DNA from: SAR86 cluster bacterium AG-422-E19
Lineage (GTDB): Bacteria; Pseudomonadota; Gammaproteobacteria; Magnimaribacterales; AG-339-G14
Reading direction: 5' to 3'
Assembly (NCBI GenBank): GCA_003213595.1
Contig: QCMR01000003.1
Coordinates: 71,346-133,638, forward strand
Length of the DNA: 62,293 nucleotides
Shown here: one piece after another, positions 1 to 62,293 of the stretch
How the letters are laid out: each line of letters starts with the position of its first letter
Numbering within the stretch: position 1 is the stretch's first letter
Translations under genes and position numbers: made by a program
Notes under the pieces: generated by a model
What the model was told of the DNA's origin: nothing
The model's database searches: none
The model's input: only the letters and a program-made list of their open reading frames with translations

Positions 1-530
1 AATGCAAGATTCATTGCAATAATCAAGGATTCTTTTTCTTTATTATTGACAGAATTTTCAAGGGCTATTGACCAGCTTTTAAGCGCTTCCTCAAAGTTAT
101 TTTGTTGAAAATAATTTAAACCTTGAAGAGATAGAGCTCTTGTATCGGACGGATTTAAATATAAAGATTTTTCTACATGGCTGGTGACGTCGCTACTAAA
201 TTTACCTTGTAACTCATAATATGACTCAGCCAGAAAAGAATGTACGCTAGAATCAATCAAATCTGGATATTCATCTACCAAAAAATTAAAACTTTTAATT
301 GCTAATTTAAATTTTTCATCATAAAAAAATTTCTTTCCAGAGAGCATTACTTCTGATGCATTCAAGTATTTAAAATCTATCTGCATATCACGCAGGTCAT
401 TCGAGGTAAGAAACGCAAAGTAATCGTCTTGAAATGCGAATTTTTTTAAAGAGCCATAACCTTGTATCAGAAAAAAAAGAAAAAAAGAAAAAATGATGAT
501 TGTGAAGTAGCTAATAACTTTAGAATTCAT
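1..530 (-). CDS. ccmI: CcmI-like TPR protein of cytochrome c maturation (N-terminal part, cut by window edge)
   Basis: An open frame of 176 codons runs from an ATG at 530 off the left edge with no stop. Residues about 4-20 form one hydrophobic membrane segment (IIIFSFFLFFLI). The rest is soluble and helical, with TPR-like spacing (ALKSWSIALEN, AESYYELQGK). The ATG overlaps the ccmH stop as ATGA, so it is translationally coupled and is the last visible gene of the ccm operon. CcmI is the apocytochrome c chaperone that works with CcmF/CcmH; position and TPR character support that role. The sequence alone would also fit an NrfG-like TPR protein. Confidence 0.75.
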   Translation of the reverse strand, partial: MNSKVISYFTIIIFSFFLFFLIQGYGSLKKFAFQDDYFAFLTSNDLRDMQIDFKYLNASEVMLSGKKFFYDEKFKLAIKSFNFLVDEYPDLIDSSVHSFLAESYYELQGKFSSDVTSHVEKSLYLNPSDTRALSLQGLNYFQQNNFEEALKSWSIALENSVNNKEKESLIIAMNLA

Positions 531-895
531 TTTTTTAAAAAATTGAAAAGGAAGAAAATTCCAATAACGATCAGCAATAAAGGAAATCCATATAAAATTA
601 AAATTGATATTTTATTTTCTGGCATAAACAAAATACCCTCTCCATAAAGTTTGATTAAATTACTTTTAATTTCTCTGGGAGTTTTGCCATTTTCAAGTTC
701 AATAAAAATGGCGTTTTTCAAATCATTTGCTATATCTGAGTCAGATTCTGCAATGGAGGATCCTGCACAAAGCGGACAACTTATTTCCTGTGATAACTCT
801 ATAAAATCATTTTCTAAATTTTCATTCGAAAAATCATAAATATTCTTCGCTTCTAAAGAAAAAGATAGAAAAAAAACTGGTATCAAGAACAACAT
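527..895 (-). CDS. ccmH: Cytochrome c maturation thiol-disulfide protein CcmH
   Basis: 122 residues: a signal peptide or anchor (about 1-16), a periplasmic three-helix domain with the redox motif C40-P-L-C43, and a C-terminal membrane segment (about 98-118). This is the short CcmH form with only the CcmH-N domain, the TPR part being the separate downstream gene. CcmH reduces apocytochrome CXXCH cysteines before heme attachment by CcmF. The usual LRCxxC motif reads SCPLC here. It lies 2 bases after ccmG and shares an ATGA overlap with ccmI. Confidence 0.93.
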   Translation of the reverse strand: MLFLIPVFFLSFSLEAKNIYDFSNENLENDFIELSQEISCPLCAGSSIAESDSDIANDLKNAIFIELENGKTPREIKSNLIKLYGEGILFMPENKISILILYGFPLLLIVIGIFFLFNFLKK

Positions 896-897
896 TT

Positions 898-1407
898 TTA
901 ATTATTGATTAAGGGAATAAATTTATCTTTCCAAACTTTTTCAGACATGATGCCGATATGTTTTTGTAAAATTTTATCCTCTCTAAGAAGATAAGTTTCC
1001 GGTGCTCCAGATACTCCAAGATTAAAACCATATGTGCCTTCTTGATCATAAAGATTCACGGAATAAGGATTTCCATATTGATCTAACCATTTAAGCGCTT
1101 TTTCTAAATCATCTTTATAGTTCAATCCAACAATATTCCAACCTTCGGTTTTTTTTGTCATCAGAAATCCATGTTCTAACTTGCAATTAATACACCATGT
1201 AGCCCAAACGTTTAATAAAGAAAATTCATTCTTTTTTAAAAAACTTACATCCAGAAGATTTCCATCAAAGGTTTTTATCTCTCCTGAGGGAAGATTTTTT
1301 TCTGGAAAATTAACTTCACTCTCTTCAAAAAGATTTACAAAAAAAATAGAGAAGATAAATAAAGTCAAAATTAGAGAAAAATAACCTATATATCTTGTGA
1401 TTTTCAT
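898..1407 (-). CDS. ccmG: Periplasmic thiol:disulfide interchange protein CcmG/DsbE
   Basis: 169 residues. A membrane anchor (about 9-26) is followed by a thioredoxin-like domain with active site W71-C72-I-N-C75 and the cis-Pro region SGAPETYL, both characteristic of CcmG. It passes electrons from DsbD/CcdA to CcmH or the apocytochrome in the periplasm. The ATG at 1407 overlaps the ccmF stop by four bases. Length matches the family, and position between ccmF and ccmH makes the assignment firm. Confidence 0.95.
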   Translation of the reverse strand: MKITRYIGYFSLILTLFIFSIFFVNLFEESEVNFPEKNLPSGEIKTFDGNLLDVSFLKKNEFSLLNVWATWCINCKLEHGFLMTKKTEGWNIVGLNYKDDLEKALKWLDQYGNPYSVNLYDQEGTYGFNLGVSGAPETYLLREDKILQKHIGIMSEKVWKDKFIPLINN

Positions 1408-3263
1408 AAGCTTTTAAATCTAAACAAACTTAAAAATCCTCCAAAAGCCATTATCAAAGCTCCCAGCCAAATGAGTCTAACAAAAGGCTTCAATTGAGCC
1501 TTTACCACCCAACCCTCTTCAACCTGGTCTCCAATAGAAATATACAAATCTTCTTTGATAGAAGGATGTATTGCCGCTTCAGTCATTATTGATTTTGAAA
1601 CCGGATAATACCTTTTCTCAGCAATCAAATTAAACTCTTGATTTAAATTTTCTACTCTAAAACTTACTTCATCTGAAGAGAAATTTTGAGCAATGTTTTT
1701 TTCTTCTCCAAGATAAGTGATTTTATAGTTTTCCAATTCAAAAGGCTTTTCCTTGAAAGCGATTAACTCTTTTTGAGATTCTAAAGATGAAACAAGTCCT
1801 ATTCCTAAAATCATTACTGCTATTCCAAAATGTGAAAATCCCATTGATAAATTCACTTTTCTGGAATTTTTTATTTGTAAAAAAGCGTAATAAATTAGAC
1901 CTGCCAAAATACTAGAAATCATTAAGTTCGTTACTGTGATTGATACTGAAATATTTTTTAAAAAAAGCGCACTCAAACTAACAGTCAATAATATTAAGAT
2001 TGCAAAATAAGCGTATAGGGTTTTAGTTTCGGTTGTTCTTGACGACCAGTTGCTAAGAATTCCAAATCCCTGAAAAAAAGCCAAAAAGAATGTAATGGGT
2101 ACGGTTACTGAATCAAAATAAGGTTTACCCACAGAAATATCTTTTCCTCCAGAAAAAATTTCATAGATTATTGGGTAAATAGTCCCAAAAAGAATAGCAA
2201 CCGCCAAAATAATTAAAAATACGTTATTAATTAAAAAGAAAAATTCTCTAGAAAGAATAGATCCATATTTATAACTTAAATCAGTTAGTTTTGAGCTTGA
2301 GTAAACAATCAAAGAAAAAATTAAAACAAATAAAATTATGAAAAGAAGAATCAAGCCTCTTTCAGGGTCTAAGGCAAAAGTGTGGACTGAGGTAACAATC
2401 CCAGACCTAACTAAAAATAAGCCAATGTAGCTGGATAAAATTGCACCTAGAGATAAAAGCACCGTCCACTTAGAAAAAATATTTCTCTTAGAGGTTGCTA
2501 TAGCAGAATGAATTAAAGCTGTTGCAATAAGCCAAGGTATTAAAGAGGAATTTTCAACAGGATCCCAAAACCACCAACCTCCCCAACCAAGTTCATAGTA
2601 AGCCCACCAACTACCGAGTGCTATACCCAAAGTCAAAAATGACCAAGAAATTACTGACCAATTTTTTAAATCGCTTGCCCAATTTTTATAACTTGGGTCT
2701 ACACAGCGCGCCATAGCAATAGCAAATGGTAAAGTCAGAGCGGTATAGCCAAGATAAAGAGTCGGCGGATGAATGGTAAAAGCAAAATCTTGCAGCAAAG
2801 GATTTAAGTCCAAACCTCCTTCGGGAGAGAAAGGAAGTAATCTTTCGAAAGGATTTGAAGTAAAGATGACAAAACCTGAAAAAAGGGAAAATATGACGAA
2901 TAGAAAAAATATGCCAAAACTAGATTGAGATTTTAAGAAGAAAATCAAAGTCCAAAGACTAAGAAATAAAAGATACAAAAGCATAGAACCTTCATGACCA
3001 CCCCATAGTGCAGCAAATTTATAATAATCAGGCAGATTTTCATTCGAGTTATTTGCCACATACAAAACACTAAAATCGTCAGTTAAAAAACTTATTTCAA
3101 GACATATAAAACTCAAAAGAACACTGAAAAAGAATAGATAAACTATTTTAGGAGAAATAATAAAATTGTTATTTCTATAAAACGAGAAAGAGTTGCCAAA
3201 GACATAAAAACTAGAAATGGTAAAAGCTAGAATTAAAAATAATAAACCTATTTCTGGAATCAT
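1404..3263 (-). CDS. ccmF: Heme lyase subunit CcmF
   Basis: 619 residues, multi-spanning membrane protein. It carries the tryptophan-rich WWD heme-handling motif at about 226-245 (GWGGWWFWDPVENSS) and conserved periplasmic His regions (WGGHEGSM at 87-94, TIHPPTLY at 163-170). CcmF ligates heme delivered by holo-CcmE to reduced apocytochrome c. It is slightly shorter than typical homologues (about 640-660). Its ATG overlaps the ccmE stop as ATGA. No truncation is visible: the periplasmic C-terminal domain and final membrane helix are present. Confidence 0.97.
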   Translation of the reverse strand: MIPEIGLLFLILAFTISSFYVFGNSFSFYRNNNFIISPKIVYLFFFSVLLSFICLEISFLTDDFSVLYVANNSNENLPDYYKFAALWGGHEGSMLLYLLFLSLWTLIFFLKSQSSFGIFFLFVIFSLFSGFVIFTSNPFERLLPFSPEGGLDLNPLLQDFAFTIHPPTLYLGYTALTLPFAIAMARCVDPSYKNWASDLKNWSVISWSFLTLGIALGSWWAYYELGWGGWWFWDPVENSSLIPWLIATALIHSAIATSKRNIFSKWTVLLSLGAILSSYIGLFLVRSGIVTSVHTFALDPERGLILLFIILFVLIFSLIVYSSSKLTDLSYKYGSILSREFFFLINNVFLIILAVAILFGTIYPIIYEIFSGGKDISVGKPYFDSVTVPITFFLAFFQGFGILSNWSSRTTETKTLYAYFAILILLTVSLSALFLKNISVSITVTNLMISSILAGLIYYAFLQIKNSRKVNLSMGFSHFGIAVMILGIGLVSSLESQKELIAFKEKPFELENYKITYLGEEKNIAQNFSSDEVSFRVENLNQEFNLIAEKRYYPVSKSIMTEAAIHPSIKEDLYISIGDQVEEGWVVKAQLKPFVRLIWLGALIMAFGGFLSLFRFKSL

Positions 3264-3682
3264 TTTTCAAGAGCCTTTTTTACTTCTTTAGGAACATAGT
3301 TTTCATCATGCTTAGCTAAAATTTGATAAGCATCAAGACTCATCTTGCTTTTATCAAAGTAGCCTGTAGCAACTACTCCAGCGTTTTCTTTAAATAAATC
3401 TGGAAGAATGCCTGTGTAATTTACGGCAATAGATTTTTTTAAGTCAGTAATTATGAATTCTATTTCTAAAGAGTTTGTTGATCTCCTTAAACTTCCAATT
3501 TCAACCAAACCTCCTGCTCTAATTGCATTTCTTCCTTGAGGTGGATTCTCAAACAAATCTGAAGGTGAGTAGAATAAATTTACATTGTCTCTGATGGCAA
3601 AATAAACCAAAACAAAAGCAAGGACTGAACAAAAAACTATGAACAGAACTCCGTAAAGTCTTTTTAATCTATGTTGTTTCAT
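3260..3682 (-). CDS. ccmE: Periplasmic heme chaperone CcmE
   Basis: I start this gene at the ATG at 3682 (MKQHRLKRLYG), giving 140 residues, rather than at an in-frame start 66 bases upstream, because that one would run through ccmD. It has an N-terminal membrane anchor (about 9-30), an OB-fold domain, and the heme-binding motif H125-DEN-Y129, whose His forms the covalent heme adduct. CcmE shuttles heme from CcmABCD to CcmF. The ATG overlaps the ccmD stop as TAATG, and the gene ends in an ATGA overlap with ccmF. Confidence 0.96.
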   Translation of the reverse strand: MKQHRLKRLYGVLFIVFCSVLAFVLVYFAIRDNVNLFYSPSDLFENPPQGRNAIRAGGLVEIGSLRRSTNSLEIEFIITDLKKSIAVNYTGILPDLFKENAGVVATGYFDKSKMSLDAYQILAKHDENYVPKEVKKALEK

Positions 3683-3807
3683 TATTTTTTTATCTTGGAT
3701 TCGTTCTTTTTGATTTTTACCAGTGGCAAATAAATTAGAAGCAAGCAAATAAATCCCGTTATTGAAACAACCGTCCAGATATGAATATTAAATTCTCCAA
3801 AATACAT
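3682..3807 (-). CDS. ccmD: Heme exporter small subunit CcmD
   Basis: A 41-codon gene that I read directly from the sequence between ccmC and ccmE; it begins MYFGEFNIHIW. It has one membrane helix (about 12-30) and a lysine-rich cytoplasmic tail (KIKKNESKIKK), the expected CcmD topology. CcmD stabilises the CcmABC complex and is needed to release holo-CcmE. It starts 2 bases after the ccmC stop, and its TAA overlaps the ccmE ATG by one base. Sequence conservation in CcmD is weak, so the name rests on size, topology and position. Confidence 0.85.
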   Translation of the reverse strand: MYFGEFNIHIWTVVSITGFICLLLIYLPLVKIKKNESKIKK

Positions 3808-3809
3808 AG

Positions 3810-4559
3810 TTAATTATTGCTTGAAAGTTTTTTGAACCATTCCTTGTTTTGCTCTCTGGAAGATATTTCTGCTCTCATAAAAAGCAGTCCAGTAAAAAAA
3901 ACAAACAAATAAACGCCTAGAATTGAGAGTAATAACGGGATAAGCATTTCACTGGAAATAGAGGACTCGCCGGAAATTGATATTGATGCAGGCTGATGAA
4001 GGGTGTTCCACCAATCAACTGATTTTTTTACTATCGGAAGATTTACAACTCCAACCAAAGTTATTATTGAAACCGCGGTGTCGGCAGACTTTCTAGAGGC
4101 AAAAGTTGATTGCATGCCAATGATAGCCAAATAAAATAAAAAGAGTACTAAAGTAGAGGTTAGTCGGGCATCCCATACCCACCAAGTTCCCCAAGTTGGC
4201 TGACCCCAGATAGCTCCGCTTAGTAATCCAATAAAGGTAAAAGCTGCACCTATTGGAGCAAGACTTTTGATATAGACTCCTGCCATTTTCATACGCCATA
4301 TTAAAAAAACTGCTGCCGCAACAGACATTGAATAATAAATTACTTGAGATACAGATACTGCTGGAACGTGAAAATATATTATTCGATAAACATCTCCTTG
4401 AACCGCGTCGGTAGGAGAAAAAAATAAGCCCCAAATCGAAGAAATGACTATCAACGAAATACTAAAAAACCCTACAAATGGAATTACTTTGCCAGAGATT
4501 TTATAAAACCAAGGATAAGATCCAAGTTTGTGATAAAAATTCTTTAATTTCTGAAACAT
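3810..4559 (-). CDS. ccmC: Heme exporter membrane protein CcmC
   Basis: 249 residues with six predicted membrane helices. The WWD-type motif is at about 119-132 (GQPTWGTWWVWDAR), flanked by the periplasmic heme-ligand His regions YFHVPAVS (H64) and TLHQPAS. CcmC loads heme onto CcmE together with CcmD. It starts 2 bases downstream of the ccmB stop. Length and motifs are standard. Confidence 0.96.
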   Translation of the reverse strand: MFQKLKNFYHKLGSYPWFYKISGKVIPFVGFFSISLIVISSIWGLFFSPTDAVQGDVYRIIYFHVPAVSVSQVIYYSMSVAAAVFLIWRMKMAGVYIKSLAPIGAAFTFIGLLSGAIWGQPTWGTWWVWDARLTSTLVLFLFYLAIIGMQSTFASRKSADTAVSIITLVGVVNLPIVKKSVDWWNTLHQPASISISGESSISSEMLIPLLLSILGVYLFVFFTGLLFMRAEISSREQNKEWFKKLSSNN

Positions 4560-4561
4560 AT

Positions 4562-5221
4562 CTAATTAAAATGAAGTTTCAATGCCCCAACCGAAGCAAA
4601 CAAAATAATCGGTAACAAAAAAACAAGTATTGCTGTAAGTAGCAAAATATTTGAAGAAAAATTAATGCCGTTCAATGAATAATTAATCGCCTGAGTACCT
4701 AATATTAAGATTGGTAAACTCAAAGGCATCATTAGTGCAGGCCCAGTGATGCTGTTTTTTCCAAGAGAAAGTGCTCCAGCTAGTGCCCCAAAAAGACAAA
4801 TGGTTGGGGTTCCAATTAACAAACTTATGATTAAAGATTTTAAGCCTTCCTGAGGAAAATAAATTAAAAAAACAGACAAAACAGAAAGGATAATGATAGG
4901 TAAACAACTAAAAATCCAATTCACAAAAATTTTTATCAGTACGATCAATGACAGGTTTTGTCCAGAAGCCAATAAAAGCTCAATGCTTCCATCTTCATAA
5001 TCTTCAGAAAAAATATTTTGAAAAGATATCAAAGTCGATAACAGGACAGTAATCCAAATTAAGCCGGGAGCTAAATTTTTTAATATGTCTGGATCGTTGG
5101 AAATTCCAATTGGATACAAAGAAATAGAAATCAAAAAAAAGACCACTGGGCTGATGAAAGAAGAAGACTTTCTCGAATAGATAAGAAATTCCTTTTTAAG
5201 TATTTTTATAAAGTAAATCAT
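4562..5221 (-). CDS. ccmB: Heme exporter ABC permease CcmB
   Basis: 219 residues, six membrane helices, little polar content. The family segment FSEDYEDGSIELLLASG follows the second helix. CcmB is the membrane half of the CcmAB transporter, whose ATP hydrolysis frees holo-CcmE from CcmC. The ccmA stop and ccmB start overlap as TGATG, so the two are coupled. Identification rests on the motif, size and operon position. Confidence 0.94.
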   Translation of the reverse strand: MIYFIKILKKEFLIYSRKSSSFISPVVFFLISISLYPIGISNDPDILKNLAPGLIWITVLLSTLISFQNIFSEDYEDGSIELLLASGQNLSLIVLIKIFVNWIFSCLPIIILSVLSVFLIYFPQEGLKSLIISLLIGTPTICLFGALAGALSLGKNSITGPALMMPLSLPILILGTQAINYSLNGINFSSNILLLTAILVFLLPIILFASVGALKLHFN

Positions 5222-5799
5222 CAGTTAAAGAGATTCATATCAATCAAAGGAAAATCGTTATTGGATCTATCGTGAGATGAAAAAATAATTTTAGCTCCAG
5301 CATTAATTTTTATATCAAAAATTTCATAAAGAAGATCAGTTGTTTTTCGATCTAAATTATTGAAAGGCTCATCAAGAAGATAGAGATTAGCTGTTGAAAG
5401 CATAAAACTTGCAATATTGATTTTTCGTTTTTGCCCTTCTGAAAGATATGCTGACTGAATATCAGAATGATCAACAAGGTCTAGTTGTTCGAGAACAGAA
5501 TTAATCTGGGAATGAGAAATTTCAGGCAGTCTGATGTCAAAATAAATGTTCTCTCTAGCTGATAAATTGTTTTTTAATCCGGTTTTATGACCGGAGTAAA
5601 ATACTAAATTATCATCTGGAAAAGATAAGTCTCCTTCGTAATTTTTATAGATGCCTGAAAGAATTTTGAGCAAAGTTGATTTTCCAGAACCATTGTCTCC
5701 TACGAGCTTATAAACACAGTCGTTTGCAAATTCAAAGCTCAGATTTGAAAAAATATATTTATCATCAAACTTGTATGATAAATTTGCTGTTTTTAGCAT
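5221..5799 (-). CDS. ccmA: Heme exporter ATP-binding protein CcmA
   Basis: 192 residues, a compact ABC ATPase. Walker A is GDNGSGKST (34-42), the signature LSEGQ is at 119-123, Walker B is LLDEP (141-145), and an H-loop is present (SSHDRS). It energises release of heme-loaded CcmE in the Ccm system I pathway. This is the first gene of the ccm operon; the eight genes behind it follow with gaps of 2 bases or less, or with overlaps. It is somewhat shorter than the usual 205-220 residues, but all nucleotide-binding motifs are present. Confidence 0.95.
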   Translation of the reverse strand: MLKTANLSYKFDDKYIFSNLSFEFANDCVYKLVGDNGSGKSTLLKILSGIYKNYEGDLSFPDDNLVFYSGHKTGLKNNLSARENIYFDIRLPEISHSQINSVLEQLDLVDHSDIQSAYLSEGQKRKINIASFMLSTANLYLLDEPFNNLDRKTTDLLYEIFDIKINAGAKIIFSSHDRSNNDFPLIDMNLFN

Positions 5800-5842
5800 C
5801 TAAATATGCAGTTATTACTAAAATTAATTAATTTCGGAAGTT

Positions 5843-5856
5843 ATTATAACTATAAT
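5843..5856. promoter_or_regulatory. Back-to-back -10 elements of the ccmA/hisI divergent region
   Basis: The 83-base gap between ccmA and hisI contains ATTATA-AC-TATAAT, a perfect inverted repeat. The minus-strand reading (5848-5843) gives TATAAT toward ccmA, and the plus-strand reading (5851-5856) gives TATAAT toward hisI. Predicted start sites fall near 5836 and 5863. No good -35 hexamer is seen for either direction, so these are candidates only. Confidence 0.45.
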
Positions 5857-5882
5857 ATCTATTCAAAATTTGGGTATTAAAT

Positions 5883-6335
5883 ATGGACTTTGGAAAGAGA
5901 ATAAGTATAGAAGCCGTAGAAGAAGGTAACGAATTCATGCCTAAGTTTGATGATCGGGGGCTTATTCCGGTAATAACTATGGAAGAAAGCTCAAATCTAG
6001 TCTTGATGCACGGTTATCTCAACAAAGAAGCTTTAAAACTATCTATTGAGACCAAGCAAGCCCACTATTGGAGCAGAAGCAGAGAGCTGTTGTGGAAAAA
6101 AGGTGAAACTAGCGGTCTTTATCAAAATATCAAGGAAATTCTTGTTGACGATGACCAAGATTGCGTGATTTTTAAAGTAGAAGTTGAAGGTTCAGGAGCA
6201 AGTTGTCACGTTGGTTATAAATCCTGTTTCTATAGATCAGTAGAAAACCTGAAAGATTTGGAGTTTGTAGAAGAAGAGAAATTATTTGATCCTGAGGAAG
6301 TCTACGAAGGACAAGAAAATCCTACCAAACTTTAA
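5883..6335 (+). CDS. hisI: Phosphoribosyl-AMP cyclohydrolase HisI
   Basis: 150 residues. Catalyses opening of the adenine ring of phosphoribosyl-AMP, the third step of histidine synthesis. Diagnostic motifs are HYWSRSR (61-67), KGETSG (73-78), the acidic metal site around D89-D93, and zinc-ligand cysteines C94, C108 and C115 in the CHVGYKSCFYR context. It is a stand-alone cyclohydrolase without a fused HisE domain, and no other his gene is nearby. tRNA-Arg starts 5 bases after its stop and may be co-transcribed. Confidence 0.95.
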   Translation: MDFGKRISIEAVEEGNEFMPKFDDRGLIPVITMEESSNLVLMHGYLNKEALKLSIETKQAHYWSRSRELLWKKGETSGLYQNIKEILVDDDQDCVIFKVEVEGSGASCHVGYKSCFYRSVENLKDLEFVEEEKLFDPEEVYEGQENPTKL

Positions 6336-6340
6336 ATTTA

Positions 6341-6416
6341 GCCCTTGTAGTTTAATCGGATAAAACGGCCGCCTCCTAAGTGGCAGCTCCAGGTTCGATT
6401 CCTGGCAGGGGCACCA
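6341..6416 (+). tRNA. tRNA-Arg (anticodon CCU)
   Basis: Cloverleaf read by eye. The acceptor GCCCTTG pairs with CAGGGGC and is followed by discriminator A and an encoded CCA-like end (ACCA, to 6416). The anticodon stem GCCGC/GTGGC closes the loop CTCCTAA, so the anticodon is CCT, decoding AGG. The T arm has GGTTCGATTCC. It sits between hisI and the convergent RRM gene with 5- and 13-base gaps. Confidence 0.96.
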
Positions 6417-6429
6417 AACAGTGAGTTAA

Positions 6430-6669
6430 TTAAGTTCTTGGTTTAGCTTCGTTAACTGTTAGCTTTCTACCTTCAAGATCAAAGTCATTCATGGCTTCAA
6501 TAGCTTCTGGACCTCCAGACTCTAATTCAACAAAGCCAAAGCCTCTTGATCTTTTAGAATCTCTGTCCGTAATGACATTTGCTGATACGACACTGCCAAA
6601 ATCAGAAAATAATTCTTCTAATTTAGAATTGTCGACACTCCATGGGAGATTTCCTACATATAATTTCAT
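6430..6669 (-). CDS. Single-domain RRM RNA-binding protein
   Basis: 79 residues, almost exactly one RNA recognition motif. RNP2 is KLYVGNLPW near the start, and RNP1 is RSRGFGFVEL at about 43-52, with the aromatic residues that stack on RNA bases in place. No glycine-rich tail is present, unlike many cold-inducible bacterial and cyanobacterial relatives. The ATG at 6669 is preceded by AAGGT as a modest ribosome site. It is separated from upstream metY by a terminator, so it probably has its own promoter in the AT-rich 6670-6770 stretch. Likely role is single-stranded RNA binding; targets unknown. Confidence 0.9.
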   Translation of the reverse strand: MKLYVGNLPWSVDNSKLEELFSDFGSVVSANVITDRDSKRSRGFGFVELESGGPEAIEAMNDFDLEGRKLTVNEAKPRT

Positions 6670-6770
6670 ATTTACCTTTTTAGATAATGCATTAAATACT
6701 AAATAAGAATTAATATCAGTTTTATTTAGAAAATTTTTTGAAAAAATTAAGTATATAACTAGAAAATTAT

Positions 6771-6790
6771 CCCTCTTGTTTCCAAGAGGG
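6771..6790 (-). terminator. Intrinsic terminator of metY
   Basis: CCCTCTTG pairs with CAAGAGGG around a four-base loop, 10 bases beyond the metY stop. In the minus direction the stem is followed by ATAATTTTCT, a broken U tract. It isolates metY from the RRM gene downstream. It and the metY leader hairpin are the only clear hairpin-plus-U terminators I noticed in the window. Confidence 0.75.
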
Positions 6791-6800
6791 ATAAAAATTT

Positions 6801-8108
6801 TTATTTTGACGCTTTGTCTATAGCTTGAGAAATATCTGCAATGATATCTTCGGCATTTTCAATACCAATGGATAACCTTACATATCCAGGTGTCACTCCT
6901 GCAGATAACTGCTCCTCAGGAGCAAGCTGACTATGAGTCGTTGTTGCTGGATGAATGGCAAGAGATCTTGAATCTCCAATATTTGCAACATGATAAAGAA
7001 GCTCTAAGGAATCAATAAATTTACTTCCAGCTTCTTTTCCACCAGGCAGCTCAAAACCGATAAGAGCACCATAACCACCGGTCATGTATTTATCTGCTTT
7101 TTCTTTTTCGGCACCTTCAAAAAGACCAGGATAAGTAACTGATTGGACTTTTTTGTTAGAAGCCAAAAATTCAGCAACTTGTTGTGCATTGTTAGCATGT
7201 TCGCGCATTCTCAAAGGCAAGGTTTCTAATCCTTGTATAAACATCCATGCGTTGAAAGGGCTCATAGCTCCACCCAAGTCTCTAAGAAGAGTAGTTCTTA
7301 ATTTGAGTAAGTAAGCAAATGGTAAGCCCATGTTTTTGGTCACTTGCTCATCCCAGACAACGCCACCATAACAAGGATCAGGAGTATTTAAAGCAGGCTG
7401 TCTATCTGCGCCAGCTTTGCCCCAATCAAAATTACCCCCATCAAGGATAAGCCCTCCGATAGTTGTTCCATGCCCGCCTATGTATTTTGTAGTTGAATAG
7501 GTAGTTACTGCAGCACCGTGGTCAAATGGACGACAAAGAACTGGGGCAGCCGTATTGTCTACGATCAAAGGTATGTCGTGTTTTCTACCTATTTCTGCAA
7601 CTTCACCAATTGGAAATACTTGAAGTTTCGGATTAGGCAGAGTTTCTGCAAAATAAGCTCTGGTTTTATCGTCAGTAGCTTTTTCAAAATTAGCTGGATC
7701 AGTAGGATCTACAAATCTAACTTCAATTCCCATTTCTTTAAGATTGTTTTTAAACTGGTTGTACGTTCCGCCATACAAATGTGAAGAAGAAACAATGTTA
7801 TCCCCTGCTCTAGCAACGTTTTGAATTGAATACGCCGATGCGGTTTGTCCCGAAGAAACAGCCAAACCTGCTGCTGCTCCATCTAAAGCTGCCATTCTTT
7901 GTTCTAGTACGTCACAAGTTGGGTTCATGATTCGGGTATAAATGTTTCCGAATTCCTGCAAACCAAATAGGCTTGCTGCATGAGCAGTATCGTTGAACTG
8001 ATAACTTGTAGTTTGGTGAATGGGAACAGCTACCGAACCGGTAGTTTCATCATTACGCCACCCCGCGTGCAGAGCAATCGTCTCTAAATTTTTTCCTTCA
8101 TATGCCAT
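6801..8108 (-). CDS. metY: O-acetylhomoserine aminocarboxypropyltransferase (sulfhydrylase) MetY
   Basis: 435 residues, Cys/Met-metabolism PLP enzyme. The Schiff-base lysine is K208 in TTYSTTKYIGG. PLP-phosphate binding residues lie in SSGQTASAY (about 85-93) and YTRIMNPT (57-64). The length and insertions (about 425-435, versus about 390 for MetB/MetZ) favour MetY, which makes homocysteine from O-acetylhomoserine and sulfide. The ATG at 8108 is preceded by GGAG at a normal distance. The gene is monocistronic between its own terminators, and expression is probably controlled by the SAM-II riboswitch in its leader. O-succinylhomoserine as the substrate is possible but less likely. Confidence 0.93.
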   Translation of the reverse strand: MAYEGKNLETIALHAGWRNDETTGSVAVPIHQTTSYQFNDTAHAASLFGLQEFGNIYTRIMNPTCDVLEQRMAALDGAAAGLAVSSGQTASAYSIQNVARAGDNIVSSSHLYGGTYNQFKNNLKEMGIEVRFVDPTDPANFEKATDDKTRAYFAETLPNPKLQVFPIGEVAEIGRKHDIPLIVDNTAAPVLCRPFDHGAAVTTYSTTKYIGGHGTTIGGLILDGGNFDWGKAGADRQPALNTPDPCYGGVVWDEQVTKNMGLPFAYLLKLRTTLLRDLGGAMSPFNAWMFIQGLETLPLRMREHANNAQQVAEFLASNKKVQSVTYPGLFEGAEKEKADKYMTGGYGALIGFELPGGKEAGSKFIDSLELLYHVANIGDSRSLAIHPATTTHSQLAPEEQLSAGVTPGYVRLSIGIENAEDIIADISQAIDKASK

Positions 8109-8129
8109 GGTTTATCTCCATAAATTATT

Positions 8130-8161
8130 AAAAAAAACCTGTTTGCTTTCGCTAAACAGGT
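8130..8161 (-). terminator. Leader terminator (attenuator) of metY
   Basis: On the minus strand ACCUGUUU and AAACAGGU form an 8-bp stem, extended by GC/GC with one bulged A and closed by a GAAA tetraloop, then directly followed by a run of eight U. It lies 9 bases after the aptamer and 21 bases before the metY start codon. That makes it a premature terminator in the leader rather than the end of another gene. Its 5' arm (CCUGUUUAGC) is also complementary to the aptamer 3' strand. Confidence 0.85.
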
Positions 8162-8170
8162 CAAAAAAAA

Positions 8171-8223
8171 TCCTATTTAGCAAATTTTATAAAGCGTTTG
8201 CAAGTCGGTTAAATCAACGCTAT
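8171..8223 (-). promoter_or_regulatory. SAM-II (SAM-alpha) riboswitch aptamer upstream of metY
   Basis: Minus strand. P1 is AGCGUU (8221-8216) pairing with AACGCU (8198-8193). Its 17-base loop is GAUUUAACCGACUUGCA, followed by AUAAA and the 3' strand GCUAAAUAGG (8181-8172). From memory, the crystallised Sargasso Sea metX SAM-II element has the same P1 length and the same 17-base loop apart from two positions, as well as the AUAAA and GCUAAA-x-AGG blocks. SAM-II is an H-type pseudoknot sensing S-adenosylmethionine. A minus-strand TATATT at 8235-8230 would start the RNA right at the aptamer's 5' edge. Confidence 0.9.
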
Positions 8224-8226
8224 AAA
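8198..8226 (+). promoter_or_regulatory. Candidate promoter of the echA operon, inside riboswitch DNA
   Basis: TTGCAA (8198-8203) and TATAAA (8221-8226) are spaced by exactly 17 bases on the plus strand. They predict a start near 8233 and a leader of about 30 bases to the echA ATG at 8264. The elements overlap the DNA encoding the metY aptamer on the other strand. TTGCAA is also part of the conserved aptamer loop, so its hexamer match may be partly coincidental. Confidence 0.5.
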
Positions 8227-8263
8227 TGCAATATACACAAAAATATCAAAAAAGAGAAAAAAA

Positions 8264-9124
8264 ATGAAAGATTTTGAAAGTTTGAAAACTTCTACAAAAA
8301 ATAAAGTTTTAACGGTCGTCTTCAATAGGCCTGAAAAAATGAATACCTTTTCTGGACAAATGTTAAAAGATATTTTGGAGCTTCTAGATGAGGCCGAAAA
8401 AGATGATGACATTCGAGCAGTTATTTTTACTGGTTCTGGAAAAGCCTTTTGTGCCGGAGCTGACCTATCTTCAGGTGAGGATACTTTTGATATGTCCGAC
8501 AAAGGCGAAGCTAAATCTGAAGTTAAAAGAGATACTGGCGGAATACTTACTTTAAGATTGTTTGACTTTAAAAAACCATTGATTGCAGCAATAAACGGAG
8601 CAGCTGTAGGCGTAGGTGTGACTATGACACTTCCGATGGATGTCAGAATATGTTCTGAGAAGGCTAAATTTGGATTCGTGTTTGCCAAAAGAGGAATCGT
8701 CCCTGAGGCTTGTTCAAGTTGGTTCCTTCCTAAAATTGTAGGTATTTCTAATGCTCTGCAGTGGTGCCTGTCTGGAAAAATTTTTATGCCTAAAGAAGCT
8801 CTAGATAAAGGATTGGTTACGGAAGTTACTCCAGAAGATAAATTACTAGAAAGAGCTGAAGAAATAGCAGCAGATTTTGTAGAAGCTACTTCTAGCCTTT
8901 CAGTAACTCTTATCAGGCAAATGTTGTGGAAAATGCTAGGCGCTGATCATCCTATGGAAGCACACAAAATTGACTCCCGAGGAGTATATTCACTTGGTAA
9001 AACTGGTGAAGCAGGTGAAGGCGTAATGTCTTTTTTAGAAAAGAGAGAGCCAAATTTTCCTGGAAAGGTCAGCAAAGATTTGCCTGAATTTTACCCATGG
9101 TGGGATGACAAAGAATTCAAATAA
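8264..9124 (+). CDS. Enoyl-CoA hydratase/isomerase (crotonase) family protein
   Basis: 286 residues. The crotonase fold shows the oxyanion-hole segments FCAGADLSSG (62-71) and NGAAVGVGVT (111-120), and a catalytic-type acid E148 in IVPEACSSW. The PEA context is common in uncharacterised marine crotonases. It hydrates or isomerises an enoyl-CoA; the chain specificity cannot be read. It is followed by the carboxyltransferase with a TAATG overlap, then by an aldehyde dehydrogenase, suggesting a short catabolic operon. Start ATG 8264 with AAGAG upstream. Genuine fatty-acid hydratase activity is not certain. Confidence 0.88.
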   Translation: MKDFESLKTSTKNKVLTVVFNRPEKMNTFSGQMLKDILELLDEAEKDDDIRAVIFTGSGKAFCAGADLSSGEDTFDMSDKGEAKSEVKRDTGGILTLRLFDFKKPLIAAINGAAVGVGVTMTLPMDVRICSEKAKFGFVFAKRGIVPEACSSWFLPKIVGISNALQWCLSGKIFMPKEALDKGLVTEVTPEDKLLERAEEIAADFVEATSSLSVTLIRQMLWKMLGADHPMEAHKIDSRGVYSLGKTGEAGEGVMSFLEKREPNFPGKVSKDLPEFYPWWDDKEFK

Positions 9125-10662
9125 TGTCCTGGAAAAAAGAAATTTCTCAAATCAAGCTCAGGGAAAAGCTAGCTAAGCAACAAGGCGGTCCTGAAGCGAT
9201 TAAGTTACAGCATAATAAAGGACGTCTTACCTTGCGTGAGAGAATAGACCTTTTGCTTGATAAAGAATCTTTTGAAGAGATTGGAAAAGTTGCAGGAGGA
9301 GCCGAATACGATGATGAAGGAAATCTAACCTCCCTTACCCCAGCAAATTTTATTTTAGGCTTTGGAAAAATTGATGGACGAGATGTAATAGTTGGCGGTG
9401 AAGATTTTACAGTTAAAGGTGGTTCTCCTAACGCTGCAGGTTTGAGAAAGAGTGTTTATACGGAAGATCTAGCAGTTAAACATAAATTTCCCTTAGTTAG
9501 ACTTCATGAAGGTGGCGGAGGCTCTGTTGCAGGACCTAGTAAAGAAAAGAAAGGTTATGGCGGAGACCCAGTTTTTGCTAGATCAAGATTTAAGTCTGTT
9601 GCCCAAACTCTAAAGGAAGTCCCAGTTGTTTCTGCTGCCCTGGGACCTGTCGCAGGACTGCCAGCCTCTCGTTTTGTAGGCTCTCACTTCAGAATAATGG
9701 TTAAAGACAATGCTCAAATTTTAGTTGCAGGTCCTGCTGTAGTCTCTAGAGCTTTTGGTAAAGATTTTACCAAAGAGGAATTGGGAGGCTCTGACGTTCA
9801 CAAAAAAAATGGTGTTACAGACAATATTGCAGAGTCTGAAGAGGACGCTTTTAATCAAATTAAAAAGTTTTTATCTTTCTTTCCAGCCAATATTTATGAG
9901 CTCCCGCCAAAAAAAGAATCCAAAGATGACACAAATAGATCCGAAAAACTTCTTGAAGAAATCATTCCTAAGGATAGAAAAAAAACCTATGAGATGAGAG
10001 AGATAATCAAAATGGTAGTTGATGATAAAGATTTTTTTGAAATGTCCAATTTTTTTGGAAGAGGAATCATTACAGGATTTGCTCGACTGAATGGTTTTTC
10101 AGTCGGTATTTTTGCAAACGATAGTAACTTTTATGCTGGATCAATGACTGCTGATAATGCAAAAAAAACCACTCGTTTCATCAAACTGTGTGATCAATTT
10201 AATATTCCAATTTTAACAATTGTTGATGAACCTGGTTTCTTAATCGGCAAAAAAGCTGAAGAAGATGCAACCATACTTTATGGAACGGAGGCAGTTTTGG
10301 CTGCTGCAGATTCCTCTATTCCATGGTGCACTCTCATGGTAAGAAAATCTTTTGGTGTTGCAGCTGCAGCTCACTTTGGAGAAGATCCTTATGTGTTAGC
10401 TTGGCCCTCTTCTGAAGCAGGTGCATTACCGTTAGAGGGAGGAGTTGCTGTTGCCTTTGGAAAAGAAATTGCGAAAGCAAAAGATCCAGAAAAAAAGAGG
10501 AAAGAAATAGAAGAAAAATTAGCAAAATCTCAAAGTCCCTTCCCCAGAGCAGAAGCCTTTTCGGTGCACGAAATTATTGACCCGAAAGACACAAGGCAGT
10601 ATCTTTGCTCATGGATTACTAGAGTCCAAAAAAGTTTAGAAGTAAAATTATTAGATAAATAA
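9124..10662 (+). CDS. Acyl-CoA carboxylase carboxyltransferase (beta) subunit, PccB/MccB type
   Basis: 512 residues with the two crotonase-like carboxyltransferase halves of the biotin-dependent family: N-half about 20-260 (RLTLRERIDLLLD, the acyl-CoA site LHEGGGGSV), C-half about 280-505 (FANDSNFYAGSMTADNAKK, VDEPGFLIG). It transfers CO2 from carboxybiotin to an acyl-CoA. The motifs do not settle the substrate (propionyl, methylcrotonyl, geranyl or other). No biotin carboxylase or biotin carrier gene is nearby, so the partner must be elsewhere. It is translationally coupled to the crotonase (TAATG) and followed 15 bases later by an aldehyde dehydrogenase. Confidence 0.88.
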   Translation: MSWKKEISQIKLREKLAKQQGGPEAIKLQHNKGRLTLRERIDLLLDKESFEEIGKVAGGAEYDDEGNLTSLTPANFILGFGKIDGRDVIVGGEDFTVKGGSPNAAGLRKSVYTEDLAVKHKFPLVRLHEGGGGSVAGPSKEKKGYGGDPVFARSRFKSVAQTLKEVPVVSAALGPVAGLPASRFVGSHFRIMVKDNAQILVAGPAVVSRAFGKDFTKEELGGSDVHKKNGVTDNIAESEEDAFNQIKKFLSFFPANIYELPPKKESKDDTNRSEKLLEEIIPKDRKKTYEMREIIKMVVDDKDFFEMSNFFGRGIITGFARLNGFSVGIFANDSNFYAGSMTADNAKKTTRFIKLCDQFNIPILTIVDEPGFLIGKKAEEDATILYGTEAVLAAADSSIPWCTLMVRKSFGVAAAAHFGEDPYVLAWPSSEAGALPLEGGVAVAFGKEIAKAKDPEKKRKEIEEKLAKSQSPFPRAEAFSVHEIIDPKDTRQYLCSWITRVQKSLEVKLLDK

Positions 10663-10677
10663 ATAAAGAGGATAAAT

Positions 10678-12111
10678 ATGAAAGTTTGTGAAGAGTTTTA
10701 TATAAATGGTGAATGGGTAAAACCCGTTAATGACTTAAAAACTTTAGATGTTATTAACCCTGCTACAGAGGAAGTCTTCGGAAGAATTGCGCTAGGAGAT
10801 AAAGATGATGTTGATGCAGCAGTAGAAGCTGCGTATACCGCTTTTGAAAGCTTTGGTTATAGTTCGGTTGACGAAAGAGTGAGCTTACTTGAAAAAATAT
10901 TAGAAGTTTATCAAGGTAAATATGACGAAATAGCAGAAACAATTTCCTCTGAAATGGGTGCTCCGATAGGTTTATCTAAGGCGGCTCAAGCTGCAACCGG
11001 CCTGGGTCACTTTAGTACGGCTTTAGAAACTTTAAAAAACTATAAATTTGAAGAAGTCAAAGGATCTGCTCTTATTAGAAAAGAGCCTATTGGCGTAGTT
11101 GGAATGATTACTCCTTGGAATTGGCCAATAAATCAAATTTCTTGCAAAGTCGGCCCTGCTCTTGCAGCTGGCTGTACAATGGTTTTAAAACCAACTGAAA
11201 TTGCTCCATTCAATGCAATTCTTTTAGCTGATGTTCTTCATGAAGCGGGAGTACCTAAAGGTGTGTTTAATTTAGTAAATGGGGATGGACCTTCTGTTGG
11301 TGAAGCAATGTCTGCTCACCCTAAGATAGATATGATGTCTTTCACAGGATCTACAAGAGCTGGAGTTGCAGTCGCCAAAGGTTCAGCAGATACCGTAAAA
11401 AGGGTACATCAAGAATTAGGTGGAAAATCAGCGAATATCATTTTAGATGATGCTGATTTTGGTAAGGCTGTAACAAAGGGTACAGCGCATATGTTCAATA
11501 ATACCGGGCAGTCATGTAATGCACCTTCAAGAATGCTGGTTCCTGCTGCAAGGCAAGATGAAGCTAAAGAAGCTGCAAAAGCAGTAGCCGAAGGAATAGT
11601 TGTTGGAGATCCCTCAAATGAGTCAACTAATATGGGGCCTGTGGTGAGTGATGTTCAATTCAATAAAATTCAAGGTCTCATCGAGAAAGGTATTGAAGAA
11701 GGTGCTGAGGTAGTAGTTGGAGGACCTGGAAAGCCTGAAGGTCTAAATCAAGGCTATTTTGTCAAGCCAACTGTCTTTGCAAATGTTTCTAATGATATGA
11801 CCATAGCAAGAGAAGAAATCTTTGGGCCTGTCTTATGTATCATTCCTTACAAAGATGAAGATGATGCTATAAGGATCGCAAATGATACTCCTTACGGGTT
11901 ATCGGGTTATGTATCTTCTGAAGACCCTGAGCATGCTTTAAGCGTTGCTAGAAGGATTAGAAGTGGAAATGTTCATATCAATAATAAACCTACAGGAATT
12001 GATGCCCCTTTCGGTGGATTTAAGCAGTCTGGAAACGGAAGAGAATGGGGAGAATTTGGCTTTGAAGAGTTTTTAGAAATAAAAGCTGTAATGGGCTACG
12101 CCTCAAAATAA
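10678..12111 (+). CDS. NAD(P)-dependent aldehyde dehydrogenase
   Basis: 477 residues, complete ALDH superfamily member. Catalytic C280 is in NTGQSC, the general base E246 in QELGGK, oxyanion Asn N148 in PWNWP, and the coenzyme site in SFTGSTRAG (221-229). A second conserved Glu lies in REEIFGPV. It oxidises an aldehyde to an acid; the closest general type appears to be broad-range or betaine-aldehyde-like ALDHs, but the substrate is not deducible. It is third in the echA operon, with a GAGG ribosome site 5-8 bases before the ATG. galE follows after 15 bases. Confidence 0.92.
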   Translation: MKVCEEFYINGEWVKPVNDLKTLDVINPATEEVFGRIALGDKDDVDAAVEAAYTAFESFGYSSVDERVSLLEKILEVYQGKYDEIAETISSEMGAPIGLSKAAQAATGLGHFSTALETLKNYKFEEVKGSALIRKEPIGVVGMITPWNWPINQISCKVGPALAAGCTMVLKPTEIAPFNAILLADVLHEAGVPKGVFNLVNGDGPSVGEAMSAHPKIDMMSFTGSTRAGVAVAKGSADTVKRVHQELGGKSANIILDDADFGKAVTKGTAHMFNNTGQSCNAPSRMLVPAARQDEAKEAAKAVAEGIVVGDPSNESTNMGPVVSDVQFNKIQGLIEKGIEEGAEVVVGGPGKPEGLNQGYFVKPTVFANVSNDMTIAREEIFGPVLCIIPYKDEDDAIRIANDTPYGLSGYVSSEDPEHALSVARRIRSGNVHINNKPTGIDAPFGGFKQSGNGREWGEFGFEEFLEIKAVMGYASK

Positions 12112-12126
12112 TCAACTAAAAATAAA

Positions 12127-13095
12127 ATGACTATCTTGGTAACCGGTGGAGCTGGTTATATAGGTAGTCATTTTGTAAGGTACTTAGAAAGAAAAAAAAT
12201 TGAATTTGTTATAGCAGACAATTTTTCAACAGGGCATAAAAAATTTGTAAAAAATAAAAAGTTTTTTGAGCTTGATCTTAAAGATCCAGAGGAAATAAGA
12301 GCAAATCTTCAAGATTTAGACATATCATCTATAGTTCATTTTGCGGGATTATCGATTGTCTCTGATTCTCAAAAATTGGAAAAAGAGTATTACGAGAATA
12401 ATGTTCTAGCTTCTATGAACTTAGCCAAGTTTGCTGTAGAAAAAAAAATTAGAAAGTTTATTTATTCTTCGTCTGCAGCGGTGTATGGAATCCCTGAAGA
12501 AATTCCTATTAAAGAAAATCATCCTACAAAGCCTATAAATAATTACGGTAAAAATAAATTAGAAGTTGAAAACTTACTAAAAGATTTATCCATGGAATTT
12601 CCTTTGGATGTAGTTTCCCTTAGATACTTTAATGCTGCTGGAGCTGACGATGATGGCGATTTAGGAGAAGAACATAACCCTGAAACACACCTAATACCAA
12701 ATGTAATAAATTCAGCTTTGAACTCATATGAATTCACGGTTAATGGTGACACTTATGATACTAACGATGGAACTTGTATCAGAGATTTTATCCATGTAAA
12801 TGATTTAGCAAGTGCACATTTATTATCACTGAATTTTTTGGATTTGAATAAAGGATTTCATGTTTTTAACTTGGGTTCTGAAAAAGGCTTTTCCATTATG
12901 GAAGTGATTAATGAATGTCAGGAATTATTACAAACAAAATTAAAATTTAGAGTAGGCAATAAAAGAGATGGAGATCCGGATATTTTAATTGCAGATAATA
13001 AAAAATCAGTTAATAAATTAAATTGGAAATTAGAAAAGAATTCTTTAAAAGCTATAATCTCATCTGCAATCAAATACCATAAAAATGCCCTTTAA
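12127..13095 (+). CDS. galE: UDP-glucose 4-epimerase GalE
   Basis: 322 residues, extended short-chain dehydrogenase. The NAD motif is GGAGYIG (7-13), and the catalytic Y140-x3-K144 in YGKNK comes with S114-S116 and the galE-type YSSSAAVYG segment. Substrate-side motifs RYFNAAGAD and HVNDLASAH are typical of UDP-hexose 4-epimerases. It interconverts UDP-glucose and UDP-galactose (or N-acetyl forms) for surface polysaccharide. It overlaps the next gene, a capsule-assembly-like outer-membrane protein, by 11 bases, which supports an envelope-polysaccharide role. Confidence 0.9.
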   Translation: MTILVTGGAGYIGSHFVRYLERKKIEFVIADNFSTGHKKFVKNKKFFELDLKDPEEIRANLQDLDISSIVHFAGLSIVSDSQKLEKEYYENNVLASMNLAKFAVEKKIRKFIYSSSAAVYGIPEEIPIKENHPTKPINNYGKNKLEVENLLKDLSMEFPLDVVSLRYFNAAGADDDGDLGEEHNPETHLIPNVINSALNSYEFTVNGDTYDTNDGTCIRDFIHVNDLASAHLLSLNFLDLNKGFHVFNLGSEKGFSIMEVINECQELLQTKLKFRVGNKRDGDPDILIADNKKSVNKLNWKLEKNSLKAIISSAIKYHKNAL

Positions 13096-14551
13096 CTCGC
13101 TTCTAAAAATTTTCTTATTCCTATTTTTGTCTTTTCAAGCTTTTTCTGATCCATGGCTTACCGGAAAAAATGAGTTTGAGGTTAAAAAATTAGAGTATTT
13201 TTCCATTAAAAATCAATTTTCTATCGATTCATCTGCCTACCCCATTCCCTTAGCGCTTGTGAGGAATCCAAACGAAGATATGTTCAATAACATGTCATTA
13301 ATGAATGAGTATATTGAAGTTGCAGACAAAATTATTCAAAGAGAATCTAAAAAATTTATAAATGAGATTGGATTCTCATCAAACTCAGAATTCAATCCGT
13401 TTAGGTTTATAGATAGTAAATTCAAAGACAAAAATTCTTTATTCTTTTCAACTTCCTATCTAGGAGAAAGGTTTGCATCTAAGATTTCAATTACTGCTTT
13501 TGAGAATCCTTATGAAGAAAAAAAATATGACTTTAGTGATTCCTATCTTGCTCTAGTTTCAGGAAATTTTATTTTAGGTGTTGGAAACTATGATAGATGG
13601 TGGGGCCCTTCTCATCATGCAAGCTTAATTCTTTCAAATTATTCTAAATCTTCTCCTGGATTGTTCATAAGGTCTCTTGAAGGTTTTACTTCCCCTCTAC
13701 CCTTAATTAGAAGTTTTGGAAAATTGAATTTCTCATTTTTTGCTAATCAATTAGAGAGTAATAGAGTAATTAAAAATCCTTTTTTAATTTCAGGAAGATT
13801 ATCTTTTAATCCGGTTAATGGACTTACTATTGGCCTGACTAGATCAATAATGTTTGGTGGTGAAGGTAAAGATAATAGTTTTAAAGCTCTTTGGGACTCT
13901 ATAAGGGGTGATGCATCGACAATGCAGGGTGAGTCAGACGGAAATATAGATAATGAATTAGCAGGCTTTGATTTGAAATATAGCTTCTCTGTAAGAGAGA
14001 CAGTTTGGAGTATTTATGGTCAATACATTGGTGAAGATGGAACAGATTATTGGCCTTGGAGAACTTTTTATAGTTTGGGTTCCGAATGGATTTTTCAAAA
14101 AAAAGGATTGTTGAGAAGTGTATCTCTTGAATATTATGATACTTTTTATTACGGCAAAGACATTGGAGATAATGTTATTTATGAGCATGGCACTTACTTA
14201 ACAGGTTATAGATTTAAAGGAAGTCCAATTGGAGCATTTATAGACGGTGATTCAGAATACATAAATTTATCTATCCAATCAGAAGTGAATGAAAAAAATT
14301 CGTTCAAATTAAGTTTCGTCTATGGAGATTTTAGCAAAGAAAAAGGTCCTAAAACTTATATATCTAATTCAATAAATTCTTGGAAAGGTAATGAAAAGAG
14401 TCTTTTTGGAGTAATGCTTAGTTTTAACTTTAAAATTGAAAAGAAACTCTCATTAAATTTTAATCTTAGTTCCTTAAATGAGGATTTTATTTATCGAGGT
14501 AAAAAGCTCGATAAAGAGGTAATTGGTATCGATTTAAGCTACCGCTTCTGA
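13085..14551 (+). CDS. Wzi-like capsule assembly outer-membrane beta-barrel protein
   Basis: 488 residues with a Sec signal peptide (about 1-21, FLFLSFQAFS). The rest is a beta-rich barrel pattern with alternating aromatic strands and a terminal strand ending IGIDLSYRF, a normal outer-membrane C-terminal Phe signature. The segment NYDRWWGPSHHASLILSN and its surroundings resemble the capsule assembly protein Wzi family. Wzi anchors or organises surface polysaccharide; here the role is inferred from the family and from the overlap with galE. It abuts the convergent DUF2805 gene with no spacer. Confidence 0.8.
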   Translation: MPFNSLLKIFLFLFLSFQAFSDPWLTGKNEFEVKKLEYFSIKNQFSIDSSAYPIPLALVRNPNEDMFNNMSLMNEYIEVADKIIQRESKKFINEIGFSSNSEFNPFRFIDSKFKDKNSLFFSTSYLGERFASKISITAFENPYEEKKYDFSDSYLALVSGNFILGVGNYDRWWGPSHHASLILSNYSKSSPGLFIRSLEGFTSPLPLIRSFGKLNFSFFANQLESNRVIKNPFLISGRLSFNPVNGLTIGLTRSIMFGGEGKDNSFKALWDSIRGDASTMQGESDGNIDNELAGFDLKYSFSVRETVWSIYGQYIGEDGTDYWPWRTFYSLGSEWIFQKKGLLRSVSLEYYDTFYYGKDIGDNVIYEHGTYLTGYRFKGSPIGAFIDGDSEYINLSIQSEVNEKNSFKLSFVYGDFSKEKGPKTYISNSINSWKGNEKSLFGVMLSFNFKIEKKLSLNFNLSSLNEDFIYRGKKLDKEVIGIDLSYRF

Positions 14552-14815
14552 CTATAGCTTGCCTTGTCTGTCGCATCTGTGACGACCGACCTTAAAATTT
14601 CTAACTGCTCCATGCTTAGTTTTTCTGCCATTGACTCTTTTTCTCCAAAGTTTAAAGCTAGATGGTTTTAGGTTAGTTCTCATAATAGTTATGAGCTCTC
14701 CATGACTTATTGAAAATTCTTTTTCAATAACTTCGAATGGAGTCCTATCCTCCCAAGCCATTTCAATTATTCTATTGGTACTTTCCAAATCAATGTTTTT
14801 TAAGGCTTTCTTCAT
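14552..14815 (-). CDS. TIGR03643/DUF2805 family small protein
   Basis: 87 residues. The family signature is clear: RIIEMAWEDRTPFEVIE (about 15-31), then SHGELITIMR and LKPSSFKLWRKRVNGRKTKH, ending in a basic tail. The function of this family is unknown; the helical N-half and the Arg/Lys-rich C-half suggest nucleic-acid binding, which is inference only. It overlaps the end of the upstream small gene by 26 bases, so it is probably translated from the same message. Its stop abuts the stop of the convergent Wzi-like gene. Confidence 0.85.
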   Translation of the reverse strand: MKKALKNIDLESTNRIIEMAWEDRTPFEVIEKEFSISHGELITIMRTNLKPSSFKLWRKRVNGRKTKHGAVRNFKVGRHRCDRQGKL

Positions 14816-15077
14816 TATTATCCCAATGTGAAATTATCTTTTGATTATCCTCAATCCACCTTTCAAGCTGAAGAATTACATAATCTTGGCCCATCACGAG
14901 ATCAAAATTTTCTTGAGGCATTAAGTCTTTTTCTTTTGACATTAATTCAGCTAAAGCTAAAAGGTTTTCTGTCTGTTCTTCGTATTCTACAAGCATCGGA
15001 TTCTTTTTATCTTTGAAGGCATTTTGAATTTCATCAAGAAGAGCTGTTTTGAGTTCTTGCAGTTCAAAAGCATCCAT
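14790..15077 (-). CDS. Small acidic helical protein of unknown function
   Basis: 95 residues; I do not recognise it. It is acidic, rich in Glu and Leu, and predicted to be nearly all helix (for example LKTALLDEIQNAFKD, ENLLALAELMSKEKD), with no membrane segment or signal peptide. The frame is supported by its spacing: a TATAAT lies 5 bases before the ATG, and the DUF2805 gene overlaps its 3' end by 26 bases. The pair probably forms a two-gene unit. No Shine-Dalgarno is seen. Confidence 0.6.
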   Translation of the reverse strand: MDAFELQELKTALLDEIQNAFKDKKNPMLVEYEEQTENLLALAELMSKEKDLMPQENFDLVMGQDYVILQLERWIEDNQKIISHWDNNEESLKKH

Positions 15078-15082
15078 AACTA

Positions 15083-15088
15083 ATTATA
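15083..15088 (-). promoter_or_regulatory. Candidate -10 element of the 95-residue gene/DUF2805 unit
   Basis: A perfect minus-strand TATAAT (15088-15083) ends 5 bases before the ATG at 15077, with no Shine-Dalgarno between. The transcript would start at or next to the A of the ATG, i.e. be leaderless. No convincing -35 hexamer is seen. Confidence 0.4.
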
Positions 15089-15144
15089 AAAAAGAATATT
15101 CAGTTTATTCTAGAATTTTACTTAATTACGAATTTATTTCTAAA

Positions 15145-16362
15145 CTAAGAAGCAACTGCTTCAAAGGCATTTGAAGCAATCCTAACGATTTCATCTATTT
15201 CTTCTTCGCCATGAGCTACCGATAAAAAATGATTATGATAACTAGTTAGATACAGACCACGCGAAAGGCATTCGTCTGTCCATTGAATATGAAAATCTTT
15301 ATTTTGATCTTCAATTCTAAAATACGGCATAGATGGCACTCCAGTGACTTTCATCTTTAGTCCAAATTCATCTCCGGCAGAAATCAGATCTTTTTTTAAC
15401 TTTTCTCCATTAGCATTCATGATTTCTATGGCATTTACTTTTTGCAACTCTTCTAATGTTGCTTTGGAAGCAGCCATAGGAGCCGAATTAAAAAACTGTG
15501 TTCCACTAAAATAAACTCTATTTGCCGCATCTTTTAAGGAATCTTTGCCAACAAGCGCAGAAATTGGATAACCATTAGCCATAGCCTTCCCCAAACAAAC
15601 TAAATCAGGACTGAAACCAAAAGCATTATGAGAACCTTGAAGATCAATTCTAAATCCAGTTCTTACATCATCAACAATGATAATTATGTTTTGTTCCCTG
15701 CACTTTTTTTGAATGTGTTCCCAATATCCATCGTCAGGAAGGGAGTTATCCTTTGATGTAGGATGATCATATGGACTTGAAATAAAACACGCGATTTCAC
15801 TACCAAAAGAAGAAATCATCTCATCAAATTCTTTGGTGCTATTCCACTCAATCGAAAGCACTTCATCGCTATCGGAATCAATAACTCCTGCATTGCTGCT
15901 ATTTTGCATCCATCCATTAGCTCCGTGATAACCATTATTAATTTTTAAAATTTTTGATTTTCCTGTTTCTGCTCTCGCGACCATAACAGCTAGTTGAGTG
16001 CTATCGCCCCCATTTTTTCCAAAAAGAGCCCAATCAGCAATATCGATCATACCCGTTAGTGTTTCTGCCAGCTCTATCATTACTGGAGAAGCTACACTTA
16101 CTGTATTACCTAAATCGTATTGTGATCGTGCAGCTTGATCTATTTTTGGATTGTTATACCCAAGGATCATAGGACCCCAGCCACAAATTAAATCTAAATA
16201 CTTATTTCCGTCTACATCCCAAAAATATGCATCTTTTGCTTTTGAAAAGAATTTAGGACCTTCTTCTCTAACTGCATATTTATAATGACCGAAAATTCCA
16301 CCAGGAATTAATTCTTGAGCTTTTAAAAAAAGCTTGTCAGATTTTTTTTGATTTAGCTTCAT
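15145..16362 (-). CDS. Class III PLP aminotransferase (glutamate-1-semialdehyde aminomutase-like)
   Basis: 405 residues, fold-type I PLP enzyme of the class III/GSA-aminomutase group. The PLP lysine is K259 in CLGKAMANGYP, the cofactor aspartate is in VDDVRTGFR (231-238), and the phosphate-binding region is around NGGDSTQLA (117-125). In most relatives the second Asp is Glu (DEVxTGFR). It may not be HemL: the tRNA-Glu pathway motifs are not diagnostic, and many such enzymes act on other amino compounds. It sits 26 bases downstream of tRNA-Ser. Substrate unknown. Confidence 0.8.
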   Translation of the reverse strand: MKLNQKKSDKLFLKAQELIPGGIFGHYKYAVREEGPKFFSKAKDAYFWDVDGNKYLDLICGWGPMILGYNNPKIDQAARSQYDLGNTVSVASPVMIELAETLTGMIDIADWALFGKNGGDSTQLAVMVARAETGKSKILKINNGYHGANGWMQNSSNAGVIDSDSDEVLSIEWNSTKEFDEMISSFGSEIACFISSPYDHPTSKDNSLPDDGYWEHIQKKCREQNIIIIVDDVRTGFRIDLQGSHNAFGFSPDLVCLGKAMANGYPISALVGKDSLKDAANRVYFSGTQFFNSAPMAASKATLEELQKVNAIEIMNANGEKLKKDLISAGDEFGLKMKVTGVPSMPYFRIEDQNKDFHIQWTDECLSRGLYLTSYHNHFLSVAHGEEEIDEIVRIASNAFEAVAS

Positions 16363-16388
16363 TTACACAACTACTCTATCAATAAATT

Positions 16389-16479
16389 TGGCGGAGAGGG
16401 AGGGATTCGAACCCTCGATGCAGGATTACCACATACTCCCTTAGCAGGGGAGCGCTTTCAACCACTCAGCCACCTCTCC
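16389..16479 (-). tRNA. tRNA-Ser (anticodon GCU)
   Basis: 91 bases including an encoded CCA. The acceptor GGAGAGG pairs with CCTCTCC and is followed by discriminator G. The anticodon stem CTCCC/GGGAG closes the loop CTGCTAA, giving anticodon GCT (codons AGC/AGU). A long variable arm, as in all tRNA-Ser, lies between the anticodon and T arms. It is 2 bases after the lysC stop, so it is probably released from the alaS-lysC transcript or has a promoter within lysC. Confidence 0.97.
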
Positions 16480-16481
16480 TA

Positions 16482-17696
16482 TTACTTTTCAAGATTAAAA
16501 GCATCATGCAAAGACTTTACTGCCTCATGAGCAAGACTCTCTTTAACCACAACAGAAATTTTTATTTCAGAAGTTGAAATCATTTCAATGTTTATATTTT
16601 TTTCAGCTAAAGTTTTAAACATAGTGGCAGCAACTCCAGCATGCGATTTCATCCCAACTCCAACTAAAGAAACTTTGCTGATGTCTTCATTTAACTCAAT
16701 TTCTCCTCCTCCGAATTCTTTAGATAAATTAGAAAGAATTTTTTTTGTTTCTTCAGATTTTTCGCGTTTTACAGTGAAAGTAAAGTCTGTAGTTTTATCT
16801 TCAGAAACGTTTTGAATAATTATGTCCACTTCAATACCCTCTGAGCTTATGGGATCTAAAATCTTTGCCGCAATACCTGGAATATCGGGTACTTTTCTAA
16901 TAGTTAACTTAGCATCATCACTTGTATGCGTTACTCCAGAAATTAAAGCATCTTCCATGTTTTCTTCTCCATTGATAAGTGTTCCTTCATCATTTGTAAA
17001 ACTAGATTTTACCCTTATTGGCATATTATATTTGCTGGCAAATTCTACAGATCTAATTTGCAAAACTTTAGCGCCTAAACTCGATAATTCCAACATTTCT
17101 TCAAAAGTTAATTTGTCTATCTTTTTGGCTTTTCCATAAACATTAGGATCAGTTGTATATACACCATCAACATCAGTGTATATCTGACATTCTTCTGCTT
17201 CCAAAGCAACGGCTAAAGCAACGGCTGAGGTGTCAGAGCCTCCTCTTCCTAGCGTAGTAATATCTCCTTCTTCATTGATTCCTTGAAAGCCTGTTATGAC
17301 TGGAGTTATGTCTGCAGATATATCTTTGAGAATGTTTTTTGTATCAATCGAATTAATTCTAGCTTTTCCATGATAGTCATCTGTCCTGAGACCAAGTTGA
17401 AAAGCACTATAAGATTTTGAGTTAACTTCTTCACTTCTCAATGTCATAGCTAACAAAGCTACTGACACCTGCTCACCTGAAGAAATCAATGCATCATATT
17501 CTCTGGGATCAGGAATTTCTTGAACTTCTTTTGCTAAATCGATCAGTCTTTGAGTTTCACCTGCCATGGCTGATACAACAGCAACAACTTTTTTTCCTTT
17601 TTTAGATGTATCTTTGATAATTTTCGCCACTGCTTTGAATCTGTCAGTATCAGCAAGCGAAGTTCCACCAAATTTTTGGACAACTATATTGGACAT
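16482..17696 (-). CDS. lysC: Aspartate kinase LysC
   Basis: 404 residues. The N-terminal kinase domain begins VQKFGGTSLAD, and other kinase motifs include GFQGINEEGDITTLGRGGSDTSA and the nucleotide site in TDVDGVYTTDP. Two C-terminal ACT domains (about 265-404) are the usual lysine/threonine feedback sites. It phosphorylates aspartate, the entry to Lys, Thr, Met and diaminopimelate synthesis, so it feeds asd elsewhere in this window. Position 8 bases after alaS and before tRNA-Ser is the conserved gammaproteobacterial order, but the csrA gene usually found here is absent. Confidence 0.96.
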   Translation of the reverse strand: MSNIVVQKFGGTSLADTDRFKAVAKIIKDTSKKGKKVVAVVSAMAGETQRLIDLAKEVQEIPDPREYDALISSGEQVSVALLAMTLRSEEVNSKSYSAFQLGLRTDDYHGKARINSIDTKNILKDISADITPVITGFQGINEEGDITTLGRGGSDTSAVALAVALEAEECQIYTDVDGVYTTDPNVYGKAKKIDKLTFEEMLELSSLGAKVLQIRSVEFASKYNMPIRVKSSFTNDEGTLINGEENMEDALISGVTHTSDDAKLTIRKVPDIPGIAAKILDPISSEGIEVDIIIQNVSEDKTTDFTFTVKREKSEETKKILSNLSKEFGGGEIELNEDISKVSLVGVGMKSHAGVAATMFKTLAEKNINIEMISTSEIKISVVVKESLAHEAVKSLHDAFNLEK

Positions 17697-17704
17697 TGGT
17701 ATTT

Positions 17705-20293
17705 TTAAATCTCAGTTAGAATTTTCTCAGCAGAAATTAATATTTCATCAAGTTTATTTGAAGCTGGTCCGCCTGCTTGTGCAAAGTCCGGCTTTCCTCC
17801 TCCTTTCGCTCCTATAATTTTGGAAAGCGAGTCTAGCAAATTTCTTGCATCATAAGTAGCAGTAATATCGTTTGATACGGAAACCAATATTGTTGATTTG
17901 TCTTCCATAGATCCAACGAGAATAATGATTAGATCGCTTACTTCTTTTTTTAGACTGTCTAAACTTCCTCTAAGTTTAGATAAATTGAGATTATCTATTC
18001 TCTTTGTAATTATGTTTATCTTTCCAACACTCTTGTAGCTACCTTTTAAATCATCTAATAAATTCTGATAAAGCTTTTGTTCATGTTTTTTTAAATCTTC
18101 TTTATAAGAATTAATTAATTTAATTTTATCTTTCAAAAATATGGGTAAACCTTTGACCGAAACATTAAAAGTCTCTGCAGTATTAAGTAAGTCGGTTTTA
18201 TTATCAGCCTTATCCTTGATTGCAAGATCGCCAGAAATAGCTTCTATTCTTCTTACTCCAGAAGAAATACTTGTTTCTGAAATTATTTTAAAACTTTTTA
18301 TTTCTGAACTATTTTTTACATGAGTTCCGCCACACAACTCGGTGGAGTAATCTCCTGCTATTTTTAAAACTCTCACTTGATCGCCATATTTTTCTCCAAA
18401 AAAGGCAATTGCTCCAAGTTTTTGGGATTCTTCAATTGAAGTTTCAATTATTTGTGTATCCTCAGCAGATGTTATTGCTTGATTGACTTCTTGCTCGATC
18501 TTTGCAATTTCAGATTCTGAAAGTTTTTGTTTGTGTGAAAAATCAAATCTTAACTTCTCCTCGTTCACCAAAGAGCCTTTTTGTTGAACGTGTTCGCCTA
18601 AAATATTTCGCAAAGCAGAGTGCATAAGATGTGTTGCCGAATGATTGGACACAATTGCCCTTCTTCTTTCTATATCTATCTCGGCTTTAACTCTGTCATG
18701 AAGATTTAATGAGCCTTTTTTTATCTTACTTATGTGTAGATGAAAATTTCCTACTTTTTGAGTATCTAATACTTCAACCTCTAGACCCTTTGAACTGAGC
18801 TTTCCTTTATCGCCAACTTGGCCTCCAGATTCTCCATAAAAGGGAGTTGTATCAAGCACGATCATGCATTCCCCTGAGGCAGATTTAACTTCTTTGCCAT
18901 TTTTGAAAATTAGTTTAATTTCAGATTCGATCGAACTATCTTCGTAGCCAACAAATTTTGTCTCTTCATCTAAATCAATTGCAGCTGGCAAAAGAGCCTC
19001 AAATTTACTTTCTTTTTTTGCATTTGCTCTTTGCGCTGCCATGAGCTTTTCATAGCCGGAAAGATCCAAACTAAGGTTATTTTCCTGGGCTAAATCTCTA
19101 GTCAGGTCAACTGGAAATCCATAGGTATCATAAAGTTTAAAAATAAGCTCTCCGGTTAAAGTCGTTTTTTTTGAGTCTTTAATTTCTTCCTCAAGAAGTC
19201 TCATTCCCTGTTTTAAAGTTTCTCTAAATTGATCCTCTTCGGATTTGAGTTCCTGCAAAATAAAAGTCTTATTTTTTTTAACTTCCGGATAAGTTGCTAA
19301 TAAAGATTCACCCAGCGTGTCAAAAATATAAGCAAAAGAAAAATCTTTTTCATTGTTTATTTTGTAAGCATGAGTCAGAGCTCTTCTAATAATTCTTCTT
19401 AAGACATACCCTCTTCCTTCGTTGCTTGGATTCACACCATCAGAGATTAGAAAAACAGATGATCTTAGATGATCTGCTATAACTCTTAATGAAGGATTCA
19501 AAAGATTTTTTTCATTTAATGTTTCAGCAATTGATTCAATAATGTTATTAAAAATATCCGTTTTATAATTGTCGCTAGTTTTTTGTAAAACTGCAGTGAT
19601 TCTTTCCAAGCCCATTCCAGTATCAACACATTGCTTAGGAAGATTGGAAAGTTTGCCATTGTGATCTCGGTTATATTGCATAAAAACCAAGTTATAAATC
19701 TCCACAAACCTTTCGCCAGTGTCTACACCTTCTTGTGGTGCTTCTCCCGGAAGATCCTCGCCATGATCATAAAATATTTCTGAACATGGACCACATGGGC
19801 CTGTATCTCCCATTGACCAAAAATTGTCTTCAGTAAGCCTTGAGAGTCTTTCAGCAGGAAATTTTATTTTTTTAAGCCAAATGTCCTCTGACTCTTTGTC
19901 ATCAACATGCACTGTTACCCAAAGTTTATCTTTATCAAGTTTAAATTTTTCTGTGAGAAGTTCCCAAGCTAATGCTATTGCTTGCTCTTTGAAGTAGTCC
20001 CCAAAACTAAAATTTCCAAGCATTTCAAAGAAAGTATGATGTCTGAGAGTAAAACCAACATTATCTAAGTCATTATGCTTTCCCCCTGCTCTCACACATT
20101 TTTGAGATGAAGTTGCCTTATCAAATTTTACTTTCTCTGTGCCAAGGAATACATCTTTAAACTGATTCATCCCAGAGTTGGAAAACATTAAGGTGGGGTC
20201 ATTGATGGGAACAAGGCTGGAACTCGCTACTTCTTTATGCCCCTTCTCAACAAAAAAATCTAAGAAAGTCTTTCTTACTTCAGATGACTTCAC
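17705..20293 (-). CDS. alaS: Alanyl-tRNA synthetase
   Basis: 862 residues, full-length class II synthetase. The N-terminal catalytic domain has motif-2-like RHHTFFEMLGNFSFGDY and WSMGDTGPCGPCSEI. The editing domain has SNHSATHLMH and C654-GGTH658. The C-terminal glycine-rich end (AKGGGKPDFAQAGG) belongs to the C-Ala/DHHA1 domain. The start is a GTG (no ATG fits the conserved N-terminus KSSEVRKTFLDFF), and no strong Shine-Dalgarno is seen. It is 5 bases behind the dienelactone hydrolase gene and 8 bases before lysC. Confidence 0.97.
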   Translation of the reverse strand: MKSSEVRKTFLDFFVEKGHKEVASSSLVPINDPTLMFSNSGMNQFKDVFLGTEKVKFDKATSSQKCVRAGGKHNDLDNVGFTLRHHTFFEMLGNFSFGDYFKEQAIALAWELLTEKFKLDKDKLWVTVHVDDKESEDIWLKKIKFPAERLSRLTEDNFWSMGDTGPCGPCSEIFYDHGEDLPGEAPQEGVDTGERFVEIYNLVFMQYNRDHNGKLSNLPKQCVDTGMGLERITAVLQKTSDNYKTDIFNNIIESIAETLNEKNLLNPSLRVIADHLRSSVFLISDGVNPSNEGRGYVLRRIIRRALTHAYKINNEKDFSFAYIFDTLGESLLATYPEVKKNKTFILQELKSEEDQFRETLKQGMRLLEEEIKDSKKTTLTGELIFKLYDTYGFPVDLTRDLAQENNLSLDLSGYEKLMAAQRANAKKESKFEALLPAAIDLDEETKFVGYEDSSIESEIKLIFKNGKEVKSASGECMIVLDTTPFYGESGGQVGDKGKLSSKGLEVEVLDTQKVGNFHLHISKIKKGSLNLHDRVKAEIDIERRRAIVSNHSATHLMHSALRNILGEHVQQKGSLVNEEKLRFDFSHKQKLSESEIAKIEQEVNQAITSAEDTQIIETSIEESQKLGAIAFFGEKYGDQVRVLKIAGDYSTELCGGTHVKNSSEIKSFKIISETSISSGVRRIEAISGDLAIKDKADNKTDLLNTAETFNVSVKGLPIFLKDKIKLINSYKEDLKKHEQKLYQNLLDDLKGSYKSVGKINIITKRIDNLNLSKLRGSLDSLKKEVSDLIIILVGSMEDKSTILVSVSNDITATYDARNLLDSLSKIIGAKGGGKPDFAQAGGPASNKLDEILISAEKILTEI

Positions 20294-20298
20294 GTTAT

Positions 20299-21006
20299 TT
20301 AACTAAAAATTTCTGATAAAAAATCTTTAAAGATTTTCCAAGACCTCTGATCGGCATCTTGCGAATAAACCGTCCCGAAACTTGGATCATTGGCATCAGG
20401 ATTTGTAAAAGCATGCATGGCATTGCCGAAAGAATGCAATTGCCAATCAACACTTTTTTTATTCATTTCCTCAGAAAAAGAGTCAATCTGATCTTGGCCT
20501 ACCATAGGATCTAAATGGCCATGAAGCACTAATAGTTTCGCGCTAATGTCTTTATCTTCAAGGTCTTCCGAACCGGATAAAAAACCATGAAAACTAACGG
20601 CCCCTTTTAAATCCACTCCACTTCTAGCAAGGTCTAAAGAAACCAAGCCGCCAAAACAATAACCCATAATCGCTATGTTTGAAGTGTCTACTCCTTCAAG
20701 TTTTTTTGCTGCCTCATATGCGCCAACGATAATCTGAGATAAATTTTTTCTATCGTCTAATAAAGGTTGCATCATCGATTGATTCTCCTCATTAGATCCA
20801 CCAACCTTGCCGTCTCCGTACATGTCAATAGCAAACGCATTGTAGCCATCATCAGCAAGCTTATTTGCTATCCCTTCAACAAATCCATCTCTACCTGCCC
20901 AAGTGTGAGCGATAAGAACACATGGAGCGTTTTTAGTCTCTGGCTTTACATGTAAACCCTCAAATGTCTTAGAGTTTACTTCATATGATACAAGTTCGGC
21001 ATTCAT
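20299..21006 (-). CDS. Dienelactone hydrolase family alpha/beta hydrolase
   Basis: 235 residues from the ATG at 21006, chosen over a TTG one codon upstream because a perfect AGGAGG lies 7 bases before it (21019-21014). The dienelactone-hydrolase triad is visible as C117 (GYCFGG), D166 (HGHLDPMV) and H198 (NAMHAFTNP), with a Cys instead of a Ser nucleophile as in that family. The natural substrate is unknown; most genomic members are not in aromatic degradation. The gene overlaps the preceding gene by one base (TGATG). Confidence 0.9.
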   Translation of the reverse strand: MNAELVSYEVNSKTFEGLHVKPETKNAPCVLIAHTWAGRDGFVEGIANKLADDGYNAFAIDMYGDGKVGGSNEENQSMMQPLLDDRKNLSQIIVGAYEAAKKLEGVDTSNIAIMGYCFGGLVSLDLARSGVDLKGAVSFHGFLSGSEDLEDKDISAKLLVLHGHLDPMVGQDQIDSFSEEMNKKSVDWQLHSFGNAMHAFTNPDANDPSFGTVYSQDADQRSWKIFKDFLSEIFS

Positions 21007-21530
21007 CAATTTTCCTCCTTTAAACCTGACTTAAATCTTTTTCCATTTTCAACATAATGTTCTGCTGAGCCTTTCAAAATAATCTTTAAATTCTCATCAA
21101 CCTCTTTCTTAACCTTTCCTGGAGATCCCATGACAAGCGAATTGTCTGGAATTTTTGTTCCTTCTGTGAGTAGAGTATTTGCACCTATCAAACAGTTATT
21201 TCCAATTTCTACATTGTTCAAGATAACTGAATTAATACCAACTAACGAATTGTCTCCAATAGTGCAACCATGAAGCATGACTTTATGGCCCACTGTGACA
21301 TTTTCACCAATAATAATTGGACTTCCAGGATCAACATGCAAAACCGATAAATCCTGAATGTTTGAACCTTTGCCAATGATTATTTTCTCTACATCACCTC
21401 TGATTACCGCTCCAAACCAAACGCTTACATCTTCTCCGAGCTCTACTTGACCCAGAACAGTTGCATTCGGAGCAATATAAAAATTATCTCCTACAGTTTT
21501 AACTCTATGCTGGTCTAAAGTATAAATCAT
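21006..21530 (-). CDS. Gamma-carbonic-anhydrase-like hexapeptide-repeat protein (YrdA/PaaY type)
   Basis: 174 residues, left-handed beta-helix made of hexapeptide repeats (for example IIIGEN, LVGINS, CLIGAN). The three metal-ligand histidines H65, H82 and H87 are present ([13 protein letters not shown]), together with the conserved R44-x-D46 and Q59-D60. Whether it is a true carbonic anhydrase, a thioesterase (PaaY-like) or a maturation-type protein cannot be told. The first 26 bases overlap the end of nudL, implying co-translation. Confidence 0.88.
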
Positions 21531-22092
21531 CTATCTCAATATCTATTTCCACTAACTCCAGAAATTGTAATGTAAAACCTAAAGTTAATCCCCAAATTTT
21601 CTGATTTTCATAATTTATAACCGGCGTCTGAAAGGTTTCACCACTTGCATTGGTTATTTTGTTTGATATCAGAGGATCTTCTTTGAGATAGTTTAAAGGA
21701 ACAGAAAAAATCGTTTCTACCTCTTTAGGATCTCTTTTAAACCTTAAACTTCCTGCTGCATAACCTACATAAGGCGTGACACTTATTCCAAATCTAGATT
21801 CTTGAGGATCCATCCGACCAAGTATTCTTATTGAATTAGGTTCTACTCCAATCTCTTCATGTGTTTCCCTTAAAACAGTTTCGATTAGGTTTTTATCTTC
21901 TTCTTCTTTTTTTCCTCCAGGGAATGCTACTTCTCCTGCATGGGAAGGTAATTTTTTAGATCTTTCAGTAAAAACGATTGAATAGTCATTCTCATTATCA
22001 GTTATCAAAATTAATACTGCTGCTTGAGGTAATTTTTCATCCGACTGCTTCGGACTCAAATCATTTAGTCTTTTTTCTATAAAAGGGATCAT
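21505..22092 (-). CDS. nudL: Nudix CoA pyrophosphatase (NudL-like)
   Basis: 195 residues. The Nudix box reads [25 protein letters not shown] at about 60-84 (key residues G, E, RE, EE), preceded by the CoA-specific signature [20 protein letters not shown]. It hydrolyses CoA or acyl-CoA to 3',5'-ADP and phosphopantetheine. It heads a minus-strand run (nudL, gamma-CA-like, dienelactone hydrolase, alaS, lysC, tRNA-Ser) in which spacings never exceed 8 bases. It is divergent from a second Nudix gene 57 bases away. Confidence 0.9.
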
Positions 22093-22149
22093 TATGTTAA
22101 TAAAAGGTATTGAATTATACTTGCTTACTTAATTTAAGCAGGAAAAACT

Positions 22150-22683
22150 TTGAAATTTTGTACCCAATGCGGTGGTCCCGTTTCTAAAAAGATACCCCAA
22201 GATGATAATCGAGAAAGATATGTTTGCGACGATTGTGGATTTATTCACTATCATAATCCAAATGCAGTCGTAGGAACCTTGCCCTACTGTGGAGATAAAG
22301 TTCTTTTATGTAAAAGAGGTATAGAACCAAGAAAAGGTTTATGGACCTTACCTGCTGGTTTTTTGGAATTGGGAGAAACTATACAAGAAGGAGCTTTAAG
22401 AGAAACCAAAGAAGAAACCAATTCAACTGTAAAAATAGATGATATTTATTTTATGTTTGATATTCCTCAAATTGGGCAATTTTATGTTCTTTATAAAGCT
22501 TCTATAGAAGAAAATTCTTATTCACCAACAACGGAAAGTCTTGAAGTTGAATTGTTTTCCTATGATGAAATACCTTGGGATGAACTAGCCTTCCCTTTTG
22601 TACCCATTGCTATAGAACAATTTTATGAGGATTTAAATGAGGGCTATTTTCCTCTGAGGATCAGAGAGTTAATAAAGAAATAG
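22150..22683 (+). CDS. Nudix hydrolase with N-terminal zinc ribbon
   Basis: 177 residues from a TTG start: an in-frame stop lies at 22135-22137, no ATG is available, and GCAGGA sits 6 bases before the TTG. Zinc ribbon cysteines are C4, C7, C26 and C29 (CTQCGG, CDDCGF). The Nudix box is GFLELGETIQEGALRETKEETN. The ribbon-plus-Nudix layout is seen in NudC-like and related NUDIX_Zn_ribbon proteins, but the NudC-specific NADH signature is not evident, so the substrate is left open. It ends 1 base before the convergent purL stop. Confidence 0.88.
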   Translation: MKFCTQCGGPVSKKIPQDDNRERYVCDDCGFIHYHNPNAVVGTLPYCGDKVLLCKRGIEPRKGLWTLPAGFLELGETIQEGALRETKEETNSTVKIDDIYFMFDIPQIGQFYVLYKASIEENSYSPTTESLEVELFSYDEIPWDELAFPFVPIAIEQFYEDLNEGYFPLRIRELIKK

Positions 22684-22684
22684 T

Positions 22685-25600
22685 TTAACTATAAAAATTT
22701 CTGGCATTTAAAAATAATTTGAACCAAGGACTATACTTTCCTTTTTCATTAGTCCAGGACAATTGATTATTTAAAAAACTTCTTTCAGGATGGGGCATCA
22801 TAATTAAAAATCTTCCATCATCATTTGTCACTGCAGTAATGCCATTCTCGGAGCCATTGGGATTTTCTGGAAATTCTTTAGCTTCTGTACCTTTATTTGT
22901 GCAAAATTGCATTGGTGCTAAATTATCAGAGATTATTTTTTTTGCGCTTACTTGTTCAGGAAAAATCATTTTACCTTCTCCATGATTTACAGGTACTAAA
23001 AGCTGAGAACCTTCCATGCCATCAAAAAAATTGGAATTGGATTTGTTTATTTTTACTTGAACCATTCTAGCTTCAAATCTATTGCTGTTATTTCTTTCTA
23101 GTTTAGGCCAATGTTCGGAGCCTGGAATCAATTCTTTAAGCTCTGACATAACCTGACATCCATTGCAGATTCCCAACGCAAAAGTATCTTGTCGATGAAA
23201 GAATTCAGAAAATTTATCTTTAAGCTTCGAATTAGATTTTATTGACTGCGCCCACCCTCTTCCTGCTCCAAGGATATCGCCATAAGAAAAACCTCCCGGA
23301 AAAGCAAGGCCCTGAAAATTATCTAAAGAACTCGAATTATCTAGAAGATCTCTCATGTGAACATCAATAACTTTGAAGCCAGCTTGAGAAAAAGCTGCTG
23401 CCATTTCTAAATGAGAATTAACTCCTTGATCTCTCATGATGGCTATTTTTGGAGCCCTACTTAGATATCTTTTATTCAATTTAAAATTAAATTTTTGGGT
23501 AAGCTTTGACCTCTTTGGATCAAGTAAAAATCTATGTTCTTGTTTTGTTGTTTCTTGATTGTCTCGAAGCAGTTTGATGTTATAAGAAACGCTTGACCAT
23601 GAATGCATTAAAACTTTATGACTTATTCTTAAACTTTGGCTAGAAGTTTTAAGAAAAAGATTATTTGTATTATTAGTTGAACCAATATTAAAAAAAGAAT
23701 TCTTTAAACCTAGTTTTACTAAATCTTTTTTAAACTCAGAAAAATCTTTTTTGTTAATCTGAAAAAGCATACCTAACTCTTCAGAAAATAAATTGTTAGA
23801 TTCTTTTAAGAAAGAAATTTTAGAAAGATCAAGATCTAAACCACACCCTCCAGCCAGCATCATTTCAACTGCGGAAACAATTAAACCGCCATCTGAAATA
23901 TCATGGAAAGAGAATATTCTTTTTTTATTGATCTTAGTTGCCAAGTAATTATAAATTTTTGGAAATTCTTCTATACATTCCAAATTAGGAGTTTCAAGAT
24001 TTGTTTGTTGAGTTACTTCCGAGAAAATAGATCCCCCCAGACGTTTTTTTGTTTTTGAAAGATCTAAGTAAACTAATGAAAGCTCATTATTATCTATCAA
24101 TTGAGGCGTAATGCTTTTTTTGACGTTTTTTATTTTTGTAAAGGCGCTAATAATTAAGCTTTGTGGGGATAAATTAGTTTTTTTATCTTTTTGCCATATT
24201 GTTTTCATTGATAGCGAATCTTTTCCAACGGGAACGGCTATTTTCCAAGGCTTGCATACTTTTTGAGTAAGCTCTTTTACTGTATTGAATAAATCTGTTT
24301 TTCTTTGAGCATTGTCAGGACTTGCCATCCAGTTTGCAGAAATTTTTATATCGGATAGTTTAGATACTCCTGAAGGCAGGAGATTTAATAAAGCCTCTGC
24401 AAGAGCTAATTTTCCAGCTGCGATAGGATTAGAAATTGCAATTGGAGACTTTTCCCCCATTGCCATAGCTTCTCCAGCATTTGTATTGAAATCTGACAAT
24501 GTAATTGCATGGTCAGCCACAGGAACTTGATATGGACCAACAAATTGATCCCTGTAAGTTAAGCCTCCTACACTTCTATCTCCAATGTTAATAAGAAAGC
24601 TTTTAGAACCAACTGTAGGATGTCTCAATACATCTAATAGCGTTTTTTTAAGATTTATTTTTTTAGATTTATCAAAAGGGTCTATTTTTCTGTCTGAGAT
24701 AATTTCATGGGTGTTTTTTTCTTTATATCCAAAGATAGTATCCATAGGAAGATGAATTGGAAATTTTCCAGTTTTACTGTCTTTAAGTTCAAAAGTTTTT
24801 TTAGCTGTTAGAGTCCCAACAACCGCGTGGGGACATTTTTCTCTCTCACAAAATGCTTTGAATTCTTCTAAAGAATCTTTTTCCACCGCTAAAACGTATC
24901 TTTCTTGTGATTCGTTAGACCATATTTCTAAAGCCGACATAGAATTGTCAGCAAGAGGAATCTTTCTCAAATCGACACTAGCTCCCAGGCTGCAATCTTT
25001 AGCCAACTCTGGTATCGCATTTGAAAGGCCTCCAGCACCAACGTCATGAATGAATAAAATAGGATTTTTTGATTTTTTTAGAGAACATAAATTGATGACT
25101 TCTTGGCATCTTCTTTGCATCTCAGGATTAGATCTTTGCACTGAAGCATAGTCCAAGGATTCGTCAGAAGAACCTGCTTGGACTGAAGAAGCAGAACCTC
25201 CACCTAACCCGATTAAATAACCAGGTCCTCCTAATACAATAATCTTTGTTCCGGGTTTAACCTTTTTTTTAAATGTGTTGTTTGAACTTATACTTCCTAA
25301 TCCTCCAGCGATCATTATTGGTTTATGAAATCCATAATGAGTTCCATCATTTTTTTGCTCGAAAGATCTGAAATAGCCATTTAAATTTGGTCTTCCAAAT
25401 TCATTATTAAATGAAGCTGCCCCAAGAGGACCCTCAATCATTATTTTTTTTGGTGAAGAAATTCGTTTAGGGCGATCTTCTTTAAACTCCCATTTTTCTT
25501 TTAAACTTTCAAGTCTTAAATAAGATACAGAATATCCAGTTAAACCGGCTTTTGGTTGTGCTCCAATTCCTGTAGCCCCTTCATCTCTTATCTCACCACC

Positions 25601-26512
25601 AGATCCCGTAGCAGCTCCTTCAAAAGGAGAAACTGCAGTTGGATGATTGTGAGTCTCAACCTTTATACAAATATTATGTTTTAAATTCTTAGTCTGATAC
25701 TCTCTCTTATCTGTGTCTAAATGAAATTTTTCTGAACTTTCTGATTCAATTACCGCTGCATTATCATCATAGGCAACGAGCACTCCATCTTTAAAATTCT
25801 TATGAGTAGATTTTATTTGTTGAAATAAACTTGGTTCATTTTCTTCAGATAAATTCTGCCAAGAAGCATTAAAAAACTTATGACGACAGTGTTCAGAGTT
25901 TGCTTGAGAAAACATCATCAACTCTACATCTGTAGGATTTCTTTTAAGAGATTTATAACTATTTACTAAGTAATTGATCTCTTGATCGTTCAAACCAAAG
26001 CCAAATTTTTGATTAGCATCGATATAGCTTTGATAGCTATTTTTTAGATATTTGAAAGAAAATGAATTTTTATTGGGCTTGGTAAAAAAAGATTCAATAC
26101 TTTTTAATCCAATTGAAAACTCTTCAGTAAGATAATCAAAAGGGAAGTTTTCTTTTTTAAGTAATTTTTCAGAAAAGTCTTCTGTTTCCAAACCTTTGAT
26201 TCTTTCTATTCTTTGGATCTCATTCAAATTACAAGAAGTAAAAATATCCTCAGTTTTCGAAGACCAGGGTGATTGTGAGCCATTCCTTGGCGAGAGAAAA
26301 ATAATATCTTTTGAAAATCTTAACGAACTATTAGCGTTTATATCCAACAACTCATAAATTTTTTCAACTTTATTTTTTGGAATATCTTTCCAAGCTTTAT
26401 TTAAAAGTAAAAGATAAAAATAATTTAAAGAGAGATAGTTTGGATTTTCTTTTGAAAGGACTCTTTCGCCAGCAATAATAACTGTTCTGAAATTTAAAAC
26501 TTTAAAGGGCAT
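22685..26512 (-). CDS. purL: Phosphoribosylformylglycinamidine synthase (large, fused form)
   Basis: 1275 residues, the single-chain proteobacterial form. The order is N-terminal PurS-like part, two AIR-synthase-like ATP domains (markers [35 protein letters not shown]) and a C-terminal glutaminase. The glutaminase nucleophile is C1119 in GICNGCQ, with a downstream HPE motif. It converts FGAR to FGAM, the fourth step of purine synthesis, so it is in the same pathway as purF in this window. It appears monocistronic, convergent with the Nudix gene and 41 bases downstream of the uvrB stop. Confidence 0.98.
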   Translation of the reverse strand: [1275 protein letters not shown]

Positions 26513-26553
26513 CTAAAAAAGAAAAATTATACCCCAAAACAAAAGTATTATTT

Positions 26554-28551
26554 TCAGCTTAGTAATAATTTTTCTTTGAGATTTGATATTTTATCTCGCA
26601 GTGAGGCTGCTTCTTCAAATTCTAATTTGTTTGCATGGCTAAGCATCAATTTTTCTAAATCATCAATTTTTTCCGACAAATCCTTAGGATTTAAAAATTC
26701 TTCATCAAGTTTGTCTTCTACCTTTTTTATGAATTGTTTTTTGGAAGAAAGTTTTGATCCTTCCATAATATCTGTAATTGGTTTGTAAATTCCTTGAGGC
26801 TTTATATTATTTTTTATATTAAATTTTTCTTGAATCTTTCTGCGTCTTGCAGTTTCATCAAGAGTCCTTTGTATGGAACCTGTAATTGAATCAGCATATA
26901 AGATTGCATGACCTTTTTCATGTCTTGCTGCCCTGCCAATGGTTTGGATCATACTTGTTTCTGACCTTAAAAAGCCTTCTTTATCGGCATCTAGAATTGC
27001 AACTAGAGATACCTCAGGAAGATCTAATCCTTCTCTCAAAAGGTTTATGCCAACAAGCACATCAAAATTACCCATTCTGAGCTCTCTTAAAATTTCTACT
27101 CTTTCAACGGTATCAATATCTGAATGAAGATATCTGACATTGATATCCCTTTCGAACAAATATTGGCTTAAATCTTCTGCCATTCTTTTTGTTAAAACAG
27201 TGGCCAGTACTCTTTCTTTTTTTTGTATTTTTTTCTGTATTTCTGATATCAAATCATCGACTTGGTTTGTCGCAGGTCTTATTTCAATAGAAGGGTCTAA
27301 TAAGCCTGTTGGTCGAGCTATCATCTCTATTAACTGATCTAAGTGATTATCTTCATATTCACCCGGAGTGGCTGACACAAAAACCTTTTGTCCAGACATT
27401 GATTCCCATTCATCAAAGCGTAAGGGACGATTATCTAGGGCGCTAGGCAACCTGAAACCATAATCAGCAAGAGTCTCTTTCCGAGATCTATCTCCTCTAT
27501 ACATACCCTTAATTTGAGGAAGTGAAACATGCGACTCATCGACAAACACAATAGTGTCTTCAGGCAGATAGTCATAGAGAGTTGGCGGAGCCTCTCCTTC
27601 GTTTCTCCCAGATAAATATCTTGAGTAGTTCTCTATTCCTGAACAATAACCAAGTTCTTTGATCATTTCCAAATCAAACTTCGTTCTCTCCTCAATTCTT
27701 TGAGCTTCAATATATTTTTCATTTTTTTTAAAGTATTTAACTCTTTGTTGCATTTCAGAGCGTATTTTTTTCATTGCAGAAAGCATGATATCTCTTGTAG
27801 TTACATAATGAGTTTTTGGAAAGATTGTTGCCCGTGGAACATCTCTAAAAATTTCACCAGTTAGAGGATCAAAAAATTTCAAGGATTCAATTTCTTTATC
27901 AAAAAATTCAACTCTCAGAGCTTCTTTTTCAGACTCCGCGGGAAAAATATCTACGACATCGCCTTTAACTCTGTAAGTAGCTCTTTTAAATTCAATATCA
28001 TTTCTTGTATATTGAAGTTCTGCCAGCCTAAGTAAAAGCTTGCCGAGTTCTAGTTCATCTCCTCTGTCTAAATGGAGAACCATTTTCAAATAGGATTTTG
28101 GATCTCCTAGCCCATAAATTGCTGAAACCGTAGCAACTATAATTACATCTCTTCTTTCGAGTACTGCTTTTGTTGCAGACAATCTCATTTGTTCAATATG
28201 TTCATTTATGGAAGCATCTTTCTCTATGAAGACATCTGAAGAAGGTACATAAGCTTCAGGCTGATAGTAATCATAGTAAGAAACAAAATACTCAACGGCA
28301 TTGTCAGGAAAAAACTCTTTGAACTCTCCGTATAGCTGAGCAGCAAGAGTTTTGTTATGAGACATTACAATAGCCGGTCTTTGTAAATTCTCAATGACAT
28401 TTGCCATAGCAAAAGTTTTACCTGATCCTGTAACGCCTTTTAAGGTTTGATTTAAGAGACCAGACTTCAAACCCTTTACAATTTTTTGAATTGCCTGAGG
28501 TTGATCGCCTGAGGGTCCAAAATTGGATTTAATTTTAAATGACTTGCTCAT
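26554..28551 (-). CDS. uvrB: Excinuclease ABC subunit B
   Basis: 665 residues. Walker A GVTGSGKT is at 39-46, and the damage-binding beta-hairpin [15 protein letters not shown] follows at about 92-106. The remaining helicase motifs are complete, and a C-terminal UVR motif ([14 protein letters not shown]) binds UvrC. It is central to nucleotide excision repair. It lies 34 bases from tRNA-Asn on the opposite strand. I find no CTGT-N8-ACAG box in that gap, so SOS control seen in E. coli may be missing here. Confidence 0.98.
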
Positions 28552-28574
28552 TATTTAATTTTTTTGCTTATAAT
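28544..28574 (+). promoter_or_regulatory. Candidate promoter of tRNA-Asn
   Basis: A perfect TATAAT at 28569-28574 lies 11 bases before the tRNA 5' end. TTGCTC at 28544-28549 is a possible -35, though the 19-base spacing is long. The promoter overlaps the uvrB start region on the other strand. Confidence 0.55.
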
Positions 28575-28585
28575 ACATTCCTTTT

Positions 28586-28661
<76 letters not shown>

Positions 28662-28670
28662 AAAGATACA

Positions 28671-29387
28671 ATGCCTATTTATTCTAGCGAATCATCAGAA
28701 CCATACAAATTAAGTCGATCTAGAATTGAGAATTTTTGCAAATGTAAAAAATGCTTCTACTTGGAAGAAAAACTTGGTATTTCAAAGCCAGCCCAGTTTC
28801 CCTTTAATCTGAATAATGCTGTGGATGAATTATTAAAAAACGAATTTGATAACTTTAGAGGTACCAAAGACAATCATCCCTTAATAGTTGAGTATGGCAT
28901 CGATGCGAAACCTTTTGAGCACCCAGAAATTGAAAATTGGCGAACTAGAAATAAAGGCATTGGTTTTTTAGACAATGACACAAACTTATATTTTTATGGC
29001 CTAGTTGATGATGTTTGGATAAGTACGGTAAATGAAAAACTCATCATTGTTGATTACAAAGCAACCTCTAAAAAAGGCGAAGTATCTTTGGATGCTCCCT
29101 GGCAAATTAGTTACAAAAGACAGGTTGAAATTTATCAATGGCTTTTTAAAAAAAATGGTTTTGATGTTGAAGATATTACTTATTTTGTCTACTGCAATGG
29201 TAGAGCTGACAAAAAGGAATTTAATAACCTTTTAGAATTTAAAACTAAGGTCATTAGCTATAAAGGAAATACTGACTGGATAGACCCAGTTACAAGAGAG
29301 ATAAAAAAAGTACTAGATGATGATAAAATTCCGGAACCAAACCCTAGTTGTGAATATTGCAGATACATAACTAAAGCTAATTTATAG
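28671..29387 (+). CDS. PD-(D/E)XK (RecB/Cas4-like) nuclease with paired cysteines
   Basis: 238 residues. The nuclease core is legible: a GxxD-type acid (D113/D114 in YGLVDDV), D128-Y-K130 in IIVDYKAT, and the QxxxY helix (Q151-VEI-Y155) typical of RecB/Cas4/AddB nucleases. Cysteines cluster near both ends: C23/C25/C28 (FCKCKKC) and C227/C230 (CEYCRY). In Cas4 and AddB, cysteines placed this way hold a 4Fe-4S cluster, so a metal cluster pinning N- and C-termini is plausible here. No CRISPR, helicase or restriction genes are nearby. Function unknown; DNA repair or processing is the best guess. Confidence 0.78.
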   Translation: MPIYSSESSEPYKLSRSRIENFCKCKKCFYLEEKLGISKPAQFPFNLNNAVDELLKNEFDNFRGTKDNHPLIVEYGIDAKPFEHPEIENWRTRNKGIGFLDNDTNLYFYGLVDDVWISTVNEKLIIVDYKATSKKGEVSLDAPWQISYKRQVEIYQWLFKKNGFDVEDITYFVYCNGRADKKEFNNLLEFKTKVISYKGNTDWIDPVTREIKKVLDDDKIPEPNPSCEYCRYITKANL

Positions 29388-29394
29388 GAGAAAC

Positions 29395-30336
29395 ATGGAA
29401 TTACTTTTTGCGACATTAATCTTCTTAATTGGCCTGGGCGTCTTGATCTCAGGAGCTGAAATATTTATTCATCATAGTGCTCAATTGGGAGCTAAATTAG
29501 GAATAAGCGATGTTATTGTAGGAATTACTCTAGTCGCCCTTGGTACTTCGATTCCAGAAATATTTGTTAGTGTTTCTTCAATAATTAATGATGCGCCTGC
29601 TCTTGCTTTGGGGAATTCAATTGGTTCTAACATAAGCAATATCGCTATTATTTATGGGTTAAGTCTTTTTTGGTTGGCTTCCAAAACACTAAACATAAGT
29701 CTAAGAAATATTTTTATTTTGATTTTAAGTGTCTTGATTGCTGGTTGGGCTCTTTATGATTTAACAATTTCTGTTGCCGATTCAATAGTGTTCATAGCGC
29801 TGTTTATCCTCTTTGTTTTAAACCTCTTTAGAGAGAAGCCTGATGAAGTCCCAGAAAATACTCACAAAGATGAGCCTTTAACTAAAGTTTCCCTGTTGAT
29901 TCTGTTAAGTTTGATTTTATTAGCAGTTGGGTCAGAGTTGACTGTACGAGGAGGAGTTGACTTGGCAATAGGCCTTGGTATTCCTGATGCTGTTATTGGC
30001 CTTACTATGATAGCCATTGGTACAAGCTTACCTGAATTAGCAGCTTCCGTTTCTGCTCTAAGAAGAAGTAAAGGGAATATGGTTGTCGGAAATATTGTGG
30101 GGTCTAATATTTTAAATATAGTGCTAATTTTTCCAATAATTGGGATTGGCTCAACAGCTGTTTTTGATCAAGAGATTTTTAACCGAGATTTCATGGTTAT
30201 GAGTGCATTGACGGCGGCTTTCATTTTATTAGTTACTGTTGGAAGAGGAGAAGGAAGTTTAAAGAAAGTTTTATATCCTGTATTTGCTATAGGAATGTTT
30301 GTTTCAATGGGTTTTTATCTAACTAGCTTATTTTAA
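29395..30336 (+). CDS. Calcium/sodium antiporter, YrbG-like CaCA family
   Basis: 313 residues, about ten membrane helices in two inverted halves. The two alpha repeats are clear: VGITLVALGTSIPEIFVS (about 42-59) and IGLTMIAIGTSLPELAAS (about 200-217), each with the ion-binding acid, and each followed by a GN-x-x-GSN motif (LGNSIGSNISN, VGNIVGSNILN). It exchanges cations across the inner membrane; ion specificity is unproven. A strong TAGGAG lies 4 bases before the ATG, overlapping the end of the nuclease gene. Its stop shares TTAA with the convergent cysS stop. Confidence 0.9.
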   Translation: MELLFATLIFLIGLGVLISGAEIFIHHSAQLGAKLGISDVIVGITLVALGTSIPEIFVSVSSIINDAPALALGNSIGSNISNIAIIYGLSLFWLASKTLNISLRNIFILILSVLIAGWALYDLTISVADSIVFIALFILFVLNLFREKPDEVPENTHKDEPLTKVSLLILLSLILLAVGSELTVRGGVDLAIGLGIPDAVIGLTMIAIGTSLPELAASVSALRRSKGNMVVGNIVGSNILNIVLIFPIIGIGSTAVFDQEIFNRDFMVMSALTAAFILLVTVGRGEGSLKKVLYPVFAIGMFVSMGFYLTSLF

Positions 30337-31697
30337 GACTTTTTTTTCCAAATCGTTTTTCCATCAAGATCTTCCAAGACAATGCCTTTTTTTAGTAATT
30401 GATCTCTTATTTCATCTGCTAAATCAAATTTTTTATTTCCTCTGGCATCGTTACGATCGCTAATCAGCTTTTCGATTTCTCTATCTGAAAGTTCAAGCTC
30501 TCCATATTTAAAATAATTTTCTGCTTCATCTAAAAGTAAACCTAAAGAATTAAGCAATGCTTTAAGCGTAAATAACTGATCAGATGATAGGTCTCCGCCG
30601 CTTTCAGTATTTGCTGCATAAGCTTGAAGTAGGGAAAGAGCCTTGGGAGAGTTGAAATCATCTTGAAAAGCAGAAATGAATTCTTCTCTAAAAGTTTTGT
30701 CTTCATTAAATTTTCTAGGTGTTTTTATATCACTGAATAATGTGTAGAACTTATCTAGAACTCTTTTTGCATTTTCCAAACCTTCTTTTGAATATGATAT
30801 TGGGTTTCTGTAATGCGTCAAAAGAAAAAATAACCTCAGAATCTCTGGATGAAAGTCTTTTAAGATATCTTTAACCGTAATAAAGTTTTTCAAAGATTTA
30901 GACATTTTTTTGTCTTCAATTCTCAATGGACCGGTATGCATCCATAAGGATGCAAAATTTCTCTCAGTTGCGCACTCTGCTTGAGCTATTTCATTTTCAT
31001 GATGGGGAAACTTTAAATCTAAGCCTCCTCCGTGAATATCGAACTCCTCGCCAAGGTATTTTATGCTCATTGCAGAACATTCAATATGCCAGCCAGGTCT
31101 CCCTTCTCCCCAAGGAGATGGCCAAGTAATCCCATCGGTATCCATTTTCCATAAAACAAAATCCGCTTCATGTTTTTTATTGAGATCCTTTATTGTTCTT
31201 TCTGCAGCAGATAACTGATCTAAAGTCCTGTTGGCCAATTTTCCGTACTCTTTAAATTTTTGTATATCAAAGTAAACATCCGATTCGTCCTTTCTATATG
31301 CATAGCCTTTTTCTTCAAGAGATTGAATCATAGAAATGATCTCATCAATATGATCAGATACTTTTGGCTCAACGTCAGGAGAATCAATGCCCAGAGAAAA
31401 GAAATCATTGTGCATTTCTTTAATAAACTTTTTAGAAAAATCCAATGCTGGAATGCCCTCTTCTTTGGCACGATTTATAATTTTATCGTCAACATCTGTG
31501 ATATTTCTTACATATTTTACTTTGAAGCCTACAAACCTTAAAAATTTGACAATTACGTCGAAGTTAATAAAAGTTCTTGCATGCCCGATATGCACATCGT
31601 CATAAGGAGTTAACCCGCAAATATAAATACTGACTTCTCTTTTAATTTTGGGCTTAAAAGTCTCTTTTTTACCTGTGAGTGAATTGAATATTTTCAT
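30333..31697 (-). CDS. cysS: Cysteinyl-tRNA synthetase
   Basis: 454 residues, class I synthetase. Zinc ligand C27 (YICGLTPYD), HIGH at 36-39, further zinc ligands in WHIECSAMS and [11 protein letters not shown], and the KMSKS loop near residue 262 are all present. The C-terminal anticodon-binding helical region is complete. It charges tRNA-Cys. It is divergent from ppiB, the usual neighbour of cysS in gammaproteobacteria. Its stop shares the TTAA with the antiporter gene. Confidence 0.97.
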
Positions 31698-31720
31698 TTT
31701 TAAGTGAAGCTAGATAAGGG

Positions 31721-31726
31721 TATGAT
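31721..31726 (+). promoter_or_regulatory. Candidate -10 element of ppiB-lpxH
   Basis: TATGAT ends 5 bases before the ppiB ATG at 31732, with no Shine-Dalgarno in between. If used, the transcript would begin at or within a base of the start codon. No clear -35 is seen. Confidence 0.4.
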
Positions 31727-31731
31727 TAATT

Positions 31732-32226
31732 ATGAATGAAATAATACTTTTAACTATCACTACTTCCTTAGGTAGCTTTGATATTGAACTTTACCAAAAA
31801 GAAGCGCCCATAACAGCTAACAATTTTGTTGAATATGTGGAGCAAAATTTTTATGAAAATACTTTATTTCACAGAGTTATTCCAGGCTTTGTAATTCAAG
31901 GTGGAGGTTTTGAAATAGGTATGTCTCCTAAAGAAACCAATCCACCAATTAAAAATGAAGCAGATAATGGTCTCAAAAATGATAAATATACTTTATCCAT
32001 GGCAAGAACTCAGGATCTAGATTCTGCGACATCTCAATTTTTTATTAACCTTGTCGATAATAAATCATTAGATTACCCTTCAATGGGGGGATATGCGGTT
32101 TTTGGAAAAGTTATCTCTGGAGAAGAAGTTATTGATGAAATTGCATCTGTTAGAACTACAAACGTTGGTCCCTATCAAGATGTTCCTGTAGAAGATGTCT
32201 ATATTATAAAAATCGAAAAAAAATAA
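31732..32226 (+). CDS. ppiB: Peptidyl-prolyl cis-trans isomerase, cyclophilin type
   Basis: 164 residues, a single cyclophilin domain. It has FHRVIPGFVIQGGGF with the catalytic Arg, SQFFINLVDN, and the family-wide YAVFGKVISGEEV. There is no signal peptide, so it is cytoplasmic (PpiB rather than PpiA). lpxH starts directly after its stop codon with no spacer, and cysS is divergent, matching the cysS-ppiB-lpxH order common in this class. Confidence 0.95.
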   Translation: MNEIILLTITTSLGSFDIELYQKEAPITANNFVEYVEQNFYENTLFHRVIPGFVIQGGGFEIGMSPKETNPPIKNEADNGLKNDKYTLSMARTQDLDSATSQFFINLVDNKSLDYPSMGGYAVFGKVISGEEVIDEIASVRTTNVGPYQDVPVEDVYIIKIEKK

Positions 32227-32940
32227 ATGTCGTCTTGTTTTATTTCTGATCTACATTTAGATCATAAACGCGAAGATATAAAAAAAGCTTTTTTCAAATT
32301 TCTAGAATCAGAGGCTTCTGAATTCGAAAATCTTTACATTTTGGGAGATTTATTTGAAGTTTGGATCGGCGATGATTTTGAGGATAGATTTACAAGCGAA
32401 ATAATTTCTGAATTGAAAAAATTTTCTCTAAAAAATAAAAATATTTTCATAATGCACGGGAATAGAGATTTTCTTATAGGAAAAAAATTTGCAGAAAAAT
32501 GCGGCGCTAAATTAATCTCAGATCCTTTAATATTAAATAAAGAAGGGAAAAAAATTATGCTGTCTCATGGAGATATTTTTTGTACAGATGATTTGGAATA
32601 TCAAAATTTTAAAGAGAAAGTTAGAAATGAAAAATGGCAAAAAGAATTCCTCTCAAAAGATCTAAAAGATCGTGAAGAAATTGCAAAAAACCTTCGGAAG
32701 GAAAGTACAAAGAAAAATTCAAAAAAAGAAGACTATTTAATGGATGTAAATAAATTGGAAGTAGAAAAAATTGCTCAAGAGAATAAAGTTGAGATTTTAA
32801 TCCATGGGCATGTGCATCGCCCTAAAGTTCACAATGAAGCCTTTGGTCAAAGAATTGTCCTAGGTGATTGGGATAAAAAATACTGGTTTATTAGTTTAAA
32901 AGGAGAAAAAATCAGTCTTCACTCAAGTGAAATTACATAG
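32227..32940 (+). CDS. lpxH: UDP-2,3-diacylglucosamine pyrophosphatase LpxH
   Basis: 237 residues, calcineurin-like metallophosphoesterase. Metal motifs: D8-L-H10 (ISDLHLD), GDLFEVWIGDD, HGNRDF, SHGD and HGHVHRP. It cleaves UDP-diacylglucosamine to lipid X, the fourth step of lipid A synthesis, peripheral to the inner membrane. It is adjacent to ppiB with no gap. The last 8 bases overlap the end of the convergent DUF1289 gene. Confidence 0.95.
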   Translation: MSSCFISDLHLDHKREDIKKAFFKFLESEASEFENLYILGDLFEVWIGDDFEDRFTSEIISELKKFSLKNKNIFIMHGNRDFLIGKKFAEKCGAKLISDPLILNKEGKKIMLSHGDIFCTDDLEYQNFKEKVRNEKWQKEFLSKDLKDREEIAKNLRKESTKKNSKKEDYLMDVNKLEVEKIAQENKVEILIHGHVHRPKVHNEAFGQRIVLGDWDKKYWFISLKGEKISLHSSEIT

Positions 32941-33391
32941 ACTTATTTCTATTAAGCGGCTCAATGAAATATTTTTCATAATGAGCCTTCGATAAGGTAT
33001 AGAGTTCGCTTTCTATCTCTTCTTTAAGAGCAGTTAGTGATTTATTTTTTTCAAACACGTCGACACCAAATTCATCAAGATTATTAAAGCTTTCGCTCAC
33101 TTGTTTTATTACTTCAAAGGCCTTCGATAAATCATTCAAATCGTCTTTAATTTTCAATTGGAATTGTTTTATCGATTCCTCAAGCTTTTTGGAATCGAAA
33201 ACCTTTAATCTGGAAGCCATAATTTGTGACTTAAGCTTCTCTAATCTTTTCCAAACGGATTCCCTTTCTTCTGGCTTAAAAGCGTTCCAATTAATTACTT
33301 CGAAGGAGAATCTTTTGCATCCCCTGCAAACATCATCGCCATAAGTGGTTGAGCAAATACCTACGCAAGGAGTTCTAGTTCTGTTGACCAT
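32933..33391 (-). CDS. DUF1289 protein with helical C-terminal extension
   Basis: 152 residues. The N-terminal DUF1289 domain has four cysteines C9, C13, C22 and C25 ([18 protein letters not shown]) in a small putative zinc or iron-sulfur site, then the W/F-rich ERESVWKRL segment. Residues about 60-150 form a charged, probably coiled-coil extension not present in the shortest members. Function of the family is unknown. It ends 8 bases inside lpxH on the other strand and is divergent from acnB. Confidence 0.85.
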
Positions 33392-33440
33392 TTCCTACTA
33401 TTCTATCAATAATTTTCAAAATTAGATTCTTGACTCATCA

Positions 33441-33449
33441 TGATATAAT
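33441..33449 (+). promoter_or_regulatory. Extended -10 promoter element of acnB
   Basis: TGATATAAT matches the extended -10 consensus TGnTATAAT exactly. It predicts a start near 33456 and a leader of about 13 bases holding GGAG (33460-33463) before the ATG at 33469. No -35 is needed for such promoters and none is obvious. Confidence 0.6.
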
Positions 33450-33468
33450 AAATTTTTTTGGAGATGAG

Positions 33469-36051
33469 ATGCTTGAGGATTATTTAAATTCAGTCAAGGA
33501 AAGAGATAGTCAAGGTATACCCCCTTTGCCTCTTGATGCAGAACAAACTTCCGGTTTGATAGAGCTTATTAAAGATGCTTCAAAAAATGATAAAAACCTT
33601 TTGGAGCTTTTGACTGAAAGAGTTCCTGCAGGTGTCGATGATGCTGCATATGTGAAAGCTGCATTTCTCTCAGATATCGCCAATAATAAAATCTCATGTG
33701 AATTAATCTCTCCAAAAGAGGCTACGTTTTACTTAGGTACCATGCTTGGAGGCTATAATGTAGAGCCATTAATCTCATTGATTGATGATCCTGAGTGTGG
33801 GGAAGAAGCTGTAAAAGCATTATCAAATACTCTTTTAGTATTCGATGCATTCAATGATATTGCTGAAAAATCTAAATCTTCAGAGAATGCCGCTAAAATT
33901 TTAAATTCTTGGGCAGAAGCTGAATGGTTCCTATCAAAACCTGAAGTGCCAGAAAAGATAGATACGATTATTTTTAAGGTGCCCGGAGAAACAAATACTG
34001 ATGACTTGTCTCCTGCTCCGGATGCTTGGTCTAGACCTGATATCCCTCTTCATGCTCTATCCATGTATAAAATGCCAAGAAAAGGATTATCTAAAGATCC
34101 TTTGAAAGAAATTGAAGCTCTTAAAGAAAAGGGTTTGCCTGTCACTTTGGTTGGTGATGTTATGGGTACGGGCTCATCAAGAAAATCTGCAACTAATTCT
34201 GTTCTTTGGCACATTGGTGAAGACATTCCTTATATTCCAAATAAAAAAACAGGAGGAATTTGTATTGGAGAAAAAGTTGCTCCTATATTCTTCAATACAA
34301 TGGAGGATTCAGGAACTTTAGTTTTTGAGGCAGATGTAGAAAACCTCAATATGGGAGATATTATTTCTATTTTTCCTGCTAAGGGAGAAATAAAAGATGA
34401 AAAAGGGAAACTAATTACTAAATTCAGTCTTAAATCAGAAACTTTTCTTGATGAAGTTCGAGCTGGTGGAAGAATACCTTTAATCATTGGCAGAAGCCTT
34501 ACTGATAAATCTAGGGAGTATTTGAACCTACCCCCTTCTGAAGTTTTCGTTAGACCTGGAAAGTATGATGATTCTGATGAAGGTTTTACTCTAGCTCAAA
34601 AAATGGTTGGAAAAGCTTGTGGAGTGAAAGGTATACGACCAGGAACATACTGTGAACCCGTAATGACAACGGTAGGGTCTCAAGACACAACTGGGCCAAT
34701 GACTAGGGACGAGCTAAAAGAGCTAGCCTGTCTTGGCTTTACTTCAGATTTAGTGATGCAGTCTTTTTGTCATACTGTTGCTTATCCAAAACCTGTTGAT
34801 ATAGAAACTCAACATACACTCCCTGAATTTATAAGAACAAGAGGAGGAGTTGCTCTTAAGCCAGGAGATGGAATTATTCATTCTTGGTTGAATAGAATGC
34901 TTTTACCAGACACTGTAGGGACTGGTGGGGACTCTCATACCAGATTTCCGATAGGAATAAGTTTCCCTGCAGGATCAGGATTAGTCGCATTTGGTGCTGC
35001 TTTGGGAGTAATACCTTTAGACATGCCTGAATCTGTGTTGGTTAGGTTTTCTGGTGAGATGCAGCCAGGAATTACTTTGAGAGACTTAGTTAATGCAATT
35101 CCTTATGCGGCTATCCAAAAAGGGTTGCTTACAGTAGAAAAAGAAAATAAGAAAAATATTTTTTCGGGGAGATGTTTAGAAATAGAAGGCTTGTCTGATT
35201 TAAAAATCGAACAAGCTTTTGAGCTTTCGGATGCGTCTGCAGAAAGGTCGGCGTCAGGTTGTACTGTACTTTTGGACGAGGAACCTATTTTAGAATACTT
35301 AAAATCAAATGTTGTCCTTTTGAGATGGTTAATTTCAGAAGGTTACGGGGATCCCAGGACGCTTGAGCGAAGAGCTCAAAAAATGGAAAGCTGGATAAAA
35401 AATCCTGTTCTATTGAAACCAGACTCAAACGCAAAATATGCTGCTACTATAGAAATAGATCTTAATGAAATCAAAGAACCCCTGCTTGCATGTCCTAATG
35501 ATCCTGACGATATTAAAACTCTTTCTGAAATTGGAGAAGTAAATATTGATGAAGTTTTTATTGGATCATGTATGACAAACATTGGTCATTTTCGGGCAGC
35601 CGGTAAGCTTCTAAAAAATGTTTCTTCTCCTTTACCCACGAGACTTTGGATTTCTCCACCAACGAGAATGGATAAATTTCAATTGGAAGAAGAAGGTTTT
35701 TATGAAATATATAAAAATGCCGATGTTAGAACTGAAGTTCCAGGTTGCTCTTTGTGTATGGGAAATCAGGCAAGGGTTGAGCCAAATTCAACAGTTGTTT
35801 CAACCTCAACAAGAAATTTTCCAAACCGACTTGGAGATGGAGCAGATGTATTTCTTGCTTCAGCAGAATTAGCTGCAATTTCATCTATTCTTGGCAAACT
35901 GCCTTCTGTGGAAGAATACAATAATTTTATGAAAGACATTAATACAATGTCTTCAGAGATTTTTAGATATATGAATTTTAATGAAATTGCATCCTATAAA
36001 AATGCTGCTGAGAATGCGGTTTTACCTTCAGTAACGATAGAAACTAATTAA
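33469..36051 (+). CDS. acnB: Aconitate hydratase B (bifunctional, 2-methylisocitrate dehydratase)
   Basis: 860 residues from the ATG at 33469 (MLEDYLNSV, aligning with the E. coli AcnB N-terminus and preceded by GGAG). An in-frame TTG at 33430 is less likely. AcnB-type domain order: N-terminal HEAT-like domain, then the swivel domain ([12 protein letters not shown]), then the catalytic domain with 4Fe-4S cysteines in [14 protein letters not shown] and CSLCMGNQ. It interconverts citrate and isocitrate. In organisms with prpD but no acnD it also supplies 2-methylisocitrate, matching the prpBCD genes in this window. Confidence 0.97.
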
Positions 36052-37537
36052 TCAAGCCTTTAGTTGGTGATTTATTAGAGTCTTTTCGATCCACCTCAAG
36101 ATTCATCAAATATTCCTCTGTCACAGAGCCGCAAATATAATTTCCATCAAAAATGGATGTTTCAAAATTTTTCATTTCGGGATTTCCTTCTTGAGCAGCA
36201 GAAATTAAATCGGTTAGATTCTGATAAACAAGCCAATCCGCTCCGATGAAATCTGCAATCTGACTTTCGTCTCTTTGGTGGGCAATTAGTTCTGTAGTTG
36301 CAGCCATATCGATTCCATAAACATTTTGAAATCTCACAGGAGGAGCTGCCGAAGCAAAATATACTTTTTTTGCTCCTACTTTTCGTACCATTTCAACTAT
36401 CTGTTTACTTGTTGTACCTCTTACTATTGAGTCATCAATTAAGAGGATGTTTTTACCCTTGAATTCATATGACACAGGGTTTAACTTTCTTCTTACAGAT
36501 TTGCTTCTCATTTCTTGTTTGGGCATGATGAAAGTTCTTCCAATGTATCTATTTTTTACAAAACCTTCTCGATAGCTAACACCCAATGTTTTTGCAACTT
36601 CAATTGCTGATGTAGTACTACTTTCTGGAATGGGTATAACTGCATCTATGTCATGATCGGGATATAAAGAGAGAATTTTCTTGCCCAAATATTGACCCAT
36701 TCTGAGGCGAGATTTCATAACAGATATTTTATCGATGACAGCATCAGGCCTTGCTAAGTAAACATATTCAAAAATACATGGAGAGTGCGAGGGATTATCA
36801 AAACAGACTTTTCTTTCCACTTCTCCCTCTAAGGAAATGAAAACTGCTTCTCCAGGACTTACATCACCAACTACCTCAAAATTAAGGGTTTCTAGGGCTG
36901 GACTTTCAGAAGCAATCATATAGTCAGAGCCAATTAGGTCATTGTCTTTCTTTCCTAAGATCAATGGTCTGATTCCATTAGGATCTCTAAACCCAACTAT
37001 GCCAACACCACAAATCATAATTACAACTGAATAAGCGCCTTTAAGCCTTAGATGAGTCCTTGAGACTGCTTCAAAAATTTCTTTGGCTGATGGTTTTGTA
37101 CCAGGAAAGTTAACTTTATATAGTTCATGGGCAAAAACGTTAAGAATGATTTCGGAATCCGAATTTGTGTTGATGTGTCTAAAATCTTCAAATATCAGTT
37201 CTTGGGTAAGCTCTTTTGTATTTACGAGATTACCGTTATGAGAAATGCTTATTCCAAAAGGAGAATTTGAATACATTGGTTGTGCAAGCTCTCTATTTTG
37301 ACTACCTGCAGTTGGATACCTAACATGTCCAATGCCTATTTTTCCTTCGAGAGAAACTATGTGTTGTTGTCTGAAGACTTCTCTAACAAGACCTAGTTGT
37401 TTCCGAACGTGAAATTTTTCCCCTTCATTAGTAGCGATTCCAGCTGCATCTTGACCCCTATGTTGGATTACTGTGAGAGCTTCATACAAAGCGGGAGCAG
37501 CATCCTCTTTAGAAACTATGCCAACAACACCACACAT
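36044..37537 (-). CDS. purF: Amidophosphoribosyltransferase
   Basis: 497 residues. It starts directly at MCGVVGI, so C2 is the N-terminal glutaminase nucleophile and no propeptide exists. The PRPP loop is [13 protein letters not shown] in the phosphoribosyltransferase half. First committed step of purine synthesis. It is the last gene of the superoperon that begins at aroC, 10 bases behind cvpA as in E. coli and Pseudomonas. Its last 8 bases overlap acnB. Confidence 0.97.
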
Positions 37538-37547
37538 TTTGCGTATT

Positions 37548-38084
37548 TTAATTAAAAGGGTTTTTTTCCAAATCTAAATCTTCGGAATTGATTTCTTTAT
37601 AAGGTACTTTGCCTACAAAAGAACCTAGTTGGTCTGCACCAGTTAAAATATAGTCAGACATGTAACTATCTTTCCACCATGTTTGACGCATTATATACGT
37701 GTCTCCAACCAAAAACATTACAATTATTATTACAGAACCTCTAAAGCCTCCAAATAGACCACCAAAAATTCTATCTAAAAGACCTTTTTGCATGGAATTC
37801 ATCCCTTTCATTATGGCTTTTCCAGTAATTCTAAAAATAATAAGTAAAACTATAAAAATTGATACAAAACTAAAAATGCTTTTTATTTCTTTGTCATTCG
37901 TGAAATTGTCAAAGATTTCCATAGGGTAGTAACGGAAAAACCACGCAATTAAAATGGCGCTTATCCAAATAGCATTGGAAATAATTTCAATATATAGACC
38001 TCTTGAAATACCAATCAAGAGCGAACTAAAAAAAATTAGTAATATAAAAAAATCAAAAGTATTGAGGTATAAAAGAAAATCCAT
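37548..38084 (-). CDS. cvpA: CvpA family membrane protein
   Basis: 178 residues with four membrane helices. The CvpA signature DRIFGGLFGGFRGSVII (about 104-120) is clear. The protein is linked to colicin V production and envelope stress tolerance in E. coli, but its biochemical role is unsettled. It precedes purF, the conserved order. Its ATG overlaps the folC stop by one base (TAATG); the dedD gene usually placed between folC and cvpA is absent. Confidence 0.93.
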   Translation of the reverse strand: MDFLLYLNTFDFFILLIFFSSLLIGISRGLYIEIISNAIWISAILIAWFFRYYPMEIFDNFTNDKEIKSIFSFVSIFIVLLIIFRITGKAIMKGMNSMQKGLLDRIFGGLFGGFRGSVIIIVMFLVGDTYIMRQTWWKDSYMSDYILTGADQLGSFVGKVPYKEINSEDLDLEKNPFN

Positions 38085-39307
38085 TACAAGACTTCTTTCA
38101 AACTATGAATAGAATTAGGAAGATTTCTTTCCTCCAACAAGAATTTAAAAAATTCACTAGAGAAATAAAAAGAGCCAGTAAATAAATTGAGTTCATTCAT
38201 GCTTTTGTCTTTTGCCATTAAATAGAGACTTTTTATTGAATCTTTGACAATAAAATTGAATTTTAGACTTCTTGTTTTTGATAAAACTTTTTTTGATGAC
38301 ATGAGCCTTTGGTGAATATTGTCTGCTATGTAGATTTTATCAACTATACCTTCAAAAGGCTCTAATAGTTTTTCTGGATCTTTATTTTCTGAACACGCAA
38401 AAAATAAATTAATTTTTTTTTCATTAAAATTTGTATCAAGATAGTTTATTAAATTTCTTACTGAATCTTCGTTATGGGCAGAATCTACAAGAAAGTTATC
38501 AAATAAAGTCAACCTGCCAAAAATCTTAAAATCATCCAAAAATTTCTTTGTGATTTCAGAAGAAAAATCAAAGACACTATTTTTTGAAACTTCATTCAGG
38601 CAAAAAAGAACTTCCCTAGAAACAGTTAGTTTTTTTGAAAACTTATTAGAAGAATAACTTTTTTTTTCAGGAGAGATTAAAAAAGAATTAACTTTTGAAG
38701 CTTTTTCAATAATTGCATTTGGTACATTTTCTGAGCCGAATATTAAAGGTTTTTCAGGTCTAGCAATTTCGGCCTTCTCGGCTGCAATTTCTTCTATCGT
38801 ATCTCCTAGATATTCTTGGTGGTCCAGAGCTATTTTAGTAATCACAGATATATCAGGTTCTATAAAATTCATTGGGTCCAATCTTCCTCCCATGCCTATT
38901 TCTAGAATCCATAGATCAAGGTCTGATTTATTGAAGTGATATAGAGCTGCTAAAGAAATTATTTGATAGAAATTTAAGTTATGACTTTCTTTGTATCGAT
39001 TGAATCTCTTCAAAACGTCTAAAAGCTTTTCATCTGATATTTCTTTGTCATTTACTCTAATACGTTCATTAAAATTTAGAAGATGAGGAGAAGTAAAAGT
39101 TCCAACTGAAACATTCGTTTTTAAAGCAAGTTTAGTAATTAATTCGGAAAGCGACCCTTTTCCATTGGTACCGCCGATTAGAATGATTTCTTTAGGTTTT
39201 TTTAAATTTAAAGAGCTAAGAACTTCTTTATATCCAACTAAACTCTTTTTCTTATAATTATGGATGAGAAGATTTTCTTCAATCCATTTTGATAAATTTT
39301 CAGGCAA
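38084..39307 (-). CDS. folC: Bifunctional folylpolyglutamate synthase/dihydrofolate synthase
   Basis: 407 residues, Mur ligase fold. The ATP loop is GGTNGKGSLSELI (about 42-54), and the ligase motifs ILEIGMGGRLDPMN, DHQEYLGDT and VDSAHNEDS are present. It glutamylates folates. The start is a TTG at 39307; no ATG lies nearby in frame, and the protein begins PENLSKWIEEN, which fits FolC. It is 4 bases behind accD and coupled to cvpA. Confidence 0.95.
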   Translation of the reverse strand: MPENLSKWIEENLLIHNYKKKSLVGYKEVLSSLNLKKPKEIILIGGTNGKGSLSELITKLALKTNVSVGTFTSPHLLNFNERIRVNDKEISDEKLLDVLKRFNRYKESHNLNFYQIISLAALYHFNKSDLDLWILEIGMGGRLDPMNFIEPDISVITKIALDHQEYLGDTIEEIAAEKAEIARPEKPLIFGSENVPNAIIEKASKVNSFLISPEKKSYSSNKFSKKLTVSREVLFCLNEVSKNSVFDFSSEITKKFLDDFKIFGRLTLFDNFLVDSAHNEDSVRNLINYLDTNFNEKKINLFFACSENKDPEKLLEPFEGIVDKIYIADNIHQRLMSSKKVLSKTRSLKFNFIVKDSIKSLYLMAKDKSMNELNLFTGSFYFSSEFFKFLLEERNLPNSIHSLKEVL

Positions 39308-39311
39308 TGAA

Positions 39312-40175
39312 TTAACCGGTAATGTGTAATTTAGATATCAAGCCTGAAATTTTATCTTTCATATGAGATCTTAGAACAATCATATCTATCATTCCATGTT
39401 TCAAAAGAAACTCACTTCTTTGAAAGCCCTCCGGAAGCTTTACTCTTACTGTATCTTCAATAACTCTTGGTCCAGCAAAGCCTACTTGTGCTTTTGGCTC
39501 AGCAATATTTATATCCCCAAGCATCGCCAAACTTGCTGCAACTCCTCCATATATTGGATCAGTTAATACTGAAATAAATGGAAGCTTCTTACTTTTCAAT
39601 TTGTTTAATGCAGCACTTGTTCTGGACATTTGAAATAAAGAAAATAGAGATTCTTGCATCCTTGCTCCCCCACTGGTTGCTACACATATGAAAGGGCAAG
39701 ATTTCTCAATAGCAAATTCAACTGCATCGACGAATTTTTGACCAACTACTGAACCCATTGAGCCTCCCAAAAATCTAAATTCAAATACCGAAAGTACTAC
39801 GTCTTTATCGTTGAGCTTTCCATGAACAGAAATCAAGGCTTCGGTTTCATCTATATTCGTTTTGGCATCATTTAACCTTTCTTTGTACTTCTTCGTGTCT
39901 GTGAACGAAAGCCAATCCTTTGTTTTAAGTTCAGATGAAATTTCTTCATATTCATCATGATCAATTAAGTAAGAAATTCTATGTCTAGCGCCTATTCTTA
40001 TATGATGATCACAATTTGGGCAGACATACATATTCGCTTCAAGATCAGGTCCATAGAGAATTTCTTTACAATTTGAGCAAGTTTGCCAGAGCCCTTGAGG
40101 AACTGGACTTTTTTTCTCTTCTTTATGCTGTTTTCCAAGAGAAGGTAGAATCTTGTTAAACCAACTTTTAACCAT
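39312..40175 (-). CDS. accD: Acetyl-CoA carboxylase carboxyltransferase beta subunit
   Basis: 287 residues. The N-terminal zinc finger uses C33, C36, C52 and C55 (CSNCKE, CPNCDHH), followed by the carboxyltransferase domain with SVVGQKFVDAVE and SGGARMQE. It forms the CT complex with AccA and makes malonyl-CoA for fatty-acid synthesis. It is 1 base behind trpA and 4 before folC, the standard order in gammaproteobacteria. Confidence 0.97.
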   Translation of the reverse strand: MVKSWFNKILPSLGKQHKEEKKSPVPQGLWQTCSNCKEILYGPDLEANMYVCPNCDHHIRIGARHRISYLIDHDEYEEISSELKTKDWLSFTDTKKYKERLNDAKTNIDETEALISVHGKLNDKDVVLSVFEFRFLGGSMGSVVGQKFVDAVEFAIEKSCPFICVATSGGARMQESLFSLFQMSRTSAALNKLKSKKLPFISVLTDPIYGGVAASLAMLGDINIAEPKAQVGFAGPRVIEDTVRVKLPEGFQRSEFLLKHGMIDMIVLRSHMKDKISGLISKLHITG

Positions 40176-40176
40176 A

Positions 40177-40953
40177 CTAATTTATAGCTTTTTTTAACGA
40201 TTTAGTGAAGTTTGAGATTTTTGGGGTAGATTTTTTTTCTATGAAGTCAATAATTTTTGTCCCAACTACTATGCCATCTGAAAAAGATGCCATCTTTTTT
40301 GCTGTTGGTGCGTCTTTGATACCAAAGCCAACTACAACTGGAAGGTTTGTTAGTGACTTAATCTTTTTTACTTTATTTTTTACTTCGTTGAAGTTTTTTA
40401 ACTCAGCTCCGGTGATTCCTTTCAGTGAAACGTAGTACAAATATCCAGATGAAGAAGCGAGCATTCTTTTCAATCTTTTGGAATCTGTTGTTGGAGAAAT
40501 TAACCTTATGAGATCAATGTTTTCTTTTTTCAGGTTATTAAAAAAAGATTTGCTTTCATCGTAGGGCAAATCTACAACTATCACGCCATCTACGCCAGCT
40601 TGGTTTAATTCTTTTGCCAATTTATTTTTGAGAGCTAGAAATGAGTTCATATAACCCATGAGAACAATAGGTACGTTTTTATTTTCAATTCTGATTTGTT
40701 TGCAAAGATTTAAAATATCTTTGAATTGAATATTTTTTTTAAGCGCCCTTTCATGCGCCTTCTGTATAACTGGTCCTTCAGACATTGGGTCGGAAAAAGG
40801 CACCCCGATTTCTAAAATATCAGCCCCTGAGGCAATTAAATCATTGAGAATTTTTTTTGAACTCCCTAAATTTGGATCTCCAGCAACCGTGTAAGTTACT
40901 AAAACCTTATTTTTAGTTTCTTTTTGATTGAAAACTTTTTCTAAACGCGTCAC
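40177..40953 (-). CDS. trpA: Tryptophan synthase alpha chain
   Basis: 258 residues, TIM barrel. Catalytic E48 is in [11 protein letters not shown]. The second catalytic acid, Asp60 in E. coli (DGP), is Glu59 here (PMSEGP), a conservative change. The phosphate site is in GFGIKDA and GIVVGTKI. It cleaves indole-glycerol phosphate and passes indole to TrpB. It starts with GTG, sharing GTGA with the trpB stop. Confidence 0.96.
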
Positions 40954-42164
40954 AAAGTCATTCCATCTTCTTTAGCAACAGTAAACATATCTTTATCCCC
41001 CCTTCCGGATAGATTGATGACTATTATCTTAGACTTGCTAAGTTTAGGTGCAATTTTGTTAACATAGGCCAAAGCATGAGAAGTTTCTAATGCGGGCATG
41101 ATTCCTTCTGTTTTAGTTAAATCATGGAAGCTTTTTAATGCCTGCTGATCGGTTGCGCTTTGATACTCAACTCTACCGATATCTCTCAAATAAGCATGTT
41201 CTGGGCCAACTCCTGGATAATCTAAGCCCGCTGAAACCGAATGTGTTGATAAAATCTGACCATTTTTGTCTTGCATAAGATAAGTTTTCATTCCATGCAA
41301 TACTCCTACCTTACCATCACTTAATGGCGCAGCATGTTTTCCTGATTTCACTCCAGAACCTCCTGCTTCAACGCCAACTAATTTAGTTTTTGTTTCTTTT
41401 ATAAAAGGATGAAAAATACCCATTGCATTTGATCCTCCTCCAACGCAAGCAACAATGATGTCGGGATATTTACCAAACTCTTTTTTTGATTGAATCTTAA
41501 GTTCTTTTCCGACAATAGAATTAAAATCTCTTACAATTTCTGGGTAAGGGTGAGGTCCTGCCACACTACCAATAATGTAATGGGTATCCTCAACATTAGT
41601 TACCCAATCTCTCATTGCTTCATTCATAGCATCTTTAAGAGTTTTTGTTCCAGAATCTACAGAACAAACTTCTGCTCCTAGTAGCTTCATTCTATATACA
41701 TTGAGAGCTTGCCTTTCAATATCTTCTTCGCCCATGAAAATAATACATTCCAGTCCATGTCTAGCAGCGACAGTTGCAGTTGCAACTCCATGTTGACCTG
41801 CACCAGTTTCAGCAATGACTCGCTTTTTACCCATTTTTTTTGCAAGTAAAACCTGACCAACGGTATTGTTGATTTTGTGAGCTCCGGTATGATTTAAGTC
41901 TTCTCTTTTCAAATAAATTTTTGCTCCACCAAGTTTTTTAGTCCATCTTTCAGCAAAATATAACGGTGATGGCCTGCCAACAAAATCATTTAAATCTTTT
42001 ATTACTTCTTCTTGGAAGGATTTATCTTTTTTAACTTTAGCGTAAACTTTTTCTAATTCTTCAAGAGCTGTAATAAGAGTTTCAGAAACATATTTGCCTC
42101 CAAATTCTCCAAATCTTCCCTCTTTATCGGGGAATGCATAGTTATTTAAGTTTTTATATTTCAT
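40950..42164 (-). CDS. trpB: Tryptophan synthase beta chain
   Basis: 404 residues, PLP enzyme. Schiff-base K97 is in [11 protein letters not shown], the activating Glu in AETGAGQHG, and the phosphate loop in [10 protein letters not shown]. It condenses indole with serine. Coupled to trpA (GTGA) and overlapping trpF by 11 bases. The trpE, trpG, trpD and trpC genes are not in this window, so the pathway is split, as in Pseudomonas-type genomes. Confidence 0.98.
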
Positions 42165-42768
42165 CTACAATTTTTAAAAAATGTTTTAACTCGGTTATAT
42201 CTTTTTTTCCTGGTTTAGATTCTACTCCTGAAGCTAAATCAACGCCGTAAGGCTTATAACTCTTAATCAAAGACGTTATATTATTTGAATTTAACCCGCC
42301 TGCAATTATTAAATTATTTTTTATTTCTTTGGGTATAAGCTTCCAATCAAAAGTTTTTCCGGTACCTCCTCTTATTTTTTGACCCCCGGAATCAAGAAGA
42401 ATTGCAAATGCATCAGCGAATTCAATTATTTTATTTTGAAAGTCTTTCTCATTCATTGAAATAGCTTTTATGTAAGGTAGATTAAAAGAAGAACAAAAAT
42501 CCTGACTCTCATCTCCATGAAATTGAAGAATAGGGTTTTTAAAATAACTTATAGCTTTTTTTATACCTTCTTTTGATTCGTTAACAAAAACGATGACGGG
42601 AGAGATTTTTTCATTAAAGCATTTTCCTGAAGATTCTAAAAACTCAAAAGAGACATATCTTGGACTATCTTTATCTCTATTAAAGCCTATGGCGTCTATA
42701 TCTAATTTGATCAGCTCTTTTAAGTCCTGATCATTTGTTACTCCGCAAATCTTAATATATGGTTTCAT
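42154..42768 (-). CDS. trpF: Phosphoribosylanthranilate isomerase
   Basis: 204 residues, stand-alone TrpF barrel. Catalytic Cys C8 is in KICGVTND, and the Asp is in AILLDSGG; phosphate-binding GLNSNN and [12 protein letters not shown] close the barrel. Third step of tryptophan synthesis. It overlaps the truA stop (TGATG) and the trpB start. Confidence 0.96.
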
Positions 42769-43562
42769 CAGCTCTTCAACGTTAATTGATTGTTATATTT
42801 TGGCTTATATATTTTAAATGAAGGGTCATATTCTGGTCCTAAATAAAACAAACCCTTTGCTTCTGCAGTCTTACCTGCATAGGTTCTATCTCTAGCTTCT
42901 AAAATGTCTTTCATTGATTCAGGTGAAGTTATTTCAGAACCAACTTCTATAAGTGTACCAACAATAATTCGTACCATATTCAACAGGAAAGCATTAGCGG
43001 ATATTTCTATAGATACAATATTTTGCCTTTTCTTGACCTTAACTTCGAAAACATTTCTTTTGGGACTTTTTGATTGGCAGCCTGATCCTCTAAAAGAGGA
43101 AAAATCGTTTTCACCAATAAGATGATTTGAAGCTTTTTGCATCAAATTTATATCGAGAGGAGCTCTTATCAGAGACGTAAAATTTCTGTTTAAGACAGAT
43201 TGTTTGTTGCCGTTGAGAATATGATATCTATAAGTCCTTTTGGTTGCTGAAAATCTGGAATGAAAATCTTCAGGAACTTTTTTAATCCAATTTATGCTTA
43301 TATCTTGAGGAAGGATTGAATTACACCCTGCTAACCACGCTTTATTCAATCTATTTGCTGAAGTCTCGAAATGAATAACTTGCATCGAAGCGTGAACTCC
43401 CGAGTCAGTTCTACCTGAGCAAATAGTTTTTACACTTTCATTTGCAACCTTAGATAATGATTCTTCAATCTTTTCTTGAATTGTCAGGTTAGTTTTTTTT
43501 TGTTTTTGCCAACCTTTGTAAGAAGTACCGATATACTCTACGCCTAATGCATACCTTTGCAT
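42768..43562 (-). CDS. truA: tRNA pseudouridine(38-40) synthase TruA
   Basis: 264 residues. Catalytic D53 is in CSGRTDSGVHA, with YIGTSYKGWQKQ at the N-terminus and FLLNMVRIIVGTL in the C-half. It modifies uridines 38-40 of the tRNA anticodon arm. It lies between the fimV remnant and trpF, the conserved order. Confidence 0.97.
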   Translation of the reverse strand: MQRYALGVEYIGTSYKGWQKQKKTNLTIQEKIEESLSKVANESVKTICSGRTDSGVHASMQVIHFETSANRLNKAWLAGCNSILPQDISINWIKKVPEDFHSRFSATKRTYRYHILNGNKQSVLNRNFTSLIRAPLDINLMQKASNHLIGENDFSSFRGSGCQSKSPKRNVFEVKVKKRQNIVSIEISANAFLLNMVRIIVGTLIEVGSEITSPESMKDILEARDRTYAGKTAEAKGLFYLGPEYDPSFKIYKPKYNNQLTLKS

Positions 43563-43563
43563 G

Positions 43564-43866
43564 TTATTTTAGTTTTTGAGAGATTGTTTGGTAAGTATTT
43601 TTTTCCTCTTCTTCTAATTGATCTAGTTTAATTTTATTTAGGAGTTCTTTAGCTTTATCTATTTGGTTCATCTCAGAATAAGTGACGGCTAAATTTAAAT
43701 TAACGGAATTTTCTTTTCCAAGTTCATTATTAGGTTTGTTCAATTCTTTCTGATTTCTTTCTCCCTCTTTTTTTGAATTATCAGTAAAAAATAAAAGAAA
43801 AATTAAAAAGGCAAAAATTAAAATCCCAATTATTAAATAAATTTCCCTGGGTAAAAAAGTATCCAT
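43564..43866 (-). CDS. FimV C-terminal-domain remnant (small TPR membrane protein)
   Basis: 100 residues: an N-terminal membrane helix (about 8-27), a short charged linker, and one TPR-like unit, VNLNLAVTYSEMNQIDKAKELLNKI (residues about 55-79; key positions L, A, Y, M, A, L). It closes with a short helix. It sits exactly where fimV sits in Pseudomonas-type genomes, between asd and truA, and the TPR resembles the FimV C-terminal domain. The large periplasmic LysM part and most of the acidic linker are missing. It may be a reduced FimV; the name rests mostly on position. Coupled to asd by TAATG. Confidence 0.65.
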   Translation of the reverse strand: MDTFLPREIYLIIGILIFAFLIFLLFFTDNSKKEGERNQKELNKPNNELGKENSVNLNLAVTYSEMNQIDKAKELLNKIKLDQLEEEEKNTYQTISQKLK

Positions 43867-44879
43867 TAATTTTGTTTTTCTATTAAACGTTTTAAAATTT
43901 GCATGCTATTCAATGCTGCGCCTTTCCTTAAATTATCAGAAATAACCCACAAATTTACTCTGTTTTCTTTCCAAAGATCCTTTCTAATACTGCCAACAAA
44001 AACCTCATCTTTTCCTTCGGCATCATCTAGGGGAGTTGGGTTAAATTTAGTATCAGAATTTATAACCTTTAAACCGGGAAATGACTGCATTTTAGAAATC
44101 ATTTCATCTAGATTTATCTCTAATTCTGTTTCTATATGAACTGCTTCGGAATGACCATAAAAAACAGGAACTCTCGCACATGATGCTGTAACTTGGATGC
44201 TTTCATCTAATATTTTTTGAGCTTCCCAAGTCATCTTCATTTCTTCTTCAGTATATCCGTTTTCTAATTTAGGTCTATTTGCTCCAGGTAGAACATTAAA
44301 AGCAATTTGTGATGAATAAATATTTTTTTTTACTTCATTACCTTCAAGAAAATTTTTTGATTGATCAGTTAACTCATCAATGGCTTCTTTCCCTGTTCCT
44401 GAAACAGATTGGTATGTTGCAACATCTACCCGTTTAACTTTATAAAGATCATGAATTGGTTTGATTGCAACCAGTAATTGAGAAACTGAACAATTGGGAT
44501 TTGAAATAATTTGTGGGAGTTTCATATTATCCAAAAGCTCTCCATTGACTTCAGGGATTATTAGAGGAAACTCTTTGTCTTTTCTAAAACATGAAGAATT
44601 ATCAATGACAGTGCAGCCAGACTCTTTTGCAATAAGTGCAAATTTTTTAGCAACTTCTGATCCGGCTGAAAAAAAAGCAAAATTGACTGAAGAAAAATCA
44701 AAATTTTCAATATCCTCAACAACTATTTCTGAGCCATTTAAATAGATTGATTTACCCGCAGACCTACTACTAGCAACTATTTTTATTTCATCTATAGGTA
44801 GTTCATGAGTTTTTAAATATTCAATAAAAACTCTACCTACTGCACCGGTACCACCAACAATCGCTAACTTATTAGACAT
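43866..44879 (-). CDS. asd: Aspartate-semialdehyde dehydrogenase
   Basis: 337 residues. The NADP motif is GGTGAVGR (9-16), the nucleophile C130 is in SNPNCSVSQ, and the substrate Arg/His region is VPVFYGHSEAVH. It makes aspartate semialdehyde from aspartyl phosphate, directly after LysC, for Lys, Thr, Met and cell-wall diaminopimelate. It overlaps the leuB stop by 8 bases, giving the conserved leuB-asd order. Confidence 0.97.
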   Translation of the reverse strand: MSNKLAIVGGTGAVGRVFIEYLKTHELPIDEIKIVASSRSAGKSIYLNGSEIVVEDIENFDFSSVNFAFFSAGSEVAKKFALIAKESGCTVIDNSSCFRKDKEFPLIIPEVNGELLDNMKLPQIISNPNCSVSQLLVAIKPIHDLYKVKRVDVATYQSVSGTGKEAIDELTDQSKNFLEGNEVKKNIYSSQIAFNVLPGANRPKLENGYTEEEMKMTWEAQKILDESIQVTASCARVPVFYGHSEAVHIETELEINLDEMISKMQSFPGLKVINSDTKFNPTPLDDAEGKDEVFVGSIRKDLWKENRVNLWVISDNLRKGAALNSMQILKRLIEKQN

Positions 44880-45933
44880 AAGAGGTTATTCTATCTCCCA
44901 TTTCAGATGTTGAAATTACTTTTGAATCTTTTTGTGCAATATCTTCGGTTGCATAACCTTCTGAAAGGACTTTCCTTACTGCATCATTAATTTTGTTAAA
45001 AATAGTCGGTTCGTTAAATGAGTATTTCATAAGCATTGCAACGGATAGGATCGTAGCAATAGGATTAACAACGCCTTTTCCAGCGATATCTGGCGCTGAA
45101 CCATGAACAGGTTCATAAAGCCCTTTCAAACTTTCGTTTAACGATGCAGAAGGCAACATTCCTATTGAACCAGTCAGCATCGCCGAAATATCAGACAAAA
45201 TGTCTCCGAAAAGATTTGAAGACACAATAACGTCAAATTGCTTAGGTTCTCTAACTAGTTGCATTGCGGCATTATCCACTAACATATGCTCGACTTTTAC
45301 ATCCGGATAATCAGATGATTTTTTATCAACTATTTCTCTCCATAATTGGGAAACCTCTAAAACATTTGCTTTATCTACAGAACAAAGTCTTTTATCTCTT
45401 TCCAATGCACTCTTAAATGCAACATCAACGATGCGTTCGATTTCTTCAGCTTTGTAAGACATAGTGTTGAAGGCGTAATCGTTATCTTTCTTTCTTGGTT
45501 CACCAAAATAAATGCCGCTTGTGAGCTCTCTAACAATTAAAATGTCCAATTCATTTATCTTTGATTCTTTAAGAGAAGAAGAATGAATTACTTCTTTGAA
45601 AGTTATAGCAGGCCTTAAATTAGCAAAAAAATTTAATTTTGATCTTAATTCTAATAATCCTTTTTCTGGTCTTTCTGAAGGAGACAAAGAATCCCATTTT
45701 TTTCCTCCAACTGCACCTAGGAGTATTGAATCTGCATTTCTTGCCTTATCCAAAACTTTTGAGGATAGGGGAGTTTTGAATTTATCTATTGAAGCTCCTC
45801 CAATTAAATCAATATCTATATCAAGCTCAAATGAAAGGTTAGATAATGAATCGATAACTTTTCTAGCCTCATTACAAACTTCAGGACCAACACCATCTCC
45901 CGGTAAAATTAATAATTTTTTTTGAGATTTCAC
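44872..45933 (-). CDS. leuB: 3-isopropylmalate dehydrogenase
   Basis: 353 residues. Typical LPGDGVGPEV start, substrate arginines in LELRSKLNFFANLRP, metal aspartates in SNLFGDILSD, and the NAD-side YEPVHGSAPDIAGKG. Third step of leucine synthesis. The start is GTG, sharing GTGA with the leuD stop. Confidence 0.97.
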   Translation of the reverse strand: MKSQKKLLILPGDGVGPEVCNEARKVIDSLSNLSFELDIDIDLIGGASIDKFKTPLSSKVLDKARNADSILLGAVGGKKWDSLSPSERPEKGLLELRSKLNFFANLRPAITFKEVIHSSSLKESKINELDILIVRELTSGIYFGEPRKKDNDYAFNTMSYKAEEIERIVDVAFKSALERDKRLCSVDKANVLEVSQLWREIVDKKSSDYPDVKVEHMLVDNAAMQLVREPKQFDVIVSSNLFGDILSDISAMLTGSIGMLPSASLNESLKGLYEPVHGSAPDIAGKGVVNPIATILSVAMLMKYSFNEPTIFNKINDAVRKVLSEGYATEDIAQKDSKVISTSEMGDRITSYV

Positions 45934-46568
45934 TTAAATAGCCAAGGATTTTTTATTTGATAATTTTTTTCAAAGGACTTGATTTGGTCAGTAAATTTGA
46001 GTGATGCTCCTATTTCATCCAAGCCTTCCAAAAGACATTTTTTCTTATAATCATCTAGTTCAAATTTAAACTCAGAATCACCGTAATAAAGTACCTGGTT
46101 TATTAAATCTATTTCAATGCTTTGCGCTGAATTTTCATTGAAGTTCTCGAAAATTTTAGATATTTCACTTTTTTTTAAACACAAAGCTAAGAGGCCATTC
46201 TTAAAGCAATTATTGTAAAAAATATCAGCAAATGATTCTGAGATGACTGTTTTGATCCCAAAATCTTTAAGTGCCCAAACTGCATGTTCTCTACTTGAAC
46301 CGCAACCAAAGTTTTCTCCTGAAACTAAAATATTAGAATCAGTAAATAGCTTGTTATTAAAAATAAAGTCTTTATTTACCCTCCTAGAAGAAGTTTCTTG
46401 ATCTATGCTTCCTTCATCTAAATATCTCCAACCGTCAAATAAATTATCACCGAAACCTGTTTTTTTTATTGATTTTAAAAACTGTTTTGGAATGATTTGA
46501 TCAGTATCAACGTTTGATTTATCCAAACAAATAAAAGTTCCTGAGAATTCATTTGAAATTTGTTTCAT
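45930..46568 (-). CDS. leuD: 3-isopropylmalate dehydratase small subunit
   Basis: 212 residues. Swivel-domain protein with DTDQIIPKQFLK near the N-terminus and the FGCGSSREHAVWAL substrate loop. Partner of LeuC in isomerising isopropylmalate. Overlaps leuC by one base (TAATG) and leuB by four. Confidence 0.97.
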   Translation of the reverse strand: MKQISNEFSGTFICLDKSNVDTDQIIPKQFLKSIKKTGFGDNLFDGWRYLDEGSIDQETSSRRVNKDFIFNNKLFTDSNILVSGENFGCGSSREHAVWALKDFGIKTVISESFADIFYNNCFKNGLLALCLKKSEISKIFENFNENSAQSIEIDLINQVLYYGDSEFKFELDDYKKKCLLEGLDEIGASLKFTDQIKSFEKNYQIKNPWLFK

Positions 46569-47971
46569 TAAATTTCCCTTACGTCTATAAATCTTCCTTC
46601 GATAGCTGCAGCAGCTGCCATTGCTGGACTTACAAGATGAGTTCTGCCCTTGTATCCTTGTCTGCCCTCAAAATTTCTATTTGAAGTCGAAGCACATCTT
46701 TCTTCTTGATTAAGTTGATCTGGATTCATTCCAAGGCACATCGAACATCCTGCATCTCTCCAGGAAAATCCTGCGTTAATAAATATCTCGTGAAGACCTT
46801 CTTCTTCAGCCTGTTTCTTTACAAGACCTGATCCAGGAACAACCAAGGCTCTCTTTATGTTTTTGGCAAGCTTATTACCTTTAAGGATTTCTGCTGCAAT
46901 TCTAAGATCTTCAATCCTGGAATTTGTACATGAACCTATGAAAATCTGATCGAGAGAGATATCAGTCAACTTTGTTCCTGGTTTCAATCCCATATAATTA
47001 AGAGCATCCTCATAATTTTCTTTATTCTTAAAATCTCTTGGTTCAGGAACTTTTTCGTCAATAGAAGAGACCATTTCTGGAGAAGTTCCCCAAGTCACTT
47101 GAGGCAAGATTTGTTCCGATGAAAAACTGAATTCATTATCAAAAACAGCACCTGGATCAGATTTTAAAGAAATCCATGTATCCAATGCTTTGTCAAATTG
47201 ATCTCCCGAGGGAGCGAAAGGCTTTCCTTTGATATAGTCAAAGGTGGTTTGATCAGGAGCAACCATTCCAGACCTTGCGCCAGCTTCTATAGACATATTA
47301 CAAAGAGTCATTCTGCCTTCCATAGAGAGATTTTCAATTGTGCTACCAGCATACTCGATATTAAATCCAGTTCCTCCGGCTGTGCCTATTTGTCCAATAA
47401 TGAACATAGTTACATCTTTTGCAGACACTCTTTCAAGCAGATCTCCTTCAATATTAATTCTCATATTTTTTTGCTTGTAAGCAATCAAACATTGAGTAGC
47501 TAAAACGTGTTCAACTTCGCTTGTTCCAATACCCATAGCTAAAGCACCAAAAGCTCCATGAGTAGAAGTATGAGAATCTCCACATACTACAGTCATTCCA
47601 GGTAATGTAAGTCCTTGCTCAGGACCAATAACATGCACAATTCCCTGTCTTTCATCTCCTAAACTAAAAAAATTTAGATCATATTTTTTTACATTTTCCT
47701 CTAGGGTTAAGACCTGTAGCTTGCTGGTAGAATCGCTAATACCCTTTGAGCCTTTAGCTCTATTCTCAGTTGGAACATTGTGATCCGGTGTAGCTATAAT
47801 TGAATCAACTCTCCACGGTTCTATTTTTCTTTCTCTCAAGCCATCGAATGCTTGTGGAGAAGTAACTTCGTGAATCAAATGTCTATCTATGTAAATTAGA
47901 GAACTTCCATCGTCTCTTTTGGCTACATGATGGGCATCCCATAACTTATCGTATAAGGTTTTTGAGGACAT
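46568..47971 (-). CDS. leuC: 3-isopropylmalate dehydratase large subunit
   Basis: 467 residues, 4Fe-4S dehydratase. Cluster cysteines are in [11 protein letters not shown] and [10 protein letters not shown], with the conserved [13 protein letters not shown] loop. Leucine synthesis, with LeuD. Coupled to the aroC stop by one-base overlap (TAATG). Confidence 0.98.
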
Positions 47972-49068
47972 TAATTTTTAGGTTTAATTGGCTTTAATTT
48001 AGATTTTACATCAGCATTTTGTGCTCTATTTCTCAAGAAATGATCCATTAGAGTTATTGCCACCATAGCTTCAGCAATTGGAGTAGCTCTCAAACCAACG
48101 CAAGGATCATGTCTGCCTTTAGTTTGAACTTTAACCGACTTACCAGATTTATTTATTGTATTTCCAGAGGACATGATGCTGGAAGTAGGCTTCAAAGCAA
48201 TGCTTGCGAAGATATCCTGTCCAGTTGAAATTCCACCAGTTGTACCTCCAGAATTATTTGACATAAATCCAGACGGAGAGATTTCGTCTCTGTTTTCTGT
48301 TCCATGCATAGATACAACTTCAAATCCCCTTCCAATCTCAACTCCTTTCACAGCATTAATACCCATCAGCCCATGGGCTAAATCTGCATCTAACTTATCG
48401 AAGACTGGTTCGCCTAAGCCAGGAGGAACATTCGTTGCCATAACTGAAATTTTTGCACCAATTGAATCTCCAGACTTTCTTAAAGAGTCAATCATATCTT
48501 CAATCTCAGAAACAATTTTCTTATCAGGACAAAAAAAAGGGTTTTTATTGATTTGATTTTTCGAAAAAGAAGAAATCTTTATATCTCCTATTTGAGATAA
48601 AAACCCAAAAATTTCAATTTTTTGAGTTTTCTTGAGATATTTTTTTGCAATTGCACCAGCGGCAACTCTCATTACTGTCTCTCGAGCAGAAGATCTTCCT
48701 CCACCTCTATAATCTCTTATTCCATATTTTTGAAAATAACTATAATCAGCATGCGACGGTCTAAAGACATCTTTAATATTTTTATAGTCTTTGCTTTTTT
48801 GATCTTTATTTCTTACGAGAAGCCCTATTGGAGTACCTGTGGTCTTTCCCTCAAAAATTCCTGAAAGGATTTCTATTTCGTCAGGTTCTTTACGCTGGGT
48901 AGTATATTTATTTGAGCCTGGTTTTCTTAAATCTAATTCTGCTTGGATTTCTTCTCTGGAGATTGACAAGCCAGGAGGACAGCCATCTATTATGCAACCT
49001 AAAGCTTCGCCATGACTTTCGCCAAAAGTCGTAACAGAAAAAATTTTACCAATAGTATTTCCTGACAT
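47971..49068 (-). CDS. aroC: Chorismate synthase
   Basis: 365 residues. Motifs [20 protein letters not shown] at the N-terminus, [20 protein letters not shown] in the middle, and [18 protein letters not shown] near the C-terminus. FMN-dependent last step of the shikimate pathway, supplying chorismate for Trp. It is the first gene of a 14-gene minus-strand operon running through purF. No strong Shine-Dalgarno precedes the ATG. Confidence 0.98.
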
Positions 49069-49090
49069 ATCGTTTAAACTTGAAAGCTAG

Positions 49091-49096
49091 ATTATA
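49091..49096 (-). promoter_or_regulatory. Candidate -10 element of the aroC superoperon
   Basis: Minus-strand TATAAT (49096-49091) lies 22 bases before the aroC ATG and would give a leader of about 16 bases. No clear -35. The 55-base gap to the divergent HAD gene is the only place for the operon's promoter outside coding sequence. Confidence 0.45.
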
Positions 49097-49123
49097 AGCT
49101 ATTAATCGTCCTTACTCGAATAG

Positions 49124-49777
49124 ATGCAAAAATTAAGATTTAGTTCAGTTTTTTGGGATTTTGGAGGCGTCATAACTTCAAGTCCATTCGAAGCTTTTTC
49201 AAAATTTGAGATAGACAATCATCTCCCAAAAGATTTTATTCGTAAGGTAAATTCAACTAATCACAAAACAAATGCATGGGCTAAGCTTGAACAATCAAAA
49301 ATAAGTCTGGATGAGTTCGATGAGCTTTTCAAAGAAGAAAGTAAATCCCTTGGACACGAAGTTAAAGGAGGCGAGGTAATAAACCTCTTACAAGGCGAAG
49401 TTAGACCAGAAATGGTAAGAGCTTTAGACAAATTAAAATCAAAAAATTTTAAACTTGCTTGTTTGACAAATAATTTTAATTCTGGTGATAAAGACCTATC
49501 TGCTTTAGATGATGCTAATGAAGAAAGACTGAAAATAATGAATAACTTTGATCACATAATTGAATCAAAAGAATTAGGCATTAGAAAACCTGACCTTGAT
49601 TTTTACCTTAAAGCTTTGGAAATTACTGGAGCTGATCCTAAAGAGACAATTTTTTTAGACGACCTTGGTATAAATCTTAAACCCGCAAGGGAGCTTGGAA
49701 TGGCTACTATAAAGGTCTTAGACAGCAATCAAGCTCTAAAAGAATTAACAGATTTAACAGGGATAAATTTTGAATAA
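49124..49777 (+). CDS. HAD-superfamily hydrolase (DFGGV type, epoxide-hydrolase-N/ACAD10-like)
   Basis: 217 residues. HAD motif I is W11-DFGGV with nucleophile D12; the usual second Asp at +2 is Gly, as in other DFGGV-type members. Motif II is LACLTNN, the Lys is in LGIRKPDLDFY, and motif IV is IFLDDLGINL. Cap domain of the alpha-helical kind. Probable phosphatase or dehalogenase-like enzyme; substrate unknown. It overlaps the next gene by 8 bases. Confidence 0.85.
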   Translation: MQKLRFSSVFWDFGGVITSSPFEAFSKFEIDNHLPKDFIRKVNSTNHKTNAWAKLEQSKISLDEFDELFKEESKSLGHEVKGGEVINLLQGEVRPEMVRALDKLKSKNFKLACLTNNFNSGDKDLSALDDANEERLKIMNNFDHIIESKELGIRKPDLDFYLKALEITGADPKETIFLDDLGINLKPARELGMATIKVLDSNQALKELTDLTGINFE

Positions 49778-51878
49778 AATTCTTATTCTTTTGAGTATTA
49801 CTTTTTTAGCTGGATGTCTGATGAATATTCTTGAATACGAAAATCAGATTATTTCAGATGCTCAGCAATATCAGGCAAAAATTTCAAGAGATATTTGGGG
49901 AGTTCCCCATATTTCAGGAAGAAGAGATGCCGATGTAGCATTTGGCTTAGCATTTGCTCATGCCGAAGATGATATTAAAAACATTGCTGAGAATATGTAT
50001 TTGTATCGAGCACAAATGGGACTAAAAGATGGCTCAAGTGGAGCCGTGATTGACTATTTAATCAAGGCTCTAAAAATCAGAGAAAGAGTTGAGGAGCAAT
50101 ATCAAGAAGTCCTTTCAGATGATGTTAGATCGGTATTAGAAGCATACGCAACTGGTTTGAATTATTGGATGGTTAAAAATCCCAATAATAGTTTCAAAAA
50201 ACATTTTCCTTTTACTGCAAAAGATATAGTGGCTGGTTTTGCAATTCAAAATCTTTTATTTTCTGGTGTAGTGAGTTCAATTCAAAGTTTAGAGAAATTA
50301 GAAGATTCATCGGAGCAAAGTTTTTCTAATTTGTATGAAAAAGACGATTTGGTTACAGGCTCCAATGCATATGCAATTAGCCCCAGTAAAAGTACAGATG
50401 GATCTACTAGATTAATGATCAATTCGCATCAACCTTTAGAAGGCCCATTAGCTTGGTATGAGGCGCACATCAAAAGTGAGGAAGGTCTAAATATGATGGG
50501 AGGTCTATTTCCAGGTTCACCATTTATTTTTGTAGGTTTCAATGAAAATTTAGGCTGGGGTTTTACTGTAAATAAACCTGATCTAACGGATATCTATAAA
50601 TTAGTTATTAATCCAAATGATAAAGATCAATATCTTTTAGATGATGTTTGGCTAAATCTGGAAAAAGAAACCATCGAACTTCCTGTAAAAATATTTGGCC
50701 CAATTAATTGGACAGTGAAAAGAGAAGTTAAATATTCCAAGCACGGGCCAGTCCTTGAAATTGGAGAAAAATCATATGCTTTAAGGTTTGCAGGTATGGA
50801 AGATATCAAGCAAGTTGAACAATGGTATAAATTAAATAAAGCTAATAACCTCAAAGAATGGATAAATGCAATGAGAATGAGATCTATCATTTCTTTTAAT
50901 GGCATTTATGCCGATAAAAAAGGGAATATCTATTTTCTTCATAATTCTTCTTCGCCAAAAAGATTGGAGGGCCTAGATTGGTCAGGAATTGTCGATGGGA
51001 CTAGATCTAAATACATATGGGAAACATTTGTAGAATTCGATGAGATACCTCAAATCTTGAACCCCTCATCAGGATGGCTTGCAAGTACCAATCAAGATCC
51101 ATTTAAGGTTACAGATCCAAAAGATAACCTTAAAAAAGAAAACTATTCCCAAACTTTAGGCCTGCAAACCAGAATGACAAATAGAGCTTATAGAATCAAA
51201 GAGCTTTTTATGGGAAAAGATCAAATAACTGAAAAAGATTTCGATGATTTCAAATTTGATAATTCTTATTCATTAGATTCAAGGTCATATAAGTATATTT
51301 CAGAAATTTTTGGATTAAATTTTGAAAATGAGAATTTAAAAAAAGGTCAAACGATTCTGAAAAGTTGGGATTTAAAGACAGATTTTGATAATGAGTCTGC
51401 TACTCTTGGGGTTTGTGTCTTGAGTCCCGAATGGCTTGCAGAACAAGCAGCAGAAACTCCTCCAGAGTCAGAAGAAAGTTTTAAAACGTGTGTAGAAGAC
51501 ACTTTAAAAAATTATGGAAAATTAAATCCAAAATGGTCAGAAAGAAATTTCATGTATAGAGGAAAGAAAAAAATCCCTGTTCAAGGAGGTCCTGACGTCT
51601 TGAGAGCTATATATGGCCTTGAGCAAGAAGATGGTGATCTAAGAGCTGTAGGTGGCGATGGTCTTTATATTCACGTTAGTTGGGATAAAGAAGGGAATCA
51701 AGAATCAAAAAGTATTCATCAATATGGAAGCGCCACTCAAGATGAAAGCTCGTCGCATTTTTCTGATCAACTGGAGTTATATATAGACGAAAGGTACAAA
51801 CCTACCTTCTATGAAGATGCAGCCTTAAAAAGAAACGTAATGAAAGAATATACAGTTCCTTTTAAGTCGTCTCTATAG
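49770..51878 (+). CDS. Penicillin acylase family N-terminal-nucleophile hydrolase, lipoprotein
   Basis: 702 residues from a TTG start overlapping the HAD gene. A lipobox L13-A-G-C16 predicts a lipoprotein. The alpha-chain part is 17-197. Self-cleavage is expected before S198 in TGSNAYAIS, and the beta chain carries NSHQP, GFNENLGWGFT and VKYSKHGPV. The usual GSNAW reads GSNAY. The family cleaves amides, including penicillins and acyl-homoserine lactones; the substrate here cannot be read, but the size and motif style fit the acylase group with PvdQ/QuiP-like members. Confidence 0.88.
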   Translation: MNKILILLSITFLAGCLMNILEYENQIISDAQQYQAKISRDIWGVPHISGRRDADVAFGLAFAHAEDDIKNIAENMYLYRAQMGLKDGSSGAVIDYLIKALKIRERVEEQYQEVLSDDVRSVLEAYATGLNYWMVKNPNNSFKKHFPFTAKDIVAGFAIQNLLFSGVVSSIQSLEKLEDSSEQSFSNLYEKDDLVTGSNAYAISPSKSTDGSTRLMINSHQPLEGPLAWYEAHIKSEEGLNMMGGLFPGSPFIFVGFNENLGWGFTVNKPDLTDIYKLVINPNDKDQYLLDDVWLNLEKETIELPVKIFGPINWTVKREVKYSKHGPVLEIGEKSYALRFAGMEDIKQVEQWYKLNKANNLKEWINAMRMRSIISFNGIYADKKGNIYFLHNSSSPKRLEGLDWSGIVDGTRSKYIWETFVEFDEIPQILNPSSGWLASTNQDPFKVTDPKDNLKKENYSQTLGLQTRMTNRAYRIKELFMGKDQITEKDFDDFKFDNSYSLDSRSYKYISEIFGLNFENENLKKGQTILKSWDLKTDFDNESATLGVCVLSPEWLAEQAAETPPESEESFKTCVEDTLKNYGKLNPKWSERNFMYRGKKKIPVQGGPDVLRAIYGLEQEDGDLRAVGGDGLYIHVSWDKEGNQESKSIHQYGSATQDESSSHFSDQLELYIDERYKPTFYEDAALKRNVMKEYTVPFKSSL

Positions 51879-52473
51879 CTTTTTTAAAAGCAGGCCTTGC
51901 TTCAATTCGTTCGACATAACCCTTTAAGTTAGGCATGTCATTTGTGACACATCCTAAATTGGACAATTTAGTACAACAGTGGCCTGTCATGAATTCGACC
52001 CCTGAGAAGTCCCCTATTAAATATTCTTTTCCTTCAAGAGCCAATTCAATGGCTTGAAGTGATTTAGAAGCAAGTCTTTGAGCTTGACCTAAAACTGTTT
52101 CGTCTCTTCTTTCGGGCGGTAACAAAATGGTATGAACCACAATTGTGTTCATTGGTTGAGCAATCATGCCCTCACAAAAATGAAACCATTGAAGATAATA
52201 AGGATATTCAGGAGAATCTACGCTTGGTTTCAGTCCGCCATTTTTATGTTTCTCGAGGACATAATCAATAATGGCACCTGATTCATATATGCTCACATCT
52301 CCATCCTCAAGAACCGGAATTCTTCCAAGGGGATGTCTTTTTCTATGCTCATCAGATTTTAGTGCTTCTGGATGAAATGGCATTGAATTTAACTCGTAAG
52401 GTAATTCTAGTTCTTCAAGCAACCAAAGAACTCTTTCTGCTCTTGAGGCAGGTGCAAAATGTAGTTTCAGCAT
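51862..52473 (-). CDS. Glutathione S-transferase family protein
   Basis: 203 residues. The N-terminal thioredoxin-like domain has the cis-Pro/ESGAI motif (IPVLEDGDVSIYESGAIIDY at about 54-73), and the C-terminal helical GST domain has the LIGDFSGVEFM N-cap box. It is the last gene of the cysB-thrH-prp run, 18 bases behind prpD. Its end overlaps the penicillin-acylase gene by 17 bases. The role is unknown; detoxification is typical. Confidence 0.88.
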   Translation of the reverse strand: MLKLHFAPASRAERVLWLLEELELPYELNSMPFHPEALKSDEHRKRHPLGRIPVLEDGDVSIYESGAIIDYVLEKHKNGGLKPSVDSPEYPYYLQWFHFCEGMIAQPMNTIVVHTILLPPERRDETVLGQAQRLASKSLQAIELALEGKEYLIGDFSGVEFMTGHCCTKLSNLGCVTNDMPNLKGYVERIEARPAFKKAIETT

Positions 52474-52491
52474 AATTATTCTCCCAAAGAT

Positions 52492-53940
52492 TTATTCTTT
52501 TATTAAAATTTCCATAAAGTCTGTCACATTAAGGCTCTCTAAATCGTTTTGATCTTTACAAATTTTCATTATTTTTTCAACGCGTTCTGAAGAAAATTGT
52601 GTTTTGAGGTTCTCTTCAAATTTTTTTATTAGGACAGGAATTCCCTCTTCCCTTCTTCTTCGATGACCGATTGGATATTCTACTTCTACTTTTTCTGTGG
52701 AAGAACCATCTTTAAAAATTATTTGCAGTTCATTCGCAATTGATCTTTTTTCGGGATCCAAATAGTCTTTGGAATAATTTTTGTTTTCCTCGACAAACAT
52801 TTTATTTCTTAAAGAATCAACTCTTGGATCATTGGCAACATCGTCTTCATAATCTTCAGCAACCAAATCGCCTTTTAACAAACCGATTGCTGTCATATAT
52901 TGAATACAGTGATCTCTATCTGCAGGATTATTTAATTCGCCTTCTTTACTAATGATTCTAATTGCAGACTCATGAGTTGTGATATTTATTTTTTCTATTT
53001 CTTCTAATCTTTCAATTATTTCAGGATGAAGTTTTACTGCAGCCTCAACAGCTGTTTGAGCATGAAATTCTGCGGGGAAGGATATTTTAAATAATACGTT
53101 TTCCATTACGTAGCTATCTAATTCCTGTGGAACAGAAAGAGATTTTCCTTTGAACAAAACATCTTGAAAACCCCAAGTTGGAGCCGTAATTGCACTTGGA
53201 TAACCAATTTGCCCTTTTTGAGTAATTAGAACTAGATTCATAGCTCTACTAGTTGAATCACCAGCTGCCCAGGATTTTCTTGGGCCAGCATTTGGTGCAT
53301 GCCTATATGTCCTGAGACTTTGTCCATCAACGAATGCTTGTGATAAGGCATCTAGAGCTTGTTCTTTAGAGAGGCCCATCAGAAAAGAAATTACTGCAGT
53401 TGAAGCAACCTTAACCAACAAAACATGATCTAACCCAACTCTATTAAAACTATTTTCTAAAGCTAAAACTCCTTGAATTTCATGAGCTTTTATCATGGCT
53501 GTTAAAACGTCTTTAATTTTTAAAGAATCTTTCCCTGAAGCTAAATTTCTTTGCGACACATAATCAGCGGCAGATAAGATGCCTCCCAAATTATCAGATG
53601 GATGCCCCCATTCAGCTGCTAACCAAGTGTCATTAAAATCTAGCCAGCGAATAATAGCTCCTATATCCCAAGCGCCTTTGACTGGATCTAGAACAAATTT
53701 AGTCCCGGGAACTCTAACTCCATTAGGCACCGATGTTCCTTCAACGTGAGGACCTAAGAGTTTTTCACAATCTTTAAAGTTTAATGCCAAGAGGCCACAC
53801 CCTATGGTATCCATTAAGCAGTATCTTGCTGTTGTGTATGCTTCTGAGCTATCTATATCTTTCTCGTAAACAAACTCAATAATATTTTGAATGATTTCGT
53901 CAAAATCTTGACGGACGTTGGACTCAACATTTGATGACAT
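52492..53940 (-). CDS. prpD: 2-methylcitrate dehydratase PrpD
   Basis: 482 residues, the same length as E. coli PrpD and sharing long identical stretches (for example [58 protein letters not shown]). It dehydrates 2-methylcitrate to 2-methylaconitate in the methylcitrate cycle for propionyl-CoA. It needs an aconitase for rehydration, which acnB in this window can provide; no acnD or prpF is present. 17 bases behind prpC. Confidence 0.97.
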
Positions 53941-53957
53941 TTTATACCTGATTAGAT

Positions 53958-55079
53958 TTATCTGTTTTCAATATCAACCCATTCTGCGCTTTCAGGGCCA
54001 ATGTACTCTTCGCTAGGTCGAATGATTCTATTGTCTGCTCTTTGTTCAAATACATTTGCAGACCAGCCAGTAGTTCTTCCAATGACAAAGAGTGGAGTGA
54101 AGATACTGGTTGGAATTCCCAAGTAATGGTACGCAGATGCCATAAAAAAATCGGTATTTGCAAACATGTTTTTTTCTTCGTCCATGATTTTTTCTATTTC
54201 TTCAGATACTTGATAAAGCATTTCGTTACCATCTTGAACGCTTAATTTTTTTGCCCATTCTTTAATGACTTTATTTCTTGGATCTTCAGTAGAATAAACT
54301 GCATGTCCAAAACCCATGATTTTTTCTTTTTTTGCCAAGAGTTCTAAAACTCCTTTTTTTGCTTCTTCTCTAGAGGAGAATTTCTCAATCATTTCCATTG
54401 CAGCCTCATTTGCACCGCCATGCAGAGGACCTCTTAATGTGCCTATTCCAGCAGTAATACAAGAATGTAAGTCAGATAAAGTTGAAGCGCACGTTCTTGA
54501 AGCAAAAGTAGAGGCGTTGAAACCATGCTCGGCATAAAGAATTAAAGAAGTATCTAAACATCTAATATGATCCTCAGAAGGCTCTTTGCCGGTCAGTAAC
54601 GATAGAAATTGTCCGCCAATTGTTTCGTGAGATGTTTCTGTATCAACGCTTATCCCATCATGCGAAAATCTATACCAATAGCAAATAACTGAAGGCAATA
54701 TGGCGAGAATTCTGTCTGCTGCATCATTTTGGTTTGAAAAATCACCCTCTGGTTCAAGATTACCCAATACAGAACAACCTGTTCTCATAACGTCCATCGG
54801 ATGAGCAGAGGCAGGAATAAGTTCTAGTGTTTTTTTTAGTTCTTCAGGAAGTTTTCTATTTGAGATAAGTTTTTGCTGGTAGGCTTCTAATTCTGTCTTT
54901 TTAGGTAGATGGCCATATAAGAGTAAGTAAGCGACTTCTTCAAATTTAGCTTTATCAGCTAAATCTTCTATTGCGTATCCTCTGTAAGTTAATCCATGAC
55001 CTTCTTTTCCAACTGTTGAAAGGGAAGTCTGTCCTGCTACTTGGCCACGTAAACCCGCGCCTTCTAGTTTCTTTGCCAT
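53958..55079 (-). CDS. prpC: 2-methylcitrate synthase PrpC
   Basis: 373 residues, the short type II citrate-synthase form. Catalytic histidines are in LHGGANEAA and MGFGHAVY, with the Asp in the C-terminal [12 protein letters not shown] segment. Its place between prpB and prpD argues for methylcitrate rather than citrate synthase. It starts 3 bases behind prpB. Confidence 0.95.
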
Positions 55080-55082
55080 GAA

Positions 55083-55946
55083 TTATTCCTTAGAAAATAA
55101 ATCGTCTATTTTTTTTTCGTACGTATGATAGTCGAGAATCTCATATAATTCATCTCGAGATTGCATTTTTTCAAGTATTTTTTCTACGTTGCCATCTTCG
55201 GAAATGGTTGAATAGACTTCCAGGGCAGCTTTAGACATTGCTCTAAAAGCACTTAAAGGATGAAGAATAATACTTATCCCTGCTTTTTTTAGCTCATCCT
55301 TTTTGAATAGAGGAGTCATTCCAAATTCTGTAATGTTAGCTAGAATCGGAACAGAAACTTTATCTGATAAAGTTTTGTAGTCTTCAAGCGATATTATTGC
55401 TTCTGGAAAAAGTGCATTAGCACCCGCCTCAACATATCTTTGAGCTCTTTCAATAGTGCCATTTATGCCTTCGTTTGCAAAGGCATCCGTTCTTGCCATG
55501 AGCATAAATTCATCGTCAGTAATTGCATCTCTAGCAGCTTTCATTCTGTCGCACATTTCCTCGGTTGAAACAATTTCTTTGTTGGGTCTATGCCCACATC
55601 TTTTTTCTGATACTTGATCTTCAATATGAATTCCAGATGCACCAGCAGAAATCATCTCTTTTGTGGTTTTTGAAATATTTAACGCTGAACCCCACCCCGT
55701 GTCGCAATCCACCAAAATTGGAAGATTGCTTATTCCACTAATTCTTCTTAAATCTTCCAAAACATTATCTAATGAGGTAAGAGCCAAATCTGGCAAGCCA
55801 AACGAGGCATTTGCAACTCCAGCACCAGATATATATAAAGCTTTTATGCCAGTTTTTTTGGCAAGTAAAGCTGAATATGGATTAATAGCGCCTACAACCG
55901 AAAGTGGTTTTTCATTTTTTAAAACTTCAAAAAAAGAGATACTCAC
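55083..55946 (-). CDS. prpB: 2-methylisocitrate lyase PrpB
   Basis: 287 residues, isocitrate-lyase superfamily barrel. Catalytic C117 is in EKRCGHRPNK, and metal ligands are in VDCDTGWG (79-86). It cleaves 2-methylisocitrate to pyruvate and succinate. The start is a GTG that overlaps the thrH stop (TAGTG), so translation is coupled. Confidence 0.96.
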   Translation of the reverse strand: MSISFFEVLKNEKPLSVVGAINPYSALLAKKTGIKALYISGAGVANASFGLPDLALTSLDNVLEDLRRISGISNLPILVDCDTGWGSALNISKTTKEMISAGASGIHIEDQVSEKRCGHRPNKEIVSTEEMCDRMKAARDAITDDEFMLMARTDAFANEGINGTIERAQRYVEAGANALFPEAIISLEDYKTLSDKVSVPILANITEFGMTPLFKKDELKKAGISIILHPLSAFRAMSKAALEVYSTISEDGNVEKILEKMQSRDELYEILDYHTYEKKIDDLFSKE

Positions 55947-56542
55947 TAGATGTGCTCCTCTAAAATTTTCTTCAATTCATTGTGAGAAGCTGCTGTAAGG
56001 AGATGAGGATATTCTTGTTTTATGTGCTCAGGCGCCTGAAAAAATATTCCCAAATCAGCAGTATTCAACATATTGATATCGTTATAAGAATCTCCGGAAG
56101 CAAAAACTTTAAATTTAAGTGATTGCAATGCTTCAATTACCTTTTGTTTGTTATTAGGCTGTCTAAGTTTGTATCCTGTGATTTTATCGTTTTCCACTGT
56201 CATGTTGTGGCAAATAATCGAGGGATAGCCTAGCTTTTCTACCAGAGGCCAAGCTAATTCGTAGAAAGTATCAGAAACTATGGTGACTTGAAATTTTGAT
56301 CTTGCCCAGTCTAAAAATTGTTGAGCTCCATCAAATGGATCTATATCTCTAACTATTTTTTGGATATCGCTTAGTTTAATATTTTTTTCATTTACCACTT
56401 TCATTCTTAAAGACATAAGTTCGTCATAGTCTTTGAGATCTTGAGTGGTTAACATCAGGTCATCTGAATTAACTTCTTTTGCGAGACATTGCCAGATTTC
56501 AGGGATGAGTACTCCTTCAAAATCCAAACAGAGATGCACCAT
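55946..56542 (-). CDS. thrH: Phosphoserine phosphatase / homoserine phosphotransferase ThrH
   Basis: 198 residues, HAD enzyme closely matching Pseudomonas ThrH: the nucleophile motif is LDFEGVLIPEIW (D7, E9), motif II is VSDTFYE, and motif IV is GDSYNDINML. It dephosphorylates phosphoserine and can transfer phosphate to homoserine, touching serine and threonine synthesis. It sits 2 bases behind cysB, like the thrH/cysB proximity in Pseudomonas, but here it is followed directly by prpBCD. Confidence 0.93.
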   Translation of the reverse strand: MVHLCLDFEGVLIPEIWQCLAKEVNSDDLMLTTQDLKDYDELMSLRMKVVNEKNIKLSDIQKIVRDIDPFDGAQQFLDWARSKFQVTIVSDTFYELAWPLVEKLGYPSIICHNMTVENDKITGYKLRQPNNKQKVIEALQSLKFKVFASGDSYNDINMLNTADLGIFFQAPEHIKQEYPHLLTAASHNELKKILEEHI

Positions 56543-56544
56543 CC

Positions 56545-57519
56545 TTACCTTCGGATGAGTTTTATGCTTTCAAAAACTTTATCTAAATCTTTTTTAGATT
56601 TGGTAGCACAAGCCTTAGCAACAATTTTTTTTGAAAGGTGCGGGGCAAACATATTGATGAACTCAAATAAGTGACTTCTCAGATAAGTTCCTCGCCTAAA
56701 GCCCATGTATGTGGTTCCAGAGTCAAAAAGGTGATTTGCAGGTATTGAAATCAAATCTTTATCTTCTTCTTCATTAAAAGCCATGCTGGCAATAATCCCC
56801 ACTCCAGTTCCCATTTTTACATAGGTTTTTATTACATCTGCATCTGTTGCAGTGAACACTACATTTGCTTTTAAACCTCTCTCAAAAAAAGCTCTATCCA
56901 AATCGTTGCTTCCAGTAAAACCAAATACGTATGTGACTATTGGATACTGAGAAAGATCTTTAAGTTTTATTTTAGGTATTGAGGCTAAAGGGTGTCCTTT
57001 TGGAACAATGATACTTCTTGACCATTTGTAACAAGGCATCTTGACAAGATTTTCACCCTTTTCTGTTGTTTCGGTCCAAAGAGCTATATCAACTTCTCCT
57101 TTCGCTGCCATCTCAACAGATTCATCTGGAGTACATTGGTGCATTTGGAAATGAACATTTGGATATCTCTTAACAAATTTATCCACGACTTTGGGCAGAG
57201 TGAATTTAGCTTGGGTATGAGTAGTAGCAATACTCAAAGTACCATACTCTTCGTCTGAAAACTCTGTAGCTGCATGTTTGATGCCATCAACTAAAGCAAG
57301 TATTTCTTCAATTTGCTCAAGAATTCTTTCTCCTACAGGAGTAATCGCAACAAGGTGTTTTCCTGATCTTTCAAAAAGCTCTACATCAAGCTCTTCTTCT
57401 AAAAGCTTGATTTGCTTACTTATCCCAGGCTGAGAAGTGAATAAGGTTTTAGAAGCCTTAGAAACATTTAAGTTGCTTCTTGCTACTTCTCTAACATATA
57501 CAAGTTGCTGAAATTTCAT
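56545..57519 (-). CDS. cysB: LysR-type transcriptional regulator CysB
   Basis: 324 residues. N-terminal winged HTH MKFQQLVYVREVARSN...TLFTSQPGISKQIKLLEEEL, then a CysB-type effector domain with the characteristic ATTHTQAKFTLPKVV and GTGVGIIASMAF segments. CysB activates sulfate assimilation and cysteine synthesis genes with N-acetylserine as inducer. It heads the minus run cysB-thrH-prpBCD-GST. A minus-strand TATAAT lies at 57556-57551, and Shine-Dalgarno is weak (TTAGAG). Confidence 0.93.
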   Translation of the reverse strand: MKFQQLVYVREVARSNLNVSKASKTLFTSQPGISKQIKLLEEELDVELFERSGKHLVAITPVGERILEQIEEILALVDGIKHAATEFSDEEYGTLSIATTHTQAKFTLPKVVDKFVKRYPNVHFQMHQCTPDESVEMAAKGEVDIALWTETTEKGENLVKMPCYKWSRSIIVPKGHPLASIPKIKLKDLSQYPIVTYVFGFTGSNDLDRAFFERGLKANVVFTATDADVIKTYVKMGTGVGIIASMAFNEEEDKDLISIPANHLFDSGTTYMGFRRGTYLRSHLFEFINMFAPHLSKKIVAKACATKSKKDLDKVFESIKLIRR

Positions 57520-57614
57520 CTCTAATGGTTAATTTACTATATTTCAGTTTATTATAAAAAACTTTATTTTAAACACTTTTTAATAATATATGAAATTATT
57601 ACAAAAATTTTAAA

Positions 57615-57634
57615 TACTGTATATAATTACAGTT
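57615..57634 (+). promoter_or_regulatory. LexA (SOS) box overlapping the lexA -10 element
   Basis: CTGTATATAATTACAG (57617-57632) matches the CTGT-N8-ACAG operator, with flanking TA/TT as in the E. coli consensus. The core contains TATAAT (57622-57627), with TTACAA (57599-57604) a possible weak -35 at 17-base spacing. The box ends 2 bases, and its 20-base form 0 bases, before the ATG at 57635. Binding would block polymerase directly, giving autoregulation. Confidence 0.92.
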
Positions 57635-58237
57635 ATGAAAAATTTAACAAAAAGGCAAGCCGAGATTTTTAATTACATTAAAGATGAAATTGAAAATAAT
57701 GGTTATCCCCCTACCCGTTCAGAAATTTCCAAAACTTTTGGATTTAAATCACCTAATGCTGCTGAGGATCATTTGAAAGCATTAAAGAAAAAAGGAGTAC
57801 TTGATTTAGCTGCTGGAACATCTCGTGGAATTACTCTGTCAAATCAGTCATCAGGAATTCCTGTAATTGGCTTGGTAAGTGCAGGAGGGCCTATCCTTGC
57901 TGAAGAAAATATAGAAAAAACCATCCCCAATAATCCTGGAATACTTTCTCATGGCATAGATTTTTATTTAAAGGTTAAGGGAGACAGCATGATAGATGTA
58001 GGAATTTTTGAAAACGATCTTATTGCGATTAATAAAAATATTCCGGTTAAGACAGGATCAATAGTAGTGGCTAGAATAAATGATGAAGTAACTGTAAAAA
58101 CACTTACCAAGATTTCTGATTCTCAAGTCATTTTGAGGCCTGAAAACTCTTCTTACTCTGATATTGAAGTAAATCCTAAAAAAGATAATCTTATTTTTGA
58201 AGGAACATGCGTAGGCCTCTTAAGAGATTTTTCTTAA
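57635..58237 (+). CDS. lexA: SOS repressor LexA
   Basis: 200 residues. N-terminal winged HTH (LTKRQAEIFNYIK...PPTRSEISKTFGFKSPNAAEDHLKAL), self-cleavage site A83-G84, catalytic S118 (GDSMID) and K155 (TVKTL). The start codon directly abuts the LexA box; there is no Shine-Dalgarno, and the TATAAT ends 7 bases upstream, so the message is probably leaderless. Its TAA shares TTAA with the convergent topA stop. Confidence 0.97.
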   Translation: MKNLTKRQAEIFNYIKDEIENNGYPPTRSEISKTFGFKSPNAAEDHLKALKKKGVLDLAAGTSRGITLSNQSSGIPVIGLVSAGGPILAEENIEKTIPNNPGILSHGIDFYLKVKGDSMIDVGIFENDLIAINKNIPVKTGSIVVARINDEVTVKTLTKISDSQVILRPENSSYSDIEVNPKKDNLIFEGTCVGLLRDFS

Positions 58238-60807
58238 AGCTTTTTGTACTGATCTATAGAAAAAGCTTCTTTAATTAAGCTATCTTGCTCTGCTTCTTCT
58301 AATTTATAAAAGTCGTTGGGGCATTCAACCTCCTTTTCACCACATTTTATAAATTTTACAAATTTAAAAGCTTTCCCAGGCTTTCTAATCTTTATCCCAA
58401 TTGGTCTTTTATCGTCGGGGTGAAAACCTAAGACTCTTAAAGATTTTAAAACAAACAATCTTGTATCTTTATTCTCGTAATCAAGCTCATGAGGGTTGTA
58501 ATATGAAACTTTAGGATTTTTAGGTTTATCTTCTGGCGGTAGCTTAGATGCTTTATTGAAACCATCAAACTCAGTGTATTCACCAAATCTTCCATTCTTT
58601 AATAAAATTGGAATACCGCTGTTCTCTTCTATGAACAATATGTTTTCACCAGAATCTCGTTCTATTAGTTCTACTGCTCTGTTTAAACCAATATCCAAGA
58701 TGTTTTCATCCTCATCTGGGCTACCAAATATTTTTTTATCATCTCTCATAGTCCATACACAAGGACCATTAATGCTCATATCGGCAAAAATAGGCTCTTT
58801 CAAATCGGGATGATTTCCTAACTCTTTTGGGAGTTCCTTGTAAGTTTCCCAAGTTGTAGAAAAATCAAAAGGTTTTTTTGTCCACTTACATTCAGAACAG
58901 CCAACAAAATAACCAAACTTGCCTTTTTTTAAACTCGTTTGGCTATCGCATTTTGGGCAATCCCTAATTATTTTTCCTGCTTCATCTCTAGGAAAAATAA
59001 CTTCTTCTAGCTCTTCATTCAGCAAATCTAAAACCTGTCTGGTCTTAAAATTTTCACTATCGTTTAGAGGTATTCCATTGATTTTTTTGCTCAAATAATT
59101 TTGAAGCTCTTCCCAAAACTTATCTAATACATCAGTCCACGAAATACTTCCTTCAGCAATTTTATCCAGTTCTGTTTCTAATTCAGCCGTGAATTTGGTT
59201 TCAATAAAAAATTCTTTATAAACTCCAGACAAATATGAATTTAAAACTCTGCCTAAATCTGATGGAGCAATCGATTTAGCGCCATAAGCATATTTTTTAT
59301 CTCTAAGACCCTTCACTGTAGACGCATATGTCGAAGGTCTTCCTATGCCAAGCTCTTCCATTTTTTTTATTAAAGATGCTTCAGAATATCGATTTGGAGG
59401 AGATGTAAATTTTTGCTCAGAAATGAATTCAACAAGACTTACATTTTCATTTTCTTGTAAATTTTCTGGAAACTCTAAAATTTCTGAAGAATCTTTTTTG
59501 GAAAGAGTTTCAAAACCTTCAAAAACAGTTTTTCGTGAGGAAGCATTGAAAACGTATTTCTGATCTTTAGAACAAACTACTATTTTTTTTCTTTCATGCT
59601 GCGAGTTAGACATTTGACTTGAGACAGTTCTATTCCAAATTAAGGTATAAAGCTTTTGTTCGTCTTGCCCAAGGTTAATATTTTCTGGATAAGTTTTTAT
59701 GTTTGTAGGTCTTATAGCTTCATGAGCTTCTTGAGAATTTTTTACTTTAGATTTATAAACTCTTACTTGGTCAGATAAAAATTTATCACCAAATTTTTCG
59801 ACAATTACATTTCTAATTTCTTGCAAAGGAGGGGGTCCAGGATTCTCTTCGCTGAAGGGTTCTCCCGTATTAGGGGATGTACTTATATTAATCCCATCTG
59901 TTCTTAAGTATGTAATTAAGCCTGCTTCGTAGAGATTCTGAGCTGCTCTCATGGTTCTGTCTGCGGTAAAGCCTAAAAAGCTGCTTGCAGTCATTTGTAA
60001 TGTTGATGTGCGAAAAGGTGGATTTGGAGAACTGCTCTGAGGTTTTGTTTCAATAGATTTGATAAAAAACTCTGAAGATTTCAATTCAGATTCAATTCCT
60101 CTTACATCTTTTTCTGAAGATATGGGATTCTTTTTTAAGTCCTCTTCAAGGCACTTAATTAGCTCAGCATCAAAAATAAAATCGTTATATTCAAATTTAC
60201 TAATTATTGGCCAATACTCTTCTTTAATGTGTTTATCTCTTTCGGTTTCTCTTTCGCAAATTATTCTTAAAGAGGGGGATTGAACTCTTCCGGCAGATTT
60301 AGCAGGTGGAGCATGTCTCCATACTAAAGGAGATACTTTAAATCCAATCAGATGATCTAAAATTCTCCTTGCTAAATATGCGTCTACTAAGTCTTGATCA
60401 ATTTCTCTTGGCGAATTTATAGCTTGCTTTATAGCTGATGAGGTAATTTCATTAAAAGTGATTCTTTTCACTTCTTTATCCTTTAATAATTTTTTTTCAG
60501 AAAAATCTGAAAGTAAATGCCACGCAATGGCCTCTCCTTCTCTATCTGGGTCTGTTGCTAAATAGACAGTATTGATTGTTTTACAAATCTTTCTTAATTC
60601 TCTGATCGTTTTTTTTCCTTTTTGTGTTTCTTCCCAAGATAAATCCACCCAATTTTCTGGATTGACTGCGCTTTCATCATCTGGAAGATCTCTTATGTGG
60701 CCTAAGCAAGCTGCAACTTCCCACTGTTGGTCTGGAAAGTTTTTATCTAAATATTCAGTAATCTTAGTTGCCTTCGCACCAGATTCAACTATGACTAAAT
60801 TTTTCAT
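58234..60807 (-). CDS. topA: DNA topoisomerase I
   Basis: 857 residues, type IA topoisomerase. TOPRIM motifs VIVESGAKA (5-13) and DPDREGEA (86-93), and active tyrosine Y300 in LITYLRTDG. One four-cysteine zinc finger (CPKCDSQ...VGCSECK) follows the core, and the C-terminal part keeps topoisomerase repeats of the kind with G-R-F-GEY. It relaxes negative supercoils. Convergent with lexA, sharing the TTAA stop overlap; pyrD follows 35 bases upstream on the same strand. Confidence 0.97.
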   Translation of the reverse strand: MKNLVIVESGAKATKITEYLDKNFPDQQWEVAACLGHIRDLPDDESAVNPENWVDLSWEETQKGKKTIRELRKICKTINTVYLATDPDREGEAIAWHLLSDFSEKKLLKDKEVKRITFNEITSSAIKQAINSPREIDQDLVDAYLARRILDHLIGFKVSPLVWRHAPPAKSAGRVQSPSLRIICERETERDKHIKEEYWPIISKFEYNDFIFDAELIKCLEEDLKKNPISSEKDVRGIESELKSSEFFIKSIETKPQSSSPNPPFRTSTLQMTASSFLGFTADRTMRAAQNLYEAGLITYLRTDGINISTSPNTGEPFSEENPGPPPLQEIRNVIVEKFGDKFLSDQVRVYKSKVKNSQEAHEAIRPTNIKTYPENINLGQDEQKLYTLIWNRTVSSQMSNSQHERKKIVVCSKDQKYVFNASSRKTVFEGFETLSKKDSSEILEFPENLQENENVSLVEFISEQKFTSPPNRYSEASLIKKMEELGIGRPSTYASTVKGLRDKKYAYGAKSIAPSDLGRVLNSYLSGVYKEFFIETKFTAELETELDKIAEGSISWTDVLDKFWEELQNYLSKKINGIPLNDSENFKTRQVLDLLNEELEEVIFPRDEAGKIIRDCPKCDSQTSLKKGKFGYFVGCSECKWTKKPFDFSTTWETYKELPKELGNHPDLKEPIFADMSINGPCVWTMRDDKKIFGSPDEDENILDIGLNRAVELIERDSGENILFIEENSGIPILLKNGRFGEYTEFDGFNKASKLPPEDKPKNPKVSYYNPHELDYENKDTRLFVLKSLRVLGFHPDDKRPIGIKIRKPGKAFKFVKFIKCGEKEVECPNDFYKLEEAEQDSLIKEAFSIDQYKKL

Positions 60808-60842
60808 CCTTTTTTTAATATGGAGTACTTTTTACGGTTTTG

Positions 60843-61874
60843 TCAAGAAGACGAAATTTTTAGTGCCTTTTTTAAAAGCGAGTTGCCTTGATATATGTAT
60901 CCAGTATAAAGCTGAACTAAATCTGCTGAATTTGTTAATCTTTCCTTAACATCTCTGGCATTCATTACTCCACCTGAAGCTATTAAAATTGATTTTTCCT
61001 GTTTCAATTTAGCTACTTTTTTTTGCATATTTCCTGCTTTTTTACTGAGCATTGCGCCACTCATGCCTCCTGCAATCGGATAAATGTGATCGGTGGTGGT
61101 GTTGCAGCATATAAAGCCATCAATACTATTTTTTTCTGAAACTTCTATTAAATTTTTTAAATTTTCATCTGTTTCATCTGGAGAAAGTTTTACAAAAATT
61201 GGGGTATTTTTTTTATACATATCAATTAATTGAACTTTTTTTTGCGATATCTTCTCCAGTAAAAATTCGAGATTTTCTTGAGAAGATAATTCTCTGAGGT
61301 TTTCAGTATTTGGAGATGAAATATTTATAGCAAGATAATCTGCTTCAAAGTAAAAATAATCCATCAAATGAAGATAATCTTGCCAAGCATTTTTAGTTTT
61401 TGTATTTTTGCTTTTCCCAATACTAATTCCAAGAACGCCGTCAAACTTTGGTTTGTATTTTTTTATATTGTTGAGAACTTGAACTGAGCCAACATTGTTG
61501 AAACCCAATGAATTTACAAGTGTTTTATCTTTGGTAAACCTAAAAATTCTTGGCTTTGGATTACCAGTTTGAGGTTCCAAGGTTACTGTCCCTACCTCAA
61601 CAAAACTAAAGCCAAGGGAGCTGAAGATATGAAAATATTCTGCATTTTTATCTAAACCTCCAGCAATTCCAATTCTATTTTTTAGTGATAGATTTTTTAT
61701 ATTAATTTTGGATTTTTTGATGTTACCTGAAGCAAATAAACTAATTAGATTAAGGTTATAGATTAGCTTTAACAGCCTAAGTGTTATATTTTTTGCTGTC
61801 TCTGCAGGAAAAATTCTTAATGTTAATAAAGTTAGATCTTCTAAAAATTTTATCAATTTAATTATTAAGCGCAC
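60843..61874 (-). CDS. pyrD: Dihydroorotate dehydrogenase (quinone), class 2
   Basis: 343 residues. Class 2 enzyme: N-terminal amphipathic helices for membrane and quinone contact (FLEDLTLLTLRIFPAETAKNI), FMN-barrel motifs GIAGGLDKNAE, INISSPNTENLR (with the catalytic Ser), VKLSPDETDEN and IASGGVMNARD. Couples pyrimidine synthesis to the respiratory quinone pool. The GTG at 61874 overlaps the upstream gene by 17 bases; a TTG at 61856 just past that stop is an equally possible start. Confidence 0.96.
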   Translation of the reverse strand: MRLIIKLIKFLEDLTLLTLRIFPAETAKNITLRLLKLIYNLNLISLFASGNIKKSKINIKNLSLKNRIGIAGGLDKNAEYFHIFSSLGFSFVEVGTVTLEPQTGNPKPRIFRFTKDKTLVNSLGFNNVGSVQVLNNIKKYKPKFDGVLGISIGKSKNTKTKNAWQDYLHLMDYFYFEADYLAINISSPNTENLRELSSQENLEFLLEKISQKKVQLIDMYKKNTPIFVKLSPDETDENLKNLIEVSEKNSIDGFICCNTTTDHIYPIAGGMSGAMLSKKAGNMQKKVAKLKQEKSILIASGGVMNARDVKERLTNSADLVQLYTGYIYQGNSLLKKALKISSS

Positions 61875-62293
61875 TTATTGCTGCTGCAGCAGTAGCAAAG
61901 TTTGCGAGAATTGGCGTAAAAATTCTAAAAATTGAGATCGCATTAAACGGAGTAGAATCTCTTGGAACTATGATAGTAGAGCCTGGTTCTATTTTACTTC
62001 TGCCAATTCTCCATGAATCTAAATTTCTAACTGCTTGACCATTGGGCAGAATTACAAAAAGTCCTCTTTTATCAGCTGAGTCTGCCAAACCCCCGGCTAG
62101 TTTAATGTAATCATTCACCCGAAGGTTCTTTGAATAGACAAAGCTTGTTGGAGCTAAAACTTCTCCAGTAACAGTAATTGTAGACTTCTCAGAAGGAATA
62201 TAAATTCTATCGCCAGAATTTAAAACAATATCTACTTCGGGATTCTTTTTCAATTTTTCTAAGGACATCTCAGTAACGATCCGACCAACAGGC
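61858..62293 (-). CDS. Polysaccharide export / SLBB-domain protein, C-terminal part (cut by window edge)
   Basis: The frame stays open to the right edge (preceding residues PVGRIVTE), so the ATG at 62268 is internal. It shows the end of a GRIV...SGDRIYIPS-type SLBB repeat, then GEVLAPTSFVY, LRVNDYIKLAGG and PGSTIIVPRDSTP, and finally a hydrophobic C-terminal segment ending AAAAISALNN. This is typical of large outer-membrane polysaccharide-export proteins (Wza/SLBB, capsule or biofilm). Function of this copy is inferred from the family. pyrD overlaps its end. Confidence 0.8.
   Translation of the reverse strand, partial: PVGRIVTEMSLEKLKKNPEVDIVLNSGDRIYIPSEKSTITVTGEVLAPTSFVYSKNLRVNDYIKLAGGLADSADKRGLFVILPNGQAVRNLDSWRIGRSKIEPGSTIIVPRDSTPFNAISIFRIFTPILANFATAAAAISALNN

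Follow-up and report, generated by a model that had tools for sequence, protein, structure and literature searches.

The window analysed here is a 62,293-nucleotide stretch of DNA from SAR86 cluster bacterium AG-422-E19. On its minus strand, the interval 8235-8109 can be read, in order, as a SAM-II aptamer, 11 nt of spacer, an intrinsic terminator whose U tract counts eight, and a GGAG ribosome binding site, followed by the metY start at 8108. The individual features are as follows.

8156..8230, minus strand: SAM-II (SAM_alpha, RF00521) aptamer match (cmscan 35.7 bits, E 8.9e-7, model positions 1-79 of 79)
8216..8221, minus strand: P1 5' strand AGCGUU, from sequence; pairs with 8193-8198 in the MFE fold
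8193..8198, minus strand: P1 3' strand AACGCU, from sequence and MFE fold
8200..8208, minus strand: candidate P2 5' strand CCGACUUGC, pseudoknot partner of the aptamer 3' strand, from sequence and SAM_alpha alignment
8172..8181, minus strand: aptamer 3' strand GCUAAAUAGG, both P2 3' strand and predicted antiterminator 5' arm, from sequence (antiterminator 0.95 when free)
8171-8161, minus strand: spacer, 11 nt, from sequence
8151..8160, minus strand: CCUGUUUAGC, both predicted antiterminator 3' arm and terminator 5' arm, from sequence, folding and conservation
8137..8161, minus strand: intrinsic terminator hairpin ACCUGUUUAGCGAAAGCAAACAGGU with bulged A and GAAA loop (dG -12.9; 0.99 when the 3' strand is held)
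8130..8137, minus strand: terminator U tract, 8 U, from sequence
8116..8119, minus strand: ribosome binding site GGAG, from sequence
6801..8108, minus strand: metY, O-acetylhomoserine aminocarboxypropyltransferase family (TIGR01326, 597 bits, cut-off 495.1)

The P2 register at 8200..8208 is one that we take from the general SAM-II fold rather than from computation. In the alignment, the last positions of the SAM_alpha model extend into the spacer and the terminator. The terminator stem consists of ACCUGUUU and AAACAGGU, and its dG was computed with one flanking base per side. A preliminary description of this locus had placed a terminator with a GAAA loop and eight U just before the metY ribosome site; it is present, and we add to it the bulged A and a GC/GC clamp beneath the loop. 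A simple terminator scan with a loop limit of 8 had no hit at 7900-8500; the likely reason is that the perfect stem encloses a loop of 9 bases. No promoter for the metY leader was identified.

Assignment of the aptamer class

The full-length SAM_alpha match (E value from a 251-base search) lies just below the cut-off of 36 bits, which is why the aptamer is absent from a gathering-threshold Rfam scan and was found by a permissive one; the leaders of close relatives (L002-L005) exceed the cut-off at 36.5-39.9 bits. All hallmarks of SAM-II are present by sequence, namely the P1 stem, the GAUUU..UUGC loop, the GCUAAA strand and a possible P2 pseudoknot, and the aptamer precedes a methionine/SAM gene, metY, identified above the TIGR01326 cut-off. 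The features of an attenuator are likewise found: the intrinsic terminator lies between aptamer and gene, and the antiterminator excludes both the bound aptamer, with which it shares 8181-8172 (P2), and the terminator, with which it shares 8160-8151. An Rfam scan gave no SAM-V match at 8050-8300.

Alternative pairings in the metY leader

Between GCUAAAUAGG (8181-8172) and CCUGUUUAGC (8160-8151), all 10 of 10 positions form standard pairs (GC CG UA AU AU AU UG AU GC GC). The complementarity of 10 base pairs with one G-U and an 11-nt loop, from which the earlier reading had started, was thus confirmed in every coordinate and pair. Full pairing with GCUAAAUAGG, with G-U allowed, occurs in 7 of the 124,568 10-mers of the window on both strands, the metY site included, and about 0.003 such pairings would be expected by chance in 50 nt. 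A scan of the window gave four terminator-like hairpins (dG <= -9, five T), and among these the full complement of GCUAAA is found only in that of the metY leader.

For 8235-8130, the minimum free energy (-23.2 kcal/mol, z -2.99) belongs to the antiterminator fold. The transcript was also folded in two-base steps, which gives equilibrium values in a model without pseudoknots. With the 3' strand free, the mean pair probability of the antiterminator was 0.92-1.00 from the emergence of CCUGU onwards; once the whole U tract had been added, the antiterminator stood at 0.95 versus 0.05 for the terminator. With 8181-8172 and the loop 8213-8202 held, the terminator reached 0.99.

Conservation within SAR86

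SAM_alpha matches (E<=0.01) were found in 33/40 genomes of the same family and in 116/203 genomes of the SAR86 order, spread over 20/22 genera. The SAR86 leader set comprises part of these matches, including 80 stretches fetched beyond the loci first listed. Aptamers were located by a pattern demanding P1 (a looser pattern gave many false aptamers), which missed eight loci (L123, L135, L143, L145, L194, L196, L203 and L207).

In a duplex shuffle test, the aptamer strand bound the terminator 5' arm at p<=0.05 in 57 of 66 distinct SAR86 leaders with a terminator. The nine failures include three leaders of a second SAM-II type whose terminators were wrongly called (L169, L184 and L192; counted among the 66 and left out of the 63-leader set used below); the others are L005, L021, L023 (arm shortened by rule), L120, L148 and L198. 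The full GCUAAA complement lies in the terminator arm of 46/63 distinct leaders, as against 0.4 expected from shuffles, a test that relies on the constant letters and not on the variable ones of each leader. Many SAR86 leaders carry the same 5' arm, CCUGUUUAGC, with a terminator 3' arm that varies (GCAAACAGG, GCAAGCAGG, GCUGGCAGG, GUUGGCAGG) and makes use of G-U pairs. Leaders of genus g3 have CCUGCUUAGC as their arm, or CCUGCUCAGC in the case of L017; its AGC sits in the terminator loop as folded, and is kept in 7/8 distinct leaders, with AGU in L023.

When the 63 leaders were folded with the strand free or held, 24 switched like the metY leader (terminator <0.5 free and >=0.8 held), 20 of them with a terminator at <=0.2 when free, and the window's own leader falls among these clear equilibrium switchers. 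In L140 the terminator reached only 0.71 when held. The terminator stood at >=0.5 even with a free strand in 38/63 leaders, and in these the antiterminator would have to act transiently during transcription or else be too weak. In attenuators, the antiterminator usually has a head start, and the polymerase has moved on by the time the RNA refolds.

At least 10 metY leaders of another SAR86 family are without a terminator (L113, L119, L132, L142, L147, L162, L177, L180, L193 and L204). By eye, five of them (L132, L142, L147, L177 and L180) carry GAGAA/UUCUC as a hairpin downstream of GCUAAA, and AUCAGCU/AGUUGAU may form an outer helix in them.

A second SAM-II type and tandem aptamers

In SAR86, 48 distinct leaders (for example L014, L016, L136, L173, L185, L195 and L201) belong to a second SAM-II type, GAUUUGAUCCUAUUGC .. 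GCUAAAACGGAA n UUCCcAGGAUUUAAC, which has no clear terminator. This type resembles SAM-II with the P2 3' strand broken by a small hairpin (GGAA/UUCC) and has an outer helix, AUCCU/AGGAU, both sides of which are changed in L181 (UCUU/AAGA). Across this type the outer helix gave no covariation beyond conservation (188 pairs, permuted mean 187.4). Some of these leaders precede a membrane-protein family (L014, L016, L136, L169, L170, L171, L173 and L192), and the one member scanned, from L192, matches fatty acid desaturase (PF00487), which is odd for a SAM riboswitch; other loci of the type precede a family whose one scanned member, the protein at L195, is a homocysteine S-methyltransferase (PF02574).

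Tandem arrangements were also observed. Two SAM-II aptamers lie 109-113 nt apart before the same membrane-protein family in L169, L171 and L192; passages of PMC9481103 already count 44 cases of tandem SAM-II. SAM-II is followed directly by SAM-I/IV (RF01725) in L026 (1501-1689, 61.0 bits) and L207 (1225-1404, 66.6 bits) and, by eye, in L059, L062, L126, L139 and L152; passages of the same source report seven such tandems counted earlier (PMC9481103).

Leaders of other Gammaproteobacteria and the covariation test

SAM-II was found in 91/275 sampled GTDB Gammaproteobacteria, a class that includes former betaproteobacteria; given this count, the notion that SAM-II is odd in itself in a gammaproteobacterium was dropped. 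Sporadic gammaproteobacterial SAM-II may reflect horizontal transfer, according to passages of the cited literature. The class sample consisted of 72 loci from 63 other genomes, mostly better-scoring matches; the P1 pattern missed two of the 72 (L220 and L234), and the remaining 70 gave 75 aptamer readings. The antiterminator passed the shuffle test in 46/55 of the leaders with a terminator, a count in which near-copies, such as L242 and L245 or the five loci of one genome, were kept. Outside SAR86, the usual letters in Gammaproteobacteria are GCUAAAGCGG or GCUAAAGCGA and CCUGCUUUAGC.

Covariation was examined in 64 SAR86 and 44 other distinct gammaproteobacterial leaders, with the second SAM-II type removed. 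In this pooled set, aptamer position X7 is paired in 95/108 leaders (permuted mean 51.8) and X8 in 94/108 (permuted mean 57.7), values which none of 5000 permutations reached. The standard pairs at X7 are G-C 40, U-G 27, C-G 21, U-A 5 and G-U 2, and those at X8 are A-U 63, C-G 30 and G-U 1. Neither position showed anything beyond chance inside SAR86 or inside the other group (at X7, 656/5000 permutations were as good within SAR86 and 5000/5000 within the other Gammaproteobacteria), and X9 and X10 were no better than permuted in any set. At X7, 11/64 SAR86 leaders carry a G-G or A-G mismatch. The covariation is thus a shift between the two groups that perhaps involved few events.

The letters of the arm itself are more informative. 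Outside SAR86, among leaders whose terminator pairs the column in question, arm U stands opposite aptamer A in 37/37, 31/34 and 19/20; the covariation anchor (5 of 6 pairs with GCUAAA) leans towards conserved U. The terminator partners of those U columns are mixed, mostly A and G, and opposite aptamer G at X9 the arm has U in 29 and C in 14. Such a pattern is what an arm with double duty would predict, and is more telling than the pooled covariation. In SAR86, arm C lies opposite aptamer A in 9/64 and 5/62 leaders at two columns. Of what the preliminary description had expected of homologous leaders, the conserved complementarity between aptamer strand and terminator arm is borne out in SAR86 and in the other Gammaproteobacteria, and the covariation in part: X7 and X8 shift jointly between the groups but not within either.

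Leaders of the alphaproteobacterial type

Among leaders of the PS1/OCS116 type, 6/9 distinct ones reach p<=0.05 when the whole 3' strand is used, with CUGGG against CCCGG, and 0/9 pass if only 13 nt of the 3' strand are used. A broader sample held the best 30 loci from the window's phylum outside its class, which were taken as alphaproteobacteria; a third search pattern missed one of the 30 (L301), and there were 29 distinct leaders. A terminator was present in 27/29, of which 16 passed and 11 failed the shuffle test. Those that passed use letters of the outer strand (for example GGCCGG/CCGGCC, GACCGG/CCGGUC or GGGCCG/CGGCUU), in a helix that omits GCUAA with the sole exception of L306.

Origin of metY

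MetY matches proteins from SAR86 cluster genomes, AG-899-P03 among them, at >=99.5% identity, which places the window in SAR86. It shares about 70-73% identity with MetY of PS1/OCS116/Rhodobiaceae-type alphaproteobacteria, versus 55% for the best other gammaproteobacterial match in the 252 genomes searched. In a quick tree of 59 proteins, the 19 MetY rows of SAR86 cluster together (95), and their sister consists of 10 PS1/OCS116/Rhodobiaceae-type rows (98 for both together). They are nested among alphaproteobacterial rows, in a group made up of 19 of these and the 19 from SAR86 (100), apart from 10 other gammaproteobacterial rows. Because of this placement and these identities, SAR86 metY was probably acquired from an alphaproteobacterium, likely by an old horizontal transfer, as judged from limited sampling and a quick tree. 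MetJ (PF01340) was detected in 0/61 SAR86 genomes, with E. coli detected as the positive control.

Discussion

Taken together, these observations make it very probable that a SAM-II riboswitch controls metY by transcription attenuation, as an OFF switch. When SAM is scarce, GCUAAAUAGG would be free and would pair with CCUGUUUAGC once the latter has been transcribed, and this antiterminator would block the terminator, so that metY is read. When SAM is bound, GCUAAAUAGG would be locked in the P2 pseudoknot helix and CCUGUUUAGC left free to pair with GCAAACAGG, whereupon RNA polymerase would stop at the eight U. The binding of SAM, actual termination and the direction of control are what we infer in this model. 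What the analysis shows is the sequence of the metY leader, two pairings that exclude each other, the probabilities computed for them and the fact that they are conserved.

The same leader could also be read as carrying a fixed terminator, or the 3' end of a leader small RNA, with SAM acting mainly elsewhere (on RNA stability or translation) and the complementarity incidental. We regard this as improbable. It draws support from the equilibrium folds of 38/63 SAR86 leaders, where the terminator prevails although the strand is free, and from the Sinorhizobium metA terminator, which follows a SAM-II aptamer and for which no effect of SAM is predicted in passages of PMC9373788. Against it, the GCUAAA complement recurs in SAR86 terminator arms far in excess of expectation, and genus g3 keeps this complement even though the folded terminator makes no use of it; in the metY leader, moreover, the state of the strand moves the computed terminator from 0.05 to 0.99. 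As to translation, the GGAG starts 53 nt beyond the end of GCUAAAUAGG, so that its direct occlusion by P2 is unlikely.

Less probable still is that two sequences are conserved separately, GCUAAA because SAM binding constrains it and the terminator arm by inheritance, with a pairing that has no present role. The lack of covariation within SAR86 and within the other group would fit such a history, but from one group to the other X7 and X8 change in aptamer and arm alike, and the terminator 3' arms of SAR86 differ while the 5' arm CCUGUUUAGC stays constant. In addition, the PS1/OCS116-type leaders and the best phylum leaders write the same competition in other letters (CUGGG/CCCGG; GGCCGG/CCGGCC and others). 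The three-state attenuation model proposed for this DNA is favoured by folding and by its conservation in SAR86 and other Gammaproteobacteria, with covariation contributing a shift between groups, and the mechanism is likely right for the metY leader. SAR86, an uncultured ocean lineage, would possess in it a compact three-state SAM-II switch. The leader of ~100 nt could serve as a good template for asking how the decision falls during transcription when the core strand of a pseudoknot aptamer is also part of an antiterminator.

A broader reading is more tentative, and we give it somewhat less than even credence: the leaders may represent two written forms of one SAM-II attenuator design, in which Gammaproteobacteria including SAR86 capture the core GCUAAA, whereas the alphaproteobacterial-type leaders sampled capture the outer P2 strand and leave most of GCUAAA out. 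SAR86, in which MetJ was not found, would then have taken up an alphaproteobacterial metY and yet run a gamma-type switch. In the SAM-II structure GCUAAA helps to hold SAM. If the two-form reading were true, a single gammaproteobacterial strand would carry both the ligand site and the switch. Specialists could take an interest in the fact that the gammaproteobacterial antiterminator draws on the core strand GCUAAA, as against the outer strand in the alphaproteobacterial-type leaders sampled.

In its logic, the SAR86 leader works like the SAM-I (S-box) attenuators of Firmicutes, where an aptamer strand is likewise shared with the antiterminator and the logic is OFF, with an aptamer unrelated to SAM-II. 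No earlier account of a SAR86 SAM-II switch was recognised in a non-exhaustive search of open-licence literature. That the three-state transcriptional design, put forward as noteworthy in the preliminary description, is new to SAM-II is not supported: SAM-II was already linked to terminators by Corbino 2005 (PMC1273637) and by Barrick and Breaker 2007 (PMC2258182), and a terminator/antiterminator fold has been reported for Gluconobacter (PMC5756330). The related statement that SAM-II usually acts on translation fits the model RNA of structural work, which, according to passages of PMC9373788 and PMC10907184, centres on an example thought to be translational.

The known metA, metZ and metY leaders with SAM-II (PMC1273637, PMC2258182, PMC9373788) are like that of SAR86 in aptamer class, target family, the terminator between P2 and the gene and the OFF logic. 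They differ in host, and the SAR86 antiterminator takes the core GCUAAA where the passing phylum leaders mostly take the outer P2 strand. For Sinorhizobium metZ, passages of Scheuer 2022 (PMC9373788) predict that SAM-II causes termination and describe an RZ small RNA that is higher in rich medium. The Gluconobacter oxydans leader, an alphaproteobacterial one, resembles that of SAR86 in its predicted terminator and antiterminator, with leader coverage 20 times that of the gene in the portion of PMC5756330 that describes it, a comparison made without its pairing letters. Finally, the Pelagibacter SAM-II/SAM-V tandem (passages of PMC9481103 and PMC11508383) is likewise marine and has SAM-II followed by a terminator. 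In every one of the original 120 tandems of this kind, according to passages of PMC9481103, a terminator comes after SAM-II. The SAR86 leader differs in having its SAM-II aptamer and terminator without a SAM-V match at 8050-8300.
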